From positions 5,580,001 to 5,644,000 of the forward strand of contig JAPNXP010000003.1 in the NCBI GenBank assembly GCA_028753945.1: a stretch of 64,000 nt of DNA. The letters run 5' to 3'. The position numbers and the translations under genes were made by a program. The notes under the pieces are model-generated. The model did no database searches, was not told where the DNA came from, and worked only from the letters and a program-made list of their open reading frames with translations. Source of the DNA: Hexactinellida sp. DTS-2022. Lineage: Eukaryota > Porifera > Hexactinellida. Positions 1 through 64,000 of this stretch are shown here, one piece after another. The stretch's first letter is position 1, and every line of letters begins with the position of its first letter.

Positions 1-3000
1 GCTGGCAAGTGGATAGGGGTGGAGCTGGATGAGGCAGTGGGCAAGAACAACGGGTCGGTCTCGGGACGTATATACTTCCTGTGCGATGACGACCATGGGA
101 TATTCGTGCGGCAGAACCAGATAGATATTCTGTCGGGATACGACACCTGGAGTCCTAGCGGTTCTCTTACAGAGCCTCCCAAGTCTCTGGATATTCCCTC
201 TGTGAAGAGCCCGCCGCTGCTGGCTGCTGTCACGCCCATGAAGGACAGGTCCCGGAGTATGCTGACAGCGCCTAAGACGGCCCCTGTCTCCAAGGGGGCT
301 GACAGTCCTGTCTCCAGTCCCCGTCCCAAGAGGAGAGTGGTAGCCAAGGTGTCTGCTAGCGGACAGAAGCAACCAGACACAGGCAATACATGATGTAGAT
401 AGTATAATATAGTATAGTATAGTATATAGTATACACCTCGGAACACGGTAATACGCATGGTTTAATCTAGGCGTTTTTAAAGAAAAATTTCCGAGGCGCG
501 TGAAAATCGAGAGATGCTCCCATAGACGTAATACAAATTGAATATTTAGGCTCGTGTGAGCGAGCTCAAACTTAATCTAGGCCCGCAGAAAATTTGCCTG
601 GATGAAATCCTGGTAATACGATTCCGGTTAATACGAACCTATTTCAGTCCCCTCCAAAACTTTTCAATGAGATGATTTTAGTTAATTTTTAACGAACACA
701 TAATTTTTGAGATTTGTAGTATTGACAAGCCTTTTTTTAATACGAATTCTGGATAAGGCGCGGCGAACGCATTTTGACAGTCCCCTGATGTTCACACTAA
801 CGAAGTTGTATATAGTAGAGGAACTAATTAATACTATTACCAATAGACGGCAGGGCTTTTGGTCTACTGAATCTATATACTGTATACAAATTCTTGCTTA
901 TTTTATATGGACTTTATAAACCGTCTACATAGTATAAGGAAGCTTTTTAATAATACACATTTTATCATTGAGATAACAGTCCCATTACTATACCTGTGTA
1001 CAATAGGCTCTAGGCTAAAGTCTAGCTTGGAAGAGACAGCCCCCGAGACAGCCCCCTCTCCTGTCATTCAGCTGGATGAAGATGTGCCGGAGCCCTGGCG
1101 GTCCGTGATACGAGACCTGGCCAGCAAGGTGGACACACTAAAGATGAAGCGACAGGACGATAGGATGAGGGTGAAGGAGGGAGAGAGGAACAAACTACAG
1201 GTAATTAGTAGGTACAGACAGGTCTGCTGTGATTTAAATGTTTATTAATTGTTGATAAATATTGAGTTTCACATTTTGGAATTTAGAATAAAATACAGTC
1301 AGGTCTACTTGTAATTAATGAACAATTTTTTGTTTGCTTAATATGAAGATTTTTTTATTATGAACAAGCCCTATCGTCCAAAATTATTAACTCACATAGG
1401 GTTTGTATTAATTAAAGTTGAGTTCGCTTATTATGAAGTCACTCTATTATGAACACAATTTTTGCCACCTTGAATGTTCATAATAAAAGAATCTGACTAA
1501 ATATTATTTATTAATGGGCTTACTTATACCGTTATACGTATATAGGCCAAAACCCTTTATTATAACCTGGCTTCCCGAAGGTTAATTTTTCAAATTATCT
1601 TTCCTGTGCCTAAATTCAATTAGAAAGGTATTGTCTGATATATAAGTACGTAATTCTTTTATTGTTAATTGGGGAATTGTTGTGTTTCAACAGCAAATAT
1701 AATTCATTTATAATAAAGCTAGTACAATAAGTTATTGTTCAATACTCTTGTTAGTATCATACAGTAGATTTTACTACGTTTTATGTACTTCGATAAAAGA
1801 GGAGTAAACTTCATCCGTCTGGGGAATATAGTAGAACCTCGTTAGTGCGAACACGGTTAATACGAACACTATTTAGGTCCTTTTTAAAGCCTTTTCATTA
1901 CAAATGTTATTGGTAAATACAAATTCCGTATAAAGCGAAGACATTTTGACGGTCCCCTAGTGTTTATTCTAACGAGGCTCTACTAAATCTATAACTCCTT
2001 ATAAGCGTGTATTCGTTATACGAGTAACTACGTGTATACTCTCTAACACAGTGTTTCTTAACCTTTTAAACTTCCGCACCCCTTGAGCTTTCAAAATCAA
2101 CTCTCGCACCTAGCAAACGAATATATTTGATTTTTTAATATAAACTACTTGTAATTTTGTTGAGAACCACTGCTCTAACAGGTGCTGATCAACGGTTGAA
2201 AAGGTTGGGAATTCTACTCTATTTATAACTCCATTAATTAATTATAAGCGTGAACATATTTCTTATATGGAGTTACAATACTTGCTATTCTCTAATACAC
2301 TCGTATTACAATACTTGCTATACGCTATACTCTGTACTGGTTAACAGGTGCAGCAGCTGATGGAGCAGAAGTCGCATCTGCTGGAGCTGCAGGGGAGAAT
2401 CCAGTCTGAGCTGAAGAGCTCCCAGAAGGAGACTCGCGGCTTCCAGGAGCAGCGAGCCGCGCTGCAGAAGCGCATGCAGGAGGTGGGAGAGACCGCAGAG
2501 CTGGCGACCGTAGATAAGGAGCTCTCCGAGGAGCGCGTGGAGGCGCTGCAGACGGAGCTGAGCGCAACGAGGGATAGGGTCGAGGAGCTGAGTCTGGATC
2601 TCGAGATTCTACAGGTAGCTGTGTGGCTATTCTATAGGAGCATACTTATACGTAGACTGTATATTTAGTGAAAAAGCCCATACAAAATAAGTTTCTAACC
2701 AATTATTTGCATGGAAATAAAGTAATAAAATAATAAACGATTGAAAATAAAACAAATTTTTTGGAATTTCTTACACGATTAGAATAATTAGTTAGTTAGA
2801 AAAAAACGGTTCCGACTGTACTGTATTATGTTGTAGTTAAAGATTCCGATTCCAATTTATACATAGTAGTACGTATATACAATCGATCCGTTATTCCGTT
2901 ATCCATCCATGCTGTAAGTATCAGAGAATGGAATGGGAAACCCTCTTAGCATATTAATCCCCCTTACCATTACTGTATATTTACTGTGTGTAGGAGGAGA

Positions 3001-6000
3001 TCCGTCAGTCCGGGCCGGGGGTGCCCGTGGCTAGCGTGGCGGCTAAGCAGATGGAGCAGCAGAACAACCGACTTAAGGAGGCGCTTGTTAAGGTCCGGGA
3101 CCTGCTTACGTCAGAGCAGCAGGGCCACAAGGAGGCCCTCAAGGAGCTGGAGCGGGAGAGACAGACAGCTGAGACCCTCTCTCGGGAGCGCGAGCAATAT
3201 AAGGGTCAGGTGGAGGAGAGCGAGGAGACGATAGAGCTGCTTAAGGAGCAGATAGACGCTAATGTGAGCAGCGAGCGCATGATAGAGATCCTGTCGGAGC
3301 GGAACCTAGAGCTGGAGGAGAAACTCATGACTGCTCAGGACTCCATGGACGATATGGAGGCTCTCAAGGAGGTTTGTGTGTTGTGTGCTGTGGTGTGTTA
3401 TATGCTATGTGGTATCTTGGTACTGGGCATTTGGTGGTTGGTTTAAACTAGTCAACTCTCGTTTTCACGAAGTGCTTGGGACCAGTAAATTCCTCCGTTC
3501 TATCCGGGTATTTCGTTATTTCGTATATTGTACAGTGTATCTTGGTACTGGACCATTTGTTGGTGGAAAGTACTGGAAACATATGTTTCTATGTCAATTC
3601 ATTACTAGAATTATAGTATACGTACATAGGGTATAATATGAGCTATAGCATAATACAGTAGACTCTGCTTAATAGAGCTACTGGTTAATTGGATCTAACT
3701 ACCTTCGGACCAAAGTAAACTAATTAATTGGAGTCGACTGTAATTATAGTAAAACTCTTATAACAGTATATACGCTTAGTACGTAGTATACTAATTATTT
3801 TACCAAAGTTTATAAAGCTGTATGTAGTATTTATATAGTATGTAGGATTATAAACGAGTTCTATTATAGTAAACATTCAGTAGAACATCGTTAGTATAAA
3901 CACCGTTAAAATACGTTCTCCTTAGCAGGAATTCCTATTAACCAATATCATTTGTATTGAAAAGGCTTTGAAGGGACTGAAATAGTGTTCGTATTAACCG
4001 GAGTTGTATTAACCGTGTACTAACGAGGTTATACTGTATATTAACGGGTACTGTAGTTTAGATTAGTCAAATTTAACATTTCTAACATTTCCTATTAACC
4101 GTGTTATACTGTGTACTATCGATGCGCTGTATAGATATAACATTTCTGCTTCGCTACGTAGATCCACGACGAGCTGGAGGAGAACCAGCTGGCGATGGAG
4201 CGGGAGCTCCGAGAGGACCTGGACATGGAGGCCAACAAGAAGTTGCAAGCGGAGTCCCGCCTCGAGCAGGCGCAGATGACCATTGCGGACTACCAGGACA
4301 CCCTCGAGAAGTTCAGGAATCTGGTCGCTTCTCTCCAGAAGGATCTGAATGCGAGTCGCAAGGAGCAGGAGAGCGAGCGTAGCTCCCGCGAACAGCTGGC
4401 CTCCCAGTCCCAGGCCATGCTCTCTCTGAACCTCTCCCTTAAGGCCTCCGTCACGAAGGGGCACTCCAAGGCTGTGGACCTGGAGCTGCAGAAGCTCAAT
4501 GCGCTGCAGGCCAATAAGCAGGCACGCAGTAGTAGTAGTATTGGGATAAAGTGTTAACCGATTAACCGAAATTCGATTAACCGAACACACTTGGATGGTC
4601 ACAATGTTATTCCATAAATTAGTTCAGCTTTCAATTATCCGAAGTTTCGAACATGTTTGGCTAATCCCAACAAATACAGGTAATCGAGGTTGTACTGTAC
4701 TCTAATTTCCAGGCACTGTAGGGTAATTTCAAAAACACCAAGAACATCAAAATTCACCTTTGTAAGCCAGGTTTTTTTAATTAAAAAGGTGTTGGAGGAT
4801 TTATGTGTTCGCCTTTTTATTTACTGTTAGTGCATAATGAATAAATATCAGTAAAACGAAGTAAAAGGGAAACTTAAAATACTTAGATATAAGCGGAGTT
4901 AAATCAACTACAGTATCCGTCTGGGAATATATATAACTTCGTTATTCGCGGCTATTCCGTTATCCGACTGGCTATAACGTGAGTATACTGGTTGCTTCCA
5001 TCAGGTTGAGCTGTTGCTACAGTTCCTCCCCGGTTCCTTCTACGCTGAGGGCGGAGAGTGCGACTGTGTGTCTCTGTGCGTGCTGCTGCTGAGACTCAGG
5101 TTCAAGGTTCAGCTGCTGCTGGATCAGCTGAGACAGCAGTACCAGCTGGAGAAACACCTCGAGCAGAGACTGCCCATCAAACAGCAGCAGGCAGAGCAGG
5201 TACGTACTGATATACCATGTTATTCATACAGTTAGGTCTGCTTATTGTGAGCTAATGTTCTTCTGTTTCATATTAGAAACTTTTTGATATAATATCACAC
5301 TATGGTCCCATTTAACAACATCTTTAGTACTGTTGTATGAATACTATTTAACGCCTTTTGAATACGAATTATATTGGTTATACGAATTTTGGACAAGGCG
5401 AATCGCATTTTGACGATCCCCTGGTGTTCGTACTAACGAGGTTCTACTGTACATAAGGTTTGCATTAAGTTTAGCAAAGTTATAAACTATTATGACCAAA
5501 GTTTTGAGACCTTGATTATTCAAAATATAAGTACAATAATTTGGTATATTGGTATAATTTGTATACAACATCGCTATTATAAGTACACTAATTTATTATA
5601 TACTATTCAGTATCATTCTATAATACACACTGCTTATACAAGTACTATTAGGTTGTGTACATCTCTCAGCTGAGTGTGCAGGTGCTGAGGTTCGGGATGC
5701 TGGTGCGCCGGCTGTCCCGCCAGCTGGCCAGCTGCGGCCCGGCCCGTCTGAGCGAGCTGGGAGCCAAGCTGCCGGACGTGGCTCTGCACGAGAGGTGCAT
5801 GGACGGACTCCTGGACCTCTTCAAGCAGGACCAGCTCGACAGCGCAGTGCCGCTAGACACTCTCAGTTAGTAACTGGGGGATAGGGAATAGGCCAGATAG
5901 GCAATCATAATACAGTAGACTCTCGTTAAACACGGATAATCCGAAATACCGGCTAAGGCGAACAAAGTTTATGTCCCTAGCCTATATAAATGCATGCAAA

Positions 6001-9000
6001 TGACTCCGGTTAATACGAATTCCGGATAATACGAACAAATTTGGACGGTCCCCTCATGTTCATATAACGATAGTCTACTGTATCCATTTTTGAGTTAGAA
6101 CCATTATTGCATACTAATATCTAATTTGAAAATGTACAATTCAAAAGTTACCCTTGTAAACTAACATTAACGGAATATCTACGGAATATCTATTGGATCA
6201 GTAGAAATTTCTATTACAACAAGAGTTGACTTTAAAAAGGTAGATAAGCTTACTCAAACAATAGAGTATTATATTAGTTGGCAATTCTACACTTGTGTTC
6301 CACTGTATTTGATGATTTATTTTCCTTGCTATAATTGGAATGACTCTGTTATTGTTGTTGTTGTTGTTGTTGTTATTGTTATAACTCTAGATCGCGCCAT
6401 TACTCACCTGGAGGTGCTAACAGCCGACTCGAGAGAGCTCCCCTTAGACTGCCACTCTCAGCTGACAGACCTGCTATCCCACATACGACAGGTGGAGGAA
6501 GCTAACGTTATTAAGCTCTGCTGTCTGAAGGCCTGCGTGCACGCAGAGGGAGCCTTCGCGTCCACACTGAAGGGCTTAGACGCTATTTCCGTGGACTTTA
6601 TGATATACTGCAGTAAGCTCGCTAGGAAGATTCCCGGCGAGAACAAGTCAGCTGTTAAGTTCTATGTACCGGAGGAGGGGATATATAAGCTGGCTCAATA
6701 CCTCAGCTCCTCTCTTAGGATATACAGTGCATTAGAGGTTAGTTAGGGAGGATATAGCGTATATGTATGGTAGTGTATTGTACGGTATATAGCTAATAGC
6801 TATTCATGATGTGATTAGATTTGGAATATTTTATTCTAATTTGCATTATAGCATGTTTCTTTCAGGAATAAACTGCTTTGGAATGTTGATATATATAACG
6901 TTTGTGGTTCTAACTGTTGCACTCGTTGAGTAATAATTTCAGAAATGTCTATTTGCATGTTTCTATCTTACAAATGCAAGTATAAATGCAACAACATTGC
7001 TTACCAACATAACATAGTTAGTTTGACTAGTACAGTAGATGTCAGATATAAGCACACCAGTTATAAGAACATATTGGATATAAGCACACTATGTTGGAAA
7101 CGGTTGCCATATACACTATATAATTTATGTCGGTTATAAGAACATTAAGTGCAGTTCCCGACGATATTGCTTATAACCGGCATCCACTGTATCAGTATTA
7201 CTGTGTGTGTACTTACTGTAGTCAGGACTGAGTGACATCCAGGGCGAGTTCCTGTCCGGGGGAGATACAGACACTGTGAACAATACGATAGCCCAATCTC
7301 TCTTCGATAAGTCCGTCATAAGTGTATTCGGCCCCGCCACCACTGATAGCAGCATTTCTACCGCTTATCAGGAAGGGATTAACTTGTTCAAGGAAATGAT
7401 AGAAGCGATTCAAGCCGGTCAGTTAGTGTGTTTAGAGTTTAATATTGTACGTTAACTTATAAATACAGTCAGGTTCTCATATTATGAACATTCACAAGAC
7501 CAGAATTGTAATTATACTAGAGAGACCTCATAATATAATACAAACCCTAGGTAATGTAAACTAATTAGGGCATATATTCATGATGAAAAAAATCATATTT
7601 AACAGACGAAATTGTTCATAATAAACAGACCTGACTGTATTAATGATCTACCATTTAAGTTCACTGAATTTCAATTGGATTAAACTTACACATAACTAAT
7701 ATGTCTAGGTAATATGTCTTAGGTCTTAGGTCCATATAAATTCACTTAATTTCAATCGCATTAACATGCACATAATTGCATAAGTGACATAACTGTAATA
7801 ACATGTCTAGGTGCCTATGACAGACATCCTCCCGGAGAGCGTCCCGAGAACCCGCTAATCCGACGGGCCTCCGAGGTTAAGAGCTACCTGTCCGACGCAG
7901 AGGGGCTGGGAGAGAAACTGGAGGAGAAAGAGAGAGAAATCCTGGAAGCCAAGAAGAACAGTGCTCTACAAACTCAAGCCATCAGAGACACTAAAGTCAA
8001 GGTAACCGTAGCCTTATATACCTCACTATGTTACAACTTATTAGTGGTATTTAATTTATTAATTGTTTTGTAAATACATTTTATAGATTAACTATTCATT
8101 TAATTTGTAACTTCTAGAGTACATCAGTCGACTCATTTTAGAGAGATTTTTGCTAGGAAATTTGTTGTGCATGCTTGAAAGAAGTTATACAACCCAAAAA
8201 TACCAAAACGCACGAATTGTGGGATAATTAGTGAATCTGAGATATTGTATTGGACATTGGCAGCTTATTAAGTTTGATTTCTCTTTAGCAATATTCCCCG
8301 AACAATATAACAATACAGTGAATGCCGGTTATACGAATATCGTCGGGAACTGCATATGATATATCCTTATAACAGGCTTAATTAAGTTATATAGGGTATA
8401 TGGCAAGTTGGCAACCGTTTTCCAGTTAAATGGAGTAGTGAATACAGCATAATCGGTAAATCGAGTTAGGGTTCTTATAAGTTATAACTGGCATGTTCTT
8501 ATATTATAAACCGGTGTTCTTATATCCGGCATCTACTGTAGTTAGTTTATACGTATGTGTTTGTTGTTATTTTTTTCAATAAGAGAGATCAGAGTTGTGT
8601 TATTACTCGCCACATCCTCATACCAGGCAGCTAGCCGCCCTAAGGTAGCTAACCACTCAATGAGTCAGGCAACTTCATCACTTCATTCATTAAATTATAA
8701 CAAAGTTAATTCATATTTATATCAGCGTGGCTTGCAATTATAAGACAAATGGGTTTGCAATAATGGAACTATCTCGTTCTTTACAAATAATTTGCCCTTT
8801 GTTAAAGGTTAAACTTAAGTTTTGATTAGAGTTGTATTTTGTGTATCCCGGTGTAATAGTAGATCCTGTTCCCTCATCTTTGTTCCCCCGAACATTATTC
8901 TTAGGGAATACTGTTCCCCTGAATAATATTTGCCTTGGATAAACAAGGCATTTTTATTCTACAACTCTTAGGACCCCCTGGCCGAAGCTGGCACTTTAAC

Positions 9001-10379
9001 CTTGGCCAGGAATTAAGATTCCCTAGACGGGAACAATATTTCCTAGCAAATATTTTTCGGGGAACAATTTTCACGGAAACTCCTCTGACAGTGACTGACA
9101 CCGGGTTGCAAATGTGTTCTACTATTTTATATATTTTATAATGGCGAATAGATATAAGATATTTGCAGTCTGCGGCTAAATATATTGTGTTTTGCGTCTT
9201 TGGCTGTTCTGAATATACGCTCCTGGAATACCCTGAATCTAAACGTGAATAAAAGCTCGTTAACTTGCCTCCGATTGGAATTGCATTAACTATTCTCATT
9301 TGTAGATTGGCATTAATTATACAGCATTTTACTAACCAATTTGTAGATTGGCATTATTAATAATACAAATTTTTAGATTGGCATTCAAACTAGTATACGT
9401 ACAAATTGTAGATTGACATCAATTATACCAATTCGTAGATTGGCACAAAACTATCCACATTACCAACAATACAATATACATATTTGTAGATAGACATTAA
9501 CATACGATCTGTAGATAGGATTACTAACAATACGTTCTGTAGATAGGGATGGTAGAGGGGAAGCTGGATAGCGTCAAGAAGGAGTACGGCGAAGTGCTGA
9601 GCACCAAGTCTGAGAAGATAGCGGTGATAGAGCACGAGCTCCTCGAGACAAAGGAGAACTACGAACAGACTGTCAGGGCTCTCATGACAGACATAAATAA
9701 CTTCGAGACGGAGAGTAAGCAGCTCAAGCGTAGTCTCGAGGCCGCCAAGAGGTCCAGCATGCCAGATCTCTACGGGACCGTGACACACGAAGTCGTGAGG
9801 AGAACCAGTTCCCAACAAATAGAGGAGGAGGTAAACCCGCTTGCGCACCAGCAGAATAAGGCGTTAAAAACCGCACTTAGCCAGGTTACGGCCGAAGTGT
9901 CTGTGTTGAAGCGTAGACTTATGAGCGATCAGCTGAGAGAACTGACTCCTCTAATAACGGGGTATCCCAGAGACGGGAGTAATGATAGCGATTCCGAAAA
10001 GAGTCTTTACAAACAGTTCTCGCGCGTGAAAAGCGAAATCTGTCACCTTGAATCCAGTCCCCAAATAGTGGATCTTACAACAGGTGTCAAAGGAATACAA
10101 GAGTATTGTCAGAGACAAGTTGATAGGTCTGTCAAGAAATCTAGGCTCGCGAGAGAGTGCAGCGATCTGAGAAATAAAATATCTTTGTTGGCAGCTAGTC
10201 AGCATACAGGGGCGTTAATAGAAACTGGCACCTCAAGTTTTGTGGACCCTAGTTACACGCGAGCTGTGGAATGTCGTAAGATAGGATCCATACACGTGCC
10301 GAGTAGCCAGGGATCGCGAAATATCACAACTAATGTGGACTCTGATATATTTCGCAAATTGTTGTTTGTCACCGTCTGA
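1..10379 (+). CDS. DCTN1: Dynactin subunit 1 (p150-Glued) homologue, 5' partial
   Basis: This is the large dynactin subunit, which links cytoplasmic dynein to microtubules. The window opens inside the CAP-Gly domain: GKNNG and HGIFVR motifs are visible. A basic Ser/Pro-rich linker, long coiled coils and the conserved globular middle region follow. Proposed exons: 1-348, 1021-1200, 2348-2614, 2994-3371, 4162-4521, 5005-5199, 5670-5865, 6391-6737, 7222-7417, 7811-8001 and 9543-10379. Phases agree at every junction and give about 1164 residues, against about 1280 for human p150. The first junction (348/1021) is the least certain, because its acceptor has a poor pyrimidine tract. The 4521/5005 junction needs a GC donor (AAGCAG|GCACGC), but it aligns without a gap to vertebrate p150 as I remember it. 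The 7222 and 7811 exons rest on splice signals and phase. Nearly every intron carries a MITE. Identity is very likely; exact exon ends are less so. Confidence 0.93.
430..830. repeat. Decayed family-A pogo-like MITE(s)
   Basis: Scattered words of the family-A element (GGTTAATACGAA, GGATAAGGCG, TTTTGACAGTCCCCTG) in dynactin intron 1, with no clean ends; probably two overlapping old copies. Confidence 0.5.
825..945. mobile_element. MITE family M (AGACGGTCTAC type), degenerate
   Basis: Contains AATAGACGGCAGGGCTTTTG and ACCGTCTACATA words shared with the copies at 23738-23905 and 47933-48062. Confidence 0.6.
1296..1498. mobile_element. MITE family C (CAGTCAGGTCTGCTTA type)
   Basis: Starts CAGTCAGGTCTACTT and ends TAATAAAAGAATCTGACT; TATGAA(C/G) words are repeated inside. 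Related copies at 7466-7637 and 62002-62165. Confidence 0.7.
1511..1655. mobile_element. MITE family L (ACTTATATAGGCC type)
   Basis: GGGCTTACTTATACCG at the left and a mirrored TTAGAAAGGTATTGTCTGATATATAAGTA at the right form imperfect inverted repeats like the 26852-26990 copy. Confidence 0.55.
1829..1984. mobile_element. MITE family A (CAGTAGAACCTCGTTAGTACG type)
   Basis: Terminal inverted repeats GTAGAACCTCGTTAG / CTAACGAGGCTCTAC enclose GTTAATACGAA and TTTTGACGGTCCCCT words. Pogo/Tigger-like termini. Confidence 0.8.
2049..2172. mobile_element. hAT-type MITE with perfect 8-bp target duplication
   Basis: CAGTGTTTCTTAACC at the left and GTTGAGAACCACTG at the right are inverted repeats. CTCTAACA flanks both sides exactly (2041-2048, 2173-2180), the 8-bp duplication expected of hAT transposition. 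Confidence 0.85.
3656..3740. mobile_element. MITE family G, 85-bp deletion derivative
   Basis: CAGTAGACTCTGCTTAATAG and TTGGAGTCGACTG termini resemble the full-length family-G copy at 45875-46058. Confidence 0.7.
3878..4036. mobile_element. MITE family A
   Basis: CAGTAGAACATCGTTAGTA / TACTAACGAGGTTATACTG inverted ends with internal GTATTAACCG words; inside a dynactin intron. Confidence 0.8.
4545..4697. mobile_element. Pogo-like MITE beside the dynactin GC donor
   Basis: Repeated GATTAACCGAA words and a right end AATCGAGGTTGTACTG. The left end is blurred into the trinucleotide run just after the exon end at 4521. Confidence 0.6.
5290..5449. mobile_element. MITE family A, 5' truncated or diverged
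   Basis: The right half is intact (GGTTATACGAATTTTGGACAAGG ... CGTACTAACGAGG...CTACTG shortened here); the left end is lost. Confidence 0.65.
5913..6080. mobile_element. MITE family A variant
   Basis: CAGTAGACTCTCGTTAA at the left and AACGATAGTCTACTG at the right, with AATACGAA words and the GACGGTCCCCT block. Confidence 0.75.
6349..6383 (+). repeat. (GTT)n microsatellite at an acceptor
   Basis: About ten GTT/ATT units lie directly before the acceptor of the dynactin exon at 6391, apparently serving as its pyrimidine-containing tract. Confidence 0.85.
7033..7189. mobile_element. MITE family D (CAGTGGATGCCGGATATAAG type)
   Basis: Imperfect inverted ends CAGTAGATGTCAGATATAAG / TATAACCGGCATCCACTG and the central GGAAACGGTTGCC word shared with 8316-8538 and 49762-49916. 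Confidence 0.75.
7466..7637. mobile_element. MITE family C
   Basis: CAGTCAGGTTCTCATATTATG / CATAATAAACAGACCTGACTG inverted ends, TA at both flanks. Confidence 0.75.
8316..8538. mobile_element. MITE family D
   Basis: CAGTGAATGCCGGTTATACG ... TATCCGGCATCTACTG with a central AACCGTTTTCC word. Confidence 0.7.
8845..9105. mobile_element. TIR element with repeated GTTCCCC/GGGAAC words
   Basis: GTATCCCGGTGTAATAG at the left and TGACTGACACCGGG at the right frame a region of recurring GTTCCCC and complementary GGGGAAC words. Open frames seen here are fortuitous. Confidence 0.45.
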
Positions 10380-10976
10380 GGTAAGCAATATTACTATAAT
10401 TGTTATTCATATGTGTATGCAGTGAGTGTCTCGTGTACAATCAATATATTTATTAACACAGTTATCTGATTACAAAAGTGTTAAATGGAATGGAATTTTC
10501 TTTACACGATAATAACCTGCTAATTGGAGAATTTGTTATTCGAGTCCTATTCACTTGTTAATTGTGAACCCAAGGTAATTTGTCTTATTTCTATTAAATA
10601 CTAGCAATCAATTACCGCGTGTGTTTATTCAAACGAGCCCTTCGGTCTTTAATGAGAATTCAAAATTAATCTAGAGGCTAGCTTCCAACGGGTTTCAAAT
10701 TTGGCTATTAGGAATTTTAATAATTTTATTTATTGTTGTGTTTACAAATTTGGTGAACACTGAACAGAATTATTCAAGTTGCAAAATAACCTGGATAATG
10801 CTACCAATGAATTAATTGCTTATTCAAATGCATGCAATTGGCTCTGTTTAATACGAATTTCTGGATAATACGAACAAATTTAGACAGTCCCCTGGTGTTC
10901 CTATTAACGAGAGTTCGATACCGATTTATACTAATATTAATTTGACGGATATAACTTAGCTTGCGTTAGACTGTGT
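10380..10976. other. Intergenic DNA between dynactin and MYCBPAP
   Basis: AT-rich; includes a degraded family-A fragment (about 10845-10920). No coding signal was seen. A donor-like GAG|GTAAGC directly follows the dynactin stop. Confidence 0.6.
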
Positions 10977-13541
10977 ATGTTAAAAAAGGATAAAAAGCGC
11001 AGAAAACAATCGGTATCGGACGAGGAGCCTCCGCTGGCCTCCGAGCACACAGAAACCGAGTCTGCTCTCCCGCTTATCGACTCGGGCATTGACGATGTTA
11101 CCCTCCGGTCCCTAACGGTACATCGCGACTACCTCAGCGAGATAGCCAGCTCCCTACCAAAGCCGCCGGTACACAAAACAACGAACCGTCGTGTGTTCGT
11201 ACGGAAGCTGCGCCCCGTGTCGGAGCCTAGCGAGCGGCCCGTCTCCAAGTCTGTTAAGGTGCTGCGTCCGCTGCCCCAGGGGACCCTCTGTCGGCCGGAG
11301 CGTGTCCCTTGTCCGCGCTACTCCCAGGCGGGTCAGCTGCTGCCTCACAGCATACTCGGTACCGAGACTGAGTTCTGTTGCGAGGCGGCCTCGGCTGAGG
11401 AGCGACATGTCCGCATACACCCTAGGGAGGGGGAGAGGGGTAAGGAGAGGGTCAGGAAGACTTGGTTCCGGCCTCTGCCTCGACAGGAGCACGCGCTGCG
11501 GCACTGGCAACAGCGCATGCGGCAGAGACGGAGACAGCAGGAACACATCGCCACGCGGGTGGAGCGGCCCGCCGGACACCTGGTCATGAACCAAAGCGAC
11601 AGCTACATGGACAGACAGACCCTGCGGACCCTCATAGACAGAGCGGCTCCGTTCCTGGAGAGCGGACAGGGGTATAGGGCGGGCAGCGAGTTCTGGAACC
11701 AGCAGGAGCGCCTGGGGGACTACCTCACCGGGATCCGACTCAGTCTGACCAGCACGGAGCGGGGCCAGCCGCCCCAACTGCAGCTCGTCGGGAGACCGGA
11801 TGTGACGAAGTTCGAGACGGGTACGGAGTTCCCAGAGGCCCTACAGCCGCCCGCCTACCCCTGGAAACAATCCCGCTATCTCTCCGCCAGACTGCGGCAC
11901 TTCGAACCGATTCTCAGCGAAATGAACCCCCTGGACCCGGACCTCTCCGCGCTATACGTAATGGGGCGGGGCCCACAGACCCGCAGAGGCGAGGCTATTA
12001 AGCTAGGCAGCGTAGAGACCAGCCCCGAGTCCTCCGACGGGGAGACGGGAGAGGGAGATAGGAATGCTCCCCTGGCCCCGCCCCCCGGCCCGGGTCTGCT
12101 GGTGCAGGGGGGACACAGTCTCTCCGTGGGGGCCACAGCCCCGGTGCAGCTGAGACTGCTTATGGAGGGAGACACTGGTCAGCTGGTCACGGCTAGGATA
12201 TCCCTGGTTAATACGGGTCCCTCTGTGGTGTATGCGGACTGGATTAAGCTGCCGAAGCTCAATAAGCTGAACCGCGTGTTGGAGGGGAGCACTCAGAGAT
12301 TCTATTTCGATCTGAGAGAGAAGGTTATCCTCCCGGGACACTCCGTTTCCGTTCCGGTTATATTCAAGTCGGCGCAGGCAGGGGTCTACTGGGAGTCCTG
12401 GGAGCTGGCGACCCGCCCCGCCCTGCAGCCGCTGATTGTCACATTCCGCGGGGTCGCCACCTCTCGGGACAGATTCCTGCGAGCCCGGGAGGAGCTGGAG
12501 AGAGATCTGGGGGCCAGGGAGGCTCTGGTGACCGCAGAGAATATTCTAGAAGAAATACTGCTGGGTATAGTCACCCCCCCTCGGACCCCGCCCCGCTATA
12601 AACTCGACCGGACACAAGAGGAGAAGTTCACGCGCCTCAACCCGGGTGTGGAATTCCGCGAGGATTTATTCCGCGCGCTACAAACGCTCTACATCCACTC
12701 CTTCAACCCTCCGACCCTTTCCGACAGATCCGATTCTGTGGAGCCTCGTAAGGACGGTAAGACAAGCGCTAAGAAAGAAGACAGCAAGGGTAAGGCCGGT
12801 GCGAAACCCGCGGCAAAGAAAGGTGAGAAAGTCGAGAAGAAGGAGGAACTGACTCCCAGCAAACTGACCTTAGTGCCCGCCCAACAGGGGTACGGCACCC
12901 TCGGGAGAGACAAGATCCGCGAGGGCATGAGCGAGCTGCCTGAGTGGGACATGAGCATAGAGTCGCTAAAAAGCGCGATTCTTAGCACGTCAGGGAGTGA
13001 GCAGCAAGCCGATCTCTTACTGGCGCAGTTCAGCGAAGTTATAACGCGATTCAAATCGCCCTCTCATGTCCTGACTCAGAATTCCAACTACCAACACATG
13101 TATATAGCCCTTGTGCAGGCATTAGAGCTGATTCCGTACAATTCCGCGAAACTTCGCACCTTCTACAGCCTCCCAGAGAAGCCGTTTGTCGACGAGTCCC
13201 TCCCCGAGTCGGGCGAGAGTGTGGCTAGTCCCACAGACATGAGCAAGAAGAAGCGCGGTCAGAGCAAACAGGACGTTTCTAAGAAACCGGCTCCTAAGAA
13301 GGCCCCTCTCAAGGAGGAGACTCCTGCTAAGCCGAAGGGCTCCACCCCCAGTCGGAAGGGAAAAGCCTCTGTCACACCTCGGACACAACAGGACACTGTT
13401 GCGACTGAGGTAACTCCAGAGGTGCCGAAAACCGCAGAAGTGGACCCTGCTGCTGAGAGGCTGTACTCTGTTGAGCTGAAACAGACCGTGTGCGACTTGT
13501 TGCACGTATCCATTGGTAACTTCCTAGCTTCGGTAGCTTAG
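10977..13541 (+). CDS. MYCBPAP: MYCBP-associated protein (MYCBPAP) homologue, single exon
   Basis: An uninterrupted 854-codon frame starts at ATG 10977. The N-terminus is basic (a KKDKKRRK stretch). The middle has the conserved MYCBPAP layout: charged Arg-rich helices around residues 150-210, a WNQQERLGDYL segment, then a beta-rich part (about residues 395-500) resembling the immunoglobulin-like/ASPM-type folds of ciliary proteins. The C-terminal third has two low-complexity Lys/Ala/Pro tracts (about 590-625 and 755-815) flanking a helical conserved block. Family members associate with the MYC-binding protein AMY-1 and are testis and cilium related; a ciliary role here is inference. Length is close to that of the human protein (roughly 950). 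High GC and strong codon bias match the neighbouring dynactin exons. The gene lies about 600 bp downstream of the dynactin stop, on the same strand. Confidence 0.8.
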   Translation: MLKKDKKRRKQSVSDEEPPLASEHTETESALPLIDSGIDDVTLRSLTVHRDYLSEIASSLPKPPVHKTTNRRVFVRKLRPVSEPSERPVSKSVKVLRPLPQGTLCRPERVPCPRYSQAGQLLPHSILGTETEFCCEAASAEERHVRIHPREGERGKERVRKTWFRPLPRQEHALRHWQQRMRQRRRQQEHIATRVERPAGHLVMNQSDSYMDRQTLRTLIDRAAPFLESGQGYRAGSEFWNQQERLGDYLTGIRLSLTSTERGQPPQLQLVGRPDVTKFETGTEFPEALQPPAYPWKQSRYLSARLRHFEPILSEMNPLDPDLSALYVMGRGPQTRRGEAIKLGSVETSPESSDGETGEGDRNAPLAPPPGPGLLVQGGHSLSVGATAPVQLRLLMEGDTGQLVTARISLVNTGPSVVYADWIKLPKLNKLNRVLEGSTQRFYFDLREKVILPGHSVSVPVIFKSAQAGVYWESWELATRPALQPLIVTFRGVATSRDRFLRAREELERDLGAREALVTAENILEEILLGIVTPPRTPPRYKLDRTQEEKFTRLNPGVEFREDLFRALQTLYIHSFNPPTLSDRSDSVEPRKDGKTSAKKEDSKGKAGAKPAAKKGEKVEKKEELTPSKLTLVPAQQGYGTLGRDKIREGMSELPEWDMSIESLKSAILSTSGSEQQADLLLAQFSEVITRFKSPSHVLTQNSNYQHMYIALVQALELIPYNSAKLRTFYSLPEKPFVDESLPESGESVASPTDMSKKKRGQSKQDVSKKPAPKKAPLKEETPAKPKGSTPSRKGKASVTPRTQQDTVATEVTPEVPKTAEVDPAAERLYSVELKQTVCDLLHVSIGNFLASVA

Positions 13542-13870
13542 TATAGTACGCGTCTGTATTTAATCCATAATATAAATACCAAATATAATTAGAAAACTAA
13601 TGTCCCGAGTTTTTATTTGGAATAATAGGCCCAGTTCAAAACGTCGAAATTCCAGAAAATTATACCCCTTTTTATATGTCACACTTTTGACACTTGTTTG
13701 TTATAGGAAAAGGATGGTCTTTCACACATTTGTTGACCCTCCTCTTGGAAAGTGATATCTAGCTAACAATTGAACGGCACTTAAATGAAAATATTTAGCA
13801 TTACTTAACTAGTATACTATATTTATACTCTATTATAAGTGACTTTCTAATTATAGTATACCATATAGCC

Positions 13871-13879
13871 TATAAATAG
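13871..13879 (+). promoter_or_regulatory. TATA box candidate for the DUF4139/Ubl gene
   Basis: TATAAATAG lies 54 bp before the ATG at 13933, in an AT-rich leader with no upstream ATG between. Spacing suits a short 5' UTR of about 25 nt. Inferred from sequence only. Confidence 0.45.
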
Positions 13880-13932
13880 AGACTAACTCAATACATTCTC
13901 ATAACTTTCCATAAACTTTCCAACACAAGAAG

Positions 13933-16900
13933 ATGGCTGCTCTAGAAATGCCCGTTCGCTCCCTAATCCTGTACAACAACGGTTACGGTGTGTTCGAGCG
14001 AAATGTCAAGGTCAGGGGTCGGGGGCACATAGACCTGTACTTCCAAGCTAAAGACATGGAATATGTGCTCAAGAGTCTCTCATTCACAGACGAGACAGGC
14101 TCCAGTCTGGGAAATATATCCTATGAGCCTACAAGGCCTGAGGCTACCTTTACAGTGGATGATACTGAGAGTCTGTTGGGACTGATGCGGGGACTGCAGG
14201 GGTTCATTGTAGCAGTTAAGCTGTATTCGGGAGATAGCGTGGAGGGGAGACTGTTAGGCGTAGACTCTCTAGAGGTGAGATACATTAGTTCTAATTGTAC
14301 TATAATGGCATTGTGATACATTAGTTCTAATTGTATATCGGCATCAACAAGAATTAACATACAGTGAACTCCCGTTATAACTAAGTCGGATTTTTAACGA
14401 CATTCTGTGAAGAAGTTATTATTTTTATTAAAAACAGCGTGCATTATTACTAAAAACCTGACTCACACTTACTAGTGCCTGTATATTGCTAAGAAAATCT
14501 CACCACCATTAACTGTTCCGTATTAACTTATTATAAATACAGTGAACTCTCGTTATAATTAGATATAACTCTCGTTATAACTGACTTCGTTATAACTCTA
14601 CATTCCTCGCAGGTGTCCGTGTCAGCTGACCACCTCCAGCAGACTAACCACGTGTGTCTGCTGCTGCCTGACGGCTCCCTGGTTAAGCACAGCATAAGCG
14701 CCATAGAGCGGATACGCGTGCTGGACACGAGTGCGGTTAAGGACATAGAGCACAGTCTGGACCTGATAAAGAGCGCAGAGAAGACCAACATGCAGAAACT
14801 CTCTATATTCTATCACGGGGACGAACAGGAGAAACAGCTTAGTGTTCGCTACGGGGTTATCGTAAGCGAGTGGCTCAGCTCATATAGACTCGTGTTAAAA
14901 CCGGAAGCCACAGCCTCTAATACTATCACATTCAAACTGGAAGGATTCGCGGTTGTTAACAACGTTAAAGACGAAGATTGGAACGACATTAAGCTGACGC
15001 TTGTGGTTGGCGCTCCTATTCTCCCGGGGGCGGCGACTGGAGGCAGCACCGCCTCCTCTGGAGGGAGTCTCGAGCTGACCATTAAGCAGATAACCGGAGG
15101 GGACCTGTTCATACGGGCTAACCCCAGGGACTCTGTGGAGACCGTCATTAAGAAGGTGATTGTTAGTTATATGTACAGTAATGTAGTATAGTACACACTT
15201 AGATAGTTAGTTATACGACAGTATATGTAGTATAGTACACACTTAGATAGTTATACCAGGGTGTGATACAGAGGGGGGGTTGCCCTGGGAGTTCCCCCCC
15301 CCCTAGGAAAGATGCCCCCCCCCCCTAGGAAAGATGCCCCCATCCCAGGATTTGTCTTAACTTTGCTTCATAGTTATTAAATAAAGGATAAGTTATTGCT
15401 AATATAAACAGGATTAAATCATAGAATGATTATGCCAACTAAATACACTAATTTTGGCCTATACATGTATATGCTGCTCCTTTATCCAAGGGAACAGTCT
15501 GTTTCTAGGAAAGTTTCCCCCCCAGGAAAAAATTTCTGTATCAATCCCTGTATACGTACAGTAAATGTAGTACACACTTAGCTAAGTTATAGTAACACAC
15601 GCCAAGTTATAGTAATTACCACACGATCATCTACAGTTGTCCAATGTAAATCCTAACTTCCTCCCATCTTCTCTTTGACACTTGGCTTCATTGACATTTG
15701 GACTTGACTCCAATTTACTTAGTTATACAGTAAATATCATACAGTAGAACCTCGTTAGTAAAATACAGTTAATACGAAATTCCGTTTAATATGAACACTA
15801 TTTCAGTCCCCTTCAAAGCCTATTCAATGCAAATGAGATTGATTAATACGAATTCCGGATAAGGCGAACACATTTTGACGATCCCCTGGTGTTCGTACTA
15901 ACGAGGTTCTACTGTACCAAACTTATCGATGTGTTTATTCAACCTAAACGTAATTTAAACAACCCTCACAAACGGGATGGGAGTGTGATACTTCTGGTTT
16001 CACCAAACCTTCAATAGTATTTATTTAGATTACTGGGATGATGTTTAAATATAATTTCAATATTAAAATTACATTTTATATTTATTAATTAACCGGAGTT
16101 GACTGTACTTAGGTGAGGCATATTTAGCATAGCATTTGTTCGCGATTATTAATTTAAACCCCTTAGCGATTATTCGAAGAAATAAGATACTTTTTATGAA
16201 AATAATTACATTAGAACCTACGTTATCCGACCTCTATAAACCGGAATTTCTTTAATCCGACACAGAATTTCCTATCCCAACGAACGTCATATTAGGCAGG
16301 TTCTGCTGTATAAACTAAATAATTAATTAATTACTTTATAGAGTAAACATTGGATTTAACGACTACAGTCGAAACCGGGTTTTTCTAACTAATCGGTTTA
16401 TTCTAACTAAGTATTTATTCTACATGTATAAGGAATTCCAATTTTGTTTTATTTTCAATCGGAATTTTCTTACTTTATTTGCATGCAAAGAATTGGTTAG
16501 AAAAAACCGGTTTCGACTGTACTACATATTTGCTACAAAACACTAATAACGACTTTATTCTTGTCCAGAGTTCCGTAGCAGTATTTGAAGCTACTTCAGA
16601 TTTAGTGAATTTTTAGCCTGCTTAAACGAGTGTCGTTAAACCCAATGTATACATATACTCTACTTAGTATAATTATGTTTAAGTTTAAGTTTATCGAAGA
16701 AGGCTCCTGGAGTTGAAGGTATAGTGGAACCGTAATTTCAAAAATAGGTGTGAAAATGTGAGATTTGATTTTAATTAATTAATGTTGTTTGCAAAGAGAA
16801 TAAATAACAAACTACTTAATACGAAAAAATTAACAGAATATTTGTAGACCGAAATTCTTGTTATTGGACACACAAACTAATCTCCCGTTAGTATCTATAG

Positions 16901-19900
16901 CTATTCCTTGGGGCTCATATAACATTCCTTGTTCGTGTCCCTTTCTTCTTATGGTGTGTAGGAGGTTGCCTGCTGGGGAGAATACTCGAATGGAGTGTGT
17001 GCCTAGATCGCTAATGACAAAGTTGTTGTTTCTGTCCAAACAGAAGAAGCATGGGATTAACACATCCATTCCTTGTCCTTTGCTAATGAGAGAGTGTAGC
17101 AAGTCTCCCTCTAGTGACAGTACCAGCATACATGGATTCTCCTTTGGACACAGTACGTATACGCGGTCATGCGATAGCTTGACGTCATACGGGTATGATA
17201 TTGCCTGATGTGTGATGTTCCTCACATGGTTCAGGTCTGTGTCGAGTACACAGATTCTGTTGTTACGGAAATCTGCTATGAACACCTGTCCGTTGGAATC
17301 TGTTGTTAGTTGTTGAGGAGATTCGAATTCTCCGTTATTCGATCCCATCTTACCTATCTGCTTAACGAAGCTAAAATCAGTTAGCGAGTATTTGCTTATA
17401 GTGTGTCCCATGTCGCTACTAACATACACACTATTCCCGTGAATAGCTATGCCATATGGACGATGCAACCGTCCGTCACCTAACTGATTGAGATACTCTC
17501 CTGTTTCGGAGAATATCTCTACTCTATCATTGTACCAATTTGCTACGAATATCTGGTTTGTAGCTTCGTTAATGGCGACACCAGATGCATATTTCAACTC
17601 GCCAGGAGCTGAACCTTGTTTCCCAGTAGCAACAGTGGGCAAATGGAATGTGGCGTAGTTAGGCCCTACTGGTATCTGTGTAATCTCTCCGAGTCGGGAA
17701 ATGCTCACTTCGAGGGTGTCTGCTGCTGGAGGGGGAATGGGATAGCGAGCTGCCATTTGATTGTTTGTAGAAGAATAGTTTAATATTTTATGTCGAATTG
17801 ATTGCAATGGATAATCTGTGTATTTATAGCTGTATGATTTGTTTGTTGCAACAAACAAACAACAATGATGAGATGATGATGTGAGTATAATGTGGTAGCA
17901 CACACAACACGAGTTATACAGTGTATGTTGTAATGTCTCGTTACTAGGATGCTGTAAGGAATGTGGTTAAAGTTCTTCTATTCTGTCCTAATTGCAATTC
18001 AGTATTGAATAACAAGATATCATATTTACAACAGATTTACGATAGTATTTACGTTACTAATTTGAATAATATAATTCTGTGACCCAGACCCACCCATTGA
18101 CCCATCACACAATTTCCAATATCTAAATACGTACTATTGTCACAGTTACAGAAAAGTAACGGAATAACAGAAAAACAGAATATTACTACCTCAAGAAAGC
18201 TACTTGTTGCTTTTTCAAATATGTTTAGTTTTTCTATGCACATCAATATTATGATGATGATGATGATGAGTGATTTCAAATACACTTTAAACTGTGATAC
18301 GTATTTAGATACAAGTGTATTTGAAATTTTTGAATTTGTATAACAGAATAACATAAAAACAGAATATAACTACCTCAAGAAATATACCATACACTATACA
18401 CTATACACCATTATACCAGGGTATTATACAGGAGTAGAATTGAACACTCCTAACTATCCTAAGGTCACTAGAGTATGAATTTTGTACGCCTAAAAGGTTA
18501 GTTTTGTATTACTCTATGGGGACTTTCGGCAGTTTTCGCGCTCCTAAACGCAAACATATCCCAATTTATACGCTTCTAGGCGTATAACGCGCTCCTGGAT
18601 AAACCCCTGCATTATACTATACACTATACACCATGATTATACTATACACTATACACCAAATGATACTATACACTATATACACTATACACAATACACTATA
18701 CGTATGTCTGCTTAGGTTGCGAGTAAGAAGGGCATCACGGAGAGCAGCGTCAAGCTTATATTCGCCGGGAAACAGCTGGAGCCAGGTCGGCACCTACAGG
18801 ACTACAACATACAGAACAACACCACTCTCCACTTGGTGCTTAAAACCGGTACCTCCCAAGGAGCCAGCTCTTCCGGCGGGAAGGGCTGGGTCATGGCGGC
18901 ACAGCACAATCTGTCCTACTACCCCATCGACATGGCAGTGACCGCTAAGCGGAAGCAGAAAGCTATCGTACCGCTGCTGAGCACTGAGCTAAAGGGGTAC
19001 CAGGTGCTGCTGTACGATGAGAACTATCTTAAGGGGAATCCCCTCACTGCTATTCTATTCGAGAACACCACTGGACGCACACTCGACGGAGGCAGTATAC
19101 AGGTAGACTATAGGTTATGCAGTAATACTACTAACGGTATATGTCACTTAAGTAGACTATGATATGCAGTAGAGCTACTAACGTATAATAATACAGTCGA
19201 ACCCCTTTAGTACGGTTAATACGAAATTCCGGTTAATACGAACACTACTACAGTCCCTTTCAAAGCATTTTCAATACAAATGACCCCGGTTAATACGAAG
19301 CCCGGATAAGGCGAACATTACGGTCTCCTGGTGTTCGTACTAACGAAGTTATACTGTATTATATCGATTTTGGTGCAATAAATACAGTCTCGTTAATACG
19401 AATGGATAAGGGGGAATATCGGTTAAAGAGTGCGTAGAAAGATTAAGCGGAGTTACTTGCATGTATTTGTCATACCTGCCAACTGTACAGGGATTCCCTG
19501 TACAGTACAGGGATTTTAACCATTTTGGCTGGACCGTACAGGGATTTTTAAATTTGTCAGGGTTTTTAGATAGGGAAAATTATTGATTGTGAGTCTATTA
19601 AAATACCTAAACATATCTACACCATGTAAATATAGCATCTGTTCCTATTCGAGCATACAGGGATTCCCTGTACAGTCTATATAACTAATGTTTTCACCTT
19701 TACAAGAAAGATTTTTGGGTGTGTACAGGGATTTTGGCCAATGTACAGGGGGAAATAGTTGCCTCGTACAGGGATATGTCTCAAATAAGTTGGCAGGTAT
19801 GATTTGTATAAACTATGGGAATTAATACGAACAAAATTAGACGGTCCCCTGGTGTTCCTATTAACGAGAATCTACTGTATTTGGTATACAGTACGTAGAC

Positions 19901-20801
19901 TAGTTAATACGAAAATCTAGTTGTGTTCACATCACATAGTACCATGGATAACACTGGTTTGTAGGTAATGACAGAGGACCTCTTCCTCGGGGAGGGCAGC
20001 TTCCTGACCCTGCACCCAGGGGACGAGAGTGCCCCCATCCCCTACTGCGTGGAGACAGGCTGTGACGTCACTGTTGACTACGACATAAGCACACTAAAGT
20101 ACCACAGAATAGTCGTTAAGGACGGCAGTGTGGAGTTCACAAGGAAGCGCAGGCAAAGAACGATATACCGCATTAAGAACAAAACCCCGAGGCAACTGGA
20201 TTTCCTGCTTAACCATCCGTTCCTTGAGGGCTGGGTGTTGCTACAGAAGGATCCTAACAATCCGGTTAACGAATTCGAAGAGCCGGTGGATATAACTGAC
20301 CGGTTGTACCAGTTTAGGTTTCAAGTTGAGCCTAATGTTGAGAAGCAAGTATTTAATGTAAGGGAGTCTACGAATGACGTCATATCGCATGACTTAGATT
20401 CTGAAGTTAACAGGGAAGATCTGGAAGAGTGGAACAAAAAGGGATATCTTGACCAACCCACGCACGATGCAATTAGAGATATTATAGATATTCAATCTGA
20501 GATCAGTGAAATCTCAAAAAATATATTGGAGAAGGAAGCAGAGATTCGTGATCTTAACTCCACTCAGTCCCGCCTGCGAGATAATATACAGGCGCTACAG
20601 GGCCACGAGGGGGAGTGCAAGAAGTACGTGAAACAACTGGGGGCGACTGAGGACCGTATAAACTCAATTCAGACGGGAATAAAAGGAATCCGACTAGACA
20701 AGAAGAAACTAACTGCTGATAAGGAAAGGAAGATTGACTTGGTTGCATTCTCGAAAGATTTGAAAGCTGAAGACGAGAGCGCGAGCGAGAGCACAACTTA
20801 A
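13933..20801 (+). CDS. DUF4139-type protein with an internal ubiquitin-like domain
   Basis: Four exons in phase 0 (13933-14274, 14613-15155, 18716-19102, 19965-20801) give 702 residues. The N-terminal region ([13 protein letters not shown], about residues 8-115) and the segment reading [17 protein letters not shown] (about 225-245) are typical of the DUF4140/DUF4139 family, which is widespread in bacteria and eukaryotes and of unknown biochemical role. Residues 267-340 form a ubiquitin-like fold: the [14 protein letters not shown] and TLHLVL motifs align closely with ubiquitin. The DUF4139 sheet appears to resume at about residue 349 ([14 protein letters not shown]) and runs to about 530. A helical coiled-coil tail ends at a stop after a Glu/Ser-rich tip. 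Ubiquitin's C-terminal GlyGly is absent (LKTG, then a Ser/Gly linker), so this Ubl is probably a fixed domain and not a precursor to be cleaved. Intron 2 splits the Ubl and holds an antisense gene. Confidence 0.85.
14362..14605. mobile_element. MITE family B fragments (CAGTGAACTCCCGTTATAAC type)
   Basis: Two partial copies with CAGTGAACTC(C/T)CGTTATAA starts at 14362 and about 14541, and repeated CGTTATAACT words, filling intron 1 of the DUF4139/Ubl gene. Confidence 0.6.
15255..15556. mobile_element. TIR element with poly-C blocks
   Basis: ATACCAGGGTGTGATACAG at the left and CTGTATCAATCCCTGTATA at the right are imperfect inverted repeats around several CCTAGGAAAGATGCCCCC words. Confidence 0.55.
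15742..15914. mobile_element. MITE family A, well preserved
   Basis: CAGTAGAACCTCGTTAGTA / TACTAACGAGGTTCTACTG perfect 19-bp inverted ends; internal GTTAATACGAA and GGATAAGGCGAAC words. Confidence 0.9.
16364..16520. mobile_element. MITE family Q (ACAGTCGAAACCGG type)
   Basis: ACAGTCGAAACCGGGTTTTT / AAAAAACCGGTTTCGACTGT inverted ends. A half copy lies near 2755-2825. Confidence 0.75.
16830..17756 (-). CDS. NHL-repeat beta-propeller protein, nested in an intron
   Basis: A single-exon 308-residue protein lies antisense inside intron 2 of the DUF4139/Ubl gene. After a short Pro-rich N-terminus it is made almost wholly of NHL repeats: [62 protein letters not shown] and [17 protein letters not shown] mark successive blades, about six in total. 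This is the C-terminal half of TRIM-NHL proteins such as TRIM2, TRIM71 and Brat, without RING, B-box or coiled coil. Such stand-alone NHL propellers bind protein or RNA; no enzymatic residues are evident. An in-frame Met at 17903 would add 49 residues, but a TATA motif lies between the two Met codons, so I prefer 17756. Confidence 0.85.
   Translation of the reverse strand: MAARYPIPPPAADTLEVSISRLGEITQIPVGPNYATFHLPTVATGKQGSAPGELKYASGVAINEATNQIFVANWYNDRVEIFSETGEYLNQLGDGRLHRPYGIAIHGNSVYVSSDMGHTISKYSLTDFSFVKQIGKMGSNNGEFESPQQLTTDSNGQVFIADFRNNRICVLDTDLNHVRNITHQAISYPYDVKLSHDRVYVLCPKENPCMLVLSLEGDLLHSLISKGQGMDVLIPCFFCLDRNNNFVISDLGTHSIRVFSPAGNLLHTIRRKGHEQGMLYEPQGIAIDTNGRLVCVSNNKNFGLQIFC
17821..17828 (-). 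promoter_or_regulatory. TATA box candidate for the nested NHL gene
   Basis: TATAAATA read on the minus strand lies about 65 bp upstream of the preferred ATG at 17756. It falls inside the longer open frame that begins at 17903, which argues for the shorter start. Confidence 0.4.
18410..18612. mobile_element. TIR element family N (CAGGAGCG type)
   Basis: Left ACCAGGGTATTATACAGGAG and right GCTCCTGGATAAACCCCTG; CGCTCCTA/TAGGCGTA words inside. Related DNA at 27110-27298 and 53822-54295. Confidence 0.5.
19194..19356. mobile_element. MITE family A
   Basis: CAGTCGAACCCCTTTAGTACG / CGTACTAACGAAGTTATACTG ends, GTTAATACGAA words, GGATAAGGCGAAC block. Confidence 0.8.
19385..19877. mobile_element. MITE family A interrupted by another element
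   Basis: CAGTCTCGTTAATACGAA at the left and TATTAACGAGAATCTACTG at the right belong to one family-A copy split by the 19472-19800 insertion. Confidence 0.7.
19472..19800. mobile_element. TIR element with repeated TACAGGGATT words
   Basis: ATACCTGCCAACT / AGTTGGCAGGTAT perfect 13-bp inverted ends. Around eight TACAGGG-type words lie inside. Flanks share ATTTGT, consistent with a partly decayed 8-bp duplication. Confidence 0.8.
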
Positions 20802-21816
20802 ATGTGGCATTCGTCTTTTAGAGATTTGCAGCCTGAGTATTTTAGAGATTTATAGATACCATTATATGACATGCTAATAGGGATGCGAACTGTTATTTAG
20901 ATATTGGATTAGGTTGCGCTAGTCGTGTATAGATAATATTTATATTATTTCAATTGTAGATTATAACGAAACAATCCTGTTCTTAATTAAACTTACCTTA
21001 TTATAGTAAATTAACGCGAATTGCTTCAAATCGCGTTAATTTCCAGCAAATTTATACAATGGATGGGCGAATTTTCTAATCTTTATTCGCTTTAATTTCA
21101 TGTATTTGAAGATGTTCTTCCCCTCAATTGCGTTAATTTCATGTATTTTTGAAAATGTTTGCTCCAAATCACGTTAACTTCTTGAACGTTAATTTCCTAT
21201 AATATGGTATTTCTAGTACTATTCTTCTCCCCTATTCCAACACTGAGAATACCAATTAACTTAGGTTGCTAGCTTCTATGATTCTATTGAAAAACTTTTT
21301 AAAATAGTATAGTACGTATATTAATTATCTTATTAGAAATAACGTTATACTAATATAGCATTGTAGATTTACGAACGTAAAACGTAATTTCAGGCTCTAG
21401 CAAGGCTCTTTATCATCAAAAATTCCCTTTGAAAAGCCGGGTTTTTATAGCTATATTGAAGAGGTGTTGGCCGATAATAAGAAATTCATTGGTAAATTCA
21501 GGATCCAATTCCTTGACTAACATTAAGGCATATGTATTAATGAATACGTCATTTAATCGACAATACGTAGATATTACATAACAATATACTGCATGAGACA
21601 AATATAGGACATTGTTTCATTCAGCTTGATACATAGAATTAATTTTGAATAAAAACAAATAAGTATCTATTTTAATATATAGAAATACAAACATGATAAC
21701 TAGCAGATGCAGTTTAACTAAAGCAATGTTAGGTTGATCAAGGCTAAAATATCTTGCATTTAGGCGAGGGGTGATCATAGTTCGAATGTGAGTGCTTATA
21801 TCATCGTTTTCATCCA
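20802..21816. other. Intergenic DNA between the DUF4139/Ubl gene and TEAD
   Basis: AT-rich tail-to-tail space. It holds the 20999-21204 element and a family-L remnant (about 21390-21480). No gene seen. Confidence 0.6.
20999..21204. mobile_element. TIR element with repeated CGCGTTAATTTC words
   Basis: TATTATAGTAAATTAACG / CGTTAATTTCCTATAATA inverted ends (one mismatch). The word (C)GTTAATTTC occurs about five times inside. Confidence 0.75.
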
Positions 21817-24800
21817 CTAGTTACCTTTGATTAGTCGGTATAAGCTGAATTTATTGCTATTTTCTTCCGAGTTCACTTCAAATAGGTATGCGAGACAAAG
21901 TAGAGTTTCCTGTGTGTCTCTATCGCTAACCACCTAAGTGAATAACAAGTTATAACAGCAATTCTGTTTGTTCAATTGGTAAATTCAAGGTAAATGAACT
22001 TGTATTAAAATAACGAAATAAACAGTAATCTAACCAACATCTAATATATGTATTATGCTGTGTTGTTGTTTACGAATTCTTTATAAACAAATCAAAACAA
22101 CTTTCGCAATTTATACTAATCAGAAGATTGTATAAGTCTTAACCAAAGTTCTCATCCAATGTTCGTACTAACGAATATAATGTAGTATAACTTCCAATTG
22201 AATTTAACATAAGAGCTTCCTTATACATTTGTAGACGGTCTACATATAAGTTATTTCTTAAAATAAATGCCTTGTAGTTAGTAGATAGTTACAATTCCCT
22301 AATATAATAACAAGTAATTCTTAGTGTGCCTTTCTCAAGGTCAGATTTTGTACAAAAATAAAACTAATATACAAAATGTGCCTTACTAGTAAACAAATAG
22401 TAGTATACTATATTCTATCAGGTTAATTTGAAATCTGTATAGGGAAATTTATCTTCGCTACAAGTCAATACAGCTTAATTATCAAATGAATAGATGTACA
22501 GTAGAACCTGCATAATCCGGAATTCAGCACTTTTCCCCTATCCCAACGGGTGTCGAATTAGACATGTTTTACTTTATGCTATTCTAATGTTACAGTTATA
22601 TTATATGTAATAGCTTCTATGTTTCAGAAATGACCTGAAACGAATTCTGCTTAACTTTAAGTCAATGGATTAGGTTCCATAGTACTTTAACAATATAATT
22701 ATGCGAAATTCCTACAACATCAAATTGAATCTAGGTATCTTTAAGTGGCTATGATAAATCATTAAAGTCAGGGAATCCCTAACTTATGTTAGTGGCAATT
22801 ATATGGCAAATGACATTGTTTAATGGCGATTTCGTTTCGTAACCATAGAAACAAGTATTAATCAGACCGAATAAAGTACTTGTTTTTAACGTGGCTATTG
22901 TTATAAGGTTAGAGTGCAAATAGGGGACTTGTTACATTCCTTTAAACCCGTTGAATCTCTTTAATTGTAGATAATGACTTTCGTAGTAGAACTACTTTAA
23001 AGGCATCCTTACCAAGTTTCTAAAATCTGTTTTTATCCTGGATTATTGTGAATGTGCTCTTCTTTCCAGAAGAGAGTAAATATGAAACTACGTACATGTA
23101 TGTATTATTAGATAGGCTAAATTTATCTTTTGTTGTTAGAAGTGTTACAAGTTTGCTATCATTATAGAACTATTTGTAATGGTTCTCATTGCTAGACTTT
23201 TCTATGAGAAAAGATACCAAACAAGATGAAAGCCACTAGATGCAAAGTATCAGCAGCTGATTGTCGTTGTTTCTTTAGTCTAATGCTATCTCTATCTGTA
23301 ATCGCTACTTAAATGCTGCCCCATCTATAATGCGTGAGATAGGACATTTCGTCTGTTAATAACGGCCAGAAATCATGGTCAATTAGTAAATAATTAAACA
23401 CAATATTTATGTTTCTTTTCAATATAACATCCGTTCGTAAGGTTAACTTTTGATGTTAAAAAAGTCCCTGAAATTACATTAGAAAAGGTGATGGCCGATA
23501 TATATAAGTAACCCTCGTTTAAACCTAAATTAATTGATATGTGCAAATCGCTGTCACACTACTCACTTGTAAAATAGTGAAATGTTCTAGGACGTTGTTC
23601 ATCATGTAGTTTTCAGGTAGATGGTAGAGTCTCTGTATGAAATTGAGAATGTATTCGCACATGGGAGATCTGTTGATACGGTACACGAAACTTCCATTCT
23701 CGAATTTAGCATATTCCGTCTAAATAAATTCATGGATATATAAAGAGCATCCTTATATATAGACGGTCTATAAAAGCACATACAAATAAGCAAAAAATTG
23801 TAGATCGTCTATAAATTATGTAGACCAAAAGCCCTGCCGTCTATGGGTAATACTATCTTATATGTAAGAAAACCTGGTATAGAAATAGACGGTCTACATA
23901 TAAGTTATTTCATAAATAAAATACATTTGAGAAAAGTTTGGATTTAAGTCCATGGTACTTACTTCAACTTTCTCAACAACTTGTGTACCAAACGAACAGA
24001 CTTTAGTCGAACATGTAATCGTTCTATTTTCTGTTCCATCAAATCTAATAATGAGTATACATGTAATATATACGTACTAGTAATAATTACGGCAAAATGA
24101 ATAGATTAGGAATTTAGCTTTTAGCAAATTCTGTAAAGTAATTGGAGGTTTATAATGAGTCACCAATTTCATTCCACTATCTTAGAAATGTTATAAAAAT
24201 TTGGTTCTTGTTTTTCAACGCTAAAAATACGGGATTCTACTTTGTTTTTTCATCCATTTCATTGATACATGGGACCCGTTAGTACTGTTGCATTACAGTA
24301 CTTTATTATAGTTTTTATTGAAGGCATAATACAGAATTAAAGGGTGAGACAGTACAGTGTACCTATCTTTCGATTTAACAGTATTAGTTGCACACTGTGT
24401 TAATATAGCGACTATACTTACCTGCTGGATACGCCATAGAAACAATTCGTCTCTTCGATGAGTGGGGTGTTAACGTTGCCCCAAAACTTGACTAGGAAGA
24501 ATGCGTGTTGAGGTCCCTTGTCGTACAAGTCTTTGAGACCGCCAGTCTTCTCAGGGAACTTGTCCCAAATGTGGGAAATGTCTATCGTCTAAACACATAT
24601 TATCAGTACTTATAACAATAATAGTAATAGTAATTATAATACAGTAGAAGTCGGTTAGTACGTACCCCCCGGGAGATAATAATTAGAATGTATTATCCAA
24701 GTGAACGTACTAACCTAGTTGACACTACATATAAATTGACAAACTTTGTATACAAGTTAGTTACTACTAAGCCGAAGTACGTACTAACCAAGTTCTACTG

Positions 24801-27800
24801 TATGTGATTATGTTAATATAAAGTGTTATAAGACGTGTATCGTTATAAAGATATTGTGAAGCCTCGTTGAGTATTAATACAGGTTACAAGATACCCTCGC
24901 TAATCCAACCATAGGTTTGTAGTAGAAATTTTGTTGAAAGAAAAACAATTTTATAAAACATTTCACAATATGGTATTTGGCCGACCCACTGTTCGGATTA
25001 GCGAGGATGTATTTTGTTTGGTCGCTTTGTAAATATTCACCTCCATATCTAGATCATTGAAGTTTGGTTCCACAATTTGTGCTAAAATATGCTTTCTTGG
25101 CTAAAGTAAGACAAATGTGTATAAAATCATATTTATAGATTAAAATATTACAAAACCCAACTTACTGTGTCTGATTGATTGGATTGAGATTCTATGAAAG
25201 CAGAGAACTCGACGAGTTTGAGTGGCTACACAATACATTATTTAACTGGGGCTGAAACGAATATACCGAATGCCGGTTATAAGAATATCGTGTTAGGCTG
25301 AAACGAATCTTCGTTCATTTCTTTTGGACAACAACATGGTTTCGTATTAGATTGGAGAGATCTTAAATGTAAATTCCTACTGTTTTAATGTCTATTTGTG
25401 TCTAATACACTTTGTACTGTGATTAAATTATTGTCACATTAACAAAAAACTATTTTCCATAGAATTTGAGTTTTAAAGCTTAGTAATCAAAACGAATGAA
25501 TATTCGTTCGTTTAGAAAAAGGTTCGTTCGTTACATTTCAAATATTCGTTTCAGCCCTATATAACGTTGCATATCATTTTTATTTGTATTAATTCGGTAT
25601 TCCTTACCAGCTCTGGAGGAGATTGTTGTGGCATTTGATTTGCAATTCTATCTTGCAGATGGTTCGTTCCTTCAATTGGAGATTGACTCTGTACACAAAT
25701 TAAAAATTAAATAAACAGTAAACAAATAATGCAAACTATTCGTTAAAAGACATTAAACACATAAACATTCAGTAGAACCTCGTTAGGACGAACACCAAGG
25801 GACCGTCAAAATGCGTTCGCCTTTTCCGGAATTCGTATTAACCAATATAATTTGGATTGAAAAGGATTTGAAGGGGACTGAAATAGTGTTCGTATTAACC
25901 GTGTTCATATTAACAAGGTTCTACTGTAGTTAATATTTTTCATTACTTAATTATTACAATCGTGAACAAATAAATCAAATTAAGGAGGTTGTTTATATGT
26001 ACGTATTGCGATTATTTTTTACATTTATCTAGTTTCTATATATTCACAGTAAACCGGATATATAGGGACTCCATATAAATGGAGAGTCGAATAGTTATTA
26101 ATAATTATTGCCCTTTAATATTAATAATAATAATAATAATAATAAAGCAACTCTATAAGTATATTTATTATTTATTATTTTGTAATGAAGCCCACATTTA
26201 ATAATAATTTATAAATATTTTAGTTAGGTGCATGGTAGTAAATGCATTTAATACTTCCTTTTAGGAAGAATAGTTCGGAATATATTTCTTTAAAGTGTAC
26301 GAGCAAAATATCTGAAATATTTGGATAAAGTAACCCTACACTAATCGATTAAATAATTTAAATTCATAAAAATAGCTAACATTCTACAGAAAATAAGAAT
26401 TAATGGATTTAATCGATTCTCTATTTCAGATATCTGAATTATTTTTAATGAAAGATAATTTATCCACACAGAAAATATACGTAAGGGATAAAGAGGCTCA
26501 CACTAAATGAAACCATTTAGGAAGAACTCATGTTCTTAAAAAATTATCAGAAAACCTACATAGTTATTGCTTTGGGTTTTAGAAAACTTAAATTACTTGA
26601 TCACTATTTATTATTATTTTGTTATCAATTTTTGATCTCTTTTATTCAGAAGAAGCTATATTATAATAGACCAATTAAAATACTCTTTATGTCATATGCA
26701 TGTGAGTTTGAAATGTAATTTGGTATTCCGGATTTAATTCATAAATACGGGTGGAAATCATATTTTTAACATATTAGTTAAGTATCTGTTGATTTAATGA
26801 TAGACATTGTAAAAAGTGAATAATAGAACTTAGTGGAATATTTAATTTATGGGCTTACTTGCATATACCGCCCAACACCTTTAATATCAAAACCGCTTCG
26901 CAAAGGGGAATTTTTGATATATATAAATGACCTTGCCAGGCATGTTAATTACATTAGAAAAGGTGTGGGCCGATACATAAGTAATCCAATTGCTTATTGG
27001 GTCAGGGTATAGTGTTACCTGATTGGTTAGGATTGGAGATGTAACTGTAGCTTTTCCTGAATCCAAAGTAACTGAGGAAGGTGGGCCAGTTACCTATAGA
27101 ATTAATTAATCTATAGTATGAATCCATAACGGGATAGTAATGTAGGCAGTGTATTATACAGCCATTTATAAATACGCTCCTAATCCTGGTCTGATCCAAT
27201 TTTCAAAAATCACAAATTAATGTTACGGTATGGGAGAGGATTCCAAATTTTCGCGTCCTAAATTCGAATTCTCCAAAAATCATACTCTAATTCTTTGAAT
27301 GTAGGTAACTACTTACCTGCCCGATTGTAGTTGGATATAGAGATAGAGAAATTGGTATCATGCTTCCACCAATGTTCTGGAAATGTGTGGGTATAGCATG
27401 TTGTTGCTGCACAAGGGCTGCGTGACTTCCTGGATGCCACATCTGCTAATAAATATATTCATTTATACCTGCTCTTAATTGTGAGTTCATTAACTACTTA
27501 CCAAACTTGGTTCTTGTTTAATTGTAATTGGGTTCACTATAAGATCAAAAATAAAATAAAATAATTTATACTAACCACAACTATATAAATTAGTCCATTC
27601 CTTTTGATGTCCATTTTTAAAATAACATAATTGTTGTTCATTATTTAAATAACACAATTGAAGACATGTAGTATTCACCTGGTCCAGTTGTGAACATATG
27701 TGCCATAGGCACAACATTATGAGACGTGGGAAATATATTAACATTAGGTCTGTGTATTGAGCTAGCTGATACAATTTGAGCCGACGACATGCTTGATAGG

Positions 27801-30800
27801 TTTGCCATTGCTTTATCTTTTGCTACAGGATCCTGTTTAGCGGATAAAATTGTAATAAATATACACTATAAGTATAAATAACAGAATTAATTATTACCTT
27901 TATTTTGCCTTGGATTTCCCTAGCTTTCTTTTTTGCTAACACTTGTATGTGACTTGACACCTGTTAACAATATTTTAAATACTAACCAATGGGCAGATCT
28001 AATTTCACTGTATTTATTTTATTATATTAATTTCAATATAAATATTATTGTATACAGTGGTGTAATAATATTATACAGATATACAGTGGAGCCTCCCATA
28101 ACGGACACTCCAAATAGCGGACAACCTCTAAATAACGGACAACCCTCGTGGCACGGATTTATTTATTTTAGCATATGTCTAATAGAAAAGCAACTTCTAA
28201 ATAGCGGACAACCTCTAAATAACGGACAACGGTTCCGGTCCCAAGGTGTCCGTTGTTCAGAGGCTCTACTGTATATATATTGCTCTATTGGCAAGTTATT
28301 TTCAATTCCCAAGCGAGCATTAAATATTAATTCTCTTCCTCTAATAGCAAGTTCGTCTATTAAAAGCAAATTTCGTGCAAAATGCGACTTGCTATTACGC
28401 GAATACCACTGGTGTAGAATAGATCGATATTGCTCTTTGTGACTAATAAAATAAAATCATTTCTGATATATATGTTAGTTAGTTTGTGGAGATGGATACA
28501 TAACTTCATAACGTTAACTTGGTTGCGCAATTTAGCCAGGGAATCTAATCGGTGGCCTCTGTACTAACGAGTAGAGAGTACTTTCAACTACCCACTTAGA
28601 GCAATTATTGGTTATATGATAATCTTACCTATTGATTCTATCAATTCGAAAGCACTTACTTGTTTCCTCGATCTTGATTTGCCAGCCCGCAACTTAATAT
28701 ATCTTGCTATCAGTTCATTTCTACCTATAAACAGTATACAGTTTTAATTTAATGATAAACAACAAAGGGAAACGATAAATACGTAGGTGTCTATTTAGAT
28801 GGCACAATGATGATAAACAAAACACAGAATTAGGTTGTATCTTGATGCATTGTCTATTAAACTAATGGATAATTTGAATATTAATAATAACCTTACATGG
28901 ATACATAACGTAGTTTAAGTATATTCTTACATAGATGATTTTATGTGTCATGATATCGAATATAATCCAACAAGCCCAAATGTAGGTAACTAAATAGAGG
29001 GGCAAGTCTAATTTAATTCTCTGTGAATATAGGTCAATAGTTTAAGGAGGAGTTTGGAAATTATATCACAACGTTGAGACGAACTTTTGTACTCAAATAC
29101 AATTCATTCTTCAGGTTTTATTTTTGCCATCAAGGATAGAAATAAATTCCTTAGGAAATTAATCCTATGATCTTTATTGGGCAGGTATTTATCTGTTTAT
29201 GGAGGAGGGTTAGATAGTGCATCGGTGATCATGGGAGTAAGTGTAATTGTATAATAGAAAAATGTTAATGGATTGTATTACAGCACTTGAGATTGTCTTA
29301 TAATATGTTAGTAAGAAATTCTTTAGGGAGGGGGGATGATTTATATGCTAAGTTTCTTAATATAGGCGTGGACATGTGTATATAGTAAAAATCTAATTTC
29401 ATTACTCCGTCTAAGACTAAAGTTAAAATAGATGTAATAAAATTGATATACTGTATATATTTAGAATTGTAAACTAATCGAATGCTGCAAAAGGGTAACA
29501 ATGGCAAGTATGATGAGATAAATTGTTTTTTCAAGGATTGAAGGAAATAAATTACAGTCGAACCTCGTTAGTACGAACACCAGGGGACCGTCAAAATGTG
29601 TTCGCCTTATCCAGAATTCGTATTAACCGTGTTCGTACTAACGAAGTTTTACTGTATCTATAAATATCACGCGTGTTATTACCATCAATGTGTTAGAAAT
29701 GCGACTGGAAATTATTTGATCTAAAAAGCGCGATCTCCATTATACTTTAAGTGCTTACTCTTAAGAAATATTAATAGAGTACACACAAGATTTGACGTAT
29801 TATTTGTATTCAGTTAAATGTCCCAGCAATGACATACGACACCTGCAAATGAAATTCAATTCAATTCATACTAACAGGAACCTTTAATAGGCAAGCGTGT
29901 AACTAGAACGACACGAAATTGTTCGATCGACCTTTGAATTATAATCTTGCTCTATAGGAAATCTCACAGTGCCATTTAAGATAATATCACAAGCAGATGG
30001 CATCAGATTTGTTTGCTAAGCTATTTAATACAATTACGCAATGCATTACAACATACTCAGCTTTTGTATTGACAACGTCACAAAGCAATTTCTCAGTCAT
30101 TCAGTTGGTAGTTGTATCATTGTTTATGTTTTATACTCTATCGTTATAATTACCGTTGTTTAAATATATTAAGATAATCTTGTTAATGTTCAGAAAAATA
30201 ATTCAACAAAATTATGTCTCGCATGCATAAATACAATTTTCCGATGCAAAGAGTGTATTGAATAACTTTGTAATTGGCTGTGGGGGTAAGCTAATTCCAT
30301 GTAACAAAAAGTAACCAGGAGAGAATTGAATTTTGTCTGTGACATATCCATTTGGGATAAGACGAACCGATAGTACATTATGTCATAATATAAGTTCTGT
30401 TCGCAACTTATTTAATTAGTGCTTAAATGGAATTTTTCTTTGGAGATTTCTGAAACCCGAATAATCCAATTAAAATACAATTTATCTCTGACTGATACCA
30501 GTTCAATTCTTCCTTTGACTATTAAGGAAAAGTGGCCACATTAAAATGGGTTCATGTGAACTGACTCTGCCTTGTACGCATGAACTCATTATCGAAACAA
30601 GTTTGATCATACATTCTTAGTAAAATTATCTTATTGTCAAGTAAACAAGCACAGTTCAATCATTTATAAGTTGTTAATGGGTTATTACATTGAGCCATGT
30701 TTCCGTGACGATTTTCAGATTTATTTTAGGTTTGTGTTATGTTATTGATGATCAAATTAGAATTAAGTTTCCAAAAATTAGAATTGATTTTAATTAATTC

Positions 30801-33178
30801 TATAAAATTTCCATTATTTATAATGGCTTATAGCAATTATATTTGAATTATTTATCACATTTTCCTGAATTTAATAAAGTAAGCAACTACAGTGGAATTG
30901 CTTTATTAGCAACTCCCCTATTAGCAACATTGCTCTATTAGCAACTTATTTAAGTGCCCAAGCGAGCTTTTAATGTTATTTCTGTTCCTCTAATAGCAAC
31001 TTCGCCTATTAGCAACCAAATTTCATGCAAAATGCGAGTTGCTAATAAAGCAATTCCACTGTATTCAAATTGGCAGTCGTTAAAATCTTGTTCAATTATG
31101 ACAACCTCGGAGCTATTATATGATTACTACTTACCATACATTTTCCCCTCATCAGAGAGTATAATTTTACGGCGTCCGCAGGGCGGATATATGGCTAGGG
31201 CCTCTTGGAAACCCTGTTCGATGTCAGGCGACCACACCCCCTCGGCATCGTTAACGCCTGGTGTGTTCGGGTCTGATACGTCAGTTGTGCTTGTGGGCGT
31301 TTGTGGGAGAGAAGTGTTCATCGTGCCATTGTGGGCTTGTGGCCATTCTCCTGCTGCTATTTTGCTTTGAGGCGTATCAGGGGAATCGTCTGAGCCCTAA
31401 TGTAATAGTTAATCCTGTTCCAAACTACAGTAGAACCCGTTAGTACGAACACCAGGGGACTGCCAATTGCGTTCGCTTATACGGAATTAGTATTAACCAA
31501 ATATCATCTGTATTGAAAAGGCTTTGAAGGGGACTGAAATTGTATTGTTTTAACCGTGTTCGTACTAACGAATATGTTAGTTTTATATTTAAATATCGAA
31601 TTAGTTCAAGCTTTGTACAATTTAAATGATAATTATATATTCTACATAATAATGTGAAAGTTTATTTATTTAAAATGTACTACATTTTTAACTCCTACTA
31701 CATTTGTGTTTGTGTTGTCACTATGGTATAAATTCATATTTTTATGTTTGCTGGTAATTAAAAAATTTCTAAACATTTTAAAATACCAGAAGAAAAATTA
31801 ATTAATTAAATTAAATTAAATCAAGATAATCACTAAATTACATATGAATCCCATTCAATTCATTCTGGAATGTTAAATGGTAGGGAGGAATTAAAATGTT
31901 TCTGAATCCATTGATATTTCTACCTTAACAGAGATACACATTCCTAGCATAACCTCACGTTTCTATTAACAAATTTAATGCAAACTGGGGCATTCATAAG
32001 CATTAGACACTCGTTAATACAAACACCAGGGGACCGTCGAAATTTGTTCGTATTATCCGTAAATTCGTATCAACCGGAGTCACTTACTACATTCGTAAAA
32101 GCTATGGGAATTAAACTCATTAACGAATATTTGCCTTATTCCGTGTTAATATTAACAAAAGTTTTCAGTATTTAATCCCTGTATTAACTTGCTGACTTAT
32201 AAATTCCTGTATTTACTTCATGACTTATTAATCCCTGTATTTATTTCCTGACTTATTAATCCCTGTATTTATTTCCTGACTTATTAATCCTGTATTAACT
32301 TCCTGACTTATTAATCCCTGCATACTTACACCATCGGAGTAGTCAATGCTCTGCTGTGAGGCATGGGTTTCCGACATCATAATCTGTCTGTTTATGCCAG
32401 GCCATATTGTATCCCCGTGTAGAGCCAGAGTCGTACCCGTAGGCGTAGCAGGCGTGGAACAGGGTCTGCCTGTTAGTAACTGCGTGGGCGTGAGCTGTAT
32501 CGACTGTTGTGCTTGGGTTAGTATGTTTGAAGGAATCATCATAGATTGGACAGGCTGGGTCGTGGTGGGAGTCAGGGGCTGGGGAGTGCTGTTGGTAGGG
32601 GTATCAGGGTTCTGGTTGTTCCAGTCGTACACCTGGTTAATCGTTTGTGTTTGTGTTGTAGGTGTTGTTGGCTATTAGAGAGATTACATATAACAGTGAG
32701 AGTTGTACAGTAGTAATAGCAGTAGAATGTGCACACTAACTAACTATGTTATTAGCACTTTATTAAATAATAAACACAAATGTATTTAATTTCAAACTGC
32801 TATTCTACCATTAGTATCTCCTGTAGTCTGTAGCTAACTTACATGCATACTCTCATTCCCACTGCCCCTCCTATGTCGCTTTTGTCCAGTGGCCTGTTTC
32901 CATTCAGTTGTCCCTGTATTGAGAGGACTAGACACTATGGTGCAGGGCTCACTCTCGGTCGCGTGGGTCTGCTGAATGAACATAGCCTGAGTGGGCATTG
33001 AGGTGGGAGAGATAACCTTTTGTTTCTGCGATGAGGCGAAAGCAGCGTTCAGGGCAATCGGGTGTGTGGCCATGAGATTTGAGATCGATACGGGGGTGGA
33101 ATGGAGTCCGACCGGTACCTGGTTTATGAGGTGTGTGCCGTACACAAAGGCTGTTGGTAGAACTGTTTCTTCCGCCAT
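21817..33178 (-). CDS. TEAD: TEAD/Scalloped transcription factor
   Basis: This is the DNA-binding partner of YAP/Yorkie in Hippo signalling. Sixteen exons join in phase with consensus splice sites: 33178-32843, 32671-32330, 31396-31135, 28724-28660, 27960-27898, 27832-27679, 27536-27502, 27445-27317, 27093-27019, 25688-25608, 25225-25166, 25100-25041, 24588-24422, 24044-23963, 23719-23567 and 21933-21817. The sum is 2181 nt, or 726 residues plus stop. The TEA DNA-binding domain (about 276-345) has [35 protein letters not shown] and [13 protein letters not shown]. The YAP-binding domain (about 515-726) has [35 protein letters not shown] and a C-terminal YRLIKGN. About 275 Thr/Pro/Gln-rich residues precede the TEA domain, far more than in vertebrate TEADs (about 430 residues in all). 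Exons are not GC-rich. Identity is essentially certain. Confidence 0.95.
23738..23905. mobile_element. MITE family M
   Basis: CATCCTTATATATAGACGGTC at the left and GACGGTCTACATATAAG at the right, with CCCTGCCGTCTATGGGTA inside; matches 47933-48062. Confidence 0.65.
24642..24800. mobile_element. MITE family H (CAGTAGAACTCGGTTAGTACGTAC type)
   Basis: CAGTAGAAGTCGGTTAGTACG / GTACTAACCAAGTTCTACTG inverted ends with repeated (G)TACGTAC words. Confidence 0.8.
24893..25012. mobile_element. Short TIR element (CCTCGCTAATCC type)
   Basis: TACCCTCGCTAATCCAA / TTCGGATTAGCGAGGATGTA inverted ends, about 120 bp, in a TEAD intron. Confidence 0.65.
25770..25926. mobile_element. MITE family A
   Basis: CAGTAGAACCTCGTTAG / TAACAAGGTTCTACTG ends; ACCAAGGGACCGTCAAAATG and CGTATTAACC words, inverted relative to the 15742 copy. 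Confidence 0.85.
26112..26146. repeat. (AAT)n microsatellite
   Basis: About ten uninterrupted AAT units in a TEAD intron. Confidence 0.8.
26852..26990. mobile_element. MITE family L
   Basis: GGGCTTACTTGCATATACCG CCAACACC-type left end and TTAGAAAAGGTGTGGGCCGATAC-type right end. Further remnants near 23430-23515, 34236-34320 and 63350-63470. Confidence 0.6.
27110..27298. mobile_element. TIR element family N
   Basis: CAGCCATTTATAAATACGCTCC and TCCTGGTCTGATCCAATTTTC words are the reverse complement of 53930-53998. Confidence 0.55.
28084..28271. mobile_element. MITE family E (CAGTGGAGCCTCC type)
   Basis: CAGTGGAGCCTCCCATAACGG / CCGTTGTTCAGAGGCTCTACTG ends. The word CTAAATA(A/G)CGGACAAC occurs four times. 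Confidence 0.85.
28272..28422. mobile_element. MITE family F, diverged, abutting family E
   Basis: Matches the 30890-31061 element (TTGCTCTATT, CCCAAGCGAGC, CTAATAGCAA, TGCAAAATGCGA) with decayed ends. Confidence 0.65.
29555..29654. mobile_element. MITE family A, 100-bp deletion derivative
   Basis: CAGTCGAACCTCGTTAGTACG / CGTACTAACGAAGTTTTACTG ends around only 60 bp of core. Confidence 0.85.
30890..31061. mobile_element. MITE family F (CAGTGGAATTGCTTTATTAGC type)
   Basis: CAGTGGAATTGCTTTATTAG / CTAATAAAGCAATTCCACTG perfect 20-bp inverted ends; the word CTATTAGCAAC is repeated about six times. Confidence 0.9.
31428..31575. mobile_element. MITE family A with decayed right end
   Basis: CAGTAGAACCCGTTAGTACG at the left, GTTCGTACTAACGAA at the right, directly upstream of TEAD exon 3. 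Confidence 0.7.
32168..32327. repeat. 28-bp minisatellite beside a TEAD donor
   Basis: About five tandem copies of a 28-bp unit (ATCCCTGTATTTATTTCC + TGACTTATTA) begin within a few bases of the donor after TEAD exon 2. Confidence 0.85.
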
Positions 33179-36100
33179 TAGAGTATAGCTAGTTGCTAAT
33201 TGTTAGCATACAGTAGAACCGCGATAGTACGAACATCAGGGGACCGTCAAAATGAGTTCGCCTTATCCGGAATTCGTATTAACCGGTGTTATTTGTATTG
33301 AAAATGCTTCCAAGACGACATAATAGTGTTCGTATTAACCGGAAATTCGTATTAACCGTGTTCTTACAAACAAGATTCTACTGTATATAATTTGACAAAA
33401 TGTTGTTGAATTGACTATATTTTGACATTGGGATGTTTATTACTATTAGTAATATTATGTGTATAATCTTATCAAATATATTTTCGATAGTTATATCCTT
33501 CGTAAAATCATCAAATTTCCCGATTAAAAGTTTTTTATTAATCTATACCAGAGCTAAATTGCAAAAGATTCTGCATTATTTGACATGACGATTAGCTGTA
33601 CCGAATGAATTTACGTAACATTATTCCACTATTTGTAAGTCATTTGTGTGTGCTTGTCTGCAAAAGTAAACACTGTTATTATATAATTGCATTCCAAGTT
33701 TAATTGATTTTAGTCACAAAATATATTTTTGTTATAAATATATTCATATTCGTTGCATAATTACTACCTACGCTGATGTCAATATATAATGTTTGCTTTT
33801 CTCAAACAATTGTGTTTAAATTAAAATTCTATTTACATTTTATCTTCGAAGAAAAATATAAACAGTTTAACAACATAAAGAACCGATTTGGTCACCCCAA
33901 ATAATAAACAGTTCATAATTAGATCACCTATATATAAGTACTCAGGGTTAGTTTAAATATGTTAAAGTTTTGAATAAGGAATGAGTTGTATAATACGCGT
34001 TTCACATATAATACGTAATACTGCACGTTACAAAAAAACTTGTTCTTAGTTACAGAAGATTTATCAAATAAATATATATTTATGTAGTAAATAATGTACA
34101 ATAGTCAGTTTACTGTGAACGCTAACTTAATTTTACAGTTATAGTAACGACAGTTAATTATATATTTTTAAGGAATTACTACAATACTATGTAATCCCTT
34201 GTAAATAAAGGGATTTAAAGTTGTAAAGACAAAAGGAATTACTTATATATAGGTCAACATCTTTTATAATGTAATTTTAATATAAAAATTCACCTAGGTG
34301 TTTATAATGAATAGGTGTTATGTGAGCCCTATTTTCAAAATTGTCACAATTATAATACAAGTAGATATCGTTTTATTTCCTGTGATTCCTACTGAATTAA
34401 TGAATAATAATGATTTAATTCAATAGATATTTGTAAAAATATTCGTAACACTTCCCTTTTGATTCCGTTGTAAGTCAGATAGGAGCTAGATTATAGATAT
34501 CTTACTGTGTTTAGTAAGCAATTAAAGATTCCCTTAGAGATATTGATCATAAATCAAGAGATAAGAAACTGTATACTTAGTATAAATTAATGTAAATTGG
34601 AATAAAGGAGAAAAACAATTTTATAAAATGATTATTCATTATTCACAGCAATATTGTAAATAAAATTCCTAATGAGTTTCATTCAACTTGTATTATATAA
34701 TTATATATATTTTCAATTATGTAATTATAGCATAAACTACATAATTTAGCTTTTCTGGACCAATTATTACGATTATTATGTACGTACAATTTATGAATTG
34801 TTTACAAAACCTATTTATTTGGAGTATGTGTCAAAAAGAGTTGGAAAAATTCATTTACAATTTTACTTAGACCATCTTCTCAAATCAAAGATTTCTAATT
34901 AGCAATAGGAATTTTCACACACAAGGAATTCCGCATGTTTTGAAATCGAGAATAATATAAAAAGCGCAATCGTTTAAAATATTTTAATTCAAAAAATTGG
35001 ATATTCTTCATTTCAATTATTTATTTTGACTTCAATTAGTATTTCATTGCCATTTTGTGGTATTCAATTGCCTTCAATTAATGAAGGCAAATATAAAACA
35101 ATAGAATAATATTCTGTAATTATACCTTGCAAATTAGAAACTGTTTTAGCATCAGCTTGATAAATTCTTGACATTCTTAATAAATTGATTTAGTCAATAG
35201 ATTAGCGAATCTGTGATGAGCAATGATAAATCAGGATTGTAGAATAATTATCAATCTTGGGTGGGTATGCCAAAATGTCGATGACAAAAGCGTAACTTGA
35301 GTGTAGAAATGTTAAAAATGCAAGAAATGTAATAAATGCTAAGATAAATAGTTGTTCAATCGAATAGATAGTGTTAGAGTCTCTGGATTATACTATGGAT
35401 AGTGATATTACCTCAGATTTTTCTCAGAACTTTCTAGAACCAAATTGCTTGTATAGTATAAAATTAGAAGACATCCATAGCCCTGTTCGGATGTTAAATT
35501 AAATAATAGTCCATAGGGTATAATAATTATCGAAATTACTTATGACTGATATCAATTTTAACAGAAATTTATAACTTTTAAGCGCCATTAGCTTCAAATG
35601 CATATTTGAGTCAATCATCACACTAAGCAATTAGCAAAATTACAATTATTAATTTTAGGCAAGCTGTAATAAATCTGTCTGAATTTAATCTATTTTTTAA
35701 TTATAATTATGTAAAGTTATAAGTAAGATATTAAGCTCAGAATTGTTTGATTAAGCTCTCTGACGAGGGTCTTATTTTGAGGAGCGGTTTGTAAAGAACT
35801 AGTTAGTAGATAAAAATCTTTAAAACATCATTGAAATATTGAATTTCAAGTTTTTGTTTACACGCGGCTTTATTACAAACCCATTTTATAAATAATTCCA
35901 GGTAGTTGTACAGGTTCAGTTTGTTTGGCTTGTGCAAGCATCTACTTTTAGCGTGTATCTAACTGCATACATGTTACAACAGGTGCCACATACTATTCAA
36001 CTTATCTAAACCAATTGGGACAATCTCTCTTTGGGATAATATTAGTATGAAACATTGTAAGTTTCGATATATTGATGATGCCTACAAAAATTGTCTATTT

Positions 36101-36674
36101 CTGATGTAAAGTTAATGCAACCAATAAAATGTTTAGAGATAATGTACTTCTATCATGATCTAACAAGGCACTTTTGTTAGTCAGAATAATCAGCAATTCC
36201 ATTTACTAAAAAAATTGTATACCTAACCGCATATAAATATTTAATTTGTTACGAGTATGCGAGGGCGGTATGTCCTTGTCCAAAAAGTGATATCACCCGT
36301 AGCCACAAGTTGGCCCACAACCAACTTGTAACTAATTGATACAATCGAGATATTGTGTAATCGCAATAAATAGATAATACAGTATTACAAATAAATACGA
36401 TGGGTTTGGTTAATAGCAAGATTGCTCTAGTCAGTCCCTATAATTAGCACTATATTAGACAAAACACAAAGTTAAAATTCAAAATTAAATCTCTACTCAG
36501 TAGGAATGGAACTTGTACTCTTCATCGCCTTTTGGCTCCAAGCGAGCTGGGATTATTCCAGTCATCATTGTAGGATTTATATTTTACTTTACGAATTTTA
36601 ATGTCAAATAATTGTATCATATAATCATACCAAATTATGGGTGCATTTAAAATAAATATTGAACTGTCTTAGAA
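33179..36674. other. Gene-free AT-rich region
   Basis: Apart from a family-A MITE at 33211-33383 and weak family-L words near 34236-34320, I see no coding frame or strong structure in these 3.5 kb. Confidence 0.6.
33211..33383. mobile_element. MITE family A upstream of TEAD
   Basis: CAGTAGAACCGCGATAGTACG / ACAAACAAGATTCTACTG ends; lies 33 bp upstream of the TEAD start codon, so within its 5' UTR or promoter. Confidence 0.8.
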
Positions 36675-37586
36675 ATGCAATTAGCTCACTTCTTAATTAC
36701 TGCGGCTTTTACCAGTTATTGTATCGCACTACAATGTACAACCGGCCTATACTCGGTTCCATCTAATAACGGAATGGAATTATGTGTTGTATGTTCTCTC
36801 AAAACAAACAATACTAACAGCACAAACTGTCGTATGTGTCACCCTTCGACGCGCACAGTGGGACAACCAACTGGTAACCTTGGAATGTGTTCTTGTGTGG
36901 CGATAACAACAAACAGAACTTGTTACCCTTTCAACAACATATTTATACCTACAGTCATTACTGATGGGAAAACTGCTATGTTTAAATGGGAGAACATTGG
37001 ATTAATCAATACAGCAAATAATACCATATATGGCAGTGTCACAGGATATAAAATAACTGCGTTTCTCAACAAAAACGTTGTTTTCAGCCGAAAGCTCCCG
37101 AATACGAATACAACATACAGCTACACATTTGCATCCTACAATGTTACTTATTCAATAGTGACTGAGTTGGAAGCTGAAATTAATAACAACAGTTACTACG
37201 GACCTCCGTACAGCTTAAACATAACATTACACGCCCCAATCGCTACAACAGAAATATCCATCACTATTTCCCCTGTTGCCGAATCGGCTATTATAACTTT
37301 TGCGGTTATTGTATTAATTATATTATTGATAAGTGTTGTATTCATATTTCTCTGTACAGTGAGTTTCCCTTATGAAAAATGGTGTAGGAGAAACGAACGT
37401 TTTTCACTCAACCTAGAAGCCTCAGATCCACAGCTCAATACAGTTATATTGGAGGAAGGGTTCACTTCAATATACGCCTCTCATGATGTGCAAACGGAAG
37501 AACTACACCCCATGAGCAGAGATATAAATACGAGCTACTTTACTAGTCCCTATCTAGCAGTTAATACTACAGATTCCGATAATTGA
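36675..37586 (+). CDS. Single-pass membrane protein with Cys-rich and FN3-like ectodomain
   Basis: Not assigned to a named family. The 303-residue single-exon protein has a signal peptide (about 1-18, ending SYCIA). A Cys-rich module (about 20-85, with CVVC, CRMC and CSC spacing) resembles the ephrin-receptor-like/GCC2-GCC3 type. A fibronectin III-like region (about 90-190) is followed by one transmembrane helix (about 205-230). A 70-residue cytoplasmic tail starts with a basic stop-transfer CRRNER. Many N-x-S/T sites support extracellular exposure. The order matches the juxtamembrane half of Eph-type or sponge-type receptor tyrosine kinases, but there is no kinase, and the reading frame stops cleanly. 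It could be a decoy or adhesion receptor, or a young duplicate of a receptor ectodomain. Long gene-free stretches flank it on both sides. Confidence 0.7.
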   Translation: MQLAHFLITAAFTSYCIALQCTTGLYSVPSNNGMELCVVCSLKTNNTNSTNCRMCHPSTRTVGQPTGNLGMCSCVAITTNRTCYPFNNIFIPTVITDGKTAMFKWENIGLINTANNTIYGSVTGYKITAFLNKNVVFSRKLPNTNTTYSYTFASYNVTYSIVTELEAEINNNSYYGPPYSLNITLHAPIATTEISITISPVAESAIITFAVIVLIILLISVVFIFLCTVSFPYEKWCRRNERFSLNLEASDPQLNTVILEEGFTSIYASHDVQTEELHPMSRDINTSYFTSPYLAVNTTDSDN

Positions 37587-37812
37587 CCTAAGGATACACA
37601 CACTAAGTTAACAGACCGCTAATCATCTTAACTTTGCTTTTATTGCCTTGAACTGCTAATATAATACCCTAGCTTATTTGGTATGAATAAGATGGCAAGT
37701 GGAAATTTATATCACATTTTAAAAGCTATTTCTTGTAATGCGATTATAATATAATAATAAATATCTATAAACTAAAGTTGTTAGTATACAACACACTTAA
37801 AGGGATGGTATA

Positions 37813-38077
37813 TACCGTATTTCCCCGAATAAGCGCCGGGGGCTTGAATAAGCGCCGGGTCAATAAAAATGACATATTGTAATGTTAAAATTTATACACA
37901 TTAGTTGATCACTGTGATGTAATTCAATTGATTTTGGAAACTTCGGTAGGTATACTGTTGGTGGAAACCATTAGAATCGACCTAAATATTATATTCGGGA
38001 TTTTTCACAAAAATTTCAGGATAATTTTGGACCACGAAAACAATAAGCGCCGGGCGCTTATTCGGGGAAATATGGTA
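37813..38077. mobile_element. TIR element (TACCGTATTTCCCCGAATAAGCG type)
   Basis: Long inverted ends TACCGTATTTCCCCGAATAA / TTATTCGGGGAAATATGGTA, continuing into repeated AATAAGCGCCGGG words. Confidence 0.85.
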
Positions 38078-38182
38078 ATAATAATGAATATTATCCATGT
38101 TTCGAATTGGACACCATAGAAATGAGAATATTATATACCTCTCAATTTCCGCTAATATAATAATATGTATGTGCCTCTAAGC

Positions 38183-38324
38183 CATTGGTTCCCAACCTGG
38201 GGTCCATGGACCACTTGGGGGTCCACAGGATGTATTACGGCAATGGGAGGCGGTCCACAGAATGCCAAATATATATTATAGCAAAATTATAGGGGGTCCG
38301 GTTGAAAAAGGTTGGGAATCGCTG
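38183..38324. mobile_element. hAT-type MITE
   Basis: CATTGGTTCCCAACC / GGTTGGGAATCGCTG inverted ends, flanked by CTCTAAGC and CCCTAAGC (7 of 8 bases identical), the expected 8-bp duplication. Confidence 0.8.
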
Positions 38325-39048
38325 CCCTAAGCGATAACGTTCTATTTATAGTTAAATACAGGAAAGATGCAGTTAGGCGTGTACCCTCCAAATATAATTA
38401 TGTACAAATCTCTAATTTGTGACCTGTAAGTGGATAATTAACATGGTATATGGAGAATATACTAACTAGTCTATTATGCGTAATTGAGCCACGTTGGTTC
38501 ATCAGTTAAATATTATAATATATGTATATAATTATCTCCTCGGATGGTTTGGGTTACCGTAAAAGGTATAAATAGGTAGAAAATCCATTTTCACTTTCAA
38601 TTGAAATGAATTAACTTTCAGTTTGACTTTCACAATCCGGGGGCCAACGAAGGGTATAATTATAACAAGAGAGTCTAATTATAACCTAATTATAGACATC
38701 TAATATAATTAGATGTATCGACATAAAACAGAAAATAATCATAAATTAAATACATTGGTTACTGTATAGAGTATAATTATCAAATTGGGGCTCATTACTT
38801 GAACTTAATATTAATAAGTAATGCTAATCATATGTTTTGGATTCCTTAGCTAATTAATTTTTGAAGCTTCGTTTCATTAGAAATTACTACGTATTACGTT
38901 TCATGACATCATAATTTTCTAGTCACAATAAGTGATGTGCAATCCTTTGTAAATACATACCAAGTAATAGCAACCCAATTTCAATTGCAACTTACAAATT
39001 ATGCAACAGTTCGATTGCGAAATGCGAACTTAATTTGTAATTATAATA

Positions 39049-39197
39049 CAGTCAACTCCCATTATATCGAAGTGCTTAGGACCTGTAAATTCTTCTTTAT
39101 TTCGTCATTTAGTGCTCTGGGGGAAAACTCCATTTCGTTATAAGCGGGTATTTCGTTATATCCGACTTCGTTATAACGGGATCGCGGTAGTTCACTG
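39049..39197. mobile_element. MITE family B
   Basis: CAGTCAACTCCCATTATATCG / CGGTAGTTCACTG ends with several TTCGTTATA words. Confidence 0.8.
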
Positions 39198-40443
39198 TAT
39201 GCAATTTTTTTACAGCGATAATTTGAGCTCATTGAAGTTTATAAGGTTTGAGGTTTTATTAACTAAAGCCATTTATAAAAGTAATTCATTTATATTTAGT
39301 TAGGAATTTTTTGGAGAAATATTGAATATATTCGTCTGGAAATATTGTTTATTTTTTTATGAAATTATTTGTCATTTTACATACTGTATAAAGTACTGGA
39401 ATTATTATCTGTCCTACGATAAAACGTAAAAGTATTCATTCCTCAATAAATATTAGGTTTTCTCAATAAACCTGTATAGAATAAATAGCCTAGTAATACA
39501 ATACAATAAGGATTACCTTTTTGGGCTGTGGTGTTCTTATACACAAGGATCGTCAATAACGTAGGAGGTGAAAACGGGAGTATTTGTTAGAATTTTTACA
39601 ATACAATTATTGGCAACAATAATTCACTGCACCTAGGTTACTAATTCAATTCTGTGCTATGGCTATGGTTTACTATAATATACATTCCTAGCATACCAGG
39701 CATAGCTTTACACTAGGGATTGTGAATACTAACAGATAATTAGATTGTATTGACATTAGTTCGCAGTAGTATACATTTTTGAGTTAAATTTACGACATAC
39801 TTGCACATATTATTCAATTGATTCTCTAGAGTCTAGATGCACACAATATATCTCTTCGATTACAGGAATTTTCTACCCCAAACAACTTTTAAATATTTCG
39901 AATGAAGGCGACCTGGAGATTAGGAATTTATCCTTTTTTTTTTCAAAAATTCAGTTTCAAATCGTATAAGTATTCTATACCTTTCAGCTTTTCTAAAGTG
40001 CATCAAAGGTAGTAATAGAATACCGACATTTCAATACGTGAATAAACCCATTCTCACTTGTAGTATAACGTCGTAATTTTCACATATCGATTTATATTTT
40101 TGCGACTTATTTTTATTTTTTCTCTTGATATTCCTTGCCTCTATTATATTCCAATCAGGTAATACCCGAATTTTCTCACTTTAGTGTAATATTCTCGAGC
40201 AAGGTTTCATCCAATGTTTGAACTGATTATGTCTACCGAATAATTATTTTATATTTCACGTTTTTCTTGCAAAACCCTCGTTTCATGGGGTCCTTTTATA
40301 ATTTACGAATAAGATTATACATTATTTAATTTATTTTAATATCAAAAAAATTATTCTGAAAACAGCCCTGCGGAAATGCCCATGTTGAAGGAGGGAAATA
40401 CAAATTAACATTCAATATTCGAATGAAACTCGTTTCGTGTATC

Positions 40444-40606
40444 GGAGTGTCTGTATTTCCGGTATAAGCGCGTTATGGGACCCCAGCGTTTCAGGGCCCC
40501 CGTCCCTAAATCGCTATCGTTTTGGCTCCTGGGCTTTAAAACACTAGCGTTTTAGGGATCCCGTCCCTAAAACGCTGGGCGTCCCCAAAGCGCGCTTACA
40601 CCGGTA
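40444..40606. mobile_element. GC-rich palindromic TIR element
   Basis: The left arm CCGGTATAAGCGCG...CCAGCGTTTCAGGG mirrors the right arm AAAACGCTGGGCG...GCGCGCTTACACCGG over about 60 bp. CGTCCCTAAA words recur. GC is far above the surroundings. Confidence 0.75.
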
Positions 40607-40689
40607 CAAACCTTGAAAAGTGTACAATATCATATCTCACTTTTTACCGTACAAAGTTACGAACCCTCTATCCGGCTAATAAGGTATCT

Positions 40690-40815
40690 AGGGCCGTTCA
40701 AACGTTACGTAACGCTTCCAAAGGGGGAGGGGGTCAACCAATATGTGACAGACCGTCCTTTCTGTATTACAAATTGTTCCAAAAGCGTGACATAAGGAGG
40801 GGGTGTCTAATTTTC
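40690..40815. mobile_element. Short element with GGCCGTTCAAACGTTACGTAACGC start
   Basis: A word pair ACGTAACGC ... AAGCGTGACATAAGG and two GGGGGAGGGGGT-like blocks suggest a small non-autonomous element just before the CX9C gene. Confidence 0.45.
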
Positions 40816-40854
40816 CTGAAATTTAGCGCTATATAATTCCGGGTTAGTTTGATA

Positions 40855-41238
40855 ATGTCTGGAGAGGATAAAGAGGAGAAGAAACAAGACTTATCTAACA
40901 TAAACTTATTCCAAGTGTTGAAGAACTCCACGGACCAAACAGACGGGGAGCTAAAGAAGTTCAAACGAATCGTAAAGAAGAGTGTTATGAGGGACTGTAT
41001 ACCCGAGGCTAAAGTTCTAGCTGATTGTTATGCAACCACTTGGTTCGGATGGTGCCGAAATGAAGTGGACGCTTATTGGGGGTGTTATCACGAGAGGAGG
41101 TCCTACTATATAGCGCAGTATGCAAAGAAGTTTCAGGATATTGGGACTAAGAGTCTCACTAAGAGCTACCTCGATACAGACTACCATTGGAAGTCTAGTT
41201 CGAAGGACACAAGCTCTGGTGGTGATGAGAATAGCTGA
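40855..41238 (+). CDS. CMC1: Twin CX9C mitochondrial protein, CMC1-like
   Basis: A 127-residue single-exon protein contains two exact C-x9-C pairs: C-IPEAKVLAD-C, then, after an aromatic linker (YATTWFGW), C-RNEVDAYWG-C. This twin CX9C hairpin is the hallmark of small intermembrane-space proteins imported by the MIA40 disulfide relay. The spacing, the helical flanks and the C-terminal RRSYYIAQYAKKF helix fit the CMC1/CMC2 family, which helps assemble cytochrome c oxidase. The N-terminus is charged, with no presequence, as expected for this import route. ATG 40855 is the first in frame. The assignment to CMC1 rather than another twin CX9C member is tentative. Confidence 0.75.
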   Translation: MSGEDKEEKKQDLSNINLFQVLKNSTDQTDGELKKFKRIVKKSVMRDCIPEAKVLADCYATTWFGWCRNEVDAYWGCYHERRSYYIAQYAKKFQDIGTKSLTKSYLDTDYHWKSSSKDTSSGGDENS

Positions 41239-41414
41239 AGAGAAGTTATGCGTTTGTTGAAGTATTGTTGTAATTAGACCATCGAATATTCTGGAATATT
41301 CGAGCCAAAGTAGTAGTTTTTTATTTTCACATTTCAAAACAGTAAGAACATAACCACAAATTCCACAATGTTCTTGGTGAGAATAGTAATTTGTCGATGA
41401 CCAGGGATAACAAT

Positions 41415-41567
41415 CAGTAGAATCTCGTTAGTACGAACACGGTTAACTGGTGTTATTTGTATTGAGGGACTTCGTGTTAAAACCGGAGTTTCGTATTAAT
41501 ACAAATTCCGGATAAGGCGAACATATTTTGACGGTCCTCTGGTATTCATATTAACGAGGTTCTACTG
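41415..41567. mobile_element. MITE family A
   Basis: CAGTAGAATCTCGTTAGTACG / TATTAACGAGGTTCTACTG ends. Confidence 0.85.
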
Positions 41568-42164
41568 TAAATTTATAGATACAGGCATGTGTTGAAAGAG
41601 GATAAATAATGTTTCCATATTGGAGAACTTATTTTCTATTGGTATAGTTTATGTTCGATAGAAAAATAAGCAACCCTTAAATGTATACCATGTGTACCGG
41701 ATTTCTGTAACCACCTGGAGATTAGTAATTCCATATAAATTCCTATGACACACTCCGTTGCTATCTACACGATATAGGAATCACAGTGTGTAGACAAGTA
41801 GTAATTCTAGCCTACTTCTTCAGGTGAGAAGCAAGCAATATTACCGCTATACAGATGCTACGTCACAACAGAGCAGATAATACATTGCTCGCATGAATAG
41901 GATAGCGGAACTAATATCCCATTGTCTCCCTGGTTACGAGACTATACAAATGGCATGCACTCCACACTTTGTGTTGTGTCAATGCCTTATTGTGTGATTT
42001 GAGACGATTCTCAATGTTATAAATGGGTCATATTATACTGATTTAGCTCAGTTTCAAATTTTGATTTGAAAATCCCCTGAACACACAGTTGGCAGTACAA
42101 CCTCTCTTGAAAAGTTAGTTGTTGAGTTCACATTTATAAACAACCCATATTGATACGATATTTA

Positions 42165-42340
42165 CAGAGAACTCCCGTTATTACGAAGTCGGGGATATAA
42201 TGAAATACCCGCTTATAACGAAATGGAGATTTTACCCCCAGAGCATAAATGCATTAATTATTATCCGCTTATAACGAATTTCCGGATATAATGAAGGAAT
42301 TTACAGGTCCAAAGCACTTCGTTATAACGAGAGTTCACTG
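42165..42340. mobile_element. MITE family B upstream of ALYREF
   Basis: CAGAGAACTCCCGTTATTACG / CGTTATAACGAGAGTTCACTG ends; GCTTATAACGAA and GATATAATGAA words repeated. It ends about 50 bp before the ALYREF ATG. Confidence 0.85.
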
Positions 42341-42393
42341 TATTGATAATTTGATATCTATTATTTTATTATTTGTATTATCTGCTCTATAGA

Positions 42394-43146
42394 ATGGCTG
42401 ATACAAGTTTGGATGATTTTATAAAGCAGAAGCGCTCCACATCTCGCGCTAGCCGCGGGGGCCGGGGTTTCCGCAGAGGCGGCCGTGGCGTCCGCGCGGC
42501 CAGAGGCGGCGGGAGGCCCCGCACCTTTAGTTCCGGTACCGGTTCCAGTTCCAACCGGTACTCCTCTCTGACCCGTCGAGGCGCCGGGACCGGCTTCAAG
42601 GCGACGCGCGCGCGTCGCAGCAGCAGCCTCGGAGGGGGGCGGGGCGCGGCCAGCCAGCAGGGGAACAACAACAACATACAGCTGGGGGGACCCATGGGGA
42701 CCTCGCTCATAGTATCTAACCTCGAGTTCGGGGTGAACGACGCTGATATCCACGAACTGTTCAGTGAATTCGGGAGACTCCGTCGCTACGGTGTGCACTA
42801 CAATGCGCAGGGCAGCTCTATAGGCACTGCCGAGGTCGTGTTCACTCGATCCAGCGACGCGATGAAAGCCATACAGGCGTACCAAGACGTGCCTTTAGAC
42901 GGGAGACCCATGCGACTACATGTCGCCATGAGTTCGTTCCGGATCACACAAATGTCGGGCGCCACTAGCACTAGTCCTGCCCCGCCCAGGGGAGGGGGGG
43001 CTCGACGGGGCGGGAAGAGAGGCAGGGGGGGCAGGGGGACCAGAGGGGGCGGCGGGAGGACTATGCCCTCTGCTATCGAACTGAATGATGAGCTAGACTT
43101 GTATCATCGGAAGAGCGAGAAAACTGAGACCATGGAAATGAACTAG
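42394..43146 (+). CDS. ALYREF: ALYREF/THO complex subunit 4 homologue
   Basis: This is an mRNA export adaptor of the TREX complex. The 250-residue single-exon protein starts with the UAP56-binding motif (MADTSLDDFIKQKR). An RGG-rich N-terminal region follows, then one RRM (about 113-195) with RNP2 SLIVSNLEF and the RNP1-equivalent GTAEVVFTR. A second Gly/Arg-rich tract follows, and the C-terminal UAP56-binding helix carries SAIELNDELDLY. This order matches REF/ALY proteins throughout eukaryotes, and the length matches human ALYREF (about 257). The exon is very GC-rich, partly because of its Arg/Gly codons. A possible acceptor (CTCTATAG) directly before the ATG hints at a 5' UTR intron. Confidence 0.93.
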   Translation: MADTSLDDFIKQKRSTSRASRGGRGFRRGGRGVRAARGGGRPRTFSSGTGSSSNRYSSLTRRGAGTGFKATRARRSSSLGGGRGAASQQGNNNNIQLGGPMGTSLIVSNLEFGVNDADIHELFSEFGRLRRYGVHYNAQGSSIGTAEVVFTRSSDAMKAIQAYQDVPLDGRPMRLHVAMSSFRITQMSGATSTSPAPPRGGGARRGGKRGRGGRGTRGGGGRTMPSAIELNDELDLYHRKSEKTETMEMN

Positions 43147-43647
43147 CTCAGCTCACATAGACATGTAGTGTTCTACTATTGATTGTTTCTAATTTGTTAA
43201 GACTCTACTTATTGTAACGCTCTCTCTTTATTAGCACTTCTACTTGTATGCTAAGAAATTGCTCTCTTTTCTATTCTGCCTAACATGCACTGGGTTATTC
43301 GCATTTTATACAAATATAGTTCTTTTATTATGAACAATCAAGGGACCAAAAATTGTGTTCATAATAGAGACTTCATAACAAGCGAACTCAACTTATATAA
43401 ACGCTATGTAAATTGTTAATTTGGGACCATAGGGCTTGTTCTAAAAATAAATGTTTCATTGAACAGACATCACAATTTATTCACACTCAGATACACTATT
43501 GCGTTCATGGAATTTTAATTAGAGATTCTATGTTACGTCAGCTATTTTTGAATTCTTCAATGGATAAATAAGATCAGTTATACTCCTATTTCATTATTGT
43601 ACAACTCATAATTGAACTCTTTTTATACAATTCCTATTTGAAGAGTT
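43147..43647. other. Intergenic DNA between ALYREF and PARP
   Basis: Contains a decayed family-C fragment (43318-43460). No gene seen. Confidence 0.55.
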
Positions 43648-46600
43648 ATGGCAACTGACCAACCAAAGCTTCTAGAAGAGAACAGTTCCCCAGGTCCCCC
43701 CCAGGCCCCTTTTGAGACGAGAAGGGACATAATTATAATCACACCGGACACAGGACAGGAAATATGTCCTCCAGTGGTTGCTAAGCAACCTCAGAATGGA
43801 ATGCCTACTCAGGTTGGGGAAAATGTAGCTTCACAAAACTCGTCCGTTTCACTTCAAACAGAAGTACAGATACCTCAAACAGCTGATTCCGCTATAAATA
43901 ACACGCCAACTTGTGTGACGTCAAAAGAGACAGTAAGTACAATGCAATCTCAACAGCTGACCGAAATACAGGAACCAGAACCTATTCCCTTATTAGTTCC
44001 TGTTACACTGGCATCTGTTGTAGAGCCTCCAGATATTATACAATCCCAATCTGATGCTATTATTCCAGCAAAGGAATTAGTTATGGAATCTGAACCAATT
44101 ATTCCAGCAAAGAAATTAGTTATGGAATCTGAACCAATTATCCCAGAAAAGAAATTGGAATCTGAAGTAGTTTCGTTACCAGCTCCTACGCACCCTACCC
44201 CAGTGCAGTCTGATGCAACCTCTATGGAATCAACTCCTACATCTGTAACTAGTGTATCAAAACCTGATATTCTGATCCCAGATGCTATTCAGTTACAACA
44301 CTCTTCTGCTACTGAACAACAGATTCCAATTCCAGATATAATTCAATTACAAGATTCTTCTGCCAAAATAGAAATTCCAATTCCTGTTCCTATTCAGTTA
44401 CAAGACTCTTCTTCTGTCAAACCAGAAGTCCAAGTCTCAACAGCTGATTCCGCGCCAGTACAACACTCTTCCACTCCACAGTCCGTACAACCCATTCAAC
44501 CCATTCAACCCATACAACCCATACAATCTATTCAACCCATTCAACCCATTCAACCCATACAATCTATACAGCCTATACAACCAGTACAGTTAGCTAGCCA
44601 GTCCCTGTTTGACGCCGCTGGTGTAGTTATTACGTCACAGTCCCTACAGCCCCTACAGCCTGTACAGTCAGTTAGCCAGGAACTGGAACCTACTCCCATA
44701 TTAGTTCCTGTTACACTGGCTCCTATTATAGAGTCTCCAGATATTAGTATGCAATCCCAATCTGAAGTAATTATTATCCCAGCAAAGGAAATAGTTATAG
44801 AATCTAAAGCTATTATCCCAGCAAAGGAAATAATTATGGAATCACAGCCCATACAACCCATACAGTCATCTAGCCATACACTACCAGACCCCTCTGGTGT
44901 AGTTATTACGTCACAGCAGCCTATGGATATATCTACATCAGATAGCGTGACGTCAGATAGCGTTAGTACAGCTGAGTGCATTACTCACTCCGAGCTAATG
45001 CACACAGAGGGGAATGAGCAGACTCACGTGGCGCCTCATAAAGAGGCTACTCCTACTGGTAAACAACAACAAGCTGACCCCGTTATAATGGATACAGACT
45101 TGCCTGTACAGTTCCCAGCACAAACACAAGACACCCGTTCTATAATCCTAGTGTCAGCTGACTGCTCTGTGGTGGATATATCCCTGCGTCATGTCTCCAT
45201 TGACCCTGCCCTGGTGCCCCTGCCCCCTGACCTGGAGTATATAGAGTCACCCGAGCAGCCCTGCCAGTTACAAACCGTAGCCATAGACACAATAGTCATA
45301 GCAGACAGTCCCTACGTATCCTCCTGTGAAGACCCAATGGAAGTTATAGACCTGACGTCAGATTCAGATCCACATACGCCTTTGAGTGCTCATTGTGCTA
45401 CCACGCCCCCCTCCAAGCGGTCTAAGGTGTCCCTCTCTTCCTACGGAGAGGTGGAGGAGGTGAGACCCGTGTCGGCCCTCTCCCGGGACCTCCAGCTGCT
45501 GGAACAGCTGATAAACAGCTGCGAGATGCTCGGCGGACTCTGCATAGAGGATCAGAAGATCAGCTTTTGCTACCGACACAAGGGCGTGAGCATAGCCTCC
45601 ACACTCTTCTGCATAGAGGAGGATTATCCGCAGCTGACACTCACGGTCACCTCGGAGCAGAAAGAGGTTAGTGTATTGCAAACTATGTTTAGAACCTCGT
45701 TAGTACGAACACGGTTAATACGATCTCCGGATAAAACGAACAAACAGTTCCACAAAATCTGGTCCCTACAATGGCTATTCAATGGGTATTACTCCGGTTA
45801 ATACGAACTCCGGATAAGCGAATAAATTTTAACCGTCCGTTGGTGTTCGTATTAACGAGGTTCCACTTTATGTACAGTCGACTCCGTTTAATAGAACCAC
45901 CGCTTAATAGATTTATCCGCTTTAATGGGGTCAAATTTCATAGGGATTTATGGGACGGAATGACAGTTTGGCTTAAAATATGTTCGTTAATAGATTCTCC
46001 GCTTAATCGCGTCAAAGTAGCCTGGTCCCGAGGTGACTCTATTAAGCGGAGTTGACTGTATAATATCTATCCAATACCTAGATTCCTTTGGTAGTTATAT
46101 GTTGCTATGCTACTCGTGTACTGTAAAACCTTTAGAAAGTGAACACCCTGGGGACCAGCCAATCTTGGAGGTGTTCAGAGGTTTACTGTACTTCTATATG
46201 CTACTCGTATATATTCTATATTTAGAAGTCAGACATTCTCTCTAAGCGTCTCCCCTGCGTTGCCTGGGACGTGCTTAAGGAATGTTGTCACCAGCAGGCT
46301 GTCTCGCCCCCTGCGCTGGAGTCGCTGCCGCCGCAGCTGATGGAGCTGCTGCAGTCAGCTGCGCCGCTGCACTCCCAGCTGAGCACGCAGTCCACCGCCT
46401 CACAGACCAGCAACTGCACTGACGGGGAGTACGACGATATTGGTAAGCATAAAGTGTACTGTAGTGTGATAACTTATAGTAAAACCTCGTTAGTATAGCA
46501 GGTTCTACTGTATATTGTATCCTGTATACTGTAAGTACTCTACTCTGTACAACGTATTATAGAGAACGGTATATAGTATAAACAGTGTATTGTACAGGCA

Positions 46601-49489
46601 TTCGTATATTATGCAGGTTCTACGTATTATTAGAGGAATGAGATTCGAAGTGCTTATTAATGAGATTTTTAACCAAGTCTATAAAGCAGTATGTATTTCT
46701 ATGCTATGTATGGTAAACTCGGTTACTACTTAGTACGTACACTTGGATAATACGTTCCTATTTACAATTTACCGAGTTCTACTTAATAACAACATAAGTG
46801 TTTATATGATCATTATCTACCAATACTGTTATATCTTTCCTAATTCCATTGTCACATATCTGTAACTACAGACCCGTCCGATGACGACTACAATGAGTTT
46901 GACGAGGTGGACGAGGAGGTGAGTATGCACCCTCTGATGGAGAGGGACATCGAGAGGGTCCGGAACAAACACGGACAGTGCTCTCTCGAGACGCGCAACT
47001 ACGGTAGCATCGGGGACATTGACATCGACCTGGTTATAGACATGAACTTCCTGGAGCCGGAAATAGCGCGCGCCTGGGGCGTTAAGCACACGGTGCCTCT
47101 CGTGGTGAGACTCAGTCTCAACTCGGAGCACTATTTGGACGGATCAGATATTAAGGTGGAGGTGTTCCAGGAGGATAGGGGGAACGCCAAAGGTAAGCCT
47201 ACTGTATAACTAATATAAACTATAGTAACGGGCATATAAATGGACTGGCCATAATAACGTTAATTGCGGATACTAAAATACAATAAACTCCCGTTATAAC
47301 TACACTTTCCTTCTCTATGCCACGTTTTAAACAATTTTGGAATCTAGGAAATATGGTTTGTGGTTCAATTCCTTGCAAGCGTTAACGTCAAATGGCCCCT
47401 TAATTTACTTTTTGTGGAATAATTCCAAATCCCAATAATTCGTGGCTATCGCTAACAATTTGATCAATGCACCTAATCACCATGGATATGTAGTCACATA
47501 TAATCGTATCTTTCCACTGTTAGGCATCTGCAAGCAGGTGGAGAAGATAATAAGCCAGTTTATCTCCAACAGCATGAAGGCCAGCAAGAACCCCCTCTGC
47601 AACAGCAAGGTCGAGGAGGCAGTCGAGGCCTACAACTCCCTCGAGCAGCGACTAGCCGAGAAGCGACGCGTCATTCAGAAGAGCTCCGGGGCAACCGCAG
47701 AGCGGAAAGGAATGCTGGCTCAGTTCATGGGGAAGTTCTCGAGGGAGAAGCAGGTCGACTGCGATCAGCTGATCGCTCAGCTGGTAGAGATGGGCTGGGA
47801 GACGGAGCTAGCAGTGCATGCACTGCAAGAGTGCAACATGGATCTGGAGAAAGCTCTCGACTACCTCTCCGAAGAGAAAATAAGCAATACAGCAGCCGAG
47901 AGCGACGAGGTGGGAGTAGAAATAACTTATGTGTAGACCGTCTACCAGGTTTTCTTACTTATACCCATAGACGGCAGGGCTTTTGGTCTACAAATTTATA
48001 GACGGTCTACAAATTTTAGCTTAGTTTGTATGGGCTTTATATACCGTCTACATATAAGGATGCTCCATCTTGTTATACAATAGAATCTCGTTAATACGAA
48101 CACGCTTAATATAAATTATATGTTAATACGGACACTATTTCAGTACGTTCTAACAGTTATACAGTATTTCTAATACATTAATAGAGTAGTAGAGAGTAGT
48201 ATCCAATTATTCCACCCAAAACTTGACTAATATTCTCAGTTTCATGTTACTATAGCACGTTAACCAGACTAATCCAGTACATTACTGCACTTGTGTATTT
48301 ATAGGATTATTTATATTTATAGGAGAACCCGAGGACCCTGGAGACACAGAGATCTCGCGGGGCAGAAGTGTCCGGTCTGGACTGGATGTCCGACATCCAG
48401 GACACTAACGAGGCAGCTCTCAAATCCAAGACGTGTCCCCCTCTCTCCCACGGGTTCCTCTGTCAGGTTATCCAGTACCTGCTTAACCGGATACCCACCC
48501 TTAATGACTTTTGTGTCATTTGCGACGAGACGCATCTCTTCTCAAACGGAGCCATGCTAAAGCCGACCGTATGTGCGAGAGAGCTCTGCTCGTTCGCTTT
48601 TCAGACCCTCGGTGTAATGGCGGATGTTGCTGATTCAATCGCGACTGGTCCCGAGGTGGTGGAGCTGTTAGTCGCGATGTGTAATGCCGCGAGTTTGTCC
48701 GGGCGTAGGACCGATATCCTAGACCCCTACCCCACTGTAGTGGACCCGAATAACCCGCGGCAGTTCGCGTTGCACCCGAAAGAGAAGGATTTCAAGAAAG
48801 TCGAGAAAGCGATGAGCTTTGTGTTGCAGGAACTCAAGGCGCTGCCAGCTGTCCTTAAAGAGAGATTGGATAGTCTCGATTCTACCTCATTCCCCCTGCT
48901 ACAGTGGGTACTGGCCAGCAACAGGTGTCACATCGTTAAGCTTACCCCAGATCGACAGATTAAGTCGATGGGCACAACTCACCAGTTTCTGTTGTTATCA
49001 GCGCCGCCAGCCAAAGAGGCAGCTTTCCGGAAACTGAAACAGAAACACAAGAGTATATACGCGTTCCACGGATCTTCTCTTGAGAACTGGCACTCCATTA
49101 TGCGCAACGGTCTCATGAATGCGTCCGGCACAAAGTTCCAGCTTCACGGCGCTGCCTACGGAGCCGGTATATACCTGAGTCCGCATGCGTCCGTCTCATT
49201 CGGGTACTCAGGTATACACGGGGGCCACCCGTCCCAGGGCGACAAGAAGAAAGGGAGACCAACCATGCTATCGTCACAGAACCTCAATTGTATTGCGCTG
49301 TGTGAAGTTATAGACTCTAAGATTAAGAAATCCGGAAATATCTGGGTGGTACCGGAATCGGATCATGTTGTGACTCGATTCTTCTTCGTATACGAAGATA
49401 ATATAACTGGTGACACTAATTTCGATACAAGAGAAGATAAGTATATTAAAGAAATTGAAAACGCAGTTAAAAGCTTGATCCAAAGTTGA
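43648..49489 (+). CDS. PARP6/PARP8: PARP6/8-type mono-ADP-ribosyltransferase with RWD-like and UBA-like regions
   Basis: Proposed exons are 43648-45666, 46226-46442, 46872-47192, 47524-47909 (or 47915) and 48323-49489, phase-consistent, giving about 1369 residues. Residues 1-590 are low complexity, including a run of Gln-Pro-Ile repeats (44488-44580). Residues 605-720 look like an RWD fold (a QLLEQL helix, ISFCYRHKGVSI strands, a YPQL turn). Residues 747-853 match the N-terminal region of vertebrate PARP6/8 (YGSIGDIDIDL, LSLNSEHYLDG). A UBA-like helix bundle (LVEMGWETELAVHAL) lies at about 930-968. The C-terminal half matches PARP6/8 closely: RIPTLNDFCVICDE, AFHGSSLENWHSIMRNGL, LHGAAYGAGIYLSP, NLNCIALCEVI, TRFFFVYED. 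His and Tyr of the NAD site are present; the polymerase Glu is not evident, as expected for a mono-transferase. Joining the N-terminal exon to the PARP exons rests on splice phase. Confidence 0.88.
44488..44580 (+). repeat. In-frame Gln-Pro-Ile coding repeat in PARP exon 1
   Basis: The repeated nonamer CAACCCATT/CATACAACC encodes a run of Q-P-I triplets with scattered Ser for Pro. Related QP-rich words recur to about 44670 and near 44850. A larger duplicated block (PAKE/KLVMESEPII type, about 44060-44150 and 44760-44840) shows local tandem growth of this exon. Confidence 0.8.
45688..45866. mobile_element. MITE family A at the PARP exon 1 donor
   Basis: AGAACCTCGTTAGTACGAAC at the left and CGTATTAACGAGGTTCCACT at the right; starts about 20 bp after the exon end at 45666. 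Confidence 0.75.
45875..46058. mobile_element. MITE family G (CAGTCGACTCCGCTTAATAG type)
   Basis: CAGTCGACTCCGTTTAATAG / TATTAAGCGGAGTTGACTG ends; GCTTAATAGA words inside. A second copy is at 58090-58284. Confidence 0.85.
46119..46190. mobile_element. 72-bp MITE (ACTGTAAAACCTTTAGAAAGTG type)
   Basis: Short inverted ends CTGTAAAACCTTTAGAAAG / CAGAGGTTTACTG; related in design to 57113-57285. Confidence 0.55.
47933..48062. mobile_element. MITE family M abutting PARP exon 4
   Basis: GTAGACCGTCTACC ... ACCGTCTACATATAAGG with an AGACGGCAGGGCTTTTGGTC centre. Its first bases supply the stop codon that the exon 4 frame would reach if the intron were retained. Confidence 0.7.
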
Positions 49490-49736
49490 ACTGTATTCAA
49501 TCCAATGCAGGATATTTCTTTGTTTTCAATATTTGTGTATATTGTAGTATAAATATGTACAATCAGTAGTATAGATTAAACCCTTAGTCGAGCTGCAATT
49601 GAATCTATACACTTCTAATGACAGTCTTAACTTTATTGCATACGTTATTCTTATGATTTGTGCATGCATTTCAATTAATGTTATCTATTCGCTGGTTTTA
49701 TGAGTGTATATTTCTCTTATACAACTCTTAACAGTA

Positions 49737-50041
49737 CCGTATACTCTCGTTAATACGAATACAGTGGATGCCGGATATAAGAACATCGTCGGGAACTGCA
49801 TATAGTGTTCTTATAACCGGCATAAATTATACAAATTATATGGAAACCGTTTTCCAATATAATGTTCTTATATCCGGTATGACTTATAACCGGATTCTTA
49901 TATCCGGCATCTACTGTACTGTTGAGGAGTACAAGGTTTAATTCACCTAAGCTATACAAGTGTATGCAAGTCACTCTGCTCTGGTTAATACGGACGAATT
50001 TCGACGGTCCCTTGGTATTCGTATCTAACGAGAGTCTACTG
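49737..50041. mobile_element. MITE family A split by a family-D insertion
   Basis: ACTCTCGTTAATACGAA at the left and TCTAACGAGAGTCTACTG at the right are halves of one family-A copy. Confidence 0.65.
49762..49916. mobile_element. MITE family D nested in family A
   Basis: CAGTGGATGCCGGATATAAG / TTATATCCGGCATCTACTG inverted ends, flanked by TA on both sides. Confidence 0.85.
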
Positions 50042-50797
50042 TATATCTTACTTCTAAAATTTTAGCAAAAGTTGAAGGGAAATTTGGTTAATAAGTACTT
50101 AGTGACCTAGTTTTGTCATACAATATAGCTTACCGAGTTATTATTACCTTAAACCTTACAATTTATCTGTTTGCTTAATTTCATTTTATTTCCAATAATA
50201 TATTATTGGATATTTGGTAATTATATGCTTGTTTGAGGTTAGACCATTACTAACATCCTATTTTCATTAGTAAACTAATTAATCTCACTTATTTAAATTC
50301 AAACTTCTCTAATTACCATGCAGATTTTATTCTGCTCTGTTCTATTTTAGGAAATAATAATGTTTAATTGCAATCTGTTATTTCGATTTCATCGAAGGTT
50401 TAATGATGCAATTGTTTTCCAACGTAAAATGTACTACGTAGAATGGACACAATTGTAATTCCTTTATTCAAAAAGGAATTGCACTTGTAAATTGCAATGA
50501 TAGCATTTTTGATATAAAATGTATTTTTATTTTACTAATTCTTTCTTCCTCAAAGCTGCAAAGATTTCTGGTTATTGCTATCGCAGCTGTGCTTGCTTCA
50601 TTAGATTATCCATTATCACAGCATTTTACGAAAAGTCACTTAATATTCTATCAATGACTCTAATTAGTTCATGGGTTAACTATGTTTCTAGAAAATTACA
50701 TGTTCACATCAGAATTCATTTGTTTAATTTGTTTAATTAATGAGAATTGTAATACTGATCGAGTTTGTCTAGCTCATATTAGAGGTCACACAAGTAG

Positions 50798-50970
50798 AGT
50801 AGAACTTCGTTGGTATGACCACGGTTAATACGAAATTCCGGTTAGTACGAACACAATTTCAGTCCCCTTCAAGGCCTTTTCAATACGAATGATACCGGTT
50901 TATACGAATTCCGGATAAGGCGAACGTATTTTCACTGTCCCCTAGTGTTCATACTAACCAGGTTCTACTG
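50798..50970. mobile_element. MITE family A
   Basis: AGTAGAACTTCGTTGGTATG / CATACTAACCAGGTTCTACTG ends, GTTAATACGAA and GGATAAGGCGAAC words. Confidence 0.8.
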
Positions 50971-51406
50971 TAGAGCCTGCGTATACCCGAACTATTCAGC
51001 AAGAATATTTCTCGAAATAACCATGGTTTAACCGACCAAGAAATAACATTTAATTTACGTACTAGTTGAAATAATATTTGTTTATACTATACTATAGAAT
51101 CTATAAATAAATCACTCAAAAGTTGACCAGGCCCTATGATATTAACATTTTCTGGCCCGAATATTAACTACAGATTGCTTAACCCATGACAACTAGTAAG
51201 GAATATTAGGGAGTTTTATTTGATTGCATATCTGGTACAAACTTATACTTTCAGAACAGTTGCTATTACGTTTGTAGCTAATTTTAGGAATTAATTAATA
51301 AATACTCAGAATTTTAATTTCTCTACTCAATTATAATTACTTCATATTAGTAAAGCAACATTCCTCCAAATATGGTTGTAATTCTATCTTTGAATTTAAA
51401 CATGTA

Positions 51407-51594
51407 CAGTAGAACTCGGTTATAAGTTATAACGTACCTTGAGTTAGTACGTACTTCGGCTTAGTACGTACCACAATTTTTTAACAAAGTTGATTAAGCA
51501 GTTGTATTTCTATGTAAGGAAAACTCGTTATGTACCACGTCACTCGAATAATACGTTATTATTTTTCTTTGTACGTAATAACCTAGCTCGACTG
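51407..51594. mobile_element. MITE family H
   Basis: CAGTAGAACTCGGTTATAAG / ATAACCTAGCTCGACTG ends; TTAGTACGTAC words repeated. Confidence 0.75.
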
Positions 51595-52225
51595 TAGCTG
51601 TATTCGCTAACCTGTAACAAACATTGTATTATACACAACTATTATTTCCTTAAAAAAGAGAGTTGTCTTCTATAATTGAACAACAATACACGTATTATAC
51701 TGAAATGTGGTGTCTAGACATTAATATTCATAGACAATGTTTTTAGGCAATCGCCTTAATTTCCTTGCAATAACTACTTTGGATAAGAAATTTTGCTTTA
51801 CAACTATTTGTCTAAGGACTCTAACTCTCAGTTTGCAAAAGGTGTAATTCATATGAACCAATATCATTTGTATTGAGAAAGCTTTGAAGGAGATTGAAAT
51901 AGTGTGTATTAACCGGAATTTTGTATTACCCTTGTTCATACTAACGAGATTATACTGTAATTCAATAAATTATGTAAATTTGTTTCAAAGGTTTTCTTCT
52001 GGATATTTATTAACTACCTAGCACTTTTTCCTGGGAAAATTTGAATATCTTTTCTTTGCTCTCGAAACTCGAAAGGAATATTTTATCAAATTGTAAATGC
52101 ATTTATTTTATAATACTAAACAAATTAAACAATTTGCCTTAACTTTATATACATAACAAATGAAAATAAAATACAAAATTAATGAGAGAAGACAGGATTG
52201 AGCTCTGCGGGTGTTTGTTGTTTGT

Positions 52226-52795
52226 TTATATTTTGTCTTTATCTATTAGCGAGTTCAATTCAGTGCATATAATCTGTAGATGTGAATTGTAGGGCTGATC
52301 TTTATGGAATAGTTTGTCTAAAACAGCCTCACTGTAGAAGAACCTGAACGCATCTGATAGCTTTCGACGTGAACTATCTTTCAGTTTAGTTTTAATACAG
52401 CCCATCAAAATAACTTCGGCCTCTTTTGTCTCTTTGATTAGGTATTCCGGACTGTACGACCAGTCCACTAAGTTGAAACTTAGAATAGTCATCGCTATGT
52501 GTTTGAATTTGCTGCGAAATTCTCTGATTTGCTCCATTTGTCTTTCGTTGAATTCTTTATTTAATATCATTACTCCGATTTTGAACGAACATTTCACAAT
52601 CGATCTCATTCTCTTCTCCGCTTCTTTCGACCCAATTTCCAGCTCCATTATCCGTAGCGATTGGTCCATCAAACGATTGAAATCATCATCGAGTATCATT
52701 TTAGTTAGTGCTTTTGAGTTTGCCATTTTACTGACTATTTTCTTCTCACAGGCAGTTATTAACTTTCTAGATTTGCTATCACTTGCAGTTGCCAT
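52226..52795 (-). CDS. TNFAIP8L: TNFAIP8 (TIPE) family protein
   Basis: A 189-residue single-exon all-helical protein, close to the length of TIPE family members (about 185-200). The family signature is present: KKIVSKMANSKALTKMILDD at the start, FKIGVMILNKEF, FRSKFKHIAMTILSF in the middle and ICTELNSLIDKDKI at the end. TIPE proteins carry phosphoinositides and modulate PI3K signalling, cell death and inflammation; the hydrophobic-cavity helices are recognisable here. A minus-strand AATAAA (52102-52107 on the plus strand as TTTATT) lies about 120 nt past the stop. It is divergent from KDM4, with start codons 532 bp apart. Confidence 0.93.
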   Translation of the reverse strand: MATASDSKSRKLITACEKKIVSKMANSKALTKMILDDDFNRLMDQSLRIMELEIGSKEAEKRMRSIVKCSFKIGVMILNKEFNERQMEQIREFRSKFKHIAMTILSFNLVDWSYSPEYLIKETKEAEVILMGCIKTKLKDSSRRKLSDAFRFFYSEAVLDKLFHKDQPYNSHLQIICTELNSLIDKDKI

Positions 52796-53326
52796 TTATT
52801 GTACAGCAGTTATATAGGCTATTGCTTGCTTTGGTAATATTATGAATTCGATTTAACCTCTATTTATTCATTCTGAGACCTGCATAATCTTATAATCAAT
52901 GCTTCTAGAATTTCACTATAATAATCCAAACTAGTAATTCTATACTTATAGCATATCTCCTCGCTACTCTAAACTCGCCAGGCAACTTATTCCGGCGGTC
53001 GAATCCTTAGCGAATATCTGTTCTCACTGTATAATTTAATTCCTTATCTGCCCAGAAAATAGTCTAGGATATTCAATTGGAAATCTCTGTTTTCGCACGT
53101 CTATGAATTCTATTGCAACCAAATCAATACAACATGAATAATGCTAGGTATTTTCCGTTTGCTTTTATGAAGTTACTCGTTTTATTATTATTATTATTAT
53201 TATGCGACTATAAGCAGTGAAATTTACATGCCCTACTCTAATAAGTATTGGGGCTATTTGTAACGTATATTTACGATTATATTTCTATTCCCTGTTTTGA
53301 ATGCAATAAATATTATTCTGTAGCAA
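52796..53326. promoter_or_regulatory. Divergent intergenic region, TNFAIP8-like and KDM4
   Basis: 532 bp separate two start codons that point away from each other. An (ATT)n run lies at 53176-53200. No clean MITE was seen, unlike most other gaps, consistent with a shared promoter; this is inference. Confidence 0.4.
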
Positions 53327-56300
53327 ATGGATATTTGTGAATGGGATTGGGAGGATGGAGTTATGGTGTTCAAACCAACCATGGATCAGTTCAGAGATTT
53401 CTCTCAATTCGTATCTCTCATTGAGTCTCAGGGGGCTCAGAAGAAGGGAATCGTTAAAGTTATACCACCAAAAGAATGGTCGCCAAACCAGATAAATTAT
53501 TCTGAAATAGATTTCCAAATCCCGTGTCCCATTCTACAGCTTATAAGCGGCTCCCAGGGAGTGTATCAAATGTATAATATTCAGAAAAAGCCGACCAACT
53601 TCAAATCCTTTCAGAAACTGACCGCGTCTGACAAATACAAAAGTCCCAAAACTCAGGATATCGATGAGCTGGAGAGGAAGTACTGGAAGAACGTAACTTT
53701 CAATCAGGTCATATATGGAGCGGACGTATCAGGGACTCTGTTTGATAGTGACGTCACTATCTGGAATATCAAGTATGTTATAGTATATATCTTGTTATTG
53801 AAGTATGTAATAGGTACAGTATAAGGATTTATCCAGGAGCGCGAGACGCTCCTTTTAGTGCATGATTATTTGAAAATGTGAATTTAGGAGCGCGAAATTT
53901 TGAATCGTCTCCTATGCCGTAACATTAATTTAGGATTTAGGCGTATGAAAATTGGATCAGACCAGGATTAGGAGCCATTTACAAATGGCTGTATAATACA
54001 CTTGTACAGTATACTCCCGTTATAACCAAGTCGGATATAACGAAATGGATATTTTAATCTCCATTTTCGTTATATCGAGCAGGCTTTCATCCAGGAAAAA
54101 AATTATCCCGCTCCTAGATTTTGTTAGAACTCGTTCAGTTTTCAATTTGTACGGCTAGATTAGTCATCTTGTATTCAGTCTATAGGAGCAACTCTCGATA
54201 TTGTAGTCCTAGAATCGATTTTTGTACACCTAGATAAAAATCCTGCCAAATACGCTCCTTTATTCGCGCCCAGCACGCCTGGATAACACCCTGTATAATC
54301 CGAGTAATGTATCTATTCACTCCTATTTATACTTGTGTAGCAATCTGGACAGCATCCTACAGACGATCCCGCGTCAGACCGGCATCAGCATCCCTGGTGT
54401 CCACACGGCCTATCTCTACTTCGGCATGTGGGGCGCTACTTTCGGCTGGCACACGGAGGACATGGATCTGTACAGTATTAACTACCTGCACCACGGGGCA
54501 CCCAAACTCTGGTACGGGATTCCGGCAAACGACGCTCATAAACTGGAGCAGCTCTCTCGCTCATTCTTCCCAGACCACTTCAGGGATTGTCCCGCCTTCC
54601 TACGTCACAAGATGACTGTCATATCTCCTACCGTCCTAAAGAAATTCTCGGTTCCCTTCTCGAGGGTTGTGCAGCGAGAGAATCAGATTATGATCACATT
54701 TCCGCGCGCGTACCACTCAGGTTTCAACTTAGGACTCAATATAGCTGAGAGCACAAACTTCGCTACTGAACAGTGGATAGATATCGGTAAGAGAGCAGTC
54801 AGTTGTCACTGCGATCCAGAGGGGGTACACATTGATATGGACCTGTTCGTTAAGGAGTACCAACCTGACCAGTACCAGGCGTACCTAGCTCAGAAGAAGA
54901 AACAGAACCTCGTTAAAAGCCGCGCGGATAAGAATAGATCTGTCAAACAAAACGCGAATAAGTCTGGTAACTCTGAAATGGAGCTCGATTCACTGACAGA
55001 TAAAGATCTGAAGCTGGAGGCTAAAATGAATGACTGGTGCGCCAAATTCTCCGGGCTCTGGAAAGGACAGACACAGGATAACTTTATATTTGAGTCCGCT
55101 TTTAATCTGGTCATGAGTCAGAGAGGGAGTCGCTGCTCAGTGTGTGCCCTCTTCGAAGACCCGTCTCCCTTCCAGGGTTTCAGTCGCGAGGAGCTACTCA
55201 CCACTTACTGGGCTCTCAAACTCAATAAGAAGGGCGGGCTCATGAGTCCGGATATTATTTCCGAAACAGACAAGACACCCCCCTCTCCCACCCCCGCTGA
55301 TACGAAGCAAATATCGCCGCAGAGTAAGAACAAACCGAAGATCATCCCTAAAAAGCGTCGCGCCACTAAGAAGCCCCCCTCTGTCCCCCTGTCCCCCCTG
55401 GCCCCGCCCGAGATCAGCAAGATTATAACGCAGGAGCTCAGAAACGTCCTCTCGACAGAGAACTCTCTCCCCCCAACCTGTGAGCTCTCTCCCGAACACA
55501 AACCCAAGTCTGAGCTGGTAGTGGACAGCTGCATGATGATAGAAACCTGTGAGAACTTCTCCCTCGCGGAGGAGACAGTATTCGCACTCAGGAGCGACGC
55601 GAGCGACAAGCGGCGCTCCGGGGACCACAGGTTCTCAAACGGCGAAAAGAAACCGCGATTCTCCGGGGACTCCCCCGATCTAGCGTCCGGTTGCGACCTC
55701 TCTAAATCCACCTTAAGTTTCCACAGCAGCTTGTTGTGCCCGCCTCGCGACCGGCCGGCCTGTTCGCTGTCCTCGGAGAGCTCAGAAGAGGAGGATGAGG
55801 AGATTATACAGTGCATTCAGTGCAGAATAGCCGTGCACCCCTCCTGCTACGGACTCAGGGTAGATGACGTCAGACCCAACTGGCTCTGCTCGCGGTGCCG
55901 CGACAAGAGTTTCGTGGCTCAGTGCGAGTTGTGCCAGCTGCGAGGCGGCCCGCTTAAGCCGACCTCTAACGGGAAGTGGGCACACGTCACCTGTGCAGTC
56001 GTCGTGCCAGAGGTCCTATTCGGGGACCCGGACAAGCGGGAGCCGGTTAACATAACCTGTATACCCAAGTCACGATGGCGACTTAAGTGTTTGTACTGCG
56101 CGTCTCACGGGGCCAGGGGCGGGGCCGGGCTCCAATGCGGGTACCGGAAATGTCCCTCTTCTTTCCACGTGACGTGTGCACAGTATAACGGTATAGTGCA
56201 TTGGGCACCGGATAATGACGGTAGTAAGGGAATACGCGCTAACTGCCCGAGACACGACAAGGATAAACAGGAGGAGGTGCGAAGAGAGCTTAAACTTATT

Positions 56301-56705
56301 CCCATCGGGGACCCTGTTATCGCGAAAAGTAACACCTCTAAGTACAGCCAAGCGGAAGTTGTGGATAGAAATGAACAACCGTGTTTCGAGGTTGAATTCA
56401 TAGAAGACGAATCGGTCTGTTTTAACGTTCCCCCCTCCGATATTCTAACCGAGTTCACCTGTGTTAACTCCCGCGTACAGGTAAGGTGGAGTGACAATCT
56501 GCTTTATGACGGCATCGTAAAGGCAGAGCATAGAGAGTGGATTTATACTGTTAAGTTCGATGACGAGTCTACTAACACGTTTCCCCGAGATGAAATCTAT
56601 ACGCTGGAAGATAAATTGCCTAAAAAGGTACAAACAAAGATGGATAAACCGGGTGAGAAGAAATCTATCGATTATACTGATTCAGTAGCAAGTTCAAGTC
56701 AATAG
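53327..56705 (+). CDS. KDM4: KDM4 (JMJD2) histone lysine demethylase
   Basis: Two exons (53327-53772, 54341-56705) join in phase to give 936 residues. JmjN is at about 12-52 (MVFKPTMDQFRDF). JmjC is at about 150-315, with the Fe(II) ligands His186, Glu188 (WHTED) and His274 (YHSGF), within two residues of the numbering in human KDM4A. A CSVCALFE knuckle lies at about 413. A low-complexity stretch follows, then PHD1/ePHD zinc clusters (about 640-780; CIQCRIAVHPSCYG, CELCQLRGGPLK, FHVTCAQ) and a double Tudor domain (about 790-915). The family demethylates H3K9me3/H3K36me3 using 2-oxoglutarate; the Tudors read methylated H3/H4 tails. All metal ligands are intact, so it should be active. A possible acceptor (TTCTGTAG) sits just before the start codon, suggesting a 5' UTR intron. 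Confidence 0.95.
53822..54295. mobile_element. TIR elements of family N with a family-B fragment between
   Basis: Two CAGGAGCG/CGCTCCT-word elements (about 53822-53998 and 54065-54295) flank a family-B piece (54006-54085), filling KDM4 intron 1. Confidence 0.5.
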
Positions 56706-56737
56706 AATGAATGCAGTTTGTTAGCCTACTTTCAGGC

Positions 56738-56743
56738 AATAAA
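56738..56743 (+). terminator. Polyadenylation signal for KDM4
   Basis: AATAAA lies about 33 nt after the KDM4 stop codon, the first such hexamer in the 3' flank. This suggests a very short 3' UTR. Confidence 0.5.
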
Positions 56744-57112
56744 AACAATTCAGTCAACTCCAAATTTTCGTTTAATTTGATCTACCGTTGATGCTCTCAC
56801 AAAGTTAACGGTATTCAGTGTAATAATGTAAGGTATAAGTCCTGTGTACTTAGTATGAGGATTCGTTATATTGTGGAACGAATATTTCTTAAAAATTATT
56901 ATATTTCTTATTAGTTATCATTTCTTTTACAATTCAGTGGTATATTTCCTTTGATGAGTTTATATACAGTATAATAGAAATCGGTTATAACGTACTCCCT
57001 CAGAAATAGAAATAAGTACGTATTATACGAGTGTACTGTGTACGTACTAACCGAGTTTCCCTACATAGAAATACATACTATTTCATAAACTTTGTTACTA
57101 AAAATTAGTTCA

Positions 57113-57285
57113 GTAGAACCTCCAAAAGTGAAGACTCCAAAATTAAAAATGTGAAAACTTTTTCTTGGTCCCAAAATTTTCTCATTGCTTTAGACACACG
57201 TTATGATAAATCATGAAAGTGAACCTCTCAAAAGTAAACGTTTTGGCTGGTCCCCATGGTGTTCACTTTCTGAAGGTTTTACTGT
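57113..57285. mobile_element. MITE (CAGTAGAACCTCCAAAAGTGAA type)
   Basis: CAGTAGAACCTCCAAAAGTGA / TCACTTTCTGAAGGTTTTACTG inverted ends; AAAAGTGAA/AAAGTAAAC words repeated. Confidence 0.8.
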
Positions 57286-57808
57286 ACGTACTAATTCAGA
57301 AACGTTATAACCGAGTTCTACTGTACATCTATCCTTAGTTTTAGATTACAAATTCTTACAAATTCTTGCTTTTAGATTACTGTTGTATTAAATTTGTTTC
57401 AGCTCAACAGCCCACGTATCTACATCCCTTTATTGCCATTATTGTCATTTTGTGTTACTATCAAAACACTCTATATAGTCATAATAAGCTACTATAACAA
57501 GGAGAAATTATGACTAGCATTATTACCTAACAATTGCATGTTTTATTGCAAACATAATAACATTTTGCAAAGCGATTATATATTTAATTAAATATTATCT
57601 ATGCATGACTTTATCAAATAATGAGATAATTAAAACGCCTACCGATCCCTATAAAGGAGCAGAAATAAGATTAAATCAATTACCATTAACACTGGCCTAA
57701 TATCCAAAACATTTTGCCAAAAGTCATATTTGTAAGAACCTGGTTATTTGGACCTTGTACTCACTTTCAATAGCTTCCCTATTCGTACTAACGATTGTAA
57801 AATATTTA

Positions 57809-58088
57809 TAGGCAAGGGTTTATCTAGGTGTCATCGGTTGAGGCACAAAAGTGCTTGCAGTGTGATTCCATTTAGGTGCCGGGTTGGTACTTAATTTGAT
57901 GCCAGATTTTCTGGCCCAGAAATTCCTGGATAAATCTTTGTTTGGGTACCGTACATATTGTACCGCCTTTAAATAATGCCGCATCATTGAATTATCGCGA
58001 TCATGTATTATGGCTAACACCTTTAGGGTGCCGTACATATTTTTCCTCCATAGTAAAAGTGCCGGAAAAATCGTGCTAAACCCCTGAT
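57809..58088. mobile_element. TIR element (AGGGTTTATCTAGGTG type)
   Basis: GGCAAGGGTTTATCTAGGTG at the left mirrors GTGCTAAACCCCTGATTTAT at the right. Internal AGGTGCC/GGTACC words. Confidence 0.5.
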
Positions 58089-58089
58089 T

Positions 58090-58284
58090 TATACCTTATT
58101 TACTTCGCTTAATAGAGCCACCGGTTAATATCTTTCTCCGTATAATCAGGTTAAAATTTCTCAGGATTCATAGGACTGAATCACAGTTTGGCTTAAAATA
58201 TTTTTGGTTAATAGATTTCTTCGCTTAATTAATGGGGTCAAATTAACATAGTCCCGAGGTGACTCTATTAAGCGGAGTCGACTT
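58090..58284. mobile_element. MITE family G upstream of AREL1
   Basis: ACTTCGCTTAATAGAGCCACC / CTATTAAGCGGAGTCGACT ends; ends about 35 bp before the AREL1 ATG. Confidence 0.8.
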
Positions 58285-58317
58285 TATATTTATACCTTAT
58301 TACTTGTGCTAATTAGG

Positions 58318-60966
58318 ATGGATTGTAACTTGGTTAGACGGCTAATAGAATCAATCAGAATGGGAAATAACAGGACTATTCTCCTAACCTTTTTTGTGTT
58401 TTATTTACTCCATTTGTTGTTTTATTCATCTAATGATCAACAGAATTCCAATATACCAGACATATCACCATGCATTGAATCTGATTCTTGTAAGCAGGAA
58501 TTCACAATTCCTTTGTTAAGCTATTTTTCATTGAATGTTGTTTCTTGGCTCAGAATTAAATATTGGATAATTATTTTGGTTCTGTGTACAGTTTTCGGTC
58601 ATAATTTCTTTTACACTGGGGACGCGATGAAATCATGTATGATACAAATAACTATTTTGATTTTTCTGGATTTAATATTATTATTCTTCCTCCATTGCTT
58701 TTTAATCGTGTTATTAATAATGAGCGCTTGTTGCTCTGTTTACACTGTGTACACTATTTGTAAACACGCTCCAAGAGAGATTCAACGGTTTCCAGAACAC
58801 ACGAAAAGACTAGCGGAAAAAGTCACCGGACAAAAACTTTCTATAAATAGATGTAAAATAGAGTTAACAAATATCGGATCATGCATTGTAGGGGAGAGTA
58901 GCAGTTTATCTATTAACTTATTCAACGAAAAAAATGAACTTTATAAGTTTAAGAAGGCGGATAATTTCACAGCGGTTGTTACACGTACGAGCAATAATGA
59001 TACAATTCCGATTGTAATAGAGCCATCTCTATTGCAGAGCGCTTCCACCATTACGGTTAGTTTCACCTGTTATATAACGGGTGAGTATTGTATTACTGCG
59101 GCTATTAACAAGCATAAGCTACCTGGTATGCCACTATTGCACTGCGCTAGTGCCGATATTCCTAACCCAGCCAAGTCGATATTCGACCTGAAATCTAATT
59201 GTTTGGTTGTATGCGAAAAAGAGCAGGCTAGTATAACAGTTCTTCCGAGAGATAAATACGAGAACGAATCTGCAATGAAACCGGATAATTTAGAGCTCTC
59301 TCTTCTCGATTCAGATCCACCGACTTATTATAGTTCAGTGGAAGGAGATCTTACGATTTATATGGTTGTGTTTCAATGCGGAGTATTTCGGTGCTGCATT
59401 AAGTATGATGGAGTTGTTGTTGGTAGCGGCGAGTTTAATGTTGTCGTGCTTTCTTCAAGGAATATTAAGAGACTCGAAACTGATATTCAGAATGATAATC
59501 CTCTTTGCATAAGCGTATCTATTCTTAATTTAGAAAGTAAACAGGTTAAGAAAAAAGTTTCCTGTCAAGTGACACCAAAACAAATAACATTTACAGAATA
59601 TTATTTTATATTTTTTCCTTCCAGAATTGCGACTTTTCGAATGCGACCCGTGACTAAACTCACAATTGATAATGACTCCAATACAGTTTGTATTGACGAT
59701 GGGAAGCAAGATCAATTTAAAGTTATTTTCTATGAACAGGAAACTTATCAATTATTCATTGCATATTTCAATAAATTTCTTTTAAAAATCTTCGGCGGTT
59801 CCTCTGATTTCGAAGAGAAAAAATTACATTTTTACCAGAAAATACAAGAGCTTATTCAGAACAGACGTAACGGTACGCAATACCTTACCATTTCGCGTGC
59901 AAACGTTGTTAATAACATGATTGATAAGTCCAAGGAACTTAGCAAATCCCAGTGGTACAATAAGTGGCGCGTTGAGTTTAAGGGGGAAGATGGGTTGGAT
60001 TATGGAGGCGTTAGTCGCGAACTGTTCGGTATTCTCAGTAGACAGCTGTTCGCGACTAACGAGGAGAATAAATATTTTGTTAATTTCGAGGGAAATGCAA
60101 ATCCCCTGTCCCACCCCAATCCGGCTATGAACCCTAAACAACACGAACAAGTCTACATTCTAATTGGTCAGATTATCGGTAAGTGTTTGATAGAAAGCGC
60201 GTACGATAATCCTATTTTCCTGGACGCTCGTTTGACTCGATCCTTTCTAGCCCAGCTTTTGGGCCTGAGAGTGTGCGCTAGTTATTTCGAGTCGGACGAC
60301 AAGGCTTTGTACCGCGGGAAAATCCTGTATATGAAGGAGGCGGAATCCGTAGAGGATTTGGAACAATATTTCGTAGAGGAGGAGATTAGTGAGGACGGTT
60401 CAATTCGCACGGTTCCATTGAAACCGGGCGGTGAGAATATCCTGGTTACTCAGAGCAATAAGCTCCAGTACCTCGATCTGCTAGCTGACTATAGACTATG
60501 TAAGAGAGTTATGAAACATATTAAGTTGGTGTGTCGGGGCCTGTATGAATTAATCCCCGATACCTTGTTAAGTGTGTTCGATGAGAGCGAGTTAGAGCTA
60601 CTGATATGCGGTGTGACAACCTATGACATCACAGAATGGAAAGATAGCTTTATAATCTGTAGTTCTGATAGAGAGGTGTTACCAACGCTCCTCTCCTGGT
60701 TCTGGACGCTAGCAGAGAGCCTCCCTCAGGCCGGCAGAGCCAGGATCCTACAGTTCACCACTGGGAGCGGTCAGCTGCCCCCTGGGGGGTTCGCTTCTCT
60801 ATCTCCGAGATTCCAAATCGGTTTGAGTCCGTCCGGACATAAACTCCCAACTGCACATACATGTTTCAATCACCTACTACTGCCCTACCATCCTACCTAT
60901 CAAGAATTCAAATCTATGTTTATTCTTGCGATGCAAGAAGGCAGTGAGGGCTTTGGTATGATTTGA
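58318..60966 (+). CDS. AREL1: AREL1-type HECT E3 ubiquitin ligase
   Basis: A single-exon 882-residue protein starts at ATG 58318. The N-terminus has three hydrophobic segments (about 22-42, 82-105 and 110-145), giving membrane anchorage, where vertebrate AREL1 has one. A filamin-type immunoglobulin repeat region follows (about 180-400; ITGEYCITAAI, VLPRDKYENES, GVFRCCIKYDG), then a HECT domain (about 530-882). HECT landmarks: KGEDGLDYGGVSRELF, IIGKCLIES, QFTTGSGQLPPGGFASL and the catalytic Cys near residue 849 in LPTAHTCFNHL; the C-terminus GFGMI keeps the family's aromatic tail. AREL1 ubiquitinates mitochondrial apoptosis antagonists such as SMAC in mammals; the same substrate here is inference. 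The exon is AT-rich compared with KDM4 next door. Confidence 0.92.
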   Translation: MDCNLVRRLIESIRMGNNRTILLTFFVFYLLHLLFYSSNDQQNSNIPDISPCIESDSCKQEFTIPLLSYFSLNVVSWLRIKYWIIILVLCTVFGHNFFYTGDAMKSCMIQITILIFLDLILLFFLHCFLIVLLIMSACCSVYTVYTICKHAPREIQRFPEHTKRLAEKVTGQKLSINRCKIELTNIGSCIVGESSSLSINLFNEKNELYKFKKADNFTAVVTRTSNNDTIPIVIEPSLLQSASTITVSFTCYITGEYCITAAINKHKLPGMPLLHCASADIPNPAKSIFDLKSNCLVVCEKEQASITVLPRDKYENESAMKPDNLELSLLDSDPPTYYSSVEGDLTIYMVVFQCGVFRCCIKYDGVVVGSGEFNVVVLSSRNIKRLETDIQNDNPLCISVSILNLESKQVKKKVSCQVTPKQITFTEYYFIFFPSRIATFRMRPVTKLTIDNDSNTVCIDDGKQDQFKVIFYEQETYQLFIAYFNKFLLKIFGGSSDFEEKKLHFYQKIQELIQNRRNGTQYLTISRANVVNNMIDKSKELSKSQWYNKWRVEFKGEDGLDYGGVSRELFGILSRQLFATNEENKYFVNFEGNANPLSHPNPAMNPKQHEQVYILIGQIIGKCLIESAYDNPIFLDARLTRSFLAQLLGLRVCASYFESDDKALYRGKILYMKEAESVEDLEQYFVEEEISEDGSIRTVPLKPGGENILVTQSNKLQYLDLLADYRLCKRVMKHIKLVCRGLYELIPDTLLSVFDESELELLICGVTTYDITEWKDSFIICSSDREVLPTLLSWFWTLAESLPQAGRARILQFTTGSGQLPPGGFASLSPRFQIGLSPSGHKLPTAHTCFNHLLLPYHPTYQEFKSMFILAMQEGSEGFGMI

Positions 60967-62431
60967 ATCTTACTTTCATTAAAATAACGTATTTGAAATT
61001 TGAATGCAGAGTTGTATTGTATATTGTAATTATATTGATTTGAAATTAAACTATATTTAATAATAACCTATCTTAATTAGTACAGTTTTATTATAAACAG
61101 AAACAATATAAGTACAGTGTACTCTCGTTATTACGAATTCAGATTGTACTATATTGTTTCGGTCCCATTTAAAGCTTTAATACTTAGTATACCTGATTAG
61201 TATGAATTTCTGAAAATGCAACAATTTTAAGTTTTAACTGTCCCCAGGTGTAATACTAAGGTAAATTATTAGTTCCTAATAACTATATAAATTGTATAAT
61301 AAACTAATTAAATATTAGAAGTTATACGGGCCATGACGTTTCAATGTACAATTATTTGATGTAATTTGTTCCTATCCATTGTGTTAATACAATCTATAGG
61401 ATTTATCCCAACGAGTTCGGATAATCAGGCTTGTACTGTTCCAAGTTAACATCATTAGATAAGCCCAAAAATTCCTATGTTTACTATTAACTGTATCCAT
61501 AGTTTATCCTATTAAAATTATTTTATTAAAATACTTTCATAGTCTGATACATATGTCTGATATTATCTTCCCTATATTGTCTATATTGGATACTATTGAA
61601 TTCTGTTTAATATAACGGCAGTCTACCGCAACACGTGTTGTTGGCAAGTCTTCGCAAACAATATTATTTGCATTAATGCTCATTATTATTCAAAAGATTT
61701 CAATAATTAGAATTAATTACTGGATATTAACTTAAGTATTATATGCTGTTCACCACATTATTTACATTACTTGTGTTATGTAAATTATTTATAAATAATT
61801 ATAAGACATTTAAACTAAATAGATAAGCTTAGGTATGCATTTACTTGTTTTGAATATTAAAATTAGTTTTTCACTCATCCTAGCTCACTTAGAAATTGTA
61901 TACATGAGCATTAGAGTTCATTGATTATTCAATTTGTATTTGCTACCAGTTTAACGAAACTGAGTTAGTGCATTTACTATTTGAAAGGGTAACACCATAT
62001 ACAGTCAGGTCTGCTTAATATGAACAATCTTTTTATAATGAACTATTGTCCCAATTTAACAGCTTACATAAGGTTTGTATTAAGTTGAGTTTACTTATTA
62101 TGAAGTCTCTCTATTATGAACACCATTTTTAGTCCTTGAATGTTCATAATAAAAGAACCTGACTGTATTTATTAGCAGTAGCACAATGTAATACTGTATA
62201 TTTTGACTTGCAATATATTTGTTTTGTATTAAACCGAGCCAACTATACTATAATTTTAACTGTCTAACCCATAATTTAAGCAAACCTCAAATATAATTAA
62301 GTTGATAGCAAAACAGCTAATTAAAGAATCAATTCATACAAATTTGAATTAGTGGTATCAGGTGTGGGGAAATTACAAGCCATGTCTAGGTGGTATTGAC
62401 ATTCCTCTTGTGTCTTTGTGTTGCGAGGGTA
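60967..62431. other. Tail-to-tail intergenic DNA between AREL1 and TBC gene
   Basis: AT-rich; an ATTAAA soon after the AREL1 stop may serve polyadenylation. Contains a family-A/B remnant near 61118-61260 and the family-C copy at 62002-62165. Confidence 0.55.
62002..62165. mobile_element. MITE family C, well preserved
   Basis: CAGTCAGGTCTGCTTAATATG / CATAATAAAAGAACCTGACTG inverted ends with TA flanks; TTATGAA words repeated. Confidence 0.9.
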
Positions 62432-63860
62432 TTAACTCGTGGCCATTGTCCCATCTCTCTCTAGACTACTGTACATTGTTGGTAGATTGTACAGTAAATC
62501 CGGAACTTTCTCTCGACTTGTTACGCTATTCTTTTTTTTCGCATATATTGGAGATTTCCACGGCTCTTGGACAGCTTGTACTATGCCTATAAACATAATT
62601 GTTATAAATAAGAGAACTTCTGATGATGTTATTATGCAACAAAGTTGTATACTACGTGAATTCCGTAACTACAGTAAACTCTCTTTATAGCGAAGTGCTT
62701 GGGACCTGTAAATTACTTCGTTATATCCGAATATTCGTTATAAGCGGATAACAATTAATGCAATTATTATTTCTATTATTGTAAATAATATGTTAGCTGC
62801 ACATTAAATCGATATTGTACATTATTTTCTAGATAAACCTATTTCATCAAAAAACATCTGAAACTGAATAACTTCTGTATTATTTGTAATACGTGAAATA
62901 ACTTGACACATTTCGTATTATAGTATAGTATGTAGTATCAAACGTATAATACGTGATACGCGAACATTCAACTTATATCACGAATTTTGACATACTTGTT
63001 AACATTAAAATTACAGTATACCTATTTGGAAGTTATCTGGATGACTGGCTTTGAAATCCTGGAAGAGTTGGTAGGTGTTGGGAGCTTTTGGTTCTGTTGG
63101 AAGTAAAATATTTTCTTTTCTCAAATCTTCAACCATAAACATAAGCTCTTGCATGAACTTATCGTGGTCGATCCTATTTGCCATTCCCATCTCTGTTATG
63201 TACTCCAGGAGCTCATTTGTATCCAAAGATAGAATTGTCTCTATTATAAATACATTATTTATAAAATTCGCCTTTGAAATTGCCCATTAAATTTCCTATA
63301 TTCCATTCTAATATATTTAGAAGGCCTTACTTAGTAAGTATCGACCTACTCCTTTTAAATATAAAACCCAGGCTTTGCAAAGATGAATATTTGATCTTAA
63401 AAAATGACTTAACCAGTGATGGAAATTAAATTAGAAAAGGTATTGGTCGTTATACGTACTATAAGTGATTCCTGTATTTAATAATATGACTTGGAGCATT
63501 TCACCATGTCAACTGAAAATATTTCCCTAAAAGGCACTATGGAAATTAAGAATTGAAAGATGAATCTCCAAACGTTGTTCATTAAGACGTTGGTGTTCAT
63601 TTAATTATCACCATGATGAAATTTTATTCTATTATACACTTCTAGAAATATACAAGGACTTTCTCTTATGAATCTTGTTGAGATACAAACTTACTTTTGT
63701 TTATTTTGAATATTAAGATCGAGGCTGCCATTATTACCCCTGGTCCGTCTAGAAACACTGCGTCCCATATTCTGAGCACCAACTCGTAGGGCAGAACTCC
63801 GAAGAACATCTGCACTAGCATTCTGCCCAGGTACATGGTCTCTGGAATCTCGCATCTCTT
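62432..63860 (-). CDS. TBC-domain Rab GTPase-activating protein, 3' part
   Basis: Three minus-strand exons (63860-63695, 63240-63022, 62580-62432) join in phase with consensus acceptors and donors and end at TAA 62434-62432, giving 177 residues. The first encodes the end of a TBC domain: IPETMYLGRMLVQMFFGVLP, then ELVLRIWDAVFLDGPGVI, whose RIWD-x-x-FL-x-G pattern is the classic TBC motif C region. The second is helical and charged (LDTNELLEYITEMGM, FMQELMFMVEDLRKENI). The third is a basic tail ending in TMATS. The catalytic Arg and Gln motifs of TBC GAPs would lie in upstream exons beyond 64000. The particular TBC subfamily is not identified. Confidence 0.75.
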
Positions 63861-64000
63861 CTACAGGGAATGTGTTACATACTTGTGTTACGTGTATTAT
63901 GTATTAGGGGATTGTGTTACATAGTTATAGGAATCTACTTAAACAGAAATCCTCTACAGTAGAACCTGCAGAAACGGGGTACCAGAGACGCAAGGTCTTA

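Follow-up and report, generated by a model that had tools for sequence, protein, structure and literature searches.

The window analysed here is a stretch of 64,000 nucleotides of a hexactinellid sponge genome (GCA_028753945.1, contig JAPNXP010000003.1). On its + strand our spliced model describes a gene that runs from an ATG at 13933 to a stop codon at 20799-20801, contains three introns, each GT-AG and phase 0, and encodes a product of 702 amino acids in which a ubiquitin-like domain (Ubl) lies between the two halves of a DUF4139-type protein (Table 1). The earlier note had assigned the Ubl to the span 15069-18850; parts of the Ubl do lie at both ends of that span, but most of it is an intron of 3.56 kb that holds an antisense open frame with NHL repeats.

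Table 1. Features of the gene and its surroundings, in positions of the window
Feature	Position	Strand	Description
Exon 1	13933..14274	+	Residues 1-114, N-terminal host part
Exon 2	14613..15155	+	Residues 115-295: host part, then in-frame start of the Ubl
Linker before the Ubl	15021..15068	+	Ser/Gly/Thr-rich; residues 251-266, in the gap between the two host matches
Ubl, first part	15069..15155	+	Residues 267-295, ubiquitin positions 1-29
Intron 2	15156..18715	+	3560 bases, phase 0, GT-AG; cuts the Ubl between ubiquitin positions 29/30
NHL-repeat open frame	16830..17966	-	Unbroken, antisense, nested in intron 2; outside the Ubl protein
Exon 3	18716..19102	+	Residues 296-424: rest of the Ubl, then in-frame second host half
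Ubl, second part	18716..18844	+	Residues 296-338, ubiquitin positions 30-72
Linker after the Ubl	18845..18916	+	Ser/Gly-rich; residues 339-362
Exon 4	19965..20801	+	Residues 425-702, then the stop codon; covers second host half and a C-terminal helical hairpin predicted by analogy with the bacterial model

When the spliced protein was compared with Pfam, the ubiquitin family PF00240 matched residues 269-339 with 60 bits (E 1.9e-16, cut-off 25.4). Residues 268-338 align to ubiquitin without gaps and are identical at 34 of 72 positions (47%). Exon 3 alone scored 46.9 bits against the Pfam ubiquitin model, and exon 2 alone gave no Ubl match at E <=1. A hydrophobic residue, in one case alanine, occupies all 15 of the core positions checked. 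The domain ends in L71-K72-T73-G74-T75-S76, which bears out the proposal that the GlyGly end is missing and sets the domain apart from conjugatable ubiquitin-like modifiers. From this observed sequence we infer that the Ubl, with Thr-Ser at positions 75-76, can undergo neither maturation nor conjugation. It is instead an integral Ubl: the PF00240 match is above its cut-off, the C-terminal GlyGly is absent and the chain runs on into the host. The flexible Ser/Gly linker that had been proposed to lead back to the host was found as well, with Ser/Gly-rich linkers on both sides of the Ubl.

Identification of the host depended on bacterial homologues. A profile built from 70 Ubl-free bacterial homologues matched the host twice, at residues 2-250 (127.6 bits) and at residues 363-681 (118.1 bits), for a total of 247.7 bits (E 5.6e-76), and the two stretches flank the Ubl. 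All 70 profile members match PF13598 (DUF4139) at E <=0.01, and the animal protein thus has full-length homology to PF13598-matching proteins, as a DUF4139-type protein of the bacterial kind. The direct match of PF13598 to the spliced protein reached 17.5 bits at residues 190-249, below the gathering cut-off of 31.8, and omission of residues 251-362 still gave only 17.1 bits and did not recover a full match. Since the Pfam DUF4139 score alone is below cut-off, the identity of the host rests on this bacterial bridge; the DUF4139-like flanks of the earlier note hold as two halves of one host in the bacterial profile, but not by the Pfam model alone. The part encoded by exon 1 has a sub-threshold LSM match and aligns to the first section of an Sm/Hfq-like barrel in the bacterial model. 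With the MuiA family (TIGR02231) the match was weak and partial (33.2 bits, residues 143-251), far under the cut-off of 112.6; judged by NCBIfam score, this family is a distant cousin and the host is not a member of it.

The bacterial DUF4139 proteins of the QDG93787.1 (Rhizobium) type, whose relatives come from Alphaproteobacteria and Sorangium, are full-length and colinear with the halves of the animal host. They differ in being Ubl-free, with a stretch of 73-127 residues (80 homologues) at the site of the Ubl, where the animal protein has 113. No Ubl was seen in these 80 homologues, against which ubiquitin scored at most 1.7 bits, and ubiquitin is absent from the nine Pfam families listed for the 70 profile members. 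Residues 250 and 363 of the animal protein correspond in the alignment to residues 292 and 384 of the bacterial homologue L014, for which we examined an AlphaFold2 model. In that model residues 291-380 have pLDDT values, taken by block, of 38-72, with no more than two short elements of structure, and the Ubl site is mostly a low-confidence linker between two strands. The earlier note had pictured the Ubl as bulging from the DUF4139 sheet; no unbroken sheet is found at this site, and going by the model the Ubl is a replacement of a linker, not a break in a fold. Some features do stand out in the bacterial linker: it has a conserved segment with the consensus RPEVPV...P..D.G, and ten of its residues average a pLDDT of 87 in the core model. 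An element with a role of its own may therefore have been lost on replacement. The homologues also differ at the N terminus, where they have 25-267 residues, counted from mechanically set start codons, ahead of a position preceded by 7 in the animal protein; by eye, this extra stretch is signal-peptide-like in the three bacterial rows inspected. The animal sequence begins with the core, and judging from it the protein is probably cytosolic. In a tree, a long branch (4.63) separates the animal protein from every one of the 80 bacterial rows, a placement that the program rates as unsure. Recent bacterial transfer or contamination is unsupported, given this long branch and the introns of the gene.

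We then considered what the Ubl might do. The residues of the Ile44 patch (I8, I44, G47, H68 and V70) are all present, and in the Phe4 patch F4 is replaced by T. On the Ile44 face, 10 of 13 positions have the residue of ubiquitin, compared with 13 of the 37 remaining surface positions (one-sided Fisher p=0.011, uncorrected). Among 20 other Ubls of the genome used as controls, one, which we take to be NEDD8-like, reaches 10/13 on this face, and three (L104, L110, L119) likewise have p below 0.05. The Ile44 region overlaps a part of ubiquitin that is often kept in Ubls for the sake of the fold. One report describes contacts of ubiquitin with proteasomal Rpn1 around L8, I44 and V70, and states that this region of Rpn1 was also probed with the Ubls of Dsk2 and Ubp6 (PMC8405992). 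Since conservation is higher on the Ile44 face than at other surface positions, docking is more probable than a structural role alone, so that of the two functions offered earlier, a structural or a docking insert, the second is favoured. The sequence suggests that the protein gained a docking site for machinery that reads ubiquitin.

The best-surviving alternative is a structural spacer, in which a compact, partner-free fold would take over from the bacterial linker in joining the two parts of the host. The Ubl sits at the linker site, its 113-residue stretch falls inside the bacterial range, its core is hydrophobic and it has no GlyGly; yet a spacer need not keep a solvent-facing Ile44 surface, and we consider this reading unlikely. 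By analogy with the Ubl insert of deubiquitinases, the Ubl might instead fold in cis onto the host or its C-terminal hairpin as a regulator. The flexible linkers on either side would allow this, and the USP11 Ubl insert is described as altering the behaviour of its own host (PMC12718135). However, the Pfam matches of the protein at E <=1 include no ubiquitin-binding family, and no activity is known for the host that could be regulated, which makes regulation in cis a poor prospect.

It is improbable that the Ubl is a lineage-specific passenger, drifting and without function, although the fusion is known from one eukaryotic genome examined. A search of this genome with the full protein did not find the same fusion elsewhere: the 26 matches comprise the four exons in the window, one partial copy of exon 4 on contig C14 and 21 matches over the Ubl region, one of which, on C4, spans residues 156-368. 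Among the listed matches of the genome, no other DUF4139 match adjoins a Ubl match, and even the closest two lie more than 100 kb apart. The genome has at least 13 DUF4139 matches, and the Ubl matches are likewise a lower bound; of the 13 listed DUF4139 matches, eight were compared as open frames and proved only remotely similar to the animal protein (best domain E 0.067 with this protein as query), and the bacterial profile matched one frame on C18 weakly (10.9 bits, E 0.00026). Among viral contigs, 127 stretches fitted a pattern and none was a relative. Against a drifting passenger, the Ubl has diverged to 47% identity and yet keeps its hydrophobic core and Ile44 face, a combination that suggests long retention under constraint. 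Comparison of part of exon 4, outside the Ubl, with the copy on C14 gave dN 0.0115 and dS 0.188, and by these substitution rates the gene is live.

Scored with the genome's own ubiquitin as reference, the junction of 15155 with 18716 gave 59.3 bits and was the best of three donors tried (54.1 bits with donor 15161 and 50.5 with 15143), and exon 3 by itself gave 42.8 bits; scoring covered this junction only, and the others were picked by eye among alternatives that keep the frame. That the Ubl comes from another gene, or that the halves are never joined by splicing, might be suspected from the 3.56-kb intron with another open frame inside and from a gene model drawn from genomic sequence, but such an artefact is as good as ruled out, because no stop codon interrupts the passage from host to Ubl in exon 2 or from Ubl to host in exon 3, and the junction outscores both alternative donors. 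The earlier note's central claim, a Ubl internal to a DUF4139-type protein, is upheld by one four-exon gene with matches to a single host protein on both sides, and its concern that the Ubl might be a separate gene is answered by exons 2 and 3, each of which runs in frame between host and Ubl.

Taken together, the sequence shows that this animal gene encodes a DUF4139-type protein with a Ubl in place of the linker between its core halves, and we hold with moderate confidence that the Ubl most likely serves in docking. The flexible linkers would tether the Ubl and present its intact Ile44 face, and a receptor for ubiquitin or Ubls, for example a proteasomal or UBA/UIM-type one, would recruit the host with any bound cargo. 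More tentatively, and with the balance tilted against it, a bacterial-type family, probably exported in bacteria, may have become in an animal lineage an adaptor that serves the ubiquitin system in the cytosol. The change would have come through a swap of linker for Ubl, and the adaptor would deliver host-bound cargo to a Ubl receptor, the proteasome or another. The host parts that this adaptor reading invokes for cargo are the predicted Sm-like barrel and the C-terminal hairpin. DUF4139 proteins are hardly studied, and across the full text of 5.39 million open papers the name turned up in 2, in one of them within a Leishmania list. A Ubl with an intact recognition face makes one member of the family concretely and cheaply testable. 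The gene also offers a natural example of a complete folded domain taking over from a host-domain linker while the length of the stretch stays similar.

Two known systems invite comparison. The Ubls of Rad23/Dsk2-type proteasome shuttles are N-terminal and paired with UBA domains. Like them, the Ubl described here has an intact Ile44 face and lacks GlyGly; unlike them, it stands in a protein with no UBA domain among its Pfam matches, and the rad23 model matched the protein weakly (27.2 bits against a cut-off of 207.3). The second system comprises the deubiquitinases USP4, USP11 and USP15. Their host differs in being an enzyme of known activity, and we know of no relation of these hosts to DUF4139. 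Among the open papers listed in searches naming DUF4139, none describes such a protein with a Ubl. In USP4, USP11 and USP15 a UBL2-IDR insert splits the catalytic domain (PMC12718135), and the likeness to our protein lies in an integral, non-conjugated Ubl with half of a single host domain on either side of it, in flexible surroundings. Integral Ubls that split their host are thus already known, and what is new here is the host family.

Enumeration of splice sites around the open frames yielded many combinations that keep the frame; the chosen one gives a product of 702 residues, with every intron GT-AG and in phase 0. We selected the junction 15155/18716, which the earlier note had proposed, because of alignment scores against the genome's own ubiquitin: it reached 59.3 bits, compared with 54.1 bits for the alternative donor at 15161 and 50.5 bits for that at 15143, and is thus the best of these three donors. 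With the same query exon 3 alone scored 42.8 bits. The first and third junctions were picked by eye. Directly upstream, on the same strand, lies an 866-codon MYCBPAP-family open frame (10941-13541, +; PF14646, E 4.6e-93).

Exons of the gene encoding the animal protein (window positions)
Feature	Position	Strand	Basis
Exon 1	13933-14274	+	chosen splice combination
Exon 2	14613-15155	+	chosen splice combination
Exon 3	18716-19102	+	chosen splice combination
Exon 4	19965-20801	+	chosen splice combination

Exon 2 is an open, stop-free frame that begins in the host and passes into the Ubl at ubiquitin positions 1-29, and the open frame of exon 3 continues from ubiquitin positions 30-72 into host sequence. 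Because both exons read through host and ubiquitin-like domain (Ubl) in frame, the Ubl is part of the host gene and a separate Ubl gene is ruled out; judged from sequence, the architecture suggested by the earlier note, a Ubl inside a DUF4139-type protein, is close to certain. The intron that splits the Ubl also holds an uninterrupted antisense NHL-repeat open frame of 378 codons (16830-17966, -; PF01436, E 1.9e-19). In the spliced protein, residues 269-339 match the ubiquitin family (PF00240; 60 bits, E 1.9e-16). A PDB sequence search returned 316 matches, the best 60 of which are ubiquitin or constructs named after ubiquitin or derived from it. The Ubl aligns with ubiquitin gap-free (34/72 positions identical), carries I, I, G, H and V at ubiquitin positions 8, 44, 47, 68 and 70, and retains K6, K29, K33 and K48; K11, K27 and K63 are gone, and T replaces F4, the residue representing the Phe4 patch. 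All 15 core positions checked are hydrophobic, one being alanine. The GlyGly end is indeed missing, as had been noted, with Thr-Ser at positions 75-76.

Using surface and core positions of the ubiquitin structure, we found identity to ubiquitin at 10/13 positions of the Ile44 face, 13/37 of the other surface and 11/22 of the core (Ile44 face versus other surface, one-sided Fisher p=0.011). As a control we used 20 Ubls, picked mainly by score from at least 96 PF00240 matches in the same genome; the match in the window itself, complete ubiquitin repeats and several rows that contained stops or shared a tandem array were set aside. One of them, presumably NEDD8-like, attains 10/13; the runners-up have 7/13 (two rows) and 6/10 aligned (one row). 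Since p also falls below 0.05 in 3 of the 20 controls, the result is suggestive only. Ubiquitin contacts the proteasomal protein Rpn1 around L8, I44 and V70 (PMC8405992). A putative docking role for the Ubl is the best reading, to which we would give an even chance, and its main rival is a purely structural role. The same genome also holds clusters of open frames, up to 881 codons long, that contain many diverged Ubl matches (C4, 5.700-5.708 Mb; C12, 5.929-5.942 Mb).

The Pfam DUF4139 model matched only residues 190-249 of the host (17.5 bits, below the cut-off of 31.8), and removal of residues 251-362 left the score at 17.1 bits, still under the cut-off. Exon 1 has an LSM match that is likewise sub-threshold (12.7 bits, cut-off 23.4). 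A tblastn search of plasmids gave 14 records, comprising 13 host matches and one Ubl-only match, the best being a Rhizobium DUF4139 protein (97% coverage, E 1e-20). In this search the Ubl part matches a ubiquitin family protein on a Ruminococcus albus 7 plasmid (NC_014824.1 388210-388422, 45.1% identity). Genome contigs yielded 482 pattern stretches, of which 306 proved to be relatives; the 80 top loci, together with three plasmid loci, furnished 84 open frames matching the animal protein, and removal of four beyond 550-950 residues left an alignment of 80. Excluding three plasmid rows, six rows longer than 760 residues and one further bacterial row (L058) gave a 70-row alignment. Its profile aligns with two separate parts of the animal protein, scoring 127.6 bits over residues 2-250 and 118.1 bits over residues 363-681, for a total of 247.7 bits (E 5.6e-76). 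Since all 70 members match PF13598 at E <=0.01, the animal protein is, on profile evidence, assigned to the DUF4139 type through transitive homology, although its own Pfam score lies below the cut-off.

The stretch between the two halves measures 113 residues in the animal protein; among the 80 bacterial homologues its length ranges over 73-127 residues, and there it is rich in Ala (20.7%, versus 11.7% in the remaining protein) and Pro (10.5% versus 4.9%). An AlphaFold2 model of one bacterial homologue, L014 (mean pLDDT 84.6, 70 sequences), has ten-residue blocks of mean pLDDT 38-72 across residues 291-380, where the only structured elements are a helix and a strand of four residues each. Animal residues 250 and 363 align with model residues 292 and 384. 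Because this low-confidence stretch aligns between residues 250 and 363, the Ubl stands where the bacterial proteins have a linker, and replaces it. The bacterial linker is not empty of constraint: it carries a conserved segment, RPEVPV...P..D.G in the alignment consensus, and residues 101-110 of a separate core model (mean pLDDT 81.2, 68 sequences) reach pLDDT 87. No segment of this type is present in the animal protein. The L014 model also predicts an N-terminal Sm/Hfq-like small barrel at residues 127-196 (animal residues ~85-150).

In a quick maximum-likelihood tree of the animal protein and 80 bacterial rows, with the Ubl region removed, the animal protein forms a long branch (4.63) separate from all 80, although the program flagged its placement as unsure; with that proviso, the branch argues against contamination or recent transfer. 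Eukaryotic marks are the introns in the gene and the polyubiquitin genes in the genome (112.4 Mb, 18 contigs). The animal protein begins at the core. Bacterial frames extend 25 to 267 residues ahead of the point that corresponds to animal residue 8 in the alignment, the longer extensions being overestimates because starts were assigned mechanically; in three plasmid rows they resemble signal peptides by eye.

Another contig of the source genome carries a partial copy of exon 4 together with the 3' flank (L122, G000:C14:1126000-1134000, 3499-4169), with 95.5% identity to the gene in the coding part and 84.3% in the flank. With a one-base gap and stops immediately upstream, this copy is now probably a dead fragment. 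Over 222 codons dN is 0.0115 and dS 0.188, a low ratio that points to long purifying selection on the exon-4 part of the host, the copied part excluding the Ubl; the constraint is probably older than the decay of the copy.

In open-access full text, DUF4139 appears in a Leishmania protein list and an Anisakis paper. We take C. elegans F37C4.5 to be a DUF4139 protein as well. It was recovered in a pull-down together with KRI-1, and knocking it down failed to suppress the apoptosis assayed (PMC6470173). No description of DUF4139 and a Ubl together was found in the open-access literature naming DUF4139. The main limit of our verdict is that it draws on one eukaryotic genome. What is new is a known device, the integral Ubl, in an uncharacterised host family: USP4, USP11 and USP15 likewise carry an integral Ubl that splits a host domain (PMC12718135).
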